Assembly (NCBI GenBank): GCA_937867305.1
Contig: CALMKJ010000203.1
Location: 1 to 54,940, forward strand
Direction of reading: 5' to 3'
DNA from: an uncultured Ectothiorhodospiraceae bacterium
GTDB lineage: Bacteria > Pseudomonadota > Gammaproteobacteria > JAABTG01
DNA length: 54,940 bases
How positions within the stretch are numbered: the stretch's first letter is position 1; every line of letters begins with the position of its first letter. Both the position numbers and the translations under genes were made by a program. A model generated the notes under the pieces. The model saw only the letters and a program-made list of their open reading frames with translations, did not search any database and had not been told where the DNA came from. Below, one piece after another: positions 1 to 54,940 of this stretch.

Positions 1-1009
1 TGCGCCCTGCCCCGGTGCGCGTCCTGCCGACCCACCACCCCACCAGGAACGCCAGCGAGAGTCCGCCCGCGACCGGGAGCAAGGGCCGGGCCCAGGCGAG
101 GTCGGGCAGGCGCTCCCGTACGAAGTGCCAAGCCCGCGCGGCTGCCCCGCGCGGCCCCGCAAGGGCGCCGTCCCCCACGCGGACCCGCTTCTCCTCGACC
201 CGGGCGTGGGCCTCGGCGTTGGCCGTCAGGTCCCACCAGGCCACGTCGAGCGCGGGGAACGTCAGGTTGCCCTCCCGGGTCGGCACGACCGTGAAGGTCT
301 CGGTCCGGCGCCCCCAGAGCTCGTCTCCCGCGGCTCCCCACGCCCACTCCAGCTGGGGCCGTTCCGGGTAGACCTTGAAGTCGCGCCCCTGCACCAGGGA
401 GGCGACGCTCGGCAACCGGGCCCCCACCGCGCCGACAGCCTTCGACACCACCGTCAGCGTGAGCGGATCGCCGACTGCGACCGCTTCGCCCTGACTCCAT
501 TGGGCCTCGACCTCGAGAAGGCGCAACGGGATCGGCGCGTCGGGCGGCAACGGCTGCACCGTCAGCCGCAAGGGGTGGGTCGCGAGCGCGACGGGCCGCG
601 AACCCCAGGGCGAGGCGCCCATTCCCGGCATTCCCGACGCGGGCCACACCGTCAGCCGGGCTGGACCCACGTCCAGCGCCCCGGCCGTGATGGGCGTGAG
701 CGCGTAGCGGTACTCGTTGACCACGTAGGTACGGCCCCGCACCGTCCGGTTGGATGCGGTGCTGCTCTCCAGGTCCTCCACGGCCGCCCCCGGCGGGGAA
801 GGCGGCGTCAGCTCCACGCTCTGCAGATTCATGGGGCTGAACACCCGGACCGTGTAGATGACGGTCTCCTGCACCCGGGGGCTTTCCTGGCTGACGCTGG
901 CCTCGGCCCACAATCCCCCCTGCCCCCACGCCAGGGTCGGCGCGAGCAGGGCCGCCATGAGCCACGGCCACGCCTTCGGCAAGCGCGGCCTAACCGTCCC
1001 CACCGTCAT
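1..1009 (-). CDS. batD: BatD-like oxygen tolerance / aerotolerance protein, C-terminus beyond left edge
   Basis: A reading frame starting at the ATG at 1009 stays open to the window edge (336 codons visible). It begins with a basic N-terminus and a hydrophobic signal segment (WLMAALLAPTLAWG), followed by a beta-rich periplasmic region that starts ASVSQESPRVQETVIYTVRV, as in BatD proteins. Near the left edge comes a transmembrane segment (LLPVAGGLSLAFLVGWWVG) and then basic residues, so only the short cytoplasmic tail is missing. It is the last visible gene of the moxR-bat operon, 30 bp after batC. BatD proteins are membrane-anchored periplasmic partners of the BatA/BatB VWA proteins; their biochemical role is not settled. 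The family call rests on signal peptide, fold pattern, C-terminal anchor and operon position. Confidence 0.85.
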   Translation of the reverse strand, partial: MTVGTVRPRLPKAWPWLMAALLAPTLAWGQGGLWAEASVSQESPRVQETVIYTVRVFSPMNLQSVELTPPSPPGAAVEDLESSTASNRTVRGRTYVVNEYRYALTPITAGALDVGPARLTVWPASGMPGMGASPWGSRPVALATHPLRLTVQPLPPDAPIPLRLLEVEAQWSQGEAVAVGDPLTLTVVSKAVGAVGARLPSVASLVQGRDFKVYPERPQLEWAWGAAGDELWGRRTETFTVVPTREGNLTFPALDVAWWDLTANAEAHARVEEKRVRVGDGALAGPRGAAARAWHFVRERLPDLAWARPLLPVAGGLSLAFLVGWWVGRTRTGAGR

Positions 1010-1039
1010 CGCGTGCAATCGACCTCGCTCCACCGGAGC

Positions 1040-2728
1040 TCACCAGGGCCTCGGCTCGACCAGGGCACCCCCGGTCCGCTCCTCGACCCGAGACTCCTCG
1101 ACCTTGAACTGGTTGCGCAGGAGACGACCCGGGTCGGCGTCGACCCGCTCGAGCCACTGCTGGACCACCCAATCGGGGACCGACGGCCCGGCGCCGGTCT
1201 TCCCCAGGACCGGGTCGAAGCCCGCCCCGGGCGGTCCGTCGGCGTCGGGGCGCGGCGCGCCCGCGCCCATCTGGTCCACCCGGTCCACGGCCTGGCTCGC
1301 GGCATCGTCCCGGGGCCGGTCACCGCGATCCTCTCCGCCCTTGCCGGGGGGCCCCTCCGGGGGTTTCCCCGGGGTGGCGCCCTCGCGATCTCCGGTCTCG
1401 GACCGGGCCTGGGGCTCCCGGGCCGGCATCGGGGTGGAGTCTTCCCCCGCCTTGTCACCCGGGCCGGGCTCTGGCGGCTCGCGCTCGGCCGCACCCGGCG
1501 CCGGCTCTTCTCCACGCTCCTGCGCCCCGACACTCCCCGGATCGAGCTCCGGGGGCGCCTCGGGGGGGCTGCCCTGCGCCGTCTCCTGTCCCGCCTCGTC
1601 CTGCTGCTCCCCGCCCTCCCGGCCTTCCCCATCGCGCGGCTCGGTCCCGGCCTCGCCGGACTCCCGGGGCGAGCGGTCGTCCCGGGAATCGCCGGGCGCG
1701 TCCTCCGGTGCGCCGCTGGCTTCACCCCGCGCGTCGGCACCCCCCTCTCCCTCCGGGGACGATGCCCCAGGGCCGTCCTGGCCTTGGTCGGCCTTCCCGT
1801 CCCGAGCACCACCCTCCTGCCCTTCCTCCGGCCGGGACCCCGCCTGGCCCTGCTGTGAGGAATCCTCCTGCCCCTCCTGTGGGTCGGATCCTTCCTCGCC
1901 CTCCTGCTGCTGAGCCCCCTGCGGGCCTTCTTGCTGCTGGGAACCCTGTTGCTGCTCGGTGCCCTGCTGACCCTCCTGCTGCTGGGCGCCCTCCTGCTGC
2001 CGGGAACCCTGCTGACCTTCCTGCTGCTGGGCGCCCTCCTGCTGCTGGGAGCCCTGCTGACCTTCCTTCTGCTCGGAGCCCTCCTGCTGCTGGGAGCCCT
2101 GCTGGCCCTCCTTCTGCTCGGAGCCCTCCTGCTGCTGGGAGCCCTGCTGGCCTTCCTGCTTCTGGCCTTCCTGCTTCTGGCTTTCCTGCTTCTGGCCCTC
2201 CTGCGACTGGGACTCCTGCCGCTCCTTCGGGGGCCTCGCGTCCTCGCGCCGGGAGCGCTCGGGCTTCTGGGCCTGCGCCTCGGGCTCGGGCTCCTCTCCT
2301 GCCCGGGCCGCCTCCGCGAGCCCCCGCATGGCAAGGCTCAGGTTGTGTGCGGCGTCCTCGCGGCTCGGGTCCCGTTGGAGCACCTCCTCGTAGGCCTGCA
2401 CCGCACCCCGATAGTCCTCGAGACGGAAGCGGGCATTCCCGAGGTTGTACAGGGCATCGAGTCGCACCGACTCGCGGTCCACGCGCTCGAAGACCTGGGC
2501 CGCCTCCGCGAACCGCCCCGCCCGGTAGAGGGCCACCCCGCGGCGGTATTCGTCCCGGAAGAGGGCCGCGGCCGCGTCGAACTCCCCCCGTGCGAAGAGG
2601 TCGCGGGCCTCGTCCTCCGGGCGACCGAAGAGGTCGGTGGCCAGGGCCGCGGATGGCCAGCAGGGCGCGGCACAGCCCGCGGCCAGAGCCAGGAGCGTGC
2701 CCCAGACCGCGCCGCGACTAGCGCCCAT
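1040..2728 (-). CDS. batC: BatC-like TPR protein with long Gln/Glu/Gly/Ser repeat region
   Basis: 562 residues from the ATG at 2728. The N-terminus is hydrophobic and carries a possible lipobox (LAAGC, Cys19). Residues about 45-125 form TPR-like helices (GVALYRAGRFAEAAQVFERV and DALYNLGNARFRLEDYRGAV). From about residue 171 the chain becomes an extreme low-complexity region of QEGQK, QQGSQQQEG and SEQKEG repeats, then an acidic Glu/Gly/Asp/Pro-rich stretch up to about residue 500. The last 45 residues look folded again (VPDWVVQQWLERVDADPGRL), a conserved BatC-type ending. The ATG overlaps the end of batB by 11 bp (ATGGGCGCTAG) and has GGAGG just upstream. The family normally has TPR plus a disordered linker; the length of the linker here is unusual. 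Function in the Bat complex is inferred from context. Confidence 0.85.
   Translation of the reverse strand: MGASRGAVWGTLLALAAGCAAPCWPSAALATDLFGRPEDEARDLFARGEFDAAAALFRDEYRRGVALYRAGRFAEAAQVFERVDRESVRLDALYNLGNARFRLEDYRGAVQAYEEVLQRDPSREDAAHNLSLAMRGLAEAARAGEEPEPEAQAQKPERSRREDARPPKERQESQSQEGQKQESQKQEGQKQEGQQGSQQQEGSEQKEGQQGSQQQEGSEQKEGQQGSQQQEGAQQQEGQQGSRQQEGAQQQEGQQGTEQQQGSQQQEGPQGAQQQEGEEGSDPQEGQEDSSQQGQAGSRPEEGQEGGARDGKADQGQDGPGASSPEGEGGADARGEASGAPEDAPGDSRDDRSPRESGEAGTEPRDGEGREGGEQQDEAGQETAQGSPPEAPPELDPGSVGAQERGEEPAPGAAEREPPEPGPGDKAGEDSTPMPAREPQARSETGDREGATPGKPPEGPPGKGGEDRGDRPRDDAASQAVDRVDQMGAGAPRPDADGPPGAGFDPVLGKTGAGPSVPDWVVQQWLERVDADPGRLLRNQFKVEESRVEERTGGALVEPRPW
1851..2215. repeat. Imperfect tandem repeat coding for Gln/Glu/Gly/Ser-rich linker of batC
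   Basis: On the plus strand this stretch is built of repeated CTGCTGCTGGGAGCCCTGCTG-like blocks; on the coding (minus) strand they read as QQEG, SEQKEG and QQGS units. Neighbouring units of about 42-45 bp are nearly identical, for example the two successive QQGSQQQEGSEQKEG copies. Such near-identical DNA copies point to recent slippage or unequal recombination rather than old conserved protein sequence. Confidence 0.85.
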
Positions 2729-3767
2729 GGGCCTCCGGCGTCGTGTACGCCCGCACCCGCCGCCACCCCCACACGAGGAGCACCGCCATCCCGGCGAGGG
2801 GCAAGGGGTAGCGCTCCTCCCAGACCCGGTAGGCGTGCTCCCGGCCCGGGCCCGAGCCCGCCGACCGGGCAATCGCCCGCAAAACGCCTCGCGTGTCGCC
2901 GTCCCGGTAGTCGGCTCGCCGGTAGGTCCCACCGCCTGCCCGGGCCAGTGCCTCGAGCCTCGGCTCCTCCAGGCGCGAGCGCACCGGCGCACCCTCCGGC
3001 CCGCGGACCGGCTCCCCGGAGGCTCCCGGGACCGTGGCCCCCTCGGGGCTGCCCACGCCGAGCACGTGGAGCGTGACACCCTTCGCCGCGAGCGCGGCGG
3101 CCCGGACCTCGAGCCCCTCTTCCACGAAGTCCCCGTCGGTGAGGAGCACCAGCGCGTGGCGCGTCCCCGGGGCCTGCCCCGCGAGCACGCGCTCCGCACG
3201 GTCGAGGGCGGCGGAGGGGCGGCTTCCCTGCATGCGCACCAGGTCGGGGGACAGCGACGGCAAGAGGTGGCGGACGGTCTCGTAGTCCTCCGTGATGGGC
3301 GCAACCACCTGCGCCACCGAGGCAAACGCGATCAGACCGACCCGCACGCCGGCTGCCCGGTCGAGCAGGTCCTCGACCTCCTGGCGGGCGCGGGAGAGGC
3401 GGTTTGGCCTGACGTCCGCGGCCCGCATGGACGCCGACACGTCCATCAGCACCAGGAGACTGTCTCCCGGGCGCTCCACCCGGAGGTCCGTGTAGTCCCA
3501 GCGCGGACCGGCCATCGCCAGGACGCCGAGCACCCAGAGGGACGACCAGAGGCCGAGGTGGCGGCGCGGCCGCTCCGTGTCCGGCGTGGCGCGCAGCAGG
3601 TGGGGCAGGAGGTGCGCGTCGGCGTAGCGGGCGAGCCTGGCCACGTCCCTGCCCTCCGCGCGCCGCGTGGGCGGCACCAGGAGCAGCAGTGCCGGCACGA
3701 GCAGGCCGAGCAGCCAGAAGGGCTGGGCGAAGTGGAAGTCGCGCAGGAGATCGAGGGCGTCGTGCAT
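2718..3767 (-). CDS. batB: BatB-like VWA-domain membrane protein
   Basis: 349 residues from the ATG at 3767 (MHDALDLLRDFHFAQPFWLL); a start 16 codons further upstream is possible but would run into batA. Two N-terminal membrane segments (about 13-30 and 70-88) precede a von Willebrand factor A domain with an intact MIDAS motif DVSAS (in LVLMDVSASMRAAD) and later TDGDF. A final transmembrane segment lies near the C-terminus (LPLAGMAVLLVWGW). This matches the BatB layout: membrane anchor, periplasmic or cytoplasmic VWA domain, C-terminal anchor. It lies between batA and batC, separated from batA by 8 bp. VWA proteins of this group are thought to work with MoxR ATPases as chaperone-like complexes; the partner is presumably the moxR product at 6330-7286. 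Confidence 0.9.
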   Translation of the reverse strand: MHDALDLLRDFHFAQPFWLLGLLVPALLLLVPPTRRAEGRDVARLARYADAHLLPHLLRATPDTERPRRHLGLWSSLWVLGVLAMAGPRWDYTDLRVERPGDSLLVLMDVSASMRAADVRPNRLSRARQEVEDLLDRAAGVRVGLIAFASVAQVVAPITEDYETVRHLLPSLSPDLVRMQGSRPSAALDRAERVLAGQAPGTRHALVLLTDGDFVEEGLEVRAAALAAKGVTLHVLGVGSPEGATVPGASGEPVRGPEGAPVRSRLEEPRLEALARAGGGTYRRADYRDGDTRGVLRAIARSAGSGPGREHAYRVWEERYPLPLAGMAVLLVWGWRRVRAYTTPEAHGR

Positions 3768-3775
3768 CGCAGCGG

Positions 3776-4795
3776 TCAGCCGAGCATTCGCCCGCCCCGG
3801 CGGGCGACCAGCCAACCCAGCGCCAGCAACGCCCCGAGGGCTACCGCGAGCGGCCAGCGATACAGGGGGTGGGGCAGCAGGGTCTGACGGCTCTCGGCGC
3901 GCGTCTTCTCCAGCGCATCGATCCGCCGGTAGATCGCCTCCAGGGCCTGGGTGTCGGTGGCCATGTAGAAGGCCCCACCCGTCACGGCAGCCACCTCGGC
4001 GAGCAACGCCTCGTCGATCTGCATGTCCTCCATCGTGATGCGGCCCCCCGGCCCGGGAAAGGGGACCTTGCCCTTGCTGCCAACCCCGACCGCGTAGATC
4101 CGCACCCCGTACTGGCGCGCCAGGCGCGCCGCTTCGACGGGGGGCAGGCTTCCGGCCGTGTTCTCCCCGTCGGTCAGCAGGACCAGCACCCGCGAGCCCT
4201 CGGGCCGGTCGCGGAGCTTCTTCACGGCCAACCCCACCGCGTCCCCGATGGCCGTGGAGTCCCCCGCCATACGTGGGACGACTTCCTCCAGCATGGCCCG
4301 CACCGCGGCCCCGTCGACCGTGAGCGGGGCCTGCAGGTACGCCGCGTCACCGAACACGATCAGGCCCACCCGGTCACCGTGCCGCTGCTCGATGAACCGG
4401 CCGACCACCCCCTTCACCACGGCCATGCGGTTCACCCGCCGGCCCTCGAGGGTGAAGTCGAGCGCCTCCATGGACCGGGAGGCGTCCACCGCGAGCATCA
4501 GGTCGTAGCCCGGGCTCACCAGTTCCTGGCGGGTTTCGAGCCACTGGGGCCGCATCAGCGCCACCACGAGCCCGACCCACGCGAGGGCCGCCAGGACGCC
4601 CTGCACGCCGAAGGGCAGGTCCCAGCCCGGGGCGAAACGGGTGAAGGACTCGGCGAGCCGCGGCGCCGACGGGTACAGCAGCTCGGCGCCCCCCGCGGAC
4701 GGCTCCACCGCCACCACCCGGGGAGGCAGAAGCCGGCGGGCCACCCATGGCAGCGGCAGGAGCAGCCCGAGCCACGGCCATCCGAGCTCAAACAC
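3776..4795 (-). CDS. batA: BatA-like VWA-domain membrane protein
   Basis: 339 residues if the GTG at 4795 is used. This start overlaps the upstream DUF4381 stop by 8 bp and gives the usual N-terminal membrane helix (WPWLGLLLPLPWVARRLL). A second helix follows (FGVQGVLAALAWVGLVVALM), then a VWA domain with MIDAS residues DASRS in LMLAVDASRSMEALDF and a TDGEN motif, and a C-terminal transmembrane segment (WPLAVALGALLALGWLVA). An upstream in-frame ATG at 4960 would add 55 arginine/proline-rich residues that overlap the preceding gene, so it is rejected. Together with batB this gives the paired VWA proteins seen in full Bat operons. Confidence 0.9.
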   Translation of the reverse strand: MFELGWPWLGLLLPLPWVARRLLPPRVVAVEPSAGGAELLYPSAPRLAESFTRFAPGWDLPFGVQGVLAALAWVGLVVALMRPQWLETRQELVSPGYDLMLAVDASRSMEALDFTLEGRRVNRMAVVKGVVGRFIEQRHGDRVGLIVFGDAAYLQAPLTVDGAAVRAMLEEVVPRMAGDSTAIGDAVGLAVKKLRDRPEGSRVLVLLTDGENTAGSLPPVEAARLARQYGVRIYAVGVGSKGKVPFPGPGGRITMEDMQIDEALLAEVAAVTGGAFYMATDTQALEAIYRRIDALEKTRAESRQTLLPHPLYRWPLAVALGALLALGWLVARRGGRMLG

Positions 4796-5357
4796 GGCCA
4801 GTCGCCCGGGCCGCCGCCCGCTGGTCCACCACGTGGGGCACGGCGGCCTCCGCCCCGAGCGGGTGTTCCTCCCCCTGGGGCTCGGGCCCGAGCCAGGCCC
4901 GGGCAGCCCGGATGAGGGGCCGGAGCCGCTCGCCCGAGCCCTCGCCCCGGGGCGGGGCATAGGGCAGGTCGATCAACGGACGACCTTCCCGCCGCCAGGG
5001 GAAACCCGCCGGGTCGTGGCGCTCGAGCCATTCCAACCAGGCATCGCCGACCCGCCCCGCGCAGGCCCGGCGCCCGAAGCGTGCAATGGCCATGCGCCGG
5101 AGTAGCTCCGAGAGTTCGGCCGCCAGGGTCCGCGCATCCGCCCAGCGCCGCCGCTGCTCGAGCTGCCGGAGCCGGATACGCGCCTCGGCCTGCCAGCTGC
5201 CGGGGGCGCGGTTGCGCCACCAGCGCGTCACGGCGACCGCCAGCGCCAGCAGGACGAGAATCACGGCAACCACCAGCCACCAGCCGGTCGCGGGTGGCCA
5301 CCAGGGCAGTGGGTCCAGCCCCCGGATGTCGCGGAGGTCCTGCAGCAGGGGGCTCAT
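4788..5357 (-). CDS. DUF4381 membrane protein of Bat operon
   Basis: 189 residues from the ATG at 5357 (MSPLLQDLRDIRGLDPLPWW). There is one strong transmembrane helix (about 26-44, WWLVVAVILVLLALAVAVT), then a basic, helical cytoplasmic region (RNRAPGSWQAEARIRLRQLE) and a tail containing the FPWRREGRPLIDLPYAPP stretch. A short N-terminal segment, one helix and a helical C-terminal domain, placed between a DUF58 gene and batA, fits the DUF4381 family, which is regularly found in moxR-bat operons and has no known activity. The start codon overlaps the DUF58 stop by 4 bp, and the stop overlaps batA, so translation is probably coupled. Confidence 0.8.
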   Translation of the reverse strand: MSPLLQDLRDIRGLDPLPWWPPATGWWLVVAVILVLLALAVAVTRWWRNRAPGSWQAEARIRLRQLEQRRRWADARTLAAELSELLRRMAIARFGRRACAGRVGDAWLEWLERHDPAGFPWRREGRPLIDLPYAPPRGEGSGERLRPLIRAARAWLGPEPQGEEHPLGAEAAVPHVVDQRAAARATGRV

Positions 5358-6280
5358 ACCGCGGCGTAGCGTCCCACCCGGCGGCGTCGCCGGAGGCCAT
5401 CGGCCAGCGCGTGCTCCACGTCGTCCGCGGTGGAGATGGGAATGACCGGGATCCCGAGGCGGCGCCCGAGCGTACGCAGCGCCTCCCGGCGGGCCTCCCA
5501 GCGCCCGCGGTACTGGCGCCGGCCCCGCTCGCCGTGGGTGTCCACCTCGACGCGGGTGCCGTCGGGGGCCTGGAACACGGCGCGGCCGATGTCCGGCAGC
5601 TCCCGGTCGGCCGGGTCGTCGACCGGCACCAGCACCACGTCGTTGCGCTGGGCCAGGCGCCCGAGCGACAGGCCCAGGACCGCCGGGTCCCGGTTCAGGT
5701 CGCCGATCACGAAGAACAGGAATCCGGTGGAGGCGAGCCGCTCCAGCCGCCCCAGCGCTTCCAGCAGCGCGTCGCCCTCCACCCGCCCCCGCTCGTTGGT
5801 CCCGGTGAGCGCCCGCAGCATCGTCCAGAAGGAGGCGTGGGAACGGCCGGGCCGGAAGTACCGGATCCCCGTCGCCGGGTCCCCGTGGAGCACCGCGCCG
5901 ACCCGGTCCTGGCTGCTGGTGGCGGCCCAGCCGAGGAGCGCCGCGGCCCGCGCGGCCTGTACGCACTTGAAGGTCCCGCGGGTCCCGAAGTGCATGTGCG
6001 GTCCGGCGTCCACGCACAGCACCACCGATCGCTCCCGCTCCTCGCGAAAGACCTTCAGGTGGGGCACGCCGGTGCGGGCGGTGACCCGCCAGTCCATGTT
6101 CCGGATCTCGTCGCCCTCCCGGTACTCGCGGGTCTCCTCGTAGTCCATCCCCTGGCCCCGGAAGACGGAGGCATAGAGGCCGCTCAACGGGGAGCCCACG
6201 CGGTGGCGCGAGGCGAGACCGATGGCGTGCGCCCGGTGGCGCAGCTCGAAGAGGTCGTCCAGGTGCGGCCGCAGGCTCAT
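5354..6280 (-). CDS. DUF58 domain protein
   Basis: 308 residues. The DUF58 signature is clear: GLYASVFRGQGMDYEETREY, then REGDEIRNMDWRVTARTG and HLKVFREERERSVVLCVDAG. In DUF58 proteins a VWA-like fold follows this segment, and here VVLCVDAGPHMHFG stands where a MIDAS-like strand would be, although a canonical DxSxS is absent. No transmembrane helix is evident, so a cytoplasmic protein is likely. It follows moxR by 49 bp and overlaps the DUF4381 gene by 4 bp. DUF58 proteins nearly always accompany MoxR ATPases and are thought to link them to VWA proteins; the molecular role is not established. Confidence 0.92.
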   Translation of the reverse strand: MSLRPHLDDLFELRHRAHAIGLASRHRVGSPLSGLYASVFRGQGMDYEETREYREGDEIRNMDWRVTARTGVPHLKVFREERERSVVLCVDAGPHMHFGTRGTFKCVQAARAAALLGWAATSSQDRVGAVLHGDPATGIRYFRPGRSHASFWTMLRALTGTNERGRVEGDALLEALGRLERLASTGFLFFVIGDLNRDPAVLGLSLGRLAQRNDVVLVPVDDPADRELPDIGRAVFQAPDGTRVEVDTHGERGRRQYRGRWEARREALRTLGRRLGIPVIPISTADDVEHALADGLRRRRRVGRYAAV

Positions 6281-6329
6281 GTCTTTCGCAGTATACGGCA
6301 GGGGGGTCCCGGCCCCGCGGTCGCCCCGC

Positions 6330-7286
6330 CTAGGGGACGGCCACGACCTCGAGCAGCCGGCGGATGAAGTCGTCTGTGGTGACGCCGTCCGCCTCGGCCT
6401 CGAAGGTCAGCAGCAGCCGGTGGCGCAGCACGTCCGGGGCGACCTTCTGGACGTGGTGGGGGGAGACGTACTCGTCGCCGTTCATCCAGGCCAGCGCCCG
6501 CGCACAGCGGGCGAGCGCGATGCTCGCCCGCGGGGAGGCGCCGTAACGGCACCAGCGCTGCAGGTCCGCGTCGTACGCGGCGGGGGTACGGCTGGCCGCC
6601 ACCAGGTCGACGATGTAGCGGTAGATCTTCTCGTCGAGGTAGATCTCGGCGACCGCCGCGCGGGCTGCGAAGATCTCGGCCTGGCTGAGGACCCGCGAGG
6701 GACGCGGCGGGTTGCGCCGCTGCTGCTCGCTGTCGAGCTTCAGGATGGCGAGCTCGTCCGTGCGGCTCGGGTAGCGCACCCAGACGTGCATGAGGAAGCG
6801 GTCGAGCTGGGCCTCGGGAAGGTGGTAGGTGCCCTCCTGCTCGATGGGGTTCTGGGTGGCCAGCACCATGAACAGCCGCGGCAGCGCGTAGGTACGCTGG
6901 CCCACCGTGATCTGCCGCTCGCCCATCGCCTCGAGCAGGGCGGACTGCACCTTCGCCGGAGCGCGGTTCACCTCGTCGGCCAGCAGGATGTTGTGGAAGA
7001 GCGGGCCGGGGCTGAACTCGAACTCCCCGCGCTCCTGGCGGTAGATGTCGGTCCCGATCAGGTCCGAGGGGAGCAGGTCCGGGGTGAACTGGATGCGGTG
7101 GAAGTCCCCCTCCAGGGCCTCGGAGAGGGTCTTCACGGCCGTGGTCTTGGCCAGTCCCGGGACCCCTTCCACCAGCATGTGGCCATCGCTCAGCAGGCAG
7201 ACCAGCATGCTCTCGATGAGCTCCTGCTGGCCGATGATGCGCGACGCCAGGTGCTCACGGACGGGATTCAGCACGGATGGTTGCAT
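6330..7286 (-). CDS. moxR: MoxR-family AAA+ ATPase
   Basis: 318 residues from the ATG at 7286 (MQPSVLNPVREHLASRIIGQ). Walker A is GVPGLAKT, Walker B is LLADEVNRAP, and the sensor region reads ATQNPIEQEGTYHLPEAQLDRF, all diagnostic of MoxR ATPases. The C-terminal lid domain includes ASPRASIALARCARALAWMN. The length is usual for the family. MoxR proteins are thought to act as chaperone-like ATPases for maturation of protein complexes, working with VWA partners; batA and batB in the same operon are the likely partners. This is the first gene of the operon; the 202 bp upstream are shared with the divergent ppsR. Confidence 0.95.
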   Translation of the reverse strand: MQPSVLNPVREHLASRIIGQQELIESMLVCLLSDGHMLVEGVPGLAKTTAVKTLSEALEGDFHRIQFTPDLLPSDLIGTDIYRQERGEFEFSPGPLFHNILLADEVNRAPAKVQSALLEAMGERQITVGQRTYALPRLFMVLATQNPIEQEGTYHLPEAQLDRFLMHVWVRYPSRTDELAILKLDSEQQRRNPPRPSRVLSQAEIFAARAAVAEIYLDEKIYRYIVDLVAASRTPAAYDADLQRWCRYGASPRASIALARCARALAWMNGDEYVSPHHVQKVAPDVLRHRLLLTFEAEADGVTTDDFIRRLLEVVAVP

Positions 7287-7381
7287 CGGGGGAGGCCTCT
7301 TCAGGGTCGGGGGCCGGTCCGCGGGAAACAGGGCCCGCGGCCGGCGCAAGGGTCCATAATAGCAACCTCGCGCGGCGTGGA

Positions 7382-7403
7382 CGCACCCTCTCTGGCGGGT
7401 GCG
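7382..7403. other. Inverted repeat in moxR/ppsR divergent intergenic region
   Basis: CGCACCC and GGGTGCG form a perfect 7-bp inverted repeat with an 8-base loop. It lies about 86 bp upstream of the ppsR start and 96 bp upstream of the moxR start. It could be an operator or a leader hairpin; no convincing -10/-35 pair was seen beside it, although TATTAT occurs on the minus strand near 7355-7360. Confidence 0.3.
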
Positions 7404-7488
7404 GCTCGTGCCTGGGGGGGTGCCCGCCCCGGCGAGAGAGCCGGGGCCCGGGGTCGTCGGGCTCGAGCTACGGTTCAGGAGGCTGTCG

Positions 7489-8316
7489 GTGGACGTACAG
7501 AGGCGCACGTGCTTCATCGTGTCGGACCACACCGGGATCAGCGCCGACGCACTGGCCCGGGCGTTGCTGGCGCAGTTCGGGGAGCTGGAGCTGCGCAAGA
7601 TCACCCTCCCCTTCGTGTACTCCCCCGAGCGGCTCGAGGAGGTCCTGGCCCAGATCCGCCAGGCCCGGGAGCGCGACGGGGCGCGCCCGCTGGTGTTCAG
7701 CACGCTCATCAATCCCGCGCTGCGCGAGCAGCTCGAAGGGGCCGACGCGCTCGTCATGGACTTCTTCGAGCCGTTCATCGGCCGCATCGAGGCCGAGCTC
7801 GAGCAACGCTCCTCCCAACGGGTGGGCGGCGCACACTCCTTCGTCGAAGGCCCCGCCTACCACCGCCGGATCGACGCGGTCCACTACGCGCTCAGCACCG
7901 ACGACGGTCTGCACTGCGAGCACTACGACGCGGCCGAGATCATCCTGGTGGGCGTGTCCCGCTCCGGAAAGACGCCGACCTGCCTGTACCTGGCACTGCA
8001 GTACGGCATCCACGCGGCGAACTACCCGGTGACGGAGGAAGACCTGGAGCGCGGCCGGCTCCCCGATCCGCTGCGGCCCTATGTCTCGCGGCTCTTCGGG
8101 CTCACGATCGATCCCCACCGCCTGCACCAGATCCGTCAGGAGCGCCGGCCCGACAGCCGCTACGCCGCCCTGGACACCTGCCGGCGCGAGGTGAAGCAGG
8201 TGGAGGCCCTGTTCCAGCGCTATCGCATCCCCAGCGTGAACGCGAGCGCGACCTCGGTGGAGGAGATCGCGACCACCGTGATGCAGCGCAGCGGGCTGCT
8301 GCGCCAGGCACTGTGA
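7489..8316 (+). CDS. ppsR: PEP synthase regulatory protein (bifunctional kinase / pyrophosphorylase)
   Basis: 275 residues from the GTG at 7489. This start is chosen because a near-perfect ribosome-binding site (AGGAGG, 7478-7483) precedes it and because the length matches E. coli PpsR (277). The N-terminus (RRTCFIVSDHTGISADALAR) and the P-loop-like segment GVSRSGKTPTCLYLALQYG are hallmarks of the family formerly called DUF299. PpsR inactivates phosphoenolpyruvate synthase by ADP-dependent phosphorylation and reactivates it by phosphate-dependent removal of that group, so it controls gluconeogenic flux. The ppsA target is not in the window. The frame extends upstream to an ATG at 7399, but those 30 residues are not family-like. 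Confidence 0.95.
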   Translation: MDVQRRTCFIVSDHTGISADALARALLAQFGELELRKITLPFVYSPERLEEVLAQIRQARERDGARPLVFSTLINPALREQLEGADALVMDFFEPFIGRIEAELEQRSSQRVGGAHSFVEGPAYHRRIDAVHYALSTDDGLHCEHYDAAEIILVGVSRSGKTPTCLYLALQYGIHAANYPVTEEDLERGRLPDPLRPYVSRLFGLTIDPHRLHQIRQERRPDSRYAALDTCRREVKQVEALFQRYRIPSVNASATSVEEIATTVMQRSGLLRQAL

Positions 8317-8347
8317 GGTCGCGCGCGGCTAGGAGGCGGGCGGGGTA

Positions 8348-8365
8348 CCGGGGTAGGATCCCCGG
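8348..8365 (+). other. Short hairpin between ppsR and SH3-domain gene
   Basis: CCGGGG and CCCCGG form a perfect 6-bp stem around a TAGGAT loop, 31 bp after the ppsR stop and 25 bp before the next start. No T-tract follows. It may be a weak terminator or an mRNA processing structure. Confidence 0.25.
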
Positions 8366-8390
8366 AGAACCGCGTGCCCCGGGGTGCCCC

Positions 8391-9053
8391 GTGAAGCGAG
8401 CCCTCTTCTGGACCCTCTGTCTCCTTGCCGCCGGTCCGGTATCGGCGGAGACCCGCTACGTGACGGACGTGCTCGAGGTTCCCCTGCGCACCGGCACGAC
8501 GCTGCAGAACAAGATCCTGAGGATGCTGCCGGCGGGGGCCGCGGTGGAGGTGCTCGGGCCGGAGGAGGAGGGACACACCCGCGTGCGCGGGAAGGGCGCC
8601 GAGGGGTGGGTCCTCACCCGCTACCTGGTGGACCAGCCGAGCGCCCGCGAGCGCCTGGCGGCGGCCGAGGACGAGGCCGCCCGCCTCAAGAGCCAGCTGG
8701 GGGAGCTCGACCAGGCCCTCAGGGATGCGAACGCGGAGGCCCAGGACCTGCACCGGGCGGGAGCCGCGATGCAGTCCCAGAACACCGCGCTGCGCCAGGA
8801 GTTCGAGGCCCTGCGCCGGGCGGCTGCCCGGCCGCTGGAGCTCACCCAGGAGAACGAGCGGCTGCGGGGTGAGGTCGAGACCCTGCGCGCCGACCGCGAC
8901 TCCGCCGTGGCCCGGGCCGACGCCCTGGGCAACGCCGCGTACCGGAACTGGTTCGTCACGGGGGCGGGCGTGGCGCTCGGGGGGGTTCTGCTCGGCCTGG
9001 TCCTCCCGAGGCTGGCGGCGCGGCGCCGGCGCGGCAGCTGGGACCGGCTCTGA
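8391..9053 (+). CDS. SH3-domain, coiled-coil, membrane-anchored protein (YgiM/TIGR04211-like)
   Basis: 220 residues from the GTG at 8391. The order is: signal peptide (FWTLCLLAAGPVSAETRYVT), a bacterial SH3 domain (residues about 19-85, with VPLRTGTTLQNKILRMLPAG and GWVLTRYLV), a long coiled coil (about 88-185, ERLAAAEDEAARLKSQLGEL), and a C-terminal transmembrane helix (WFVTGAGVALGGVLLGLVLP) with a basic tail. This is exactly the plan of the E. coli YgiM-type SH3-and-anchor family, a periplasmic protein held by its C-terminus. The function is unknown; SH3b domains often bind cell-wall peptides. The gene stands between ppsR and a convergent AAA ATPase gene. Confidence 0.88.
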   Translation: MKRALFWTLCLLAAGPVSAETRYVTDVLEVPLRTGTTLQNKILRMLPAGAAVEVLGPEEEGHTRVRGKGAEGWVLTRYLVDQPSARERLAAAEDEAARLKSQLGELDQALRDANAEAQDLHRAGAAMQSQNTALRQEFEALRRAAARPLELTQENERLRGEVETLRADRDSAVARADALGNAAYRNWFVTGAGVALGGVLLGLVLPRLAARRRRGSWDRL

Positions 9054-9091
9054 GCCCCCGCCCGGCTCCGGCTGCCCGGAGGACCGGGACG

Positions 9092-9973
9092 CTACCAGGG
9101 ACTCCCGCCGCTGCTCATGGGGTCCGGTGGCAGGCTCGCCGCGGCCGTGCCGAAGGTCTCGGCCTTGACCTCGTGCGAGAGCTGCGCGGCGGCCTGGGAG
9201 AGGGCCTCGGCACAGAGGCGGTTGATCCGGCCGGGGACCCCCATGCTGAGGAAGTAGAGCTCCATGTACGCCAGGGGCAGGAATGCCGGATCGCCCTGCC
9301 AGCCCGCCACCCGAAGCCTGTGCTCCACGTAGGCGATGGTCTCCTCCAGATTGAAGGGGTTGACCTGATAGGCGACCGTGATCGAATGGCGCAGGGCAGC
9401 GCGCTCGGCGGTCCGCAAGACCTCGCGGAAATCCACGTCGGCGAACAGCAGGGCGGGCAGCAGCCGACGCGAGCCCGTGCGCAGCCCGAGCAGTGCCTCG
9501 AGCTCGCTCAGCCCCACGCCGGAGAGGTGCTGCACGTCGTCCAGGACCAGATAGGGCCGCTTGCCCCCCTGGCGGAGCGTCGTCAGATGGCTCTTCAGGG
9601 CCGGCAGCGCCCGGTCCCCGGACAGCTCGGCGAGGGGCACGCCCAACGGCTCGCCAACGCCCGCCACCAGGCTCGCAAGCCCGCGTGGCGGCACCTGGAC
9701 CTGTGCCAGAACCAGGCCACGGGCGCGCAGCGAGCGCGCCAACCGGCGCACCAGGGTCGTCTTGCCCATGCCCCGACCGCCCGTGATGAGGACGTTGTCG
9801 TGGTCCTGGCTCAGCCCGAACCGCAGGTACGCCAGGGCCCGCTTGTGCGCGTGGCCGTCGAAGAAGAAGGTGGAGTCCGGGTCCGCCGCAAACGGCTCGC
9901 GGGCCAGGCCGAAGAAATCCACGCAGGCAGGTCGTGCTGGGTCGGGTTTCACGGCGACGAAGTGTACCGCCAC
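9092..9973 (-). CDS. GspA/ExeA-like AAA ATPase, orphan
   Basis: 293 residues. It opens with the GspA/ExeA-type sequence FFGLAREPFAADPDSTFFFD, then Walker A GGRGMGKTT, Walker B YLVLDDVQHL and an arginine-finger/lid region (VPGRINRLCAEALSQA). Unlike ExeA/GspA, it has no transmembrane helix and no peptidoglycan-binding domain after the ATPase. It therefore appears to be a soluble stand-alone ATPase. It is convergent with the SH3-domain gene and divergent from the rhomboid gene. The same ATPase fold appears in damX at 24127-25716. A role in envelope assembly is only an inference from relatives. Confidence 0.8.
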   Translation of the reverse strand: MAVHFVAVKPDPARPACVDFFGLAREPFAADPDSTFFFDGHAHKRALAYLRFGLSQDHDNVLITGGRGMGKTTLVRRLARSLRARGLVLAQVQVPPRGLASLVAGVGEPLGVPLAELSGDRALPALKSHLTTLRQGGKRPYLVLDDVQHLSGVGLSELEALLGLRTGSRRLLPALLFADVDFREVLRTAERAALRHSITVAYQVNPFNLEETIAYVEHRLRVAGWQGDPAFLPLAYMELYFLSMGVPGRINRLCAEALSQAAAQLSHEVKAETFGTAAASLPPDPMSSGGSPW

Positions 9974-10086
9974 CGGGCCACCCGTGGCGCGCAGCCCGCC
10001 GGTTCCCGGCCCCGCCGGCCGCCGCGGTCGCGGCAGCGGGTGCGTCCCGGGACCCGCCGCCCCTCGCTCGCCAGGGGGCTCCGGCC

Positions 10087-10755
10087 TTGATCCCCATTCG
10101 CGACGAGAACCCCACGCAGATCGTGCCGGTGGTGACCTATGCCCTGCTCGGGCTCGCCGGGCTGGTCTTCCTGTGGCAGCTGTCGCTCCCCGAGCGCGGG
10201 CAGAAGCTCGCGGCCTACGCCTTCGGGATGGTCCCGGCCAGCCTGCTGGGCGAGGCGACGCTGCCGCCGGAGCTCGCCCTGGTGCCCCCGGCCGCCACCG
10301 TGTTCACCTCCATGTTTCTTCACGCCGGCTGGATGCACCTTCTGGGCAACCTCCTCTACCTCTGGATCTTCGGCAACAACGTGGAGGAGGCGATGGGGCA
10401 CCTGCGTTTCGCCCTCTTCTACTTCCTGACCGGGACGATCGCCGCCCTCGCCCAGGCCCTGCCGGACCCCACCTCGACCATCCCCGTGGTGGGCGCGAGC
10501 GGCGCGATCTCCGGAGTGCTGGGCGCCTACCTCGTGCTCCACCCCCGGGCCCGCGTCCTGGTGTGGCTGCCCCTGGCGGGGCTCGCCCACCTCAGCGCCG
10601 GCGTCGTCCTCGGACTCTGGTTCCTGATTCAGATCCTGTCCTCGGTGCTCTCGGACGCCCAGGAGGGGGGTGTCGCCTTCCTGGCCCACATCGGCGGCTT
10701 CGTCGCCGGGATGGCGCTGGTTCCTCTCTTCCGGCGCCGCAGGCGGACGGGCTAG
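10087..10755 (+). CDS. Rhomboid family intramembrane serine protease
   Basis: 222 residues if translation begins at the TTG at 10087, giving IPIRDENPTQIVPVV, which is how relatives of this subgroup begin; GGGGG lies about 9 bp upstream. About six transmembrane segments are visible. Catalytic features are present: HAGWMHLLGNLLYLW (His and Asn of TM2), the serine motif GASGAISG in TM4, and the catalytic His in FLAHIGGFVAGM. A longer ATG form starting at 9934 would overlap the divergent ATPase gene and add a non-conserved Arg/Pro/Ala stretch, so it is not used. Rhomboids cleave membrane proteins within the bilayer; the substrate is unknown here. The stop codon is interlocked with that of the convergent SPOR gene. 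Confidence 0.9.
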   Translation: MIPIRDENPTQIVPVVTYALLGLAGLVFLWQLSLPERGQKLAAYAFGMVPASLLGEATLPPELALVPPAATVFTSMFLHAGWMHLLGNLLYLWIFGNNVEEAMGHLRFALFYFLTGTIAALAQALPDPTSTIPVVGASGAISGVLGAYLVLHPRARVLVWLPLAGLAHLSAGVVLGLWFLIQILSSVLSDAQEGGVAFLAHIGGFVAGMALVPLFRRRRRTG

Positions 10756-11381
10756 GTCCTGCCCTTCACCACGATGGGCTCGAAGGAGTACTCCTTCAGC
10801 CGGCGCTTGGCCTCGTTGACCTTCGCCATGTCGCTGAAGGGGCCCACCCGGACCCGGTGGACCGTGCCCTTGCCGTCGGCCGCGACGCTCTGGATGCTGG
10901 CATCGAGGCCCATCAGGGACAGGTTCGCCTTCAGGCGGTCGGCCTCCTCGTAGGAGCGGAACGACGCCACCTGCAGGATGTAGGTCTCCCCGGTCGTCCT
11001 GGGTGGGGCCGCATCGGTCCCCCTGGCACCGGGCTCCTGGACCGGCACCTCCATCTCCGGCAGCAGGGTGTAGAACTCGAAGCGGGGCTTCGGCGCCGGG
11101 GCCACCGGCGCGGGTTTCTGCGCCGCGGGGGCAGGCTCGGGCGTCTTCTTCCCCGACTCCGCCACCGGCGTGTGCGCCGGGGCCGGCGCCCGCGCCCCGG
11201 GCGGTGCCGGCCGGTCGCCGCTCAGGTGGACCCAGACGGCTACGGCGAGGCCCACGCAGAGCCCGGCGAGACCCCAGACCCAGCCAGGGGTCTTGCGGGG
11301 CGGCGCCTTCCGCCGCCCCCCATCCCGCCCCCGGTCTCTCCCCCGGGCCGTCGAGCGGTAGTCCTTGTAGTCGCGGGGCAT
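10752..11381 (-). CDS. SPOR-domain, FtsN-like membrane protein
   Basis: 209 residues. The parts are: a basic cytoplasmic N-terminus (MPRDYKDYRSTARGRDRGRD), one transmembrane helix (about 33-53, GWVWGLAGLCVGLAVAVWVH), an Ala/Pro/Lys-rich periplasmic linker, and a C-terminal SPOR domain (about 130-209: ETYILQVASFRSYEEADRLK ... VRVGPFSDMAKV). This is the FtsN architecture, and SPOR domains bind denuded glycan strands at the division septum. It directly follows argS (3 bp gap), a position commonly held by ftsN-like genes in gammaproteobacteria. The linker is shorter than in E. coli FtsN (319 residues), so identity as the true FtsN is likely but not proven. Confidence 0.85.
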   Translation of the reverse strand: MPRDYKDYRSTARGRDRGRDGGRRKAPPRKTPGWVWGLAGLCVGLAVAVWVHLSGDRPAPPGARAPAPAHTPVAESGKKTPEPAPAAQKPAPVAPAPKPRFEFYTLLPEMEVPVQEPGARGTDAAPPRTTGETYILQVASFRSYEEADRLKANLSLMGLDASIQSVAADGKGTVHRVRVGPFSDMAKVNEAKRRLKEYSFEPIVVKGRT

Positions 11382-11384
11382 CGC

Positions 11385-13145
11385 CTACATCGCCTCGGGC
11401 GCCGAGACCCCGAGCAGCCGGAGCCCGTTGCCGAGCACCTGCTGGACCGCCAGCACCAGGGCCAGCCGCGCGTCCCGCAGGTCCCCGTCCTCCACGAGGA
11501 ACTGGTGCGTGGTGTAGTAGACGTGGAAGTCGTTCGCGACCTCACGCAGGAAGTGCACGAGCTGATGGGGCTCGTGGGCCAGGGCCGCCGACTCCACCAC
11601 CTCGGGGTAGCGGGCGACCCCGGTGAGCAGGGCCTGCTCCTGGGACTCCGTCAGCCGGCCCAGCGCCGCCAGCCCGCGCTCGGGGTGTCGCTCGAGCCCG
11701 CGCTCGGCGAGCTGCCGGAGCACGCTCGCGACGCGCGCGTGGGCGTACTGCACGTAGTAGACGGGGTTGTCCGAGGACCGCGACTTCGCGAGGTCGAGAT
11801 CGAAGTCCAGGTGCTGCTCGCTCTTGCGCATCACGTAGAAGAAGCGCGCGGCGTCGCGCCCCACCTCCTTGCGCAGCTGGCGCAGGGTGACGAACTCGCC
11901 CGAGCGGGTCGACATCTGGACCTTCTCTCCACCCCGGTAGAGGGTGGCGAACTGCACGAGCCGCACGTCGAGCCGCTCGGGGTCGTCGCCCAGGGCCTGG
12001 AGCGCGGCCTTCACCCGGGGGACGTAGCCGTGGTGGTCCGCGCCCCAGACGTCGATCACCCGATCGAAGCCCCGCTCGAGCTTGTCCATGTGGTAGGCGA
12101 TGTCCGACGCGAAGTAGGTCGTCTGCCCGTTCTCGCGGACCACCACGCGGTCCTTCTCGTCGCCGAAGGCGGTCGAGCGGAACCAGAGCGCCCCGTCCCG
12201 CTCGTAGAGCTGCCCCGCGTCCCGCAGGCGCTCGATGGCCCGCTGCACCGCGCCGCGCTCGGAGAGGGAGCGCTCGGAATACCATTCGTCGTAGACGACC
12301 CCGAACTCCCGCAGGTCGTCCCGGATGTCCTCCAGGATGGTGTTCAGCCCGAGCTCGAAGACGAACCGGTAGCGGTTGTCGCCGAGGAGCTCGCGCGCCC
12401 GGGCGATGACGGCGTCGATGTAGCGCTCCTTGTCGCCACCGGCCGGCTCGTCGGGCGGCAAACCGTCGAAGACGTGCGCCACGGGCACGTGGTAGGCGTC
12501 GCCGTGCTCCCGGTGCAGGGTGCCCGCGATGTCCCACACGTAGTCCCCGCGGTAGGCGTTGGCGGGAAAGACGACGGCCTCGCCGCAGAGCTCCAGGTAA
12601 CGCAGCCACACGCTCGCTGCGAGGATGTCCATCTGGCGGCCCGCGTCGTTCACGTAGTACTCCCGGTGCACGGCGAAGCCCACCGCCTCGAGCAGGTCCG
12701 CCACCGCCGCACCGTAGGCCGCGCCCCGGCCGTGGCCCACGTGCAGGGGTCCGGTCGGGTTGGCGGAGACGAATTCCACCTGCACCCGGCGCCCCCGCCC
12801 GAGGTCGCTGCGGCCGTAGGCAGGACCCGCCGCCAGCACCGCGCCCACCACGTGCAACAGCGCGTCCGGCGCCAGGAAGAAGTTGATGAAGCCCGCGCCG
12901 GCGACCTCCACCCGGCTCACCCGGGGGTCCGGGCCCAGACGCCCCACGATGGCCTCCGCGATCTCGCGCGGCCGGCGGCCGGCGAGCCGCGCCAGACCGA
13001 GCGCCACGCTGCAGGCCCAGTCCCCGTGTCGGGGGTCGCGCGCCCGCTCCACCTGAACCGGGGGCAACGGCTCGGCCGGCAGGGTCCCGTCCCGTTGCAG
13101 CGCCGCGAGGGCCGCCTCCACCATCCGTTGCAGGTCGTGCTTCAC
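11385..13145 (-). CDS. argS: Arginyl-tRNA synthetase
   Basis: 586 residues, usual length. The N-terminal ArgRS-specific domain is followed by the class I signature region [20 protein letters not shown] (HVGH as the HIGH motif), the [10 protein letters not shown] region, and [20 protein letters not shown], the ArgRS equivalent of the KMSKS loop (MSTR). The C-terminal DALR anticodon-binding domain starts near [20 protein letters not shown]. It charges tRNA-Arg with arginine in the cytoplasm. It lies 65 bp after priA and 3 bp before the SPOR gene on the same strand, a conserved priA-argS-ftsN-like arrangement. Confidence 0.98.
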
Positions 13146-13210
13146 CGATTCACCGTCCAGTATTCAGAGAATTAGAGGATTCTACTTGCCCGCCCCCGCG
13201 CGGGGAACGC

Positions 13211-15247
13211 TCACGCCATCTCCTGCGGGTCCACGTCGAGGGACCAGCGCACGCCGTGGCCCGGGCGCAGCTGTTCCACCGCGGGCAGCCAGTCGTCGAG
13301 CACGTGGTGCAGGGCCGGCCGGCCGCGGCCCAGGAGCAGGAGCTGGGCGCGGTGGCGCCCGGCCCGGCGCTCCATGGGCGAAGGTGCCGGGCCCATGGCC
13401 TGGACCCCCCCCGCCTCGGGGCCGGTCGGGAGCAGGGCCCGGGCCTCGTCCAGGAAGCTCAGGGCGGACACCGCGTCGGCCGCTTCGGCCCGCAGGAGCG
13501 CCGCGGGAGCGAACGGGGGCAGGCCGGCCTCGCGCCGCTCCTCCAGCGCCCGCGCGGCGAAGGCCTCGTACCCTTCCTCCAGGAGCGAGCGCAGCAGGGG
13601 ATGCTCGGGGTGGTGGGTCTGGATCAGCACCTCGCCGGGGCGCTCGCCCCGGCCGGCCCGGCCGGCCACCTGGAGGATGCGCTGCGCCAGGTGTTCACCG
13701 GCCCGGAAGTCCGCGCTGAACAACCCCCCGTCGGCATCGATCACGCCGACCAGCGTGACGTTCGGGAAATGGTGCCCCTTCGCGAGCATCTGAGTACCGA
13801 TGAGGACGTCGGCCTCGCCGGCAGACACCCGGCGCAGGGCGGACTCCAGCGCGCCCTTGCGCCGGACGGTATCCCGGTCGATGCGAGCCAGCCGCGCGGC
13901 GGGAAACGCCTCGCCGAGGGCCGTCTCGACCCGCTCCGTGCCCGCCCCGACCGGACGCAGGTCCTCGGAGCGGCACGCCGGACAGAGTGCGGGCACGGGG
14001 GTCTCGGCGCCGCAGTGGTGGCAGCGCAGCAGACCCGCCCGGCGGTGCAGCGTCATGCGCGCGTCGCAGCGCGTGCAGGCCGCCGCCCACCCGCAGTCGT
14101 GACAGAGCAGAGTCGGCGCGTAGCCCCTGCGGTTCAGGAACAACAGGGTCTGCTCGCCGAGCGCGAGCCGACTGGCGACGGCGGCGAGCAGCGGCTCCGA
14201 GAGCCCGTGGCGCATGCGCCGGCGCTTCAGGTCCACGACCGCGAGGGCCGCCTCACCCGCGCCCGCCGCCCGCTCGGGCAGCACCAGCCGCGTGTATCTG
14301 CCGCTCCAGACGTTGTGCAGGCTCTCGAGCGAGGGCGTCGCCGACCCCAGCAGGACCGGCACCCCCTCGCGCTGGCCCCGCACCACCGCCACGTCCCGCG
14401 CCGAGTAGCGGAAGCCCTCCTGCTGCTTGTAGGAGAGGTCGTGCTCCTCGTCCACGATGACGACGCCCGGCCGGGGCAGGGGCACGAACACCGCCGAGCG
14501 CGTGCCCACGATCACCGGCACCTCGCCCGCGCGCGCCTGCAGCCACGTGCGCAGCCGCTCGGACTCGGTCAGGCCGGAGTGCAGCACGGCCACCGGCACC
14601 GGCAGGCGGCGCCGGAAGCGGTCCACGGTCTGAGGCGTGAGGGCGATCTCGGGGACGAGCACCAGGGCCTGCCGCCCGGCCTGGACCACGCCCTCGATGA
14701 CCCGCAGGTAGACCTCGGTCTTGCCGCTACCGGTCACCCCCTGGAGCAGGAAGGTCCGGAAGGACCCCAGGGCAGCGGTCAGCGCCGCGACTGCCCGCTC
14801 CTGCGCGGGGTGCAGCACGGGCCTGTCCCCGCCGCTCGCCGAGGGCTCAGCGCGACCGGCGGGGAGCAGGGACTCGGCCCCACGCCGGCCGCGCGCTGCC
14901 TTCGCCTGCGCCGGGCGCCCTGCCCGCAGCTCGGGCGGCAGGGACTGGAAGACCACCTCGCCGATGGGGTGGTGATAGTACTCGGCCGCCCATTCGAGGA
15001 GGCCGAGGGCCGAGGCCGGCAGGAGCGGGGCCTCGTCGATCACCGCCTCCACGGGACGCAGCCGCTCCGGGGCCACCGCGCTCGCAGTCACCGGGCCGAG
15101 GCAGAGGCCCACCCGGCTGCGCGGCCCGAACGGGACGCGTACGCGCGTGCCCCGCGCGGGGGGCGCGCCGTCGCCTTCCCAGAGGTAATCGAAGGCCCCC
15201 CGGACCGGCGCGGGTACGGCGACGCGAAGCACCGGCCGCCCGCTCAT
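13211..15247 (-). CDS. priA: Primosomal protein N', replication restart helicase
   Basis: 678 residues. The N-terminal 3'-end-binding domain (FDYLWEGDGAPPARGTRVRV) is followed by the helicase core: Walker A GVTGSGKT, DEEH box (VVIVDEEHDLSYKQQEGFRY) and GSATPS. The zinc-binding module is complete, with Cys pairs in LCHDCGWAAACTRCDARMTL and LRCHHCGAETPVPALCPACR. Motifs V and VI are visible as IGTQMLAKGHHFPNVTLVGV and QVAGRAGRGERPG. PriA reloads the replicative helicase at stalled forks. It overlaps the preceding unknown gene by 4 bp (ATGA). Confidence 0.98.
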   Translation of the reverse strand: MSGRPVLRVAVPAPVRGAFDYLWEGDGAPPARGTRVRVPFGPRSRVGLCLGPVTASAVAPERLRPVEAVIDEAPLLPASALGLLEWAAEYYHHPIGEVVFQSLPPELRAGRPAQAKAARGRRGAESLLPAGRAEPSASGGDRPVLHPAQERAVAALTAALGSFRTFLLQGVTGSGKTEVYLRVIEGVVQAGRQALVLVPEIALTPQTVDRFRRRLPVPVAVLHSGLTESERLRTWLQARAGEVPVIVGTRSAVFVPLPRPGVVIVDEEHDLSYKQQEGFRYSARDVAVVRGQREGVPVLLGSATPSLESLHNVWSGRYTRLVLPERAAGAGEAALAVVDLKRRRMRHGLSEPLLAAVASRLALGEQTLLFLNRRGYAPTLLCHDCGWAAACTRCDARMTLHRRAGLLRCHHCGAETPVPALCPACRSEDLRPVGAGTERVETALGEAFPAARLARIDRDTVRRKGALESALRRVSAGEADVLIGTQMLAKGHHFPNVTLVGVIDADGGLFSADFRAGEHLAQRILQVAGRAGRGERPGEVLIQTHHPEHPLLRSLLEEGYEAFAARALEERREAGLPPFAPAALLRAEAADAVSALSFLDEARALLPTGPEAGGVQAMGPAPSPMERRAGRHRAQLLLLGRGRPALHHVLDDWLPAVEQLRPGHGVRWSLDVDPQEMA

Positions 15248-15855
15248 CCGGGTGACGCGAGCAGACGCTCGACCTCAGCCAGGGACGCCCGGCGCATGGG
15301 GCGGCCGTCGACCGGGGAGAGCGGTGCCTGGCGCAGGGCACCGTGGTCGAACACGGTCAGGGCCACGGGAACCCCGCCGGCGAGGAAACGGTATTCGGGC
15401 TGGTTGACGTAGACCTCCCCCGCCACCCGCAAGCGCCGGTCACCCAGCGCCGCCGGGATGCCGCGCTCGCGCAGGAAATGGCCCACCTCCTCCACCGAGT
15501 CCGCGAAGAGGTGGAGGTTCACCTCGCTGAAGGCGTCCGCGGTGCCCTCGAGCACCGGCCCCACCAGCCGCGGCGCGAAGTCGGAGAGGAACCGGATCGC
15601 TTCGACCGCGGCGACGCGCAGGCGCCGAAGCTCCCCGGCCTGGCGCTCGCCCCGGAACAACTGCTGATAGGCCGCGAGCGCGTCCTCCACCTCGAGATTG
15701 CTGGGCAGGTGCCGGGCATCGGACACCCCCAGCTGCTCCGCGGCCTTGCGCTTGGCCTGCAGGAAATTGCGGCTGCCACTCGCGGCCAGCCACCGCGCCG
15801 CCTCCTGGGCGATGCGCTGGCGCAGCTGCTGGGCGCGGGAGGCCTGGCGAGTCAT
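15244..15855 (-). CDS. Conserved protein of unknown function upstream of priA
   Basis: 203 residues from the ATG at 15855 (MTRQASRAQQLRQRIAQEAA). The frame continues upstream to 15999, but that part is not protein-like. It appears soluble and helical at the N-terminus (ASGSRNFLQAKRKAAEQLGV, LPSNLEVEDALAAYQQLF), followed by a mixed domain (EGTADAFSEVNLHLFADSVE, VALTVFDHGALRQAPLSPVD). I do not recognise a named family with confidence. The second half has a nucleotidyltransferase-like feel, but no catalytic GS...DxD motif is evident, so no activity is assigned. Similar genes sit in front of priA in several gammaproteobacteria, to my recollection. The stop overlaps the priA start. Confidence 0.8.
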   Translation of the reverse strand: MTRQASRAQQLRQRIAQEAARWLAASGSRNFLQAKRKAAEQLGVSDARHLPSNLEVEDALAAYQQLFRGERQAGELRRLRVAAVEAIRFLSDFAPRLVGPVLEGTADAFSEVNLHLFADSVEEVGHFLRERGIPAALGDRRLRVAGEVYVNQPEYRFLAGGVPVALTVFDHGALRQAPLSPVDGRPMRRASLAEVERLLASPG

Positions 15856-15958
15856 CGGGGGTGCGACGGGGTTGGCGGAGCAGCCAAGTATAGGGGGCCG
15901 GCCCGCTAAAGGAACGTGGCGACGGGCCGCGATCGGATAGACGGGGAAGGACGCTGGT

Positions 15959-15987
15959 TTGTATCGGGTGAAGCCATAGTCTATAGT
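15959..15987 (+). promoter_or_regulatory. Possible sigma-70 promoter of pilM operon
   Basis: TTGTAT (15959-15964) and TATAGT (15982-15987) are separated by exactly 17 bp, and the -10 box matches the consensus at five of six positions. It lies about 68 bp upstream of the pilM start in the only AT-richer patch of the 199-bp divergent region between the unknown gene and pilM. The -35 match is weak (three of six). Confidence 0.4.
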
Positions 15988-16003
15988 TGCCCGGGGCACT
16001 TAA

Positions 16004-17115
<1,112 letters not shown>

Positions 17116-17116
<1 letters not shown>

Positions 17117-17730
17117 TGCCGCGCATCAACCTACTGCCGTGGCGCGCGGAGCTGCGCAAGCAGCGCCAGCGCGAGTTCGCAACCCTGGCGGGGCTGACGG
17201 TCCTGGCGATGGCCGGCGTGGTGGCCCTCGCCCACTTCCAGGTCGAGAGCTGGATCGACTCCCAGAACGCCCGCAACGCCTTCCTCGACCAGGAGATCGC
17301 CCAGCTCGACAAGAAGATCCAGGAGATCAAGGACCTCGAAAAGGAAAAGGAAAACCTCCTGGCGCGCATGAGGATCGTCGAGCAGCTCCAGACGAGCCGC
17401 CCCGAGGTGGTTCACCTGTTCACCGAGCTGGTGCAGACGCTGCCCGAGGGGGCATACCTGACGGGCATGGCGCAAAAGGACCGTACGGTGACGCTCGACG
17501 GCCTCGCCCAGTCGAACGCCCGGGTGTCCTCGCTCATGCGCAACATCGACGCCTCGCCCTGGCTGGGGGTCCCTGACCTGAAGCGCATCCAGGCGGTGGC
17601 GACCAAGGACGCGGCCGCGCAGAAGCTCTCCCAGTTCCAGATGTCCGTGGGGCAGACGAACCCCAACCGGCCGGAATCGACGGAGCAGAAACCGAAGAAG
17701 ATCGGGCCACAGCAGGGGCAGAAGCGATGA
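17116..17730 (+). CDS. pilN: Type IV pilus alignment protein PilN
   Basis: 204 residues. It begins with MPRINLLPWRAELRKQRQRE, which contains the INLLPWR motif that binds PilM. One transmembrane helix follows (about 24-42, LAGLTVLAMAGVVALAHFQV), then a coiled coil (about 55-90, DQEIAQLDKKIQEIKDLEKE) and a compact periplasmic domain with GAYLTGMAQKDRTVTLDGLA. It forms heterodimers with PilO in the inner membrane. The C-terminus is a charged tail (TEQKPKKIGPQQGQKR), slightly longer than common. The stop overlaps pilO by 4 bp. Confidence 0.97.
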
Positions 17731-18347
17731 AGCTCCAGGACCTGAACAACCTGAGCCTGGGCAATGCCGGCAGCTGGCCCGTTCCCGCGAAGGCCGGCGC
17801 CATCCTGCTCCTCTGCGCCGTGGTGCTCGGGGCAGGGTACTGGTTCGACACCAAGGGCCAGCTCGAGCGGCTGACCGCCGCCGAGGAACAGGAAGTGCAG
17901 AAGCGCCAGGCCTTCGAGGCCAAGCAGCGCAAGGCGGCGAGTCTCGAGCCCCTCAAGCAGCAGCTCGAGGAGATGAAACAGTCCTTCGGCGCGATGGTGC
18001 GCCAGCTCCCCAACCAGGCCGAGATCGAGGCCCTGCTGGTGGACATCTCCCAGACCGGTCTGGCGAGCGGGCTGGAATTCGAGCTCTTCGAGCCGCAGCC
18101 CGAGGTCCCGAAGGACTTCTACGCGGAGAAGCCCATCAAGCTGCGGGTTACGGGCACCTATCACGAGTTCGGCGACTTCGTCAGCGGCGTGGCCGCGCTG
18201 CCCCGGATCGTGACCCAGCACGACATCTCGATCCGGCCGAAAGGGAATGACAGCAGCCAGCTGGTGATGGAAGCCACGGCCAAGACCTACCGCTACGTGG
18301 AGGACGGGACGCCGGCGGCAAAACCCAATCCGAAGCCCGGTAACTGA
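17727..18347 (+). CDS. pilO: Type IV pilus alignment protein PilO
   Basis: 206 residues. The cytoplasmic start MKLQDLNNLSLGNAGSWPVP is typical. A transmembrane helix (about 22-41, AGAILLLCAVVLGAGYWFDT), a coiled coil (45-90, LERLTAAEEQEVQKRQAFEA) and a periplasmic ferredoxin-like domain follow, including QPEVPKDFYAEKPIKLRVTG and the TYHEFGDFVSGVAALPRIVT segment that is well conserved in PilO. It partners PilN and links to the lipoprotein PilP. It overlaps pilN by 4 bp and is followed after 21 bp by pilP. Confidence 0.97.
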   Translation: MKLQDLNNLSLGNAGSWPVPAKAGAILLLCAVVLGAGYWFDTKGQLERLTAAEEQEVQKRQAFEAKQRKAASLEPLKQQLEEMKQSFGAMVRQLPNQAEIEALLVDISQTGLASGLEFELFEPQPEVPKDFYAEKPIKLRVTGTYHEFGDFVSGVAALPRIVTQHDISIRPKGNDSSQLVMEATAKTYRYVEDGTPAAKPNPKPGN

Positions 18348-18368
18348 CCGCGCGGTATCGAGACGCCG

Positions 18369-18929
18369 ATGACGACCCAGACGCCCAGTGCCCCGATCGC
18401 ACGCCACGGCTGGCGGCGCGCCGCCGTCCTGCTGCCCGGTCTGCTGCTGATCTCCGCTTGCTCCGGCGGCGACATGGACGACCTCAAGACCTACGTGGAA
18501 GAGGTCAAGTCCCGCAAGAGCCAGCGCATCGAGCCGCTCCCGGAGATCCGGGTTCCCGAGCTCTTCGCCTACCAGATGCACGACCGGCCAGACCCCTTCC
18601 GGCCCTTCGTGGAGGAGGCCCGTGAGGAGACCGGCAACACGTCGAACAAGGGGATCGCGCCGCCCGCCAACCACGTGAAGGAAGAGCTCGAGCAGTTTCC
18701 GCTCGACACCCTGCGAATGGTGGGGACGCTCCAGAAAGACGCCCAGAACTGGGGGCTGGTCACGGCACCCGACGGGGCCGTGCACCGGATCCAGCCGGGC
18801 AATTACATGGGCAAGAACTACGGGAAGATCACGCTGGTGGCGGATGACCGGGTCGAGCTGGTCGAGATCGTCCCGGACGGGATGGGCGGCTGGCAGGAGC
18901 GCGCCGCCCGCCTCGACCTCAGCGAATAG
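18369..18929 (+). CDS. pilP: Type IV pilus lipoprotein PilP
   Basis: 186 residues. The signal peptide ends in a lipobox LISAC, with Cys31 as the lipidated residue. A flexible region with GGDMDDLKTYVEEVKSRKSQ and IEPLPEIRVPELFAYQMHDR PD-type sequence leads to the C-terminal beta-sandwich: FPLDTLRMVGTLQKDAQNWG, GAVHRIQPGNYMGKNYGKIT and VELVEIVPDGMGGWQERAAR. This is the HR domain that contacts the N0 domain of PilQ. PilP bridges the PilNO inner-membrane complex to the secretin. There is a 21-bp gap to pilQ, with GGGGGG before its start. Confidence 0.97.
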   Translation: MTTQTPSAPIARHGWRRAAVLLPGLLLISACSGGDMDDLKTYVEEVKSRKSQRIEPLPEIRVPELFAYQMHDRPDPFRPFVEEAREETGNTSNKGIAPPANHVKEELEQFPLDTLRMVGTLQKDAQNWGLVTAPDGAVHRIQPGNYMGKNYGKITLVADDRVELVEIVPDGMGGWQERAARLDLSE

Positions 18930-18950
18930 GCATTTGGGGGGGCTCACGCG

Positions 18951-21095
18951 ATGACGACGAAAATTGCCTCGGCTGATCGGCGCGCCTCGGCGGGGAATGC
19001 GCCGGCTTGCCGGCGGCCCCACGGCCGGGCCTTTCTCGCCGGTGTCCTGGGCTGGCTCGCCCTGGCGTGGACCGCCCCCGCCAGCGCGGCGACCCTCGAC
19101 GCGATGAGCTACTCCTCGCTTCCGGGCGACCGGGTGCAGGTGAAGCTCACCCTCTCGGAGCCCCCGGCGCAGCCGGCGAACTTTGCCATCGACAACCCCG
19201 CGCGCATCGCCCTCGACTTTCCCGGGGTCGGCCTGAACGTGGCCCAGAAATCCCAGCCCATCGGGGTCGGCATGGCGCGCAACGTGACCGCCGTCGAGGC
19301 GGGCGGGCGCACGCGCGTGGTCCTGAACCTCGTGAGGCTCGTCCCCTACGACGTGAAGGTCGACGGCAACGAGGTCCTCCTGACCCTGGAGGGTGCGGGC
19401 GGGGAGCCCGCGGTCACCCCCGCGCGGCGCCTGGCGACCACCGCCAGGGCCGCGGCCGGAGGGCCGCGCAGCGTGGACAACGTGGACTTCCGCCGCGGGG
19501 CCTCGGGCGAGGGGCGCGTGCTCGTGACCCTCTCGGACCCCGCCGTCGTGGTCGACAGCCGCGAGGAGGGCGGGAAGATCATCATCGACTTCCTCAACGC
19601 GTCCGCGCCCGATCGGGTGCAGCGCAAGCTCGACGTCGTGGACTTCGCCACACCCGTGACCCTGGTGGAGACGGTGGGCCGCAAGGACCGGGTGCGGATG
19701 ACCATCACGCCCAAGGGGCCGTACGAGTACCTCACCTACCAATCGGACAACCTCTTCACGGCGGAGGTCCGGCCGGTCACCAAGGAGGAAGACGAGAACG
19801 CCCGCAAGCCGAAGGGCGCCTACACGGGCGAGCGGCTCTCGCTCAACTTCCAGAACATCGAGGTGCGGGCGGTGCTCCAGCTGCTCGCCGACTTCACGGG
19901 CCTCAATCTGGTGGCGAGCGACACCGTGACCGGCGCGCTCACGCTGCGGCTGAAGAACGTGCCCTGGGACCAGGCCCTGGAGATCATCCTGAAGTCCAAG
20001 GGGCTCGCGATGCGCCAGGCGGGCAACGTGATCATGGTCGCCCCCACCGAGGAGATCGCGGCCCGCGAGAAGCTCGAGCTCGAGGCGCAGCGCCAGATCG
20101 AGGAGCTGTCCCCGCTCACCACGGAGTTCATCCGCGTCAACTACGCCAAGGCCCAGGAGATCGCGGCCCTGCTGAAGGCGGACAAGAACTCGCTGCTCTC
20201 GCCCCGGGGCAACGTGACCATCGACGAGCGCACCAACACCCTGCTGGTGCGCGACACGGCCGAGAACCTGGCGAACATCCGCCGGGTGCTCACCGAGCTC
20301 GACATCCCCGTGCGGCAGGTCCTGATCGAGTCCCGCATCGTCATCGCGGACGACAAATTCACCAAGGACCTGGGGGTGAAGTTCGGGTACAGCAAGTACA
20401 CGACCTTCGACGGTGACAGGTTCCTCGGCTGGGGCGGCAAGAAGCCGGGAGACACGGACTACGGCGGCACGGTCTCCTACGAGACGAACGGGAAGGAAAA
20501 CTACATCGTCGACCTGGCGAATCTCTCGCCCCTCGCCAAGGGCGCCGCCTTCGGTCTGGCGGTCGGCAAGATCGGGAGCTGGATGCTGCAGCTCGAGCTC
20601 GAGGCGCTGCAGGTGGAGGGCCGCGGCGAGGTCCTCTCCAACCCGCGGGTGCTCACGGCGAACCGCAAGGAGGCGCTGATCGAGCAGGGCACCGAGATTC
20701 CCTACCAGGAGGCCACCTCGAGCGGCGCCACCTCGACCCAGTTCAAGAAGGCGGTGCTCTCCCTGCGGGTCACGCCGCAGATCACCCCGGACGACCGCAT
20801 CATCATGGACCTGAAGGTCAACAAGGACTCCGTGGGCGCGCAGACGTTCAACGGCGTTCCCACGGTGGACACCAAGACCGTCGACACGCAGGTCCTGGTC
20901 AGCCACGGCGAGACCGTCGTGCTGGGCGGCATCTACGAGCGCACCCAGCGCAACCAGGTCGAGCGCGTGCCGTTCTTCAGCGAGATCCCGGTGGTCGGGC
21001 ACCTCTTCCGCAACAACAGCCAGCGCGACGACAAGACCGAGCTGCTGGTGTTCGTGACCCCGCGCGTGATGAAGGAGTCGCTCTCCGCCCGCTGA
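18951..21095 (+). CDS. pilQ: Type IV pilus outer-membrane secretin PilQ
   Basis: 714 residues. The signal peptide (VLGWLALAWTAPASAATLDA) ends near residue 46. Two AMIN-type peptidoglycan-binding regions follow (about 50-130 and 165-260), then a secretin/TonB short N-terminal domain (GERLSLNFQNIEVRAVLQLL), an N1 domain (FIRVNYAKAQEIAALLKADK) and the secretin barrel domain with VLSNPRVLTANRKEALIEQG, the TEIPYQEATSSG gate region and VPFFSEIPVVGHLF near the end. It forms the outer-membrane pore through which pili extend. It is the last gene of the pil operon and is followed by a strong hairpin at 21167-21196. Confidence 0.98.
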   Translation: MTTKIASADRRASAGNAPACRRPHGRAFLAGVLGWLALAWTAPASAATLDAMSYSSLPGDRVQVKLTLSEPPAQPANFAIDNPARIALDFPGVGLNVAQKSQPIGVGMARNVTAVEAGGRTRVVLNLVRLVPYDVKVDGNEVLLTLEGAGGEPAVTPARRLATTARAAAGGPRSVDNVDFRRGASGEGRVLVTLSDPAVVVDSREEGGKIIIDFLNASAPDRVQRKLDVVDFATPVTLVETVGRKDRVRMTITPKGPYEYLTYQSDNLFTAEVRPVTKEEDENARKPKGAYTGERLSLNFQNIEVRAVLQLLADFTGLNLVASDTVTGALTLRLKNVPWDQALEIILKSKGLAMRQAGNVIMVAPTEEIAAREKLELEAQRQIEELSPLTTEFIRVNYAKAQEIAALLKADKNSLLSPRGNVTIDERTNTLLVRDTAENLANIRRVLTELDIPVRQVLIESRIVIADDKFTKDLGVKFGYSKYTTFDGDRFLGWGGKKPGDTDYGGTVSYETNGKENYIVDLANLSPLAKGAAFGLAVGKIGSWMLQLELEALQVEGRGEVLSNPRVLTANRKEALIEQGTEIPYQEATSSGATSTQFKKAVLSLRVTPQITPDDRIIMDLKVNKDSVGAQTFNGVPTVDTKTVDTQVLVSHGETVVLGGIYERTQRNQVERVPFFSEIPVVGHLFRNNSQRDDKTELLVFVTPRVMKESLSAR

Positions 21096-21166
21096 CACCG
21101 GCGTCCTCCTGGCGACGCGCACGGCGCGGACCCGCTCCTCACTGCCGGGCCGGCCCCAACCCTCGC

Positions 21167-21196
21167 CGGCGGAGGCCCCCCACGGGGCCTCCGCCG
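21167..21196 (+). terminator. Strong GC-rich hairpin after pilQ
   Basis: CGGCGGAGGCCCC and GGGGCCTCCGCCG form a perfect 13-bp stem around a four-base loop, 71 bp after the pilQ stop and 75 bp before aroK. The bases after it (CGTCCTCCCTTCC) are pyrimidine-rich but not a true T-tract. It is probably the end of the pil transcript, or an attenuating hairpin before aroK. Confidence 0.55.
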
Positions 21197-21271
21197 CGTC
21201 CTCCCTTCCGCGGGGCAGCGGGTTCCTTGGATGGCTTGTCCCGGGGCCGGGCCTGGGGGAGGATCGCGCCC

Positions 21272-21790
21272 ATGAAGGGGGCAACCAACGTCTTTCTGGT
21301 AGGGCCCATGGGGGCCGGGAAGAGCACCATCGGGCGCCACCTGGCGCGCGTGCTCGGCCAGCGCTTCGTCGACGCAGACCGGGAGATCGAGGCCAGGACC
21401 GGTGCGAGCATCTCCCTCATCTTCGACCTGGAGGGCGAGGCGGGCTTCCGGCGACGTGAGAGCGCGGTCATCGCCGAGCTGGCCGCAGGCGAGGGGCTGG
21501 TCGTCGCCACCGGCGGCGGCGCCGTCCTCGACCCCGGCAACCGGGCCGCGCTGCGCCAGCGGGGCACCGTCGTCTACCTGCACGCCCCGCTCGAGGTCCT
21601 GATCCGGCGGACGCGCCGGGATCGGGACCGGCCGCTGCTGCAGACCGCGGACCCGCAGGCGAGCCTGGAACGGATCGTCCGCGACCGCGACCCCTTGTAC
21701 CGCGAGGTTGCGGACCTCGTGATCGAGACCGATCATCGCAGCGTCCCCAGCGTCGTGAGCGAGGTGGCCCGCAGGCTCTCCGCCCTATGA
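21272..21790 (+). CDS. aroK: Shikimate kinase
   Basis: 172 residues from the ATG at 21272, which has GGGGGAGG about 10 bp upstream; the longer ATG at 21227 is less likely. Walker A is GPMGAGKST, the shikimate-binding and lid features are [21 protein letters not shown] and [13 protein letters not shown], and the lid arginines are in [12 protein letters not shown]. It phosphorylates shikimate at the 3-hydroxyl with ATP in the aromatic amino-acid pathway. It overlaps aroB by 4 bp, and aroK-aroB after pilQ is the standard gammaproteobacterial order. Confidence 0.97.
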
Positions 21791-22860
21791 AGACCCTACG
21801 CGTCGAGCTCGGCCCGCGCAGCTACCCCATCCACATCGGTCCCGGCCTGCTGGGGCGGGCCGACCTCGTCGTTCCCCACCTCGCGGGGCGTCAGGTGCTC
21901 GTGGTCACCAACGAGGTCGTCGCACCGCTCTACCTGGAGCGGGTGCTCGCCGCCTTCGAGGGGCTCGAGACGGCGACCGTCGTGCTCCCCGACGGCGAGG
22001 CGCACAAGAACCTCGAGAGCCTCACGCAGGTCTTCGACGCGCTGCTCGAGCACCGGCACGCCCGGGACACGACCGTGGTTGCCCTCGGCGGCGGGGTGGT
22101 GGGCGACCTGGCCGGTTTCGCGGCGGCCACCTACCAGCGGGGGGTAGCCTTCGTGCAGCTGCCCACCACGCTGCTGGCCCAGGTGGATTCGTCGGTCGGC
22201 GGGAAGACCGGCGTCAATCACCCGCGCGGCAAGAACATGATCGGGGCCTTCCACCAGCCGAGCTGCGTGCTCGCCGACACCGACACCCTCGCGACGCTGG
22301 ACGACCGCCAGCTGCGGGCAGGGGTGGCCGAGGTCATCAAGTACGGTCTCATCCGGGACCTGGACTTCTTCCTCTGGCTCGAGGACCACCTGGAGGGCGT
22401 GTTGCGCCGGGACGCGGACGCCCTCGCGACCGCCATCGAGCGCTCCTGCCGGAACAAGGCCCAGGTGGTGGCCAGCGACGAGCGGGAGACCGGGGTCCGC
22501 GCGCTCCTCAACCTGGGGCACACCTTCGGGCACGCCATCGAGACCGGCGTCGGCTACGGCGAGTGGCTCCACGGCGAGGCAGTCGCGGCCGGGATGTGCC
22601 TCGCCGCGGACCTCTCGGCCCGGCGGGGCTGGCTGGCGCCCACGGACCGGGAGCGGGTGCGCGCCCTGGTGGCCCGGGCCGGTCTTCCGACCCACCCTCC
22701 CGCGAGCCTCGGGGTCGACCGCTTCCTCGATCTCATGGCCGTGGACAAGAAGGTCCGGGGCGGTCGCCTGCGGCTGGTGCTGCTGCGGGACATCGGTGAG
22801 GCGGTGCTCACCGACGAATTCGACCCCGGGCTCCTGCGCGCCACCCTTGAAGCGGGCTGA
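21787..22860 (+). CDS. aroB: 3-dehydroquinate synthase
   Basis: 357 residues, normal length. The NAD-binding and active-site motifs are complete: [61 protein letters not shown], and the metal ligands in [20 protein letters not shown] and [13 protein letters not shown]. It converts 3-deoxy-D-arabino-heptulosonate 7-phosphate to 3-dehydroquinate using NAD and a divalent metal. The start overlaps the aroK stop (ATGA), so the two are probably translated together. Confidence 0.98.
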
Positions 22861-22926
22861 GCCCGCGGGCAGAATCGGGGCGACGAGCCCTCCGCCGCCA
22901 CCCCCCCGGCCTCCGAGCCCATCCGC

Positions 22927-24111
22927 GTGACACCCGTGCGCCTGCCCACATCCCCCGGGGCCCAGCACCTTGCCCCCTACGCCTGCCGCGACGACCGCTC
23001 CCGCGGGCGCCGGTACCCCGAGCCCGCCCCTTCCTACCGGGGCGAATTCCAGCGGGACCGCGATCGCATCGTGCACTCCGCTGCGTTCCGCCGGCTCGAG
23101 TACAAGACGCAGGTCTTCGTGAGCCACGAAGGCGACATGTTCCGAACGCGGCTCACCCATTCCCTGGAGGTGGCCCAGATCAGCCGGACCATCGCCCGGG
23201 TCCTCGGCCTCAACGAAGACCTCTGCGAGGGCATCGCGCTCGCCCACGACCTGGGGCACACCCCCTTCGGGCACGCCGGCCAGGACGCCCTGAACACCTG
23301 CATGACCCCGTACGGAGGCTTCGAGCACAACCTCCAGTCCCTGCGCGTGGTCGACGTCCTGGAGGAGAAGTACGCGGAGTTCCCGGGGCTCAACCTCACC
23401 TTCGAGACCCGGGAGGGGATCCTGAAGCACTGCGCCCGGGAGCACGCCGCCGCGCTCGGCGACGTGGGTGAGCGCTTCCTCACGGGCCGTCAGCCGAGCC
23501 TGGAGGCGCAGGTCACCAACCGGGCCGACGAAATCGCCTACAACAGCCACGACGTGGACGACGGGCTGCGGGCGGGGTTTCTCACCGTGGAGCGGCTGCG
23601 CGAGACCGCCCTGTTCCGGGGCGCCCACGACGAGGTGCAGGGCCGCTGGCCCGGCCTGCCCCTGCGCAGGACCATCCACGAGGTCATCCGCCGCATGATC
23701 CACCGCCAGGTCGTCGACCTCGTCGACGCAACGGCCGCGGCGGTCGCCGAGCGTGGGCCGGACGGGGTAGACTCGATACGCGCCGCGGGCGAGCCGCTGG
23801 TCCGGTTCGGACCGGTCATGCACGAGCGGCACCTGGAGCTCAAGCGGTTCCTGAGCGAGCACCTGTACCGCCACTACCGCGTGCACCGGATGGCGCTGAA
23901 GGCGAGGCGCATCGTGCGCGAGCTCTTCGAGGCCTTCATGGCCGACCGCCGCATCCTGCCCCCGGATTCCCAGGCACACCTCCGGGAGCTGGAGGAGCGC
24001 GAGGGGCCGAGTGGCGCCGCCCGGGGTATCGCCGACTACGTGGCCGGGATGACCGACCGCTTCGCAATACGGGAGCACGCCCGCATCTACCAGCCGACGG
24101 AGCTCACCTGA
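22927..24111 (+). CDS. dgt: Deoxyguanosinetriphosphate triphosphohydrolase-like protein (HD domain)
   Basis: 394 residues starting at GTG 22927. The HD-domain metal ligands are visible: His in TRLTHSLEVAQISRTIARVL, the HD pair in ALAHDLGHTPFGHAGQDAL, and Asp in NRADEIAYNSHDVDDGL. The N-terminal FQRDRDRIVHSAAFRRLEYK is the characteristic dGTPase-like signature. Members hydrolyse dNTPs to nucleoside and triphosphate; this shorter form belongs to the dGTPase-like type 2 group rather than E. coli Dgt (505 residues), so substrate preference is uncertain. It stands between aroB (66 bp) and damX (15 bp), all co-directional. Confidence 0.93.
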   Translation: MTPVRLPTSPGAQHLAPYACRDDRSRGRRYPEPAPSYRGEFQRDRDRIVHSAAFRRLEYKTQVFVSHEGDMFRTRLTHSLEVAQISRTIARVLGLNEDLCEGIALAHDLGHTPFGHAGQDALNTCMTPYGGFEHNLQSLRVVDVLEEKYAEFPGLNLTFETREGILKHCAREHAAALGDVGERFLTGRQPSLEAQVTNRADEIAYNSHDVDDGLRAGFLTVERLRETALFRGAHDEVQGRWPGLPLRRTIHEVIRRMIHRQVVDLVDATAAAVAERGPDGVDSIRAAGEPLVRFGPVMHERHLELKRFLSEHLYRHYRVHRMALKARRIVRELFEAFMADRRILPPDSQAHLRELEEREGPSGAARGIADYVAGMTDRFAIREHARIYQPTELT

Positions 24112-24126
24112 GGGGTGCACACATCG

Positions 24127-25716
24127 ATGCCCACGGACTGGATCCAGCACTTCGGGCTGCGTGAAGACCCGTTCAGCAGCGGCGACGAGCCGTTCTTCCT
24201 CACGCCGCAGCTCAACCAGCGAGTCAACCTCATCCTGCACCTGGTGCAGTACAGCGACCAGATGCTGGTGGTCACCGGACCGCGGGGCAGCGGGAAGACG
24301 GCGCTCATCGGCCGCCTGCTGAGTGACGCGGGGCCGCGCTGGCGGGCGTGCCTCCTCGAGGCCGGTGCGGAGATGGACGCCGGACTCCTGCTGTCCGAGG
24401 TCCTGGCGGGGTTCGGCCTGCCCGAGCGCAGCGCCACCACGGGAGACCCGGTGTCGGCGCTCGAGGCCTACCTCGCGGGGTTGCGAAAGGGCGCCATGCG
24501 GCCCGTGCTGGTGGTCGACGAGGCCCACCTCCTGCCGACGACCAGCATCGACCCGCTCGTTCGGCTCGCGGGGGAGCGCAAGCGGCTGGGGCTCGCGGTC
24601 GTCCTGTTCGGGGAGCCGCCGCTGCTGGAGCGCGTGAGCCGCAGCGTCGGCGGCGGGCTGCTGCACGTCGTCGACATCCCGGCGCTCACCGAAGAGCAGG
24701 TGGGCGAGTACCTGGACCTGCGCCTCGGCTGGGCGGGCCTGAAGGGTCGTCGACCGTTCAACGGCGAGGCCATACGGGTCCTCTGGAAGAGCTCCCGGGG
24801 ACTGCCCGGGGTGCTGAATCAAGCCGCCGCCCGGTTCCTGGCCAATCGCGCGGAAGCGGGGCCGGGCGGGGTGCTCGGCATCCTCCGGCCCATCGGTCGG
24901 TGGCTCGGCCGCAACCGCAAGCTGGTGGCCGCGGCGGCCGGCGTGGTGGGGGTGTCCGCCCTCGCCGGGGCGGCGGCGTGGCTGATCGCCGCGAGCGAGC
25001 CGGTTCCGACGGTCGCCACCACCATCCCCCTGCGCGAGGGCTCCAACCGTGGGACGGAGCCGGTGCAACCCCGGGTGAGGGAGCCCCGCGCACAGCCCGT
25101 GCCCCCGACGTCCGCCACGTTTCCGCCGGTCTCGCCCGAGGCGGCCCGCGCCCTGCAGCAGCGCCCACCCGCGCGGCCGCCGGAGACGCAGCGCCCCCCC
25201 CAGGGCCCGCCGGAGGTCACCGAGACCGCCCGTCCGTCACCCGGCCCGGCCAGCGAGCGTACGCCGCGGCCGGCTCCAACAACCCAGCCGGCCCAGCCGC
25301 CCCAACTCGCCCAAGCGGCCCAGCCGACCCCACCGGCCCAGCCGGCACCACCGCCGCCCGCCAGGCCGGCTCCGACCAGGCCGGAGCCCACTCCGTCGGA
25401 CGCACCTCGGCTGGACGAGTCGTGGCTGCTCGCACAGTCCCCTGACAACTTCACGGTGCAGCTGTTCGGGTCCCACGACCGCTACGCCGCGGAGCGCTTC
25501 AAGGAGGGCGTTCGGGTCAAGGAGCGGCTGGCGGTGTACCGAACGAGCCGCGACGGTAAGGACTGGTTCGTGGTGGTGGCAGGCAGTCACTCCACGCGCG
25601 AGGCCGCCCAACGGGCCATCCAGGGCCTCCCCGCGGAGGTCAAGCGCAACAACCCCTGGCCGCGCAGTCTCGCCTCGGTGCAGGAGAGCATCCGGCAGGT
25701 CAGCCGGAAGAACTGA
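24127..25716 (+). CDS. damX: DamX-like cell division protein: AAA ATPase + transmembrane + SPOR
   Basis: 529 residues from the ATG at 24127, preceded by GAGGGG at an acceptable distance; a GTG at 24115 would leave no space for a binding site. An N-terminal GspA-like AAA ATPase (residues 1-255, Walker A GPRGSGKT, Walker B VLVVDEAHLL) is followed by one transmembrane helix (about 264-289, KLVAAAAGVVGVSALAGAAA), a roughly 140-residue Pro/Ala/Gln-rich linker, and a C-terminal SPOR domain (about 435-515: NFTVQLFGSHDRYAAERFKE ... WFVVVAGSHSTREAAQRAI). E. coli DamX lacks an active ATPase but shares the TM-SPOR plan; many other gammaproteobacteria have this full form between aroB and gltB. It likely binds septal glycan during division. 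Confidence 0.92.
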   Translation: MPTDWIQHFGLREDPFSSGDEPFFLTPQLNQRVNLILHLVQYSDQMLVVTGPRGSGKTALIGRLLSDAGPRWRACLLEAGAEMDAGLLLSEVLAGFGLPERSATTGDPVSALEAYLAGLRKGAMRPVLVVDEAHLLPTTSIDPLVRLAGERKRLGLAVVLFGEPPLLERVSRSVGGGLLHVVDIPALTEEQVGEYLDLRLGWAGLKGRRPFNGEAIRVLWKSSRGLPGVLNQAAARFLANRAEAGPGGVLGILRPIGRWLGRNRKLVAAAAGVVGVSALAGAAAWLIAASEPVPTVATTIPLREGSNRGTEPVQPRVREPRAQPVPPTSATFPPVSPEAARALQQRPPARPPETQRPPQGPPEVTETARPSPGPASERTPRPAPTTQPAQPPQLAQAAQPTPPAQPAPPPPARPAPTRPEPTPSDAPRLDESWLLAQSPDNFTVQLFGSHDRYAAERFKEGVRVKERLAVYRTSRDGKDWFVVVAGSHSTREAAQRAIQGLPAEVKRNNPWPRSLASVQESIRQVSRKN

Positions 25717-25731
25717 GCCCCGCCGAGGCGC

Positions 25732-26535
25732 CTAGGAGTCCTCGGGACCCCTGTCCTCACGCCGGAAGAGCTGGGCGATCCCCCCCTTGGCCCGGCTGCG
25801 CGCCCGGTCTCCGGCCAGCTCGATCGCCTTGCGCCGGGCGTCGACGTACAGGCGCCGCTGCAACTGACCGCGCACCTCCTCCGGCACGTGGAATCCGGTG
25901 AGCTCGTTCAGCCGGTTCGGCTCGCGCAGGACCGCCTTCTCCACCTCGGCCAGGAGGTCGGCGTCCACCCGCTCCGGCGGAAGGGGATAGCTCGCGCGCC
26001 CGAGCCGCTCGAGGTTCCAGACGTGCAGACGCAGCCCGCCGCGCTCGACATCCACGTCGAAGGTCAGGCTGACCGGGACCACCGGCGCCACGTGGATTGC
26101 GAGATGGACCTCGCCGTTCGGGCCGGCAGCCCCGGAGCGGTGGTACTTCTCGCTCACGGTGAAGGGGATGCCATGACGCTGCAGGTATTCGACGTGGTGG
26201 GTGACGGCCGCCCGCGAAGACACCACCTCGCGGGCCTTGCCCTCCTCGCCCCGGCAGACGAAGTGCAGCGAAAGGGGGTGCTTGCGCCCTGCCGGGGGGA
26301 AGTCGAGCCGATACTCACCCTGGAGCAGGGACTTCAGCTCCGCGAACCCTTCAATCCGGTAGCTGGCGTGCACCTCGCGGGGAAAGTAGGTCAGGCGCGC
26401 GTTCAGGTCGTACAGGAACTTGCGCACCCGCTGCAGCGGCTCCTCCACGCGGCGCCAGAACTCCGCACGGGCCTCCGGGGCACTGCCGGCGGGGGCCGCC
26501 AGGGAGGATTCCTCGGAAATCCGGTCAGCGCTCAC
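25732..26535 (-). CDS. Conserved protein of unknown function between damX and gltB
   Basis: 267 residues if the GTG at 26535 ([14 protein letters not shown]) is the start; the frame is open further upstream to 26772 but that part is Arg/Pro-rich and would cover the gltB leader. No signal peptide or membrane helix is evident. Visible features are a helical segment ([20 protein letters not shown]), a beta-rich middle ([40 protein letters not shown]) and a basic C-terminal helix ([20 protein letters not shown]). I do not recognise the family. It is convergent with damX (15-bp gap) and divergent from gltB, which interrupts the otherwise co-directional aroB-damX-gltB block. Confidence 0.75.
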
Positions 26536-26783
26536 GAACGCAGGGTGCTCGCAGGGTCGGTCGCCGTCTCTATAGCGTACACGCTCACGAATCCTGCACT
26601 GAAGCGCCGCCAGGCGCGCCAGTCGGGGCTGGCGTGGCGGAGGGTTCTTCATTAGTCTCTTCACCCCCTGCGCGCAGGAACGCCCGTCTCGCCTCCCCCG
26701 TGGGCAAAGAAAGGACACGGAGGGGCCGGGGCGACCGCCGTTCCCCGCGCGCTGACCAACGCAAGCTGCCAATGGGGTCCCCT
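26536..26783. other. Divergent intergenic region with two palindromes
   Basis: The region separates the unknown minus-strand gene from gltB. It contains AGCGT-AC-ACGCT (26574-26585) directly beside CTCTATAG, and a perfect 12-bp palindrome CCTGCGCGCAGG (26667-26678). Either could be an operator for one of the two genes. I found no promoter pair with proper spacing and no known regulator site. Confidence 0.35.
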
Positions 26784-31424
<4,641 letters not shown>

Positions 31425-31427
31425 GCG

Positions 31428-32861
31428 ATGGGCAAGCCCACGGGGTTCATGGAGATCAGCCGTCAGGACCGGGGCCAGGCGCCGGTCGCCGACCGCATCC
31501 ACCACTATCGGGAGTTCGTGATCCCCCTCTCCGACGAGGAGGTCGGCAAGCAGGGCGCGCGCTGCATGGACTGCGGCATCCCCTTCTGTCACAACGGCTG
31601 CCCGCTGAACAACCTGATCCCGGACTGGAACGACCTCGTCTACCGGGGTAACTGGCGGCGCGCCCTCGAGGTGCTCCACGCCACCAACAACTTCCCCGAG
31701 CTCACCGGCCGCGTCTGCCCCGCGCCCTGCGAGGCGTCCTGCACGCTCAACATCAACGACAAGCCGGTGGCCATCAAGACGATCGAGTGCGCGATCATCG
31801 ACAGGGCCTGGGAGGAGGGCTGGATCGAGCCCCACATCCCGAGCCATCGCACGGGCATGCGGGTCGCGGTGGTCGGCTCCGGCCCCGCCGGCCTCGCCTG
31901 CGCCCAGCAGCTCGCCCGCGCCGGCCACAAGGTGCATGTGTACGAGAAGCACGACCGGATCGGCGGTCTGCTGCGCTACGGGATCCCCGATTTCAAGATG
32001 GAGAAGCACCTGATCGACCGCCGCATCTCCCAGATGCACGCCGAGGGCGTCAACTTCCACCCCCTGACGCACGTGGGCGTCGACTATCCGGCGAAGCGGT
32101 TGCTGGACGAGTTCGACGCCGTCGTGCTCGCCGGCGGGTCGGAGAGGCCCCGGGACCTCCAGGTCCCCGGGCGGGAGCTCGGGGGGATCCTGTTCGCGCT
32201 CGACTTCCTGCCCCTGCAGAACCGGCGCGTCGCGGGCGACCGCGTGAGCGGCGTCACCGCGGCGGGCAAGAACGTCGTGGTGATCGGCGGCGGCGACACC
32301 GGCTCGGACTGCATCGGAACCTCCGTGCGCCAGGGGGCGCTCTCCATCACGCAGCTCGAGATCCTGCCGCGGCCGCCGGAGCACGAGGACAAGCCCCTCA
32401 CCTGGCCCCTCTGGCCGAATAAGCTGCGCACCTCGTCCTCCCACGAGGAGGGGGCGAGGCGCGAGTGGGCGGTCTCCACGAAGGCCTTCCACGGCGAGAA
32501 CGGGCACGTCACCCACATGACCGTGGTCCGGGTCGACTGGCAGAAGGACGGGGCCGGCAACTGGCGGATGGCCGAGGTCCCCGGCAGCGAATTCACGCTG
32601 AAGGCCGATCTCGTCCTCCTCGCCATGGGCTTCGCGCACCCCGTGCACGAGGGACTCCTGGCGGAGGTGGGCGTCGCGCTCGACCCCCGGGGCAACGTGC
32701 GAGCCGACACCGTCGGCTACCAGACCTCGGTTCCCCGCGTCTTCGCCGCGGGCGACATGCGCCGGGGTCAGTCTCTGGTGGTCTGGGCCATCCGCGAGGG
32801 GCGCCAGTGCGCCCGCGCGGTGGACGAGTTCCTGATGGGGCGGTCCGAGCTGCCGGGGTAG
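31428..32861 (+). CDS. gltD: Glutamate synthase, small subunit
   Basis: 477 residues. The N-terminal cysteines for two 4Fe-4S clusters are in [17 protein letters not shown] and [15 protein letters not shown]. The FAD-binding motif is [19 protein letters not shown] and the NADPH motif is [20 protein letters not shown]. The C-terminal FAD contact is [20 protein letters not shown]. It passes electrons from NADPH to GltB. The gene is 3 bp downstream of gltB and the gltB-gltD pair is followed by hemE, as in many gammaproteobacteria. Confidence 0.98.
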
Positions 32862-32934
32862 CCTTGGGGTCGGGAGGCTCGCGCGGCGCCGGAGGTTCCG
32901 CGACAATGGGGGACCCGAGACTGCGGAAGGCGTC

Positions 32935-33999
32935 ATGACCCCCCTCGAGAACGATCGCTTCCTGCGCGCGCTGCTGCGCGAGCCCGTCGACGTGACCCCC
33001 GTCTGGATCATGCGCCAGGCGGGCCGCTACCTGCCGGAGTACCGGGAGACCCGCGCCCGCGCCGGGAGCTTCCTCGCGCTCTGCCAGACCCCGGACCTCG
33101 CCTGCGAGGTGACGCTGCAGCCCCTCGACCGGTTCCCCCTGGACGCGGCGATCCTGTTCTCGGACATCCTCACGGTGCCCGACGCCATGGGGCTCGGGCT
33201 GGGGTTCGAGGAGGGGGAGGGACCGCGGTTCGAACGTCCCGTGCGCAGGGCCGGCGACATCGCGGCGCTGCCGGTGCCGGACCCCGAGCGGGAGCTGCGC
33301 TACGTGATGGACGCGGTGCGCCTGATCCGCCGGGAGCTCGCCGGGCGCGTGCCCCTCATCGGCTTCTCGGGCAGCCCCTGGACCCTCGCGACCTACATGG
33401 TCGAGGGGGGAACGAGCAAGGAATTCCGCATCGCCAAGGGCATGCTCTACGACGACCCGAGCCGGATGCACGAGCTCCTGGAGAAGGTCACCCGGGCGGT
33501 CACGGCGTACCTGAATGCCCAGGTGGCAGCCGGGGCCCAGGCCCTGATGATCTTCGACACCTGGGGCGGCGCGCTCTCCACCCGTGCCTACCGGGAATTC
33601 TCGCTGGCCTACATGGCCCGGGTGGTCGAAGGGCTCAGCCGCGTCGCCGAGGGCAGGCGGGTACCGGTGATCCTGTTCACCAAGGGCGGGGCGAGCTGGC
33701 TGGAGGACATGGCCGGCTCCGGCTGTGACGCCCTGGGGGTCGACTGGACCCTCGAGATCGGCGAGGCCCGCCGGCGCGTGGGCGACCGGGTCGCGCTGCA
33801 GGGCAACATGGACCCCAGCGTGCTGTACGCGTCCCCGGAGAAGATCCGCGCCGAGGTGGCCGCCATCCTTGCGAGCTACGGTCCGGGCACCGGCCACGTC
33901 TTCAACCTGGGCCACGGGGTGCACCCCCAGGTGCGTCCGGAGCACGTGGGGGCCTTCGTGGAGGCGGTGCACGACCTGAGCCGGCCGTACCACAGCTGA
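32935..33999 (+). CDS. hemE: Uroporphyrinogen decarboxylase
   Basis: 354 residues, standard length. Family signatures are [20 protein letters not shown] (substrate carboxylate-binding Arg), [16 protein letters not shown] (catalytic Asp), [17 protein letters not shown] and [16 protein letters not shown]. It removes four acetate carboxyl groups from uroporphyrinogen III to give coproporphyrinogen III in haem synthesis. It lies 73 bp after gltD and 4 bp before mutM. Confidence 0.98.
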
Positions 34000-34003
34000 C
34001 ACC

Positions 34004-34819
34004 GTGCCGGAGCTGCCCGAGGTCGAGACCGCCCGGCGCGGGATCGCACCGCACCTCGAGGGCCGAAGGATCGAGCGGCTCACGGTGCGCGACCGGCGGC
34101 TGCGCTGGCCGGTTCCGGCAGGGCTCGAGGGCGAGGTTCGGGGCCAGACGGTCCTGGCCGTGGACCGCCGGGGTAAGTACTTGCTCCTGCGCACTGCGTC
34201 GGGAACGCTCATTCTCCACCTGGGGATGTCCGGAAGTCTCCGGGTCGTGGGGGCCGCAGACCCACCGGCGACCCACGACCACCTGGACCTGGTGGTCGAG
34301 GGCGGAACGGCGCTGCGCCTCACCGACCCGCGCCGCTTCGGCTGCCTGCTCTGGACCCGCGGGGACCCCGCCCGCCACCCCCTCATCGCAACCCTCGGCC
34401 CCGAGCCCTTCGACGCGGCCTTCTCGGGGGAGTACCTCTTCCGTCTGAGCCGGGGGCGCCGGTGCGCGGTCAAGGCCTTCCTGATGGATGGCCACGTGGT
34501 CACCGGCGTCGGCAATATCTACGCGAGCGAGTCCCTGTTCCTCGCGGGCATCCACCCCGCCCGCGCCGCCGGGAGGGTCGCCCGAACCCGCTACGGGCGG
34601 CTCGCCGAGGCGGTGCGCACGGTCCTCGGCGAGGCCATCCGGGCCGGCGGCACGACCCTCCAGGACTTCGTCGGCGCCGACGGCAGACCCGGCCACTTCT
34701 CCCGGCAACTGCGCGTGTACGACAGGGAGGGTGAGCCTTGCGGTGTGTGTGGGCACTTACTCCGGCGGCGGGTCATCGCCCAGCGCGCGGCCTTCTTCTG
34801 CCCCCGGTGCCAGCGCTGA
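34004..34819 (+). CDS. mutM: Formamidopyrimidine-DNA glycosylase
   Basis: 271 residues from the GTG at 34004, giving the mature N-terminus PELPEVETARRGI in which Pro2 is the nucleophile and Glu3 is catalytic. The conserved Lys is in VDRRGKYLLLR, the void-filling Met in HLGMSGSLRV, and the helix-two-turn-helix in DGHVVTGVGNIYASESLFLA. The C-terminal zinc finger has its cysteines in EPCGVCGHLL and FFCPRCQR. It excises oxidised purines such as 8-oxoguanine and cleaves the abasic site. hemE-mutM adjacency may be local rather than functional. Confidence 0.98.
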   Translation: MPELPEVETARRGIAPHLEGRRIERLTVRDRRLRWPVPAGLEGEVRGQTVLAVDRRGKYLLLRTASGTLILHLGMSGSLRVVGAADPPATHDHLDLVVEGGTALRLTDPRRFGCLLWTRGDPARHPLIATLGPEPFDAAFSGEYLFRLSRGRRCAVKAFLMDGHVVTGVGNIYASESLFLAGIHPARAAGRVARTRYGRLAEAVRTVLGEAIRAGGTTLQDFVGADGRPGHFSRQLRVYDREGEPCGVCGHLLRRRVIAQRAAFFCPRCQR

Positions 34820-34899
34820 AGCCCCCGGCGCAGGGCGCGGGTCGCCGGGTATAATCCCGCCGAGCGCCGACCGGGCGCCGCCAGCCCCCTGCGCGATCG

Positions 34900-35199
34900 A
34901 TGTCCCGCCGACGCCGGTCCGACCGATTCTTCGTGGTTCTCGCAGTCCTCGCCCTTCTCGCCGGGGCGACCCTGGGGGACGCGCTGCTGCGCGGGCCGGC
35001 AGGGCAGGGGGCCGGGGGAGCGGGGTCGATCGCCGGGCAGTGGGGCCTGACGGACCTCGCCCTGGCCACGGCGGCCCGCTACACCCGGCACCCCGCCGTC
35101 GCGGACCGGCACGCCGCCTTCCAGGACCACCCCGGGGCCCTCGACCACTTCCCCTCGGGGGCGGTGGTCCCGCCGCCGCCCCACCTGCGAGCCCCCTGA
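34900..35199 (+). CDS. Small membrane-anchored protein, first gene of NosL/ABC cluster
   Basis: 99 residues. A basic start (MSRRRRSDR) is followed by one hydrophobic helix (about 10-28, FFVVLAVLALLAGATLGDAL), then an exported-looking region (LTDLALATAARYTRHPAVAD) and a Pro-rich end (SGAVVPPPPHLRAP). The frame begins 80 bp after mutM and its stop is 4 bp before the permease gene, so it appears to head the cluster. His residues in TRHPAVADRHAAFQDHPGAL might bind a metal, but this is only a suggestion. No family is recognised. Confidence 0.7.
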   Translation: MSRRRRSDRFFVVLAVLALLAGATLGDALLRGPAGQGAGGAGSIAGQWGLTDLALATAARYTRHPAVADRHAAFQDHPGALDHFPSGAVVPPPPHLRAP

Positions 35200-35203
35200 G
35201 ACC

Positions 35204-36340
35204 GTGCTCGCGCGCCAGCGCTACCTCCTGGACTACACGCTGGCGGCCCTCCTGCGGCGCAAGGGCCGCCATCTCTCACTGCTCCTGGTCTACGGGGCCC
35301 TGGTCTTCGCCCTCGCCTCCGTCCTGCTCTTCGGGTCGGCCCTGCGCCGGGAGGCCAGGGCGCTCCTGCAGGACGCGCCCGAGCTGACCGTCCAGCGGCT
35401 CGTCGCGGGCCGGCACGACCCGATCCCCGCTGCCTATCTCGCAGAGGTCCGGAAGATCCGGGGCGTGGCCGCTGCCGAGCCCCGTCTCTGGGGCTATTAC
35501 TACGACCCGGCGAGCGGCGCCAACTACACCGTGCTCGTGCCCGCGACCGACCCGCCGCCCGCCGGCTCCGCGCGGGTCGGCCGGGGCGTCGCGCGCTCCC
35601 GGGGCCTCGCGGTGGGGGACGTCGTCGCCTTTCGCGACGCCCGGGCGGAGCCGCTCCCGCTGCGGGTCACGCACCTGCTCGATCCGGCGAGCGAGCTCCT
35701 GACCGCCGACCTCTTCCTGGTCGCCGAGGGGGACTTCCGGCGCTGGCTCGGGGTCCCCGAGGGCCTCTACACCGATCTCGCCCTGCGGGTGCGCAACGGG
35801 CGCGAGGTGCGTACGGTGGCGGACAAGGTCACCCGGGCCCTGCCCGACACCCGGCCGGTGCTCCGGGAGGAGGTGGCGAGGACCTACGACGCGGTCTTCG
35901 CCTGGCGCGAGGGGGTGGGGCTGCTGCTCCTCTGCGCGGCGCTCTTCGCCTTCGCCATCTTCGCCTGGGACCGGGCGTCGGGCCTCTCGGCAGAGGAGCG
36001 CCGCGAGATCGGCGTCCTCAAGGCCGTGGGGTGGGACACCGGGGACGTGCTGCGCATGAAGCTCTGGGAAGGAGCGGTCGTCTCCCTCACCGCATTCCTT
36101 CTGGGCTACGTCCTCGCGTACGCCCACGTCTTCTGGGCCGGCGCCCCGCTGCTCGCTCCGCTCCTCAAGGGCTGGGCGACGCTCTACCCGGAGTTCCGGC
36201 TGGTCCCCCACGTGGAGCCCGCCGGGGTGCTGGCCCTGTTCGCCCTGACGGTCGTGCCCTACACCGCCGTGACCCTGGTGCCCACCTGGCGCGCAGCCGT
36301 CGCGGACCCCGACGCCGTGATGCGGGGGGCACAGGAGTGA
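35204..36340 (+). CDS. ABC transporter permease of the MacB/LolE/FtsX type
   Basis: 378 residues from the GTG at 35204. One N-terminal transmembrane helix (about 24-46, HLSLLLVYGALVFALASVLL), a large periplasmic domain (about 50-220), and three C-terminal helices (about 232-250, 286-305 and 343-362) give the four-helix plan of type VII ABC permeases such as LolE and MacB, which work by mechanotransmission rather than classic transport. The cytoplasmic EERREIGVLKAVGWDTGDVL motif contacts the ATPase. The stop overlaps the ATPase gene start (GTGA). The substrate is unknown; cluster partners suggest a metal, redox or lipoprotein-related role. Confidence 0.88.
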   Translation: MLARQRYLLDYTLAALLRRKGRHLSLLLVYGALVFALASVLLFGSALRREARALLQDAPELTVQRLVAGRHDPIPAAYLAEVRKIRGVAAAEPRLWGYYYDPASGANYTVLVPATDPPPAGSARVGRGVARSRGLAVGDVVAFRDARAEPLPLRVTHLLDPASELLTADLFLVAEGDFRRWLGVPEGLYTDLALRVRNGREVRTVADKVTRALPDTRPVLREEVARTYDAVFAWREGVGLLLLCAALFAFAIFAWDRASGLSAEERREIGVLKAVGWDTGDVLRMKLWEGAVVSLTAFLLGYVLAYAHVFWAGAPLLAPLLKGWATLYPEFRLVPHVEPAGVLALFALTVVPYTAVTLVPTWRAAVADPDAVMRGAQE

Positions 36341-37014
36341 TCCGGCTCGAGGACGTCCGCAAGGCCTTTCACCAGGGCAGCCCGAACGAGGTCTGGGCCG
36401 TCCGGGGCGTCACGCTCACCATCGAGCCGGGGTCCGTGACGGTGTTCCGGGGGCCGAGCGGGTCGGGAAAGACGAGCCTGGTGTCGCTCGTCGGGTGCCT
36501 CGCCCGACCGACCTCCGGCCGCGTGCGCCTGGGCGACCGCCTGGTCTCGGCCCTCCCGGAGAAGTTCCTGGCCGAGCTGCGCCGGCGCACCTTCGGCTTC
36601 GTGTTCCAGCAATTCCACCTGGTCCGGGGGCTCAGCGTGCTCGAGAACGTCATGCTGCCGGCCTACCCCGAGGCCCCACCCTACGCCGAGCTGCGGGCGA
36701 GGGCCGAGGGGCTCCTCGGGCGCCTCGGGATCAGCGACCGCGCCGGGGCGCGGTCGGAGTGGCTCTCGGGGGGCGAGGCCCAGCGGGCCGCCATCGCGCG
36801 CGCCCTGGTGAACGACCCCCAGGTGTTGATTGCCGACGAGCCCACCGCGAACCTCGACACCGAGCGCTCGCGCGACTTCCTCGAGATCGTCGCGGGGCTC
36901 AAGGCCGAGGGGCGCACGGTGATCCTCACGAGCCACGACCCCCTGGTGTGCGAGGCACCCCTGGTGGACCGGGTGGTCCCCCTGCGGGACGGGCGGGTCG
37001 AAGGCGCCGCCTGA
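36337..37014 (+). CDS. ABC transporter ATP-binding protein (LolD/MacB-like)
   Basis: 225 residues from the GTG at 36337, which overlaps the permease stop by 4 bp. All ABC motifs are present: Walker A GPSGSGKTS, Q-loop FVFQQFHLVRGLSVLEN, signature LSGGEAQRAAIARAL, Walker B VLIADEPTANLD and the H-loop TSHD. The length and sequence type fit the LolD/FtsE/MacB ATPase group, consistent with the neighbouring permease. It presumably forms a homodimer that drives the permease at 35204-36340. Confidence 0.95.
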   Translation: MIRLEDVRKAFHQGSPNEVWAVRGVTLTIEPGSVTVFRGPSGSGKTSLVSLVGCLARPTSGRVRLGDRLVSALPEKFLAELRRRTFGFVFQQFHLVRGLSVLENVMLPAYPEAPPYAELRARAEGLLGRLGISDRAGARSEWLSGGEAQRAAIARALVNDPQVLIADEPTANLDTERSRDFLEIVAGLKAEGRTVILTSHDPLVCEAPLVDRVVPLRDGRVEGAA

Positions 37015-37043
37015 CCGGGGAATCCCCTTCCGGAGCCATCTCC

Positions 37044-38063
37044 ATGCTGCTCCATCCGCCCGTCCTGGCCCTGCTCGTCGTCTCCTCCCTGGTGACCGCG
37101 GGGCTGGCGCTCGGGGTACCGTTCGCGCTCCGGGTCGTGCGCCACTGGGACCTGGCGAGCGGGAGCGAGCGGCAGGTCCGGCTCGAGCGCGGGACCTCCC
37201 TGGTGTCGGCGGTGCTGGGGCTGGTGCTGGCCGCCCAGGCCCTGTCGCTCGGGCTCTTCGTCTTCGCCGCCGAGTCGCTCTCGAGCCAGATCACGGGCGC
37301 CATGTGCGCCACGGGCACCCTGAACGCGACCCCCTTCGGCTTCCCTGCCCTGGGCCTGAAGGTGGCGCTCTTCTTCGGCGCCGCGGTCTGGCTCGCCCTC
37401 GACCGGCTTGACCGGGACGGCGACGACTACCCCCTGGTGCGGGGCAAGTACGCCCTCCTGGTCGGCCTGGCGCCGCTTGCGGCCGCCGAGGCCCTGCTGC
37501 AGTTCCTGCACTTCGCGGGGCTCTCGCCCGAGGTCATCACCTCCTGCTGCGGGTCGCTCTTCAGCGTCGAGGGCGCGGGGGTGGCCGCGGAGGTCGCCGG
37601 GCTGCCGCCCGGCCCTGCGATGGCGGCCTTCTACCTCAGCGGGGCCCTCGTGCTGGCGCTCGCGGCCCGGACCTGGTGGACGGCGGGCCGCGGCGGGGCC
37701 GTGTTGGGGGCGGGAGCCGCGCTGGGGGCGGCAGCCGTGACTGCCTTTGCGGCCGCCCTGGCGGGCGTGGTGTCCTTCCTCTCCGTCTACGTGTACGAAA
37801 GCCCTCACCACCACTGTCCCTTCTGCCTGCTGAAGGGGGGGTACGACTACCTGGGCTACCCGCTGTATTCCGCGCTCTTCGCCGGCACGGCCTGCGCCCT
37901 CGCCGCCGCGGTCTCGGGCCCCTTCGCCCGGGTCCGGAGCCTGGCCCTCGCCGCACCGCGCCGCGCAGCCCGCTGCGCGGGCTGGGCCAGCGTCCTGCTC
38001 GGGGCCTTCTACCTCCTCTCCACCTGGGCGGTGCTGCGCTCCCACCTGGGGCTCTTTCCGTGA
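37044..38063 (+). CDS. Polytopic membrane protein with His3-CPFC motif, unknown function
   Basis: 339 residues with about seven or eight hydrophobic helices. Conserved-looking cysteines are Cys88 (GAMCATGTLNATPFG), Cys168-Cys169 (TSCCGSLF) and Cys258/Cys261 in HHHCPFCLLKGGYDYLGYPL, preceded by His255-257. A CxxC pair next to histidines in a membrane protein suggests metal binding or thiol redox chemistry, as in VKOR- or DsbD-like systems, but neither family is clearly matched. It sits between an ABC ATPase gene (29 bp) and a thioredoxin-like gene (4-bp overlap), so it is likely part of the same pathway. The family has no name I recognise. Confidence 0.85.
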   Translation: MLLHPPVLALLVVSSLVTAGLALGVPFALRVVRHWDLASGSERQVRLERGTSLVSAVLGLVLAAQALSLGLFVFAAESLSSQITGAMCATGTLNATPFGFPALGLKVALFFGAAVWLALDRLDRDGDDYPLVRGKYALLVGLAPLAAAEALLQFLHFAGLSPEVITSCCGSLFSVEGAGVAAEVAGLPPGPAMAAFYLSGALVLALAARTWWTAGRGGAVLGAGAALGAAAVTAFAAALAGVVSFLSVYVYESPHHHCPFCLLKGGYDYLGYPLYSALFAGTACALAAAVSGPFARVRSLALAAPRRAARCAGWASVLLGAFYLLSTWAVLRSHLGLFP

Positions 38064-38575
38064 GCCGCTTCCTGCTCGTCCTCGGCCTCGCGCTCACGCT
38101 CGCCGCCGGTTGTGACCAGGCCCCCCTGCTGGTCCGCACCGGAATGCAGGCCCCCGCCTTCACGCTGCCCCGGCTGCAGGGGGGAACCGCTGCCTTCCCC
38201 GGCGACTACCCGGGGCGCGTGGTCGCCATCCGATTCTGGGCCGACTGGTGCCCCTACTGCCGGCCGGAGATGACCGCGCTGGAACCGGTCTACCGGGGGA
38301 TCCGGGACCGGGGCCTCGTCCTCCTCGCGGTGAACGTGATGCAGCCCCGGGACGCGGTGGGGCGCTTCGCCCGGGACCTGGACCTCAGTGCCGAGGTGCT
38401 GCTCGACGGCGACGGCGCCGTGACCCGGGCCTACGGGGTGATGGGCCTGCCGGTGACCGTGGTGGTGGACCCCGCGGGGGTGGTGCGGGGCCGGATTGTG
38501 GGAGAATCGAGCCCGGAGACCTTCCTCGGGATGGTCGAGCCCCTGCTGCAGGCGAGGGAGACGGTGGAGCGATGA
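38060..38575 (+). CDS. TlpA-like thioredoxin lipoprotein
   Basis: 171 residues from the GTG at 38060. The signal peptide ends with lipobox LAAGC (Cys18), so the protein should be anchored in the membrane and face the periplasm. A thioredoxin domain follows, with the active site WCPYC (Cys64, Cys67) in RFWADWCPYCRPEM and the cis-Pro loop GLPVTVVVDPAGVV. TlpA-family proteins reduce apo-cytochrome c, CuA or other copper-site cysteines. It overlaps the upstream membrane-protein gene and the downstream nosL-like gene by 4 bp each, which points to joint expression and function. Confidence 0.93.
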   Translation: MSRFLLVLGLALTLAAGCDQAPLLVRTGMQAPAFTLPRLQGGTAAFPGDYPGRVVAIRFWADWCPYCRPEMTALEPVYRGIRDRGLVLLAVNVMQPRDAVGRFARDLDLSAEVLLDGDGAVTRAYGVMGLPVTVVVDPAGVVRGRIVGESSPETFLGMVEPLLQARETVER

Positions 38576-39087
38576 CGAGCCGGAGGAGGTGGTTGCGGGG
38601 GGGACTGGGCACCCTTTCCCTGATGGTGCTGGCGGCCGTGCCGGCCGTCCCGCGGGCGGGACCGGTGGAGACGCCAGCGCCGGGCGCCCGGGACACCTGC
38701 CCGGTCTGCGGGATGTTCGTGGCCCGCTACCCCGAGTGGGTGGCGACGGTCCTCTGGCAGGACGGCCACGCTGCCCACTTCGACGGCGCGAAGGACCTCT
38801 TCAAGTACCTGCTGGACCTGCGGCGCTACGAGCCCGACCGACCGCCCGAGGGCGTGAGGGCCGTCGCGGTCACCGAGTACTACGGACTCGCCCGGATCGA
38901 CGCCCGCGACGCGTGGTACGTCGTCGGCTCGGACGTGCTGGGCCCCATGGGCCACGAGCTGGTCCCGCTGGCCACCCGGGCCGACGCGGAGGAGTTCCTG
39001 CGCGACCACCGGGGGCGACGCATCCTGCGCTTCGACGAGGTCGACCGCCCCTGGCTGGAAAGGCTGGATGCCGGCCGCCTCGACTGA
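38572..39087 (+). CDS. nosL: NosL-family copper-binding protein
   Basis: 171 residues. The NosL signature is DTCPVCGMFVARYPEWVATV with Cys43, Cys46 and Met48 (CGM), followed by the HFDGAKDLFKYLLDL and YYGLARIDARDAWYVVGSDV regions. NosL proteins bind Cu(I) and deliver copper to nitrous oxide reductase or other cuproproteins. Unlike most NosL proteins, which are lipoproteins, this one shows no lipobox. Its N-terminus, SRRRWLRGG, resembles a twin-arginine export signal. The stop codon lies within a 16-bp tandem duplication (39073-39104). No nosZ is present in the window, so the target is not known. Confidence 0.9.
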   Translation: MTSRRRWLRGGLGTLSLMVLAAVPAVPRAGPVETPAPGARDTCPVCGMFVARYPEWVATVLWQDGHAAHFDGAKDLFKYLLDLRRYEPDRPPEGVRAVAVTEYYGLARIDARDAWYVVGSDVLGPMGHELVPLATRADAEEFLRDHRGRRILRFDEVDRPWLERLDAGRLD

Positions 39088-39122
39088 CGGCCGCCTCGAC
39101 TGACGGCCGGCCGGCGCGCCGG
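39073..39122. repeat. 16-bp tandem duplication across nosL stop, plus GC palindrome
   Basis: GGCCGCCTCGACTGAC occurs twice in direct succession (39073-39088 and 39089-39104), followed by a partial third copy (GGCCG). The first copy encodes the last residues GRLD and the TGA stop. Immediately after is the palindrome CCGGCGCGCCGG (39111-39122), which may act as a hairpin between the convergent nosL and ferredoxin genes. Confidence 0.8.
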
Positions 39123-39142
39123 TCCCGAACGACTGTCCCGGA

Positions 39143-39920
<778 letters not shown>

Positions 39921-40520
39921 TCAGGCCGGCGCGGGCGGTGCGGTGGGGCGCCGGGCCAGATGGTACCTCACCTCACCGGCCTTGCCGCTGCGCACCACCT
40001 CCCAGCCCGCGGGAAGCGTGGCCTCGTCGACGGCCGCCTCGGACTCCAGATAGACGTGGCCGCCGGGCACGAGCAGGCCCCGGGACTCCAGGAGCGCGCA
40101 GGCAGGCGCGAGCAGGCCCCTCTGGAAGGGGGGGTCGAGGAACACGATGTCGAAGGACCCGCTCGCCCGGCGCAGCCAGGCGAGCGCCTCGGCCCGGTGG
40201 ACCTCCAGCCCGGCGGCCCCGAGCCCGGCGGCACCCCACTCGGCCGCGAGCGCGCGGATCCCCGCCACGGCCCGCTCGTTCTCCTCGACCATCACGACCC
40301 GCCCCGCGCCGCGGGAGGCGGCCTCGAACCCGAGGGCCCCGCTGCCGGCGAAGAGGTCCAGGCACACCGCCCCCTCGATGACCGGTGCCAGCCAGTTGAA
40401 GAGGGTCTCCCGGACCCGGTCCGGGGTCGGGCGAAGGCCGGGCAGGTCCGGCACGGGCAGCCGGCGGCCCCGCCAGCGCCCACCGATGACCCGGACTCGC
40501 CCCGGGGCGGCGGGAGTCAC
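39921..40520 (-). CDS. rsmD: 16S rRNA (guanine966-N2)-methyltransferase
   Basis: 199 residues. The N-terminal RVIGGRWRGRRLPVPDLPGL and TPDRVRETLFNWL sequences, the SAM-binding LDLFAGSGALGFEAASRGAG and the catalytic FLDPPFQRG (DPPF variant of the DPPY motif) identify RsmD. It methylates G966 of 16S rRNA. The start overlaps the stop of the upstream M16 gene by 4 bp. Confidence 0.97.
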   Translation of the reverse strand: MTPAAPGRVRVIGGRWRGRRLPVPDLPGLRPTPDRVRETLFNWLAPVIEGAVCLDLFAGSGALGFEAASRGAGRVVMVEENERAVAGIRALAAEWGAAGLGAAGLEVHRAEALAWLRRASGSFDIVFLDPPFQRGLLAPACALLESRGLLVPGGHVYLESEAAVDEATLPAGWEVVRSGKAGEVRYHLARRPTAPPAPA

Positions 40521-41860
40521 GGCGCCCCGGCCGCCGCGCCCTGGGCCGCCTCCCCGGGCTTGCCCACCAGCACCGTGAGCATGCGGTCCGGGTCCACGTG
40601 ACGCCGGAAGGCGTCCCGGACCGCCTCGCGCGTGACCGCCCGCACCCGGTCGGTGAAGGTGGCAAGGTAGTCGAGGGGGAGACCGTAGAAACCGATGGAG
40701 GCGATCTGCCCGAGAACCTTCTTGTTGCTGTCGACCCGCAGGGCGAAGCCGCCGGTGATGTTGCGCCGGGCGGCGTCGAGCTCGTCCTCCGTCGGTCCCT
40801 CCGCGATGAAGCGGCGCAGGGTGCCGAGGGCCACGGAGAGGGCCTCGCCCGCCTGCTCGTTCCGGGTCTGCAGGCCGATCAGGAAGGGCCCCGGCACCCG
40901 CATGGGCGCGATGGCGCTGTAGACGCTGTAGGAGAGCCCGCGCTTCTCCCGCACCTCCTCGGCGAGGAGGGAGACGAGGCCGCTGCCGCCGAGCGCGTGG
41001 TTGCCCACGTAGAGCGCGAAGTAGTCCGGGTCGGCCCGCGTGACGGTGGCGTCCCCGAGGCGCACGTGGGTCTGGCTCGAGGGGTGGTCCACCCGCAGGG
41101 TCCGCGCCTCCCCGATGCGCCCCGCGGACGGCAGGGGCGGGGGCGGCTCCCCCGCCGGCAGCCCCCCCACCAGGCGCTCGGCGAGCCGCTCGGCACCGGC
41201 CCGGTCCAGGTCGCCCACGATGGACACGACCGCGTTGCGCCCCACGTAGTGGCGCGCGTGAAAGGCCCGAACCTCCTCCCGGGTAAGGCCCCGCAACCCC
41301 TCCACGGTCCCCTCCGGGGGCGAGGCATAGGGGTGACCGCCATAGAGGGCGCGGAAGAACTCGCGCTCGACCCGGTCGTCGGGGGACTGCTCCACCTGCC
41401 GCAGCGCCACCAGCATCTGGGCGCGCACCCGCTCGAACGCGTCGGCCGCGAAGTCCGGGCGGGTGACGACGTTCGCTGCGAGCTCGAGGGCGGCCTCCAG
41501 CGTGGGGGCGTCGCTCAGGGTCCGGAGCTCCGCGCTGGCCATGTCGCGCTGGGAGGCCGTCGCGAAGTTGGCACCGAGCGCGGCGAAACGCTCGGCGATG
41601 GCGTCCGCCGAGAGCCCTCCCGCGCCCTCGGCGAGCAGGCCATTGGTCAGGCGCGCGAGCCCCGGGCGGTCCCCGTCGCGGGAACCGGCCGCGTCGAAGA
41701 GGACGCTCACGTCCACGATGGGCAGCTCGCGGGCCTCCACGAACAGCACCCGGGCCCCGTTGGCCGTCCGCCAGGAGGTGATGGTGGGCAGGGCCTGAAC
41801 GGACAGGCTCAGGGCGGCGAGGGCCACCAGGGCGAGGAGCGCAAGGGGCCTAGCGCCCAT
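40517..41860 (-). CDS. M16-family peptidase-like protein lacking the zinc motif
   Basis: 447 residues from the ATG at 41860 (MGARPLALLALVALAALSLS), giving a clear signal peptide. The M16 fold is evident (VLFVEARELPIVDVSVLFDA; GNHALGGSGLVSLLAEEVRE; KRGLSYSVYSAIAP), but where the HxxEH zinc site should be it reads LARLTNGLLAEGAG. It keeps the C-terminal R/Y-type substrate-binding region. It is therefore probably the non-catalytic partner in a heterodimer with the adjacent active M16 gene, as in other M16B pairs. The ATG overlaps the stop of that gene by 11 bp (ATGGGCGCTAG). Confidence 0.9.
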   Translation of the reverse strand: MGARPLALLALVALAALSLSVQALPTITSWRTANGARVLFVEARELPIVDVSVLFDAAGSRDGDRPGLARLTNGLLAEGAGGLSADAIAERFAALGANFATASQRDMASAELRTLSDAPTLEAALELAANVVTRPDFAADAFERVRAQMLVALRQVEQSPDDRVEREFFRALYGGHPYASPPEGTVEGLRGLTREEVRAFHARHYVGRNAVVSIVGDLDRAGAERLAERLVGGLPAGEPPPPLPSAGRIGEARTLRVDHPSSQTHVRLGDATVTRADPDYFALYVGNHALGGSGLVSLLAEEVREKRGLSYSVYSAIAPMRVPGPFLIGLQTRNEQAGEALSVALGTLRRFIAEGPTEDELDAARRNITGGFALRVDSNKKVLGQIASIGFYGLPLDYLATFTDRVRAVTREAVRDAFRRHVDPDRMLTVLVGKPGEAAQGAAAGAP

Positions 41861-43244
41861 GGGACCTCCCCGCCGGCGTGGTACCGCCGGCACTGTGGGT
41901 GGTGCGCCCGGCCGGCCGGGGCTCCAGGTGAGCGACGGTGAGCGAGGCGTCCACCAGGTACTTGCGGGCCACCGCGTGGACCTGCTCGGGCGTCACCGCC
42001 CGGATGCGGTCCACGTACTCCTCGCCGATCCGCCACCCCGCCCCCACGGTCTCCAGTCGGCCGAGGCGCATGGCCTGGGCCATCACGGAGTCCAGCTGGT
42101 AGACGTCGGAGGCGACCACCTGGGTCTTCACCTTCTCCAGCTCCGCCGGGTCGACGGGGGCCTCCCGCAGGCGGCTCACCTCCTCGCGGAGCTTCGCCTC
42201 GACCTCCCCGACGGTGCGCCCCCCCGCCGGCGTCGCCGCGACCGTGAACAGGGTCGTCATGCGGTCGAAGGGGTCATAGGAGGCGCCCGCGTCGGCCGCG
42301 ATCTCCTCCCCCCGCACCAGCCGACGCTGCAGGCGCGCGCTCTCGTCGCCCCCGAGCACCGCCGCCAGCACGGCCAGGGCATAGGGCTCCCAGTCCTCCC
42401 GCGCTTCCTTGACGGTGGGCGCCTTGTAGCCCAGCACCAGGTAGGGCAGCTCCGCCGGGGCCGACACGACGACCCGCCGCAGCCCCGTCTGCTCCACCTC
42501 CGGGCGCGGCTTCGGCGGCCGCACCTCGGCCGGCGGCAGCGGCCCGAAGTGCTCGCGCGCGAGCGCCAGCACCGCCTCGGGCTCCACGTCGCCCACCACC
42601 ACCAGTGTGGCGTTGTTGGGGGCGTACCAGCGCCGGTACCAGTCCTTCAGGTCCTGGAGCGTGTAGGCCTCGATGTCCGCCATCCAGCCGATGACCGGGT
42701 GGCGGTACGGGCTCGTCTGGTACGCGGTCGCCTGGAACACCTCGTAGGTGAGGGACTCGGGCTCGTCCTCCGTGCGCAACCGACGCTCTTCGGAGACGAC
42801 CGCCCGCTCCTTCAGGAAGTCCTCCTCCCGCAGCCGGAGACCCGCCATGCGGTCCGCCTCCAGCCGGAAGCTCACCTCCAGGCGGTCGGAGGCGAGGTTC
42901 TGGAAGTACGCCGTGTAGTCCTGCCCGGTGAAGGCGTTCTCCCGGCCCCCCTCGGCCGCGATCAGGCGGGAGAACTCCCCGGGGCCGTAGGTCTCGGTCC
43001 CCTTGAACATCATATGCTCCAGCATATGACTTATGCCGGTGATTCCGTCGTGCTCGTAGCTGGAGCCCACCCGGTACCAGACCTGGGAGACCACCACCGG
43101 CGCCCGCCGGTCCGGCTTGACCAGCACCCGGAGCCCGTTGTCCAGCACGTACTCGTGCACCCGTCCCCCGGCGCCGGCCGGCACCGCCAGGACCGCGCCC
43201 ACCAGCAAGATCACCCACGTCCAGCCGCCCACCCGCCTGCCCAT
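41850..43244 (-). CDS. M16-family zinc peptidase, catalytic member
   Basis: 464 residues with signal peptide (WTWVILLVGAVLAVPAGAGG). The inverted zinc motif HxxEH is intact as His73-Met-Leu-Glu76-His77 (ISHMLEHMMFKGTE), and the distal Glu lies near residue 152 in ERAVVSEERRL. The length of about 450 residues is that of the M16B half-protease type that works as dimers. It should be exported and hydrolyse peptides in the periplasm; substrates are unknown. It is the first gene of the operon, divergent from ftsY with 63 bp between starts. Confidence 0.95.
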   Translation of the reverse strand: MGRRVGGWTWVILLVGAVLAVPAGAGGRVHEYVLDNGLRVLVKPDRRAPVVVSQVWYRVGSSYEHDGITGISHMLEHMMFKGTETYGPGEFSRLIAAEGGRENAFTGQDYTAYFQNLASDRLEVSFRLEADRMAGLRLREEDFLKERAVVSEERRLRTEDEPESLTYEVFQATAYQTSPYRHPVIGWMADIEAYTLQDLKDWYRRWYAPNNATLVVVGDVEPEAVLALAREHFGPLPPAEVRPPKPRPEVEQTGLRRVVVSAPAELPYLVLGYKAPTVKEAREDWEPYALAVLAAVLGGDESARLQRRLVRGEEIAADAGASYDPFDRMTTLFTVAATPAGGRTVGEVEAKLREEVSRLREAPVDPAELEKVKTQVVASDVYQLDSVMAQAMRLGRLETVGAGWRIGEEYVDRIRAVTPEQVHAVARKYLVDASLTVAHLEPRPAGRTTHSAGGTTPAGRSHGR

Positions 43245-43307
43245 CGTCCGCTCCGTTCACCCGGAGGTGCTAGCATTGACCCGCACTGAGACCGCGCGCG
43301 AGGCCCC

Positions 43308-44279
43308 ATGTTCCTGTCCCGTCGAGATCCCGCCGCCCCGAACGGAGATTCCGGCCGTTCCGGCCTGCTTTCCCGCCTGCGCCGGGGGCTCGAGCGGACC
43401 CGCGCCGGACTCACCGAGAAGCTCTCCGCCCTGGTGCTCGGGCGCCGGGCCATCGACGCCGAGCTCCTGGAGGAGATCGAGACGGTGCTGCTGACGGCCG
43501 ACGTGGGCGTCGAGGCGACCCGCGACATCCTCGCACGTCTCACCGCTCAGGTCGCGCGCCGCGAGCTCGGTGATGCCGAGGCCCTGTACCGCGCCCTGCG
43601 CGAGGACATGATCGCCGTCCTGCGGCCCGCCGCGATACCCCTCACGGTCCCTGCGCCGGGTGAGGGTACCCACGTCATCCTGGTCGTGGGGGTGAACGGC
43701 GCCGGCAAGACCACCACCATCGGCAAGCTGGCCCACCGGCTGCGGGCCGAGGGCCGCTCGGTGATGATGGCGGCCGGGGACACCTTCCGGGCCGCCGCCG
43801 TGGAGCAACTCCAGCGCTGGGGCGAGCGCGTGCAGGCGCCGGTCATCGCCCAGCAGACCGGGGCCGATTCCGCTTCGGTCGTGTACGACGCGCTCCAGGC
43901 CGCCCGGGCCCGGCGCGTCGACGTGCTGCTGGCGGACACCGCGGGGCGCCTGCACACGCGGGAGCCCCTGATGGAGGAGCTGAAGAAGGTCCGCCGGGTC
44001 CTGGCCAAGGTCGACCCGACGGCGCCCCACGAGGTCCTCCTGGTCCTGGACGCCGGCACCGGCCAGAACGCCCTGTCCCAGGCGCGCCACTTCCAGAGCG
44101 CGGTACAGGTGACGGGCCTCGCCCTCACCAAGCTGGACGGGACCGCGAAGGGCGGCATCGTATTCGCCATCGCCCGGGAGCTGGGACTACCCATCCACTT
44201 CATCGGGATCGGCGAGGGCGTCGAGGACCTCCGGCCGTTCGACGCCGAGGCCTTCGTGGACGCACTGCTGGAGCACTGA
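43308..44279 (+). CDS. ftsY: Signal recognition particle receptor FtsY
   Basis: 323 residues. The N-domain helices precede the GTPase domain: G1 GVNGAGKTTTIGKLAHRL, the DTFRAAAVEQL motif, G3 DTAGRLHT and G4 TKLDGTAKGG. The acidic A-domain of E. coli FtsY (497 residues) is missing; only a short basic N-terminus (FLSRRDPAAPNGDSGR) and an amphipathic stretch remain, as in other short FtsY proteins that bind the membrane with an N-terminal helix. It receives SRP-ribosome complexes at the inner membrane. It opens the ftsYEX-rpoH block. Confidence 0.98.
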   Translation: MFLSRRDPAAPNGDSGRSGLLSRLRRGLERTRAGLTEKLSALVLGRRAIDAELLEEIETVLLTADVGVEATRDILARLTAQVARRELGDAEALYRALREDMIAVLRPAAIPLTVPAPGEGTHVILVVGVNGAGKTTTIGKLAHRLRAEGRSVMMAAGDTFRAAAVEQLQRWGERVQAPVIAQQTGADSASVVYDALQAARARRVDVLLADTAGRLHTREPLMEELKKVRRVLAKVDPTAPHEVLLVLDAGTGQNALSQARHFQSAVQVTGLALTKLDGTAKGGIVFAIARELGLPIHFIGIGEGVEDLRPFDAEAFVDALLEH

Positions 44280-44294
44280 GCTGCGCCTCTGCTC

Positions 44295-44969
44295 GTGATC
44301 ACCTTCGACGACGTCAGCAAGAGCTACCCCAACGGACACCAGGCCCTGTCCCACGTGAGCCTGCACGTGGACGCGGGCGAGATGATCTTCGTGACAGGGC
44401 ACTCGGGTGCGGGCAAGAGCACGCTCTTGCGGCTCGTGGGCCTCATCGAGCGCAGCACCCAGGGGCAGGTGATCGTGGGGGGGCAGAACCTGGGCAAGCT
44501 CTCTCCCCGCCGCGTGCCCTATTACCGGCGCAGGGTCGGGATCACCTTCCAGGACCACCGGCTGCTGACGGACCGCACCGTGTTCGACAACGTGGCCCTG
44601 CCGCTGGTGATCGCGGGCTACAGCCATCGGGAGACCGGGCGCCGGGTGCGCGCGGCCCTGGACCACGTGGGGCTCCTCGGCAAGGAGCGCCACCTCCCCG
44701 AGTCGCTCTCCGGTGGGGAGCAGCAGCGGGTCGGCATCGCGCGCGCGGTGGTGAACCGGCCGGCGGTGCTGCTCGCCGACGAGCCCACGGGCAACCTCGA
44801 CCCCGAACTCTCGCGCGAGGTCATGCGGCTCTTCGTGCGCTTCCAGCAGGTCGGGGTCACGGTGCTCATCGCGAGCCACCACCTGGACCTGATCCGGCAG
44901 ATGGGCAAGCGCATCCTGTCCCTGCAGTCCGGTCGCCTGGCGACGGACTCCGGGCAGCCGCTGCCATGA
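44295..44969 (+). CDS. ftsE: Cell division ATP-binding protein FtsE
   Basis: 224 residues from the GTG at 44295. It starts with ITFDDVSKSYPNGHQALSHV, followed by Walker A GHSGAGKST, Q-loop ITFQDHRLL, signature LSGGEQQRVGIARAVVN, Walker B VLLADEPTGNLD and SHH for the H-loop. FtsE and FtsX form a complex that activates septal peptidoglycan hydrolases through EnvC-like partners. The stop overlaps ftsX by 4 bp. Confidence 0.98.
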   Translation: MITFDDVSKSYPNGHQALSHVSLHVDAGEMIFVTGHSGAGKSTLLRLVGLIERSTQGQVIVGGQNLGKLSPRRVPYYRRRVGITFQDHRLLTDRTVFDNVALPLVIAGYSHRETGRRVRAALDHVGLLGKERHLPESLSGGEQQRVGIARAVVNRPAVLLADEPTGNLDPELSREVMRLFVRFQQVGVTVLIASHHLDLIRQMGKRILSLQSGRLATDSGQPLP

Positions 44970-45958
44970 CCCGCCGGGCACGCCCCGCACGCGCCCGGGC
45001 ACCGGCCCGGGGTCTGCTGGAGCACTTTTCCGCCTGGCTGACCCGGCACGCCCAGGTGGCGGTGTCGAGCCTCGGGCAGCTGACCCGGACCCCCGGGGCG
45101 ACCTCGATGACGACGCTGCTCATCGGGATCGCGCTGGCGCTGCCGGCCTCGCTCCACGTGTCCGTCGAGAGCGTGCGCGCGGTGATGGCCGCCTGGGACC
45201 GCTCCACCCAGGTCTCGGTCTTCCTGAAGACGGAGGTGGACGACCGCAAGGCGGCGGCCCTGGGAGAGGCGGTGTCCCGCTGGCCCGAGGTGGACGCGGT
45301 CCACGTGCTCACCCGCGCCGAGGCCCTCGCCGAATACCGCACCTTCTCCGGCATGGGTGAGCTGGTGGACAGCCTGGACGCCAACCCGCTCCCGGCCGTG
45401 TTGCTGGTCCAACCCCATCCGGGGCCGACCCCGGGGAGTGGGAGTCCCGGGACCCCTGGGGCTCCCGGGGCACTCGTGGACCGTCTCGCCGCGCTGCCGG
45501 AGGCGGACGGCGCCCAGTTCGATCTCGAGTGGGTCCGCCGCCTGCAAGCCATCGCCGGGCTGGGGGAGCGCACCGCCACGGTGCTCGCGGGGGCGCTGGG
45601 ACTCGCGGTCCTCCTCGTGATCGCGAACACCACCCGCATGACCATCCAGGGGCGGCGAGACGAGATCGAGATCAGCAAGCTGTTCGGGGCGACGGACGCC
45701 TTCGTGCGCCGGCCCTTCCTCTACACCGGCCTCTGGTACGGGGTGCTGGGCGGCATCGCCGCCTGGCTCTGCCTCGGGGCCGTCGGGCTCGCCCTCGGAG
45801 GGCCGGTGGCCCGCCTCGCGGCGCTGTACGGCAGCGACTTTCGCCTGCAGGGCATGGGGGCCGGCGTGGGAGCGGCCCTCGTGCTCGGGGGTGGGCTCCT
45901 CGGACTGCTCGGCGCCTGGCTCGCCGTCAGCCGCTACCTGCGCGCCGTCAAGCCCTGA
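44966..45958 (+). CDS. ftsX: Cell division protein FtsX
   Basis: 330 residues. An Arg/Ala/Pro-rich cytoplasmic start is followed by one transmembrane helix (about 49-68), the periplasmic domain with STQVSVFLKTEVDDRKAAAL and DANPLPAVLLVQ, and three more helices (about 205-227, 250-275 and 294-320) with the FtsX segment NTTRMTIQGRRDEIEISKLF GATDAFVRRPF between them. An unusual Gly/Pro/Ser-rich insert of about 20 residues (residues 149-170, PTPGSGSPGTPGAPGA) interrupts the periplasmic domain before LVDRLAALPEADG. The protein controls amidase activation at the septum with FtsE. Confidence 0.96.
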   Translation: MTRRARPARARAPARGLLEHFSAWLTRHAQVAVSSLGQLTRTPGATSMTTLLIGIALALPASLHVSVESVRAVMAAWDRSTQVSVFLKTEVDDRKAAALGEAVSRWPEVDAVHVLTRAEALAEYRTFSGMGELVDSLDANPLPAVLLVQPHPGPTPGSGSPGTPGAPGALVDRLAALPEADGAQFDLEWVRRLQAIAGLGERTATVLAGALGLAVLLVIANTTRMTIQGRRDEIEISKLFGATDAFVRRPFLYTGLWYGVLGGIAAWLCLGAVGLALGGPVARLAALYGSDFRLQGMGAGVGAALVLGGGLLGLLGAWLAVSRYLRAVKP

Positions 45959-45994
45959 CCGGCCGCCCCGCGCCAGGCGAAACTCCCAGGGGCC

Positions 45995-46021
45995 CTGGCA
46001 CTCTAAAGCAGTGACTGCTAA
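45995..46021 (+). promoter_or_regulatory. CIRCE-like inverted repeat upstream of rpoH
   Basis: CTGGCACTC, nine bases, then GACTGCTAA matches the HrcA operator CIRCE (TTAGCACTC-N9-GAGTGCTAA) at 7 of 9 and 8 of 9 positions, with the exact 9-base spacer. It lies 37 bp upstream of the rpoH ATG. The right arm overlaps a possible extended -10 box (TGCTAAATT, 46016-46024), a placement fit for repression. Within it is also the smaller palindrome AGCAGT-G-ACTGCT (46007-46019). The match is seen in the sequence; binding by HrcA is inferred. Confidence 0.5.
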
Positions 46022-46057
46022 ATTTGTTCCAGACTTCTCGATGGGGACAGGGACGCG

Positions 46058-46909
<852 letters not shown>

Positions 46910-46922
46910 GGAGAGAGGCCCC

Positions 46923-47321
46923 ATGGCGAGCGACCTGTCTGGCGAGCGTCTGGCCACCCTGAAGCAGCGGCTCGGCCAGCGCTACGAGGAGTTGCGGACA
47001 GAGGTGCGGCGCGAGCTGCTCGAGGCGGACAGTGAGGGTTTCCTGGACCTCGCGGGGCGTGTGCACGACCCGGGTGACGAGTCCGTGGCGGACCTGCTGG
47101 TGGACGTGGGCCTCGCGGTGGTGGACCGTCACGTCGAGGCGATACGGGAAACCGAAGCCGCGCTCCTGCGGCTGCGTACGGGCACCTACGGCACCTGTGT
47201 CGACTGCGGGACGCGGATCGGCTACGAGCGCCTGCTCACCGAGCCGACGGCCGCCCGCTGCGTCACGTGCCAGGAGGTCCACGAGCGGGCGTTCGCGCAG
47301 CCGGGACGGTCCACTCTCTGA
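46923..47321 (+). CDS. DksA/TraR-family zinc-finger protein
   Basis: 132 residues from the ATG at 46923, preceded by GGAGAGAGG. An N-terminal coiled coil (LATLKQRLGQRYEELRTEVR) has DPGDESVAD at the tip region, comparable to the DxxDxA tip of DksA. The C-terminal C4 zinc finger is CVDCGTRIGYERLLTEPTAA followed by RCVTCQ. The protein is somewhat shorter than E. coli DksA (151) and is probably a paralogue rather than DksA itself. DksA-family proteins enter the RNA polymerase secondary channel and modify transcription, often with ppGpp. Its position 13 bp after rpoH suggests co-transcription with the heat-shock sigma factor. Confidence 0.9.
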   Translation: MASDLSGERLATLKQRLGQRYEELRTEVRRELLEADSEGFLDLAGRVHDPGDESVADLLVDVGLAVVDRHVEAIRETEAALLRLRTGTYGTCVDCGTRIGYERLLTEPTAARCVTCQEVHERAFAQPGRSTL

Positions 47322-47327
47322 TAGATG

Positions 47328-47358
47328 ACCAACCCACCCGATCCGGGGTGGGCTTGGT
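47328..47358. terminator. Bulged hairpin between convergent dksA-like gene and ccoS
   Basis: ACCAACCCACCC pairs with GGGTGGGCTTGGT, leaving one bulged base (7-bp and 5-bp stems) and a six-base loop. It lies in the 53-bp gap between two convergent genes, 7 bp after one stop and 17 bp from the other, so it could terminate both transcripts. No strong T-tract follows on either side. Confidence 0.5.
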
Positions 47359-47374
47359 GCTTCCCCGCATGCCC

Positions 47375-47653
47375 TCAGAGTCCGTCCCGCTCGGGTCCGT
47401 GCCCCGTGGATGTCCCCGATGGCGGTGCCGCCCCTGACTCCGGGGAATCCTTTCCGCCCGTCGAGCCCTCGTCCACGTTCACCGGCTCGCCTTCGTCCCC
47501 GGTCCGGGCTCTCGGCTCGTCGTCAAAGAGGATGCGCCAGGCAGGGCCTTCCAGGTCGTCGTACTGACCGGACTTCACCGCCCAGAAGAAGATGCCGACC
47601 GCCAGGGCGGCGATCACCAGGCTCACCGGGATCAGCAGATAGAGGATTTCCAT
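47375..47653 (-). CDS. ccoS: cbb3-type cytochrome oxidase assembly protein CcoS
   Basis: 92 residues from the ATG at 47653. The CcoS core is MEILYLLIPVSLVIAALAVG then FFWAVKSGQYDDLEGPAWRI, with LFDDE after it. One transmembrane helix spans about residues 4-24. The acidic tail (TGDEGEPVNVDEGSTGGKD) makes it longer than the usual 50-70 residues. CcoS is needed for cofactor insertion into cbb3 oxidase. It follows ccoI by 42 bp. The oxidase genes ccoNOQP and the ccoG/ccoH genes are not in the window. Confidence 0.93.
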   Translation of the reverse strand: MEILYLLIPVSLVIAALAVGIFFWAVKSGQYDDLEGPAWRILFDDEPRARTGDEGEPVNVDEGSTGGKDSPESGAAPPSGTSTGHGPERDGL

Positions 47654-47695
47654 GCTCCGCCCCTGAGGCACCCTGTCTGTCCGGGCGCGAGAGTC

Positions 47696-50146
47696 CTACG
47701 GGGCCCTCGTCTCCGGCAGGGGCACGATGCGCTTCAGCCTGAGCGCGTTCAGGACCACCAGGAGCGAGCTGAACGACATCCCGATGGCCGCCATCCAGGG
47801 AAGCACCAGACCCGCCGCCGCGAGGGGTACCGCGACCAGATTGTAGAACAGCGCCCACGCGAGGTTCTGCCGGATGACGCCGAGCATCCGCCTCGCCGTC
47901 GCCACACCCTCCGCGACGTGGGGCAGGTGTTCGGAGAGGAGCACCATGTCCGCGCTCGCCTGGGCCAGCTCCGTCGCCCGCCCCATCGCGATGGACACGG
48001 AGGCACCGGCGAGGACGGGGGCATCGTTGACCCCGTCGCCGACCATGGTGACCACCGCCCCGGTCGCCTGCAGGGCGCGCACGGCGTCGAGCTTGTCCTG
48101 GGGGCGCAACCGCGCCCGCGCCACCCGGATCCCGAGCTCCCGGGCCGTGCGGGCGACCGCCGCCTCCGAGTCTCCGGACAGGAGCCAGACCTCGAGGCCC
48201 AGGCGTTCGAGCGCTGCGACCGCGAGCGCCGCGTCGGGCCGCAGGCTGTCCGAGAGTTCGAAGAGCGCGAGCAGGCCCCGCTCGTCGCCGAGCGCCACGG
48301 TCGTGGTACCCGCGTCCGCTCCTGACCCGGCTGGATCCGCATCGCCCCCGCTCAACCGGGCCACGTAGTCGGGACGCCCCACCCGATAGCGTCGGCCGTC
48401 GACGAGGCCCTCCACGCCGAGGCCCGGCGTGGCCACCACCGCCTCGGCCACCGCGGCGCCTCCTGCGGCACGCGTCAGGGCCAGGGCCAGGGGATGCTCC
48501 GAGCCCGCCTCGAGACCCGCCGCGATGCGCAGCGCGGTCGCCGGGTCCCCTTCGCGGAGCAACGTGCTCTCGCGGAGCTCCGGCCGCCCCCGCGTCAGCG
48601 TCCCCGTCTTGTCGAAGACCACGTGGGTCGACCGGGCCAGCGCTTCCAGGGAGTGGCCCCGGGTCGGCAGGAGCCCGCGCCGGGTGAGGGCGCCGCTCGC
48701 GGCGGTGACGGCCGCAGGCGTCGCGAGTCCGAGCGCACAGGGGCAGGTCACCACCAGCACGGAGAGCGTGACCCAGAAGGCGTCCTCCGGGGCGTGGCCG
48801 TACCAGTAGGCGTAGACCGCGGCGGCCACCAGGAGGAGGAGGCCGACGAACCACGCGGAGGCTCGGTCCGCGAGCAGGGCGATCCTCGGCTTCTCCGTCT
48901 GGGCCCGGTCCAACAGGCGGACGATCGATGCGACGACCGTGTCCTCCCCGACCCGCTCGACAGTGACCACGAGGGGACTCTCCACGTTGACCGTGCCCCC
49001 GATGACCCGGTCGCCCTGGCGCTTCGCCACCGGCAGGCTCTCCCCGGTCACCAGGGATTCGTCGATGGTGCTCAAACCCTCGGTCACGCGCCCGTCGGTG
49101 GGGACGGTCTCCCCGGGGCGCACGCGCACCCGGTCCCCGGGCTGCAGGTCCGAGGCCGGCACCTGCTCCTCCCCGTCGCCCTGGAGCCGGTGCGCGGTCA
49201 TGGGGAGGAGCTTGACCAGCGATTCACCCGTGGCCGCCGCCCGGTGCCGCGCCGCCATCTCGAGGTACCGGCCGGTCAGGAGGAAGAAGGTGAACATGCT
49301 CACCGAGTCGAAGTAGATGTCGCCCTCGTTGCGCACGGTCGCCCAGACACTGGCCAGGAAGGCCGCGCCGATGGCCAGGGACACCGGGACGTCCATGCCG
49401 AGCTGGCCCCGCTTCAGCTCGCCCCAGGCGGAGGAGAAGAACGGGCGGGCGGAGTACACGACCACCGGCACGGTGACCACCATGGAGACCCAGCGCAGGA
49501 ACCGCTCCATGTCCGGGTCGATGCCCGACCAGGCCCCGATGTAGAGGCCGATGGCGAACATCATGACCTGCATCGCCCCGAAGCCCGCGACGACCAGCCT
49601 GCGCAGCGCCAGCTTCCGCTCCCGGTCGGCCACGTCCTGCTGGCGGCTCGGGTCGTAGGGGTGCGCCAGGTACCCGATGGCGGCGATGGCCTTCAGGATC
49701 TCGCTCAACTGGATCTTCGTGCGGTCCCACCGCACGCGCGCCCGCTGGGTGGCGTAGTTGACGCGGAACTCGATCACGCCCGGCAGGCGTCCCACGTGCC
49801 GCTCGTTGAGCCAGACGCAGGCGGCACAGGTGATCCCCTCCAGGATCAACGCTGCCTCCCGCTCGTTTTCCGCGTCGACCTGCACGAACCGCCCCTGCAG
49901 GTCTTCCCGGTCGTAGAGAGTCAGCTGGTCCAGGACCGCCGGCACCAGTTCCTGGGCCGTGAGGGCCGGGCTGGTGCGGTGCCGGTAGTAATCGGACAGG
50001 CCGGCGTCCACGATCGCCTCGGCGACGGCCCGGCAGCCCGGGCAGCACATGGGCCGCTCCTGGCCGTCGATGCGCACGACCCAGTGGCCCCCCACCGGCA
50101 CCGGCAGTCCGCAGTGAAAGCAGGTCTCGACGTCGGCGGTCGCCAT
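47696..50146 (-). CDS. ccoI: Copper-transporting P1B-type ATPase of the CcoI/FixI type
   Basis: 816 residues. The N-terminus has a Cys-rich CcoI-type domain ([15 protein letters not shown]) and a heavy-metal-associated domain with ITCAACVW. The membrane ion site is CPC in [18 protein letters not shown]. Catalytic features are [11 protein letters not shown] (phosphorylated Asp), SEHPLALAL (HP motif), TGES (actuator) and [14 protein letters not shown]. Eight transmembrane helices are expected. CcoI exports copper to the periplasm for assembly of the CuB centre of cbb3 oxidase; neighbouring ccoS supports this rather than a copper-resistance role. It lies 60 bp downstream of bioD on the same strand. 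Confidence 0.96.
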
Positions 50147-50206
50147 GGGCTCTCGAAGCGGGGCGGGGCGCCCGTCGCGAGCGATTCTCGCACAGAACCC
50201 CGAGAC

Positions 50207-50890
50207 TCAGCCGGCGTCCGGAAGCCTCAGGCCGAGCGCCACCTCCGCTGGGCCCGCGGAGGGGGCAAAGGGGAGGCAACCCAGGAGGGGCGCGGGGATG
50301 CGGAGCTCCAGCGTGCGGAGGTTCGCCTCGAGCGCGGGCATCGCCGGGTCGAGCACACTCGCGACCCAGCCGACGAGCCGCGATCCGTGGGCCGCGATGC
50401 TCTCCACCGTGAGCAGGGCGTGGCTCAGGCATCCGAGCCTCAGTCCCACCACGAGGACCACGGGGAGACCGAGGTCCACGGCCAGGTCGGCCGCGGTCAG
50501 CTCTCCGGACAGGGGAACGAGCCAGCCACCGACACCTTCCACCACCACGAGGTCGGCGAGCCCCCGCGCCCGGTCCAGGGACTGCCGGACCACCGAGAAG
50601 TCCATGGGCGTCCCGGCGCGATCGGCCGCCACGTGCGGCGCGATGGCGGGCTCGAACGCCCAGGGGTTGACGACCGCGTAGGGCAGTGACGCCGTCGCAG
50701 CGGCCATCAACGCCAGGGCGTCCGCGCTGCGCAGGCCCTCGGGGCCGGAAGCACAGCCCGAGGCAACAGGCTTCAGGCCGGCGCAGGACCGGCCCTCCTG
50801 CCGGCCGCGTGCCAGGAACCCCGTGCAGGCGCGGGTCTTGCCGACACCCGTGTCCGTGCCGGTGACGAAGAACGCGTGGGGGACGCTCAT
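50207..50890 (-). CDS. bioD: Dethiobiotin synthetase
   Basis: 227 residues. The P-loop is FFVTGTDTGVGKTRACTGFL, the substrate lysine and carbamate region is GLKPVASGC, and the VVEGVGGWLVPLSGELTAAD segment is characteristic. It closes the ureido ring of dethiobiotin from 7,8-diaminopelargonate, CO2 and ATP. The start overlaps the bioC stop by 4 bp; it is the last gene of the bio operon. Confidence 0.97.
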   Translation of the reverse strand: MSVPHAFFVTGTDTGVGKTRACTGFLARGRQEGRSCAGLKPVASGCASGPEGLRSADALALMAAATASLPYAVVNPWAFEPAIAPHVAADRAGTPMDFSVVRQSLDRARGLADLVVVEGVGGWLVPLSGELTAADLAVDLGLPVVLVVGLRLGCLSHALLTVESIAAHGSRLVGWVASVLDPAMPALEANLRTLELRIPAPLLGCLPFAPSAGPAEVALGLRLPDAG

Positions 50891-51741
50891 GGAGGAGCAC
50901 CTCCGAAGGCGGGCGCGACGCCAGGGACGGGGACCGCAGGCTTCCAGGCGTGCGCGTACACCACCTCGTACGTGGCCGGGAGCCCCTCGGGCCGTCGGAG
51001 CGCCTCGTAACGCCGCTGGACGCTCTCGAGCCGTGAGGGTGGCGTCAGGTGCCTCGGCCGGTCGCGCCTCACGTTGTGGGCCCCGAGGGATTTCAGGCTC
51101 TGCATGAGCCCGACGACGCCGGGGTAGAACCAGGTCATCCGGTCCACGTCCGTCACCACGTCCCGGAACCCCGTCGCCATCAGGGCGTCGCCCACGAGGT
51201 GCATGTCCAGGAAGCGGTTCACGTGAGAGCCCCCGTCGGCCCCCGCCCAGGCATCCCGGAGCTCTCCGAGCGTGTCCGGCCCCAGGGACGAGAAGAGCAC
51301 CAGGCCGCCCGGGGCGCACACGCGCCAGATTTCCGCGAGCGCGGAGGGCAGGTCCTCGCACCACTGCAGGGTGAGACTGGAGAAGACGAGAGGGAACGCG
51401 TCGTTCCCCAGGGGCAGCCGGAGGGCGTCGCCACAGACGTAGAGGGAACGTTCGAGTATGCCGGGGAGGGCCTGGCGGCGGGCCTCACGCAGCATCCCTT
51501 GGGCGATGTCCAGGCCGTGCACCTCGGCGCGCGGGTACCGGGCCCCGAGGGCACGCATCCCGTATCCCGTCCCGGCACCGAGGTCGAGGACCCGGGGAGG
51601 GTCGAGCCGGACGAAATCGAGCCGCTCCAGTGTCCGGTCTGCGACCTCCCGCTGGAGGTCGGCCACGCGGTCGTACCCTGGCGCCGCCCGCTCGAACGCG
51701 GCCCGCATCCACCGCCGGTCCAGGATCTCTTCAGGCGACAC
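50887..51741 (-). CDS. bioC: Malonyl-ACP O-methyltransferase
   Basis: 284 residues from the GTG at 51741 (SPEEILDRRWMRAAFERAAP), which overlaps the bioH stop by 11 bp. SAM-binding motif I is VLDLGAGTGYGMRALGARYP; further motifs are GLDIAQGMLREAR, CGDALRLPLG and FSSLTLQWCEDLPSALAEIW, typical for BioC. It methylates malonyl-ACP so that fatty-acid synthesis enzymes can build the pimeloyl chain of biotin. The longer upstream reading frame belongs to another frame of bioH and is rejected. Confidence 0.96.
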   Translation of the reverse strand: MSPEEILDRRWMRAAFERAAPGYDRVADLQREVADRTLERLDFVRLDPPRVLDLGAGTGYGMRALGARYPRAEVHGLDIAQGMLREARRQALPGILERSLYVCGDALRLPLGNDAFPLVFSSLTLQWCEDLPSALAEIWRVCAPGGLVLFSSLGPDTLGELRDAWAGADGGSHVNRFLDMHLVGDALMATGFRDVVTDVDRMTWFYPGVVGLMQSLKSLGAHNVRRDRPRHLTPPSRLESVQRRYEALRRPEGLPATYEVVYAHAWKPAVPVPGVAPAFGGAPP

Positions 51742-52510
51742 GCAGGGACTCCCGCAAGAGGAAATGGGAAAAGCCCAGGGGGTCCGACAGGAAGGGCGCG
51801 TGCCCATTCCCCGGGAGTACCGTGCCCTGGAGGTCCGGCCGGAGCGCCAGCATGTCCGCCAGGCACTCGGGCGGCACGAGCGTGTCCCGCTCCCCCAGCA
51901 GGACGTGCACCGGGCACGCGGCGCGGCACAGCGCGTCCCGCAGGTCGCTTTCCCGAAGCTGGTGCAGACCCCACCGCAGGCCGGCCCGGCTCGGCGCCGG
52001 CCCACCCCGGAGCCTCTGGCGCAGGGCGCGGGCGACCTGTGCGGCACGCTTCGAGCCCCGCGTCTGCAGCGCGACGAAGCGCGCCAGGGTTCCCTCGAGG
52101 TCGCGCTCCAGGTCCCCGGCGAAGCGCTCGAGCGTGGCGACGGGGACGCCGTGGGGCCAGTCCGGACCCGACACGAACCGGGGCGTGCTGGCCACGAGCA
52201 CGAGCCGCCCGATCCGCCCGCGGGCCGCACCGGCGGCGCTGAGGGCCAGGAGTCCGCCCAGCGACCACCCGACCCAGGTCGCGTCCGGCGGGACAAGGGG
52301 GAGGACCTCCTGCGCGACCTTCTCGAGGGGGTCGTCCTCTCCGGGGTCGGCGCTCGTCCCGTGGCCGGGAAGGTCCACGAGGTAGAGGGAGAAGTGCCGT
52401 TCGAGCTCCCGGACGACGGAGTCCCAGACGGCGGACTGGGAGCCCCAGCCGTGGAGGAGGACCAGCGGGGGGCCTTCGCCGCCGCGCCGTTCGGTCCCTA
52501 TCGGACTCAC
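51731..52510 (-). CDS. bioH: Pimeloyl-ACP methyl ester carboxylesterase
   Basis: 259 residues with an alpha/beta-hydrolase fold. The oxyanion region is PLVLLHGWGSQSAVWDSV, the nucleophile elbow is GWSLGG, the acid is Asp in LLGERDTLVPPE, and the catalytic His is in GNGHAPFLSDP. BioH hydrolyses the methyl ester of pimeloyl-ACP, ending chain synthesis before BioF. It overlaps bioF by 4 bp and bioC by 11 bp. Confidence 0.96.
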   Translation of the reverse strand: MSPIGTERRGGEGPPLVLLHGWGSQSAVWDSVVRELERHFSLYLVDLPGHGTSADPGEDDPLEKVAQEVLPLVPPDATWVGWSLGGLLALSAAGAARGRIGRLVLVASTPRFVSGPDWPHGVPVATLERFAGDLERDLEGTLARFVALQTRGSKRAAQVARALRQRLRGGPAPSRAGLRWGLHQLRESDLRDALCRAACPVHVLLGERDTLVPPECLADMLALRPDLQGTVLPGNGHAPFLSDPLGFSHFLLRESLRVA

Positions 52511-53676
52511 GAGAGCACCGCCGTCAGGGCGTCCAGCAGACGGTCCACGTCGGCCGTGCTGTGGGCCGCAGAGAAGCTGATCCGGAGGCGGGCCGCGCCC
52601 TGGGGCACCGTCGGTGGGCGGATCGCGGGAACCAGGATGCCCCGCTCCAGGAGTGCGCGACTGGCGGCCACCGCGCGCCCGCTCCCGCCCAGGATGAGCG
52701 GGTGGATGGGCGATGGTGTGGGGATGACGGGAAGGCCCCGTTGCGCCGCGCCGTCGCGGAAACGGCCCATGGCCGCGTGCAGGCGATCGCGGGCCTCACC
52801 CTGCGCAGCGACACGCACGCTCTCGAGCGTGGCCGCAGCGAGCGCCGGGGGCAGCGCCGTGGTGTAGATGTAGCTGCGCGCGAACTGGACGAGGGCCTCC
52901 ACGAGCGCCTCGCTCCCTGCGACGAAGGCGCCGAAGGTGCCGAAGGCCTTGCCGAGCGTGCCCACCAGAACCGGCACGTCCTGCAGGCCCAGGCCCTCCA
53001 CCTCCAGCGTGCCTCGGCCTGTGGGCCCGACGACCCCGAGCCCGTGGGCGTCGTCCACGCAGAGCCACGCGCCGCCCGCCCCCTCCGCCTGCGCCCGCAG
53101 CTCGCGCAGGGGGGCCAGGTCACCGTCCATGCTGAATACGCCGTCCGTCACGACCATTCGGTGCCGCTCGGACGAGAGGGAGAGTTGCCTGCCGAGCGAG
53201 GCGGCGTCGGCGTGGGGGTAACGGCGCAGACGGGCGCGGGATAGCAGCCCCGCATCCACCAGCGAGGCGTGGTTGTACCGGTCCTCGAACACCGCGTCGT
53301 GGCGGTCCAGGAGCGCGCTCACGACCGCCAGGTTGGCCATGTAGCCCGTGGAGAACAGCACGGCGCGGGGGCGGCCCGTGTACTCGGCCAGGGCCTGCTC
53401 CAGGTCCCGGTGAGGCCGGGAGTGGCCGGTGAGAAGGTGTGAGGCGCCACTACCGACACCGTACTCCCGGGCGGCTTTGCGCAGGGCGTCCACGACAAGG
53501 GGGTGGGCAGCGAGGCCCAGATAATCGTTGCTGGCGAAGCTGAGGACCCTGCGCCCGTCGACGACGGGATGGACGCCCTGGGCCCCGTCGAGGAGCGTGC
53601 GGGTCCGCAGAAGCCCGTCGGCCGCGCGGGCCGCCAGGCGCTCCCGGGCAACCTCCTCGAGGCTCCGCATTCCCAT
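52507..53676 (-). CDS. bioF: 8-amino-7-oxononanoate synthase
   Basis: 389 residues, standard length. It is a PLP-dependent alpha-oxoamine synthase: [13 protein letters not shown] at the N-terminus, [20 protein letters not shown], cofactor-stacking His in [13 protein letters not shown], Asp in [11 protein letters not shown], and the PLP lysine in [20 protein letters not shown]. It condenses pimeloyl-ACP with L-alanine. It follows bioB by 31 bp and overlaps bioH by 4 bp. Confidence 0.97.
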
Positions 53677-53707
53677 GGGTGTGACGGGGGACTGGAGGCT
53701 CGCGGGC

Positions 53708-54748
53708 CTACCGCGCCGCCGCAGCCGCAGCGGCGCCGGGGGCTGCGGGCGGGGCCGGAGACGGAGTCCGGGCCGAGGTCTGGACCGGGGCCGGCTGGGA
53801 GCGTGCGTGCAGGCCGAGGCGGGCGAGGAGGTCCCGGTCCCGCGCGTCGCCGGCGTTCCCCGTGGTCAGGAGATTCTCGCCGGAGAAGATCGAGTTCGCG
53901 CCAGCCAGGAACGCGAGCGCGTGGAGCTCGTCACTCATGCCTGCGCGCCCCGCCGAGAGCCGAATGCTGGAGCGCGGCATCAGGATGCGCGCGAGCGCAA
54001 TCGTGCGCACCAGCTCGAAGGGATGCAGGGGGGCGGTCCCGTGGAGCGGCGTGCCTTCCACCTGTACCAACAGGTTGATGGGCACACTCTCCGGGTGGAC
54101 GGGCAGGTTCGCGAGTTGACGGACGAGCTCGACCCGGTCCTCCTGGCTTTCGCCGAGGCCCAGGATGCCGCCGGAGCAGAGGGAGAGACCTGCCGCGCGG
54201 GCGTTCTCGAGGGTCTCCAGCCGGTCCGCGTAGGTCCGGGTGGTGACGATCTGGTCGTAGAAACCCGGGGACGTATCGAGGTTGTGGTTGTAGTAGTCCA
54301 GCCCGGCCTCCTTGAGGGCCCGCGCCTGGGACTCCGAGAGCATGCCGAGGGTCAGGCAGGTCTCCATTCCCAGGGCTTTGACGCCGCGAACCATCTCCGC
54401 CAGAACGGGGATGTCGCGGTCCCGGGGCTCGCGCCAGGCAGCGCCCATGCAGAAGCGCGTTGCCCCCTGGGAGCGCGCCCGCGCCGCTTCGGCGACGACG
54501 GTCTCGGGTTTCAGCAGGGCCGCGGGCGCGAGGTCCGTGTGGTGGTGGACGCTCTGGGAGCAGTAGGCGCAGTCCTCGGTGCAGCCTCCCGTCTTGATGC
54601 TGAGCAGGGTGCTCAGCTGGATTTCCTCGGGGTCGAAGTGGCGGCGGTGCACCGTCTGGGCCCTGTGAAGGAGGCTCGACAGGGGCGTGCGGTAGATCGC
54701 GAGGGCCTCTTCCAGGGACCAGTCGTGGCGCAGGGTCTCGTCAGTCAT
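53708..54748 (-). CDS. bioB: Biotin synthase
   Basis: 346 residues from the ATG at 54748, preceded by GAGGAAA about 7 bp upstream. The radical-SAM motif is [10 protein letters not shown] (Cx3Cx2C), and the 2Fe-2S ligands include the Cys in [28 protein letters not shown] and [13 protein letters not shown], with the conserved Arg in SSIRLSAGR. It inserts sulfur into dethiobiotin. The last 28 residues are an Ala/Pro/Thr-rich tail ([20 protein letters not shown]) with a run of alanines, unlike the conserved core. It is the first gene of the bio operon. Confidence 0.97.
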
Positions 54749-54894
54749 GCTCGCTTTCCTCACCCCCCGGGGCCGGCGTTGGAACACGCCGACCAGGCGG
54801 GTAGCGTTTGAAGTTGACGCTGGATTCCAGCCTGGGCCGGAAGGATGATCCCGGCGTCCGAGGGGCTCGCCGCGATGGGGTTGGCCGTTGGCCT
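54749..54894. other. Upstream region of bioB with two short inverted repeats
   Basis: No gene was seen here. AGCGT, nine bases, ACGCT (54803-54821) directly adjoins CTGGA-T-TCCAG (54820-54830), about 55-80 bp upstream of bioB. They may be operator half-sites. They do not match the BirA operator (TTGTAAACC type) or the BioR site (TTATCTATAA). Confidence 0.3.
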
Positions 54895-54940
54895 CCGGTC
54901 CCCGGTCCCCGGTCCCCGGTCCCCGGTCCCCGGTCCCCGG
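54895..54940. repeat. Heptanucleotide tandem repeat at right window edge
   Basis: CCGGTCC is repeated six times without error, then CCGG reaches the window edge. The true array length is unknown because it runs off the end. A 7-bp unit changes reading frame with each gain or loss, so such arrays are prone to slippage; here it is in non-coding sequence upstream of bioB. Confidence 0.95.

Follow-up and report, generated by a model that had tools for sequence, protein, structure and literature searches.

The stretch before rpoH, the gene for the heat-shock sigma factor (sigma-32), in an uncultured Ectothiorhodospiraceae bacterium is very probably a genuine operator for HrcA of the CIRCE type. 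The predicted operator overlaps the sigma-E promoter of rpoH, and this arrangement, read from motifs, is recurrent in most of the HrcA-bearing gammaproteobacteria examined. With good confidence, the site can be viewed as a real, slightly diverged CIRCE that was inherited with rpoH and through which HrcA would gate the gene.

The predicted operator and its genome

The window, meaning the whole stretch of DNA that was analysed, is 54,940 nucleotides long and carries the following features at this locus:

44966 to 45958, + strand: ftsX-like gene, the upstream neighbour on the same strand as rpoH (an open frame, named from the initial annotation and gene context)
45979 to 45985, + strand: predicted sigma-E -35 element, GAAACTC, 5 of 7 bases matching GGAACTT
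45995 to 46021, + strand: predicted CIRCE-type HrcA operator, CTGGCACTC-N9-GACTGCTAA, with arms at 45995-46003 and 46013-46021
46002 to 46006, + strand: predicted sigma-E -10 element, TCTAA, 16 nt after the -35 element
46016 to 46024, + strand: extended -10-like sequence TGCTAAATT, formed by the CIRCE right arm and the next 3 bases, a candidate sigma-70 promoter that is weak here
46058 to 46909, + strand: rpoH, heat-shock sigma factor 32 (283 aa; TIGR02392, 405 bits)

The 27-mer CTGGCACTCTAAAGCAGTGACTGCTAA at 45995-46021 begins after the upstream frame has ended at 45958. It agrees with the CIRCE consensus TTAGCACTC-N9-GAGTGCTAA at 15 of 18 positions (3 mismatches) and has the 9-base spacer, just as the initial annotation had described it. 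That annotation was also right to place the site before rpoH; the distance from the end of the operator to the ATG at 46058 is 36 nt. In the window this is the sole CIRCE match with at most 3 mismatches, and 100 shuffles gave none. The whole 2.8-Mb genome holds two such matches, the other of which, with 1 mismatch, precedes groES. By our own arithmetic, about one match of this quality is expected by chance per 2.8 Mb, and a control pattern (reversed, non-complemented) gave one in the same genome, so a match count by itself has no genome-wide significance. The significance of the predicted site rests instead on its position and conservation.

A scoring matrix was built from 102 rpoH-CIRCE sites, all of them outside the window's family. 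The window site scores 27.6 bits, which falls among the scores of real sites, toward their low end (it outranks 5 of the 102), and exceeds that of any other position in the window by 26 bits; the maximum in 6 Mb of simulated sequence was not above 4.3 bits. Six of its nine arm positions pair, compared with nine of nine in many relatives. The three deviating bases all recur in other rpoH CIRCEs (C at position 0 in 11%, G at position 2 in 30%, and C at position 20 in 11%).

The searches for hrcA and for a groESL operator that the initial annotation proposed both gave a result, and neither of the two outcomes that it named as refuting was observed. The genome has one intact copy of hrcA (TIGR00331, 326 bits, over the curated cut-off), which nadK adjoins, followed by grpE-dnaK, and a CIRCE with 1 mismatch lies upstream of groESL, nearer the consensus than the rpoH site. 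The genome also encodes rpoE (TIGR02939, 319 bits, over the cut-off). An altered HrcA specificity in the window's family was considered and rejected, since the winged-helix DNA-binding region is typical and resembles the one found in relatives that have perfect CIRCEs, and the groESL operator lies close to the consensus.

A scan flagged a perfect palindrome, AGCAGTGACTGCT at 46007-46019, which together with a T-rich sequence might form a terminator hairpin for the upstream operon, the CIRCE match being a by-product. However, only 5 pairs were counted, and the palindrome is absent from G002, G003, and G004, family members in which the CIRCE-like arms are retained. The hairpin, not being conserved in the window's family, was rejected and is highly improbable.

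Association with hrcA across the gammaproteobacteria

A first set of relatives carries perfect or near-perfect CIRCEs at the same place before rpoH. The survey covered 143 gammaproteobacterial genomes, mostly one per family, and a CIRCE was counted wherever the roughly 320 bp upstream of rpoH contained a match with no more than 4 mismatches. Among the best-scoring rpoH matches listed, such a site is present in 102 of the 112 genomes with hrcA versus 5 of the 31 without it (odds ratio 53, Fisher p=1.2e-15; the genomes are not independent, and exact figures are to be read loosely). Half of the rpoH sites in the hrcA-bearing genomes, again among the matches listed, are perfect CIRCEs, and the reversed-pattern control never came within 4 mismatches upstream of rpoH. 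Among named genomes, the count is 13 of 15 with hrcA versus 1 of 19 without. Among those with a CIRCE before rpoH are Alcanivorax, Dyella, Luteimonas, Methylocaldum, Parahaliea, and Thiodiazotropha; among those lacking it are Vibrio, Pseudomonas, Aeromonas, Halomonas, and Haemophilus, none of which has hrcA. Two genomes with hrcA break the pattern: Xanthomonas pisi, with 5 mismatches, and a Thioploca assembly.

These counts bear on whether the window site resembles CIRCE by chance, as the one match expected per genome and the one given by the control pattern would allow. Relatives, however, have the site at the same position and up to perfect matches, the operator depends on hrcA across genomes, and the matrix score is far above the background. 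A chance match was rejected on the conservation and the hrcA association, and there is hardly any probability left for it.

In five genomes the operator is kept and no hrcA could be detected; an incomplete assembly accounts for only one of them (G009, 62% complete). In the near-complete genomes G020 (locus L143) and G109 (L110) the dyad has 1 mismatch, and in G068 (L066) and G172 (L059) it has 3; two profiles found no hrcA in any of these four, and their dyads are suggested to be relics or the site of another regulator. A regulator other than HrcA might, by extension, bind the conserved rpoH dyad in some or all lineages. This is very unlikely: the dyad is strongly associated with hrcA and is absent from 26 of the 31 genomes without it (among the matches listed), and the rpoH consensus is the same as that of the groESL CIRCE in the same genomes.

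Several individual sites deserve mention. In Pseudoalteromonas luteoviolacea H33-S (L212), a perfect CIRCE stands before rpoH and the sole HrcA match is weak (117 bits, below the cut-off), perhaps a divergent HrcA. Two tandem CIRCEs with 0 and 1 mismatches, 5 bp apart, lie upstream of rpoH in G014 (L027). A symmetric variant, TTAGCAGTC-N9-GACTGCTAA, in which both arms carry compensatory changes, is found repeatedly before rpoH at L234, L039 (G155), L274 (G331), and L275 (G482), which suggests that HrcA may tolerate a swap that preserves the dyad. A CIRCE-like site with a spacer of 8, CTGGCGCTC-N8-GAGTGCTAA, precedes rpoH in G097 (L076) and was missed by the fixed-spacer count.

The predicted sigma-E promoter and conservation of the site

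The initial annotation had noted an overlap with a possible -10 box; the predicted operator overlaps both a conserved sigma-E -10 element and an extended -10-like element. In the window, the composite reads GAAACTC-N16-TCTAA, and the CIRCE left arm ends with the first two bases of TCTAA. The -35 element of three family members is GGAACCC or GGAACCG. When the 107 rpoH sites were aligned on CIRCE, GGAACTT was seen to end 16 nt (17 in some) before TCTNA, whose TC closes the CIRCE left arm. The GAAC core has a spacer of 16 in 66 of the 107 sites and of 17 in 11, with hardly any at other spacers. A -35 element with at least 5 of 7 matches accompanies 82 of the 107 rpoH CIRCEs versus 2 of 19 groESL CIRCEs (p=6e-8), and TCTNA accompanies 60 versus none. 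The groESL CIRCEs of relatives instead follow a CTTGAC...CTAT-type promoter.

A composite search of 299 genomes of the phylum returned nine sigma-E/CIRCE composites, eight preceding rpoH (that of G078 being assigned to rpoH by coordinates) and one preceding clpB; none of the nine lies outside the class. The last of these is an rpoH-type composite before a clpB-like gene in G065 (L276, C8:47853-47895), and the rpoH of G065 itself has no CIRCE within 320 bp. Among the genomes with neither hrcA nor operator, 8 of 26 have a strict sigma-E promoter before rpoH (0.4 in shuffles). The strict pattern found no sigma-E autoregulatory motif before rpoE of the window's genome, and the sigma-E consensus is therefore not independently calibrated for this organism.

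Other promoter readings were also considered. The CIRCE right arm followed by AAT, TGCTAAAAT, is extended -10-like and occurs at 95 of the 107 rpoH sites versus 3 of the 19 groESL sites. A consensus scan of the window site for sigma-70 hexamers (TTGACA / TATAAT) gave no match, leaving only TGCTAAATT, so a sigma-70 promoter is not claimed for this genome. Reading TGGCAC as part of a sigma-54 promoter (GG-N10-GC) was rejected since the spacing in TGGCACTCTAAAGC is 9, off by one.

Comparison of the arms with their flanks, as the initial annotation had advised, favors the operator beyond the survey counts. In a sister species of the same genus, the operator is identical to that of the window at 27 of 27 positions, as is the rpoH leader after it (window 46022-46057) at 36 of 36, and the fourfold sites of rpoH are 85% identical. 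The 36 nt between the upstream stop codon and the operator hold 8 differences, none of them within the -35 stretch GAAACTCCC. An RNA thermometer in the rpoH leader plus gene start was rejected, the fold being no better than that of shuffles (z=0.02).

The left-arm sequence CTGGCRCTCTAA is common to the window's family. On the right-arm side, GACTGCTA is common to G000-G002, and G003 and G004 keep a perfect right arm. The sites of this family are among the weaker CIRCEs, with 3 to 4 mismatches, and are best described as a diverged version of an older CIRCE site for which HrcA may have a low affinity. Taken further, the divergence could mean that the ancestral operator was functional and that the site is now a decaying relic, with selection in this family keeping only the promoter (TCTAA and TGCTAAAT) and HrcA binding poorly. 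The mismatches (3 in the window, 4 in G002), the broken dyad symmetry, the partial coincidence of the best-kept left-arm bases with the sigma-E -10 element, and the better groESL site of the same genome would all fit such decay. Nevertheless, the sister species has an unchanged operator next to a differing upstream flank, each of the three substitutions turns up repeatedly in other hrcA-bearing genomes, two members of the same family keep the right arm perfect, and the window site outscores 5 of the 102 accepted sites. Decay is thus unlikely, though it is the most serious of the alternatives, and a working operator remains the preferred reading.

A proposed gate on sigma-32 and its known counterparts

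The activity of HrcA is maintained by GroEL, which misfolded protein titrates. In an unstressed cell, free GroEL would thus keep HrcA active and seated on the dyad, where it would cover the sigma-E -10 element and the extended -10-like element and leave little rpoH transcription. Unfolded protein would titrate GroEL and release HrcA, opening rpoH and groESL together; if the envelope is also stressed, sigma-E would then transcribe rpoH. The new sigma-32 would raise GroEL and DnaK and so restore repression by HrcA. As a gate, rpoH would read sigma-E (or sigma-70) AND NOT HrcA. HrcA binding, repression, promoter use, and the GroEL feedback are what we infer, the feedback by analogy with HrcA work elsewhere. 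The analysis did establish the elements with their spacing and conservation, found hrcA and rpoE in the genome together with a CIRCE before groESL, and showed that the operator depends on hrcA across genomes; from this, HrcA should block the sigma-E promoter. The proposal in the initial annotation that HrcA control of rpoH would couple the two heat-shock systems gains support from the conservation and the hrcA association.

Textbooks, taking E. coli as the model, present HrcA/CIRCE and sigma-32 as heat-shock systems that run in parallel. It seems fairly probable that the ancestral gammaproteobacterial control of rpoH was a sigma-E promoter with an HrcA operator fused into it, repressor and sigma-E acting as one gate on sigma-32, and that the E. 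coli state arose by loss of hrcA. If HrcA gates rpoH in most gammaproteobacteria that carry hrcA, the two systems would form a hierarchy: how much sigma-32 can be supplied would be set during transcription by the availability of GroEL, and envelope stress would raise that supply only once HrcA lets go. The E. coli mode, mainly control of translation and stability, would be the derived state. HrcA gating of rpoH is easily testable in cultured Alcanivorax, Dyella, Methylocaldum, and Parahaliea.

No report of the sigma-E/CIRCE fusion at rpoH, or of its breadth, was found in the literature searched, the 2003 survey of Permina and Gelfand lying outside that search. That survey reportedly deals with the regulons of HrcA/CIRCE and of sigma-32 in beta-, gamma-, and epsilon-proteobacteria, and some gammaproteobacterial rpoH CIRCEs may already be listed there. 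The link between HrcA and rpoH is not wholly new and not unique to this genome: HrcA control of rpoH was predicted in Geobacter sulfurreducens in 2004, where a perfect CIRCE lies 51 bases before the start codon (PMC545781, Table 8). That prediction concerns one species of delta-proteobacterium (a different phylum today) and no sigma-E promoter was described there, whereas the arrangement here is class-wide and fused with sigma-E.

The CIRCE/HrcA systems of the groESL and dnaK operons in Bacillus and many other bacteria share with this one the dyad, the 9-base spacer, the presence of hrcA, and a heat-shock gene downstream. They differ in that the target here is the heat-shock sigma factor itself. 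Also, the groESL CIRCE lies just downstream of its CTTGAC...CTAT-type promoter and has no sigma-E -35 element, whereas the rpoH CIRCE overlaps the sigma-E -10 element.

In enterobacteria, rpoH is known to be under the control of sigma-E, the P3 promoter of E. coli rpoH being sigma-E-dependent. In Shewanella, the sigma-E promoter GAACTT-N16-TCTAT has been predicted, including at rpoH (PMC4336711). Both share their -35 and -10 elements and spacer with the motif aligned across the rpoH sites. Kluyvera and Lelliottia, for example, carry GGAACTT-N16-TCTGA before rpoH and no CIRCE there, and hrcA was not found in the other enterobacterial genomes searched. In the HrcA-bearing relatives, by contrast, the operator lies over the sigma-E -10 element.
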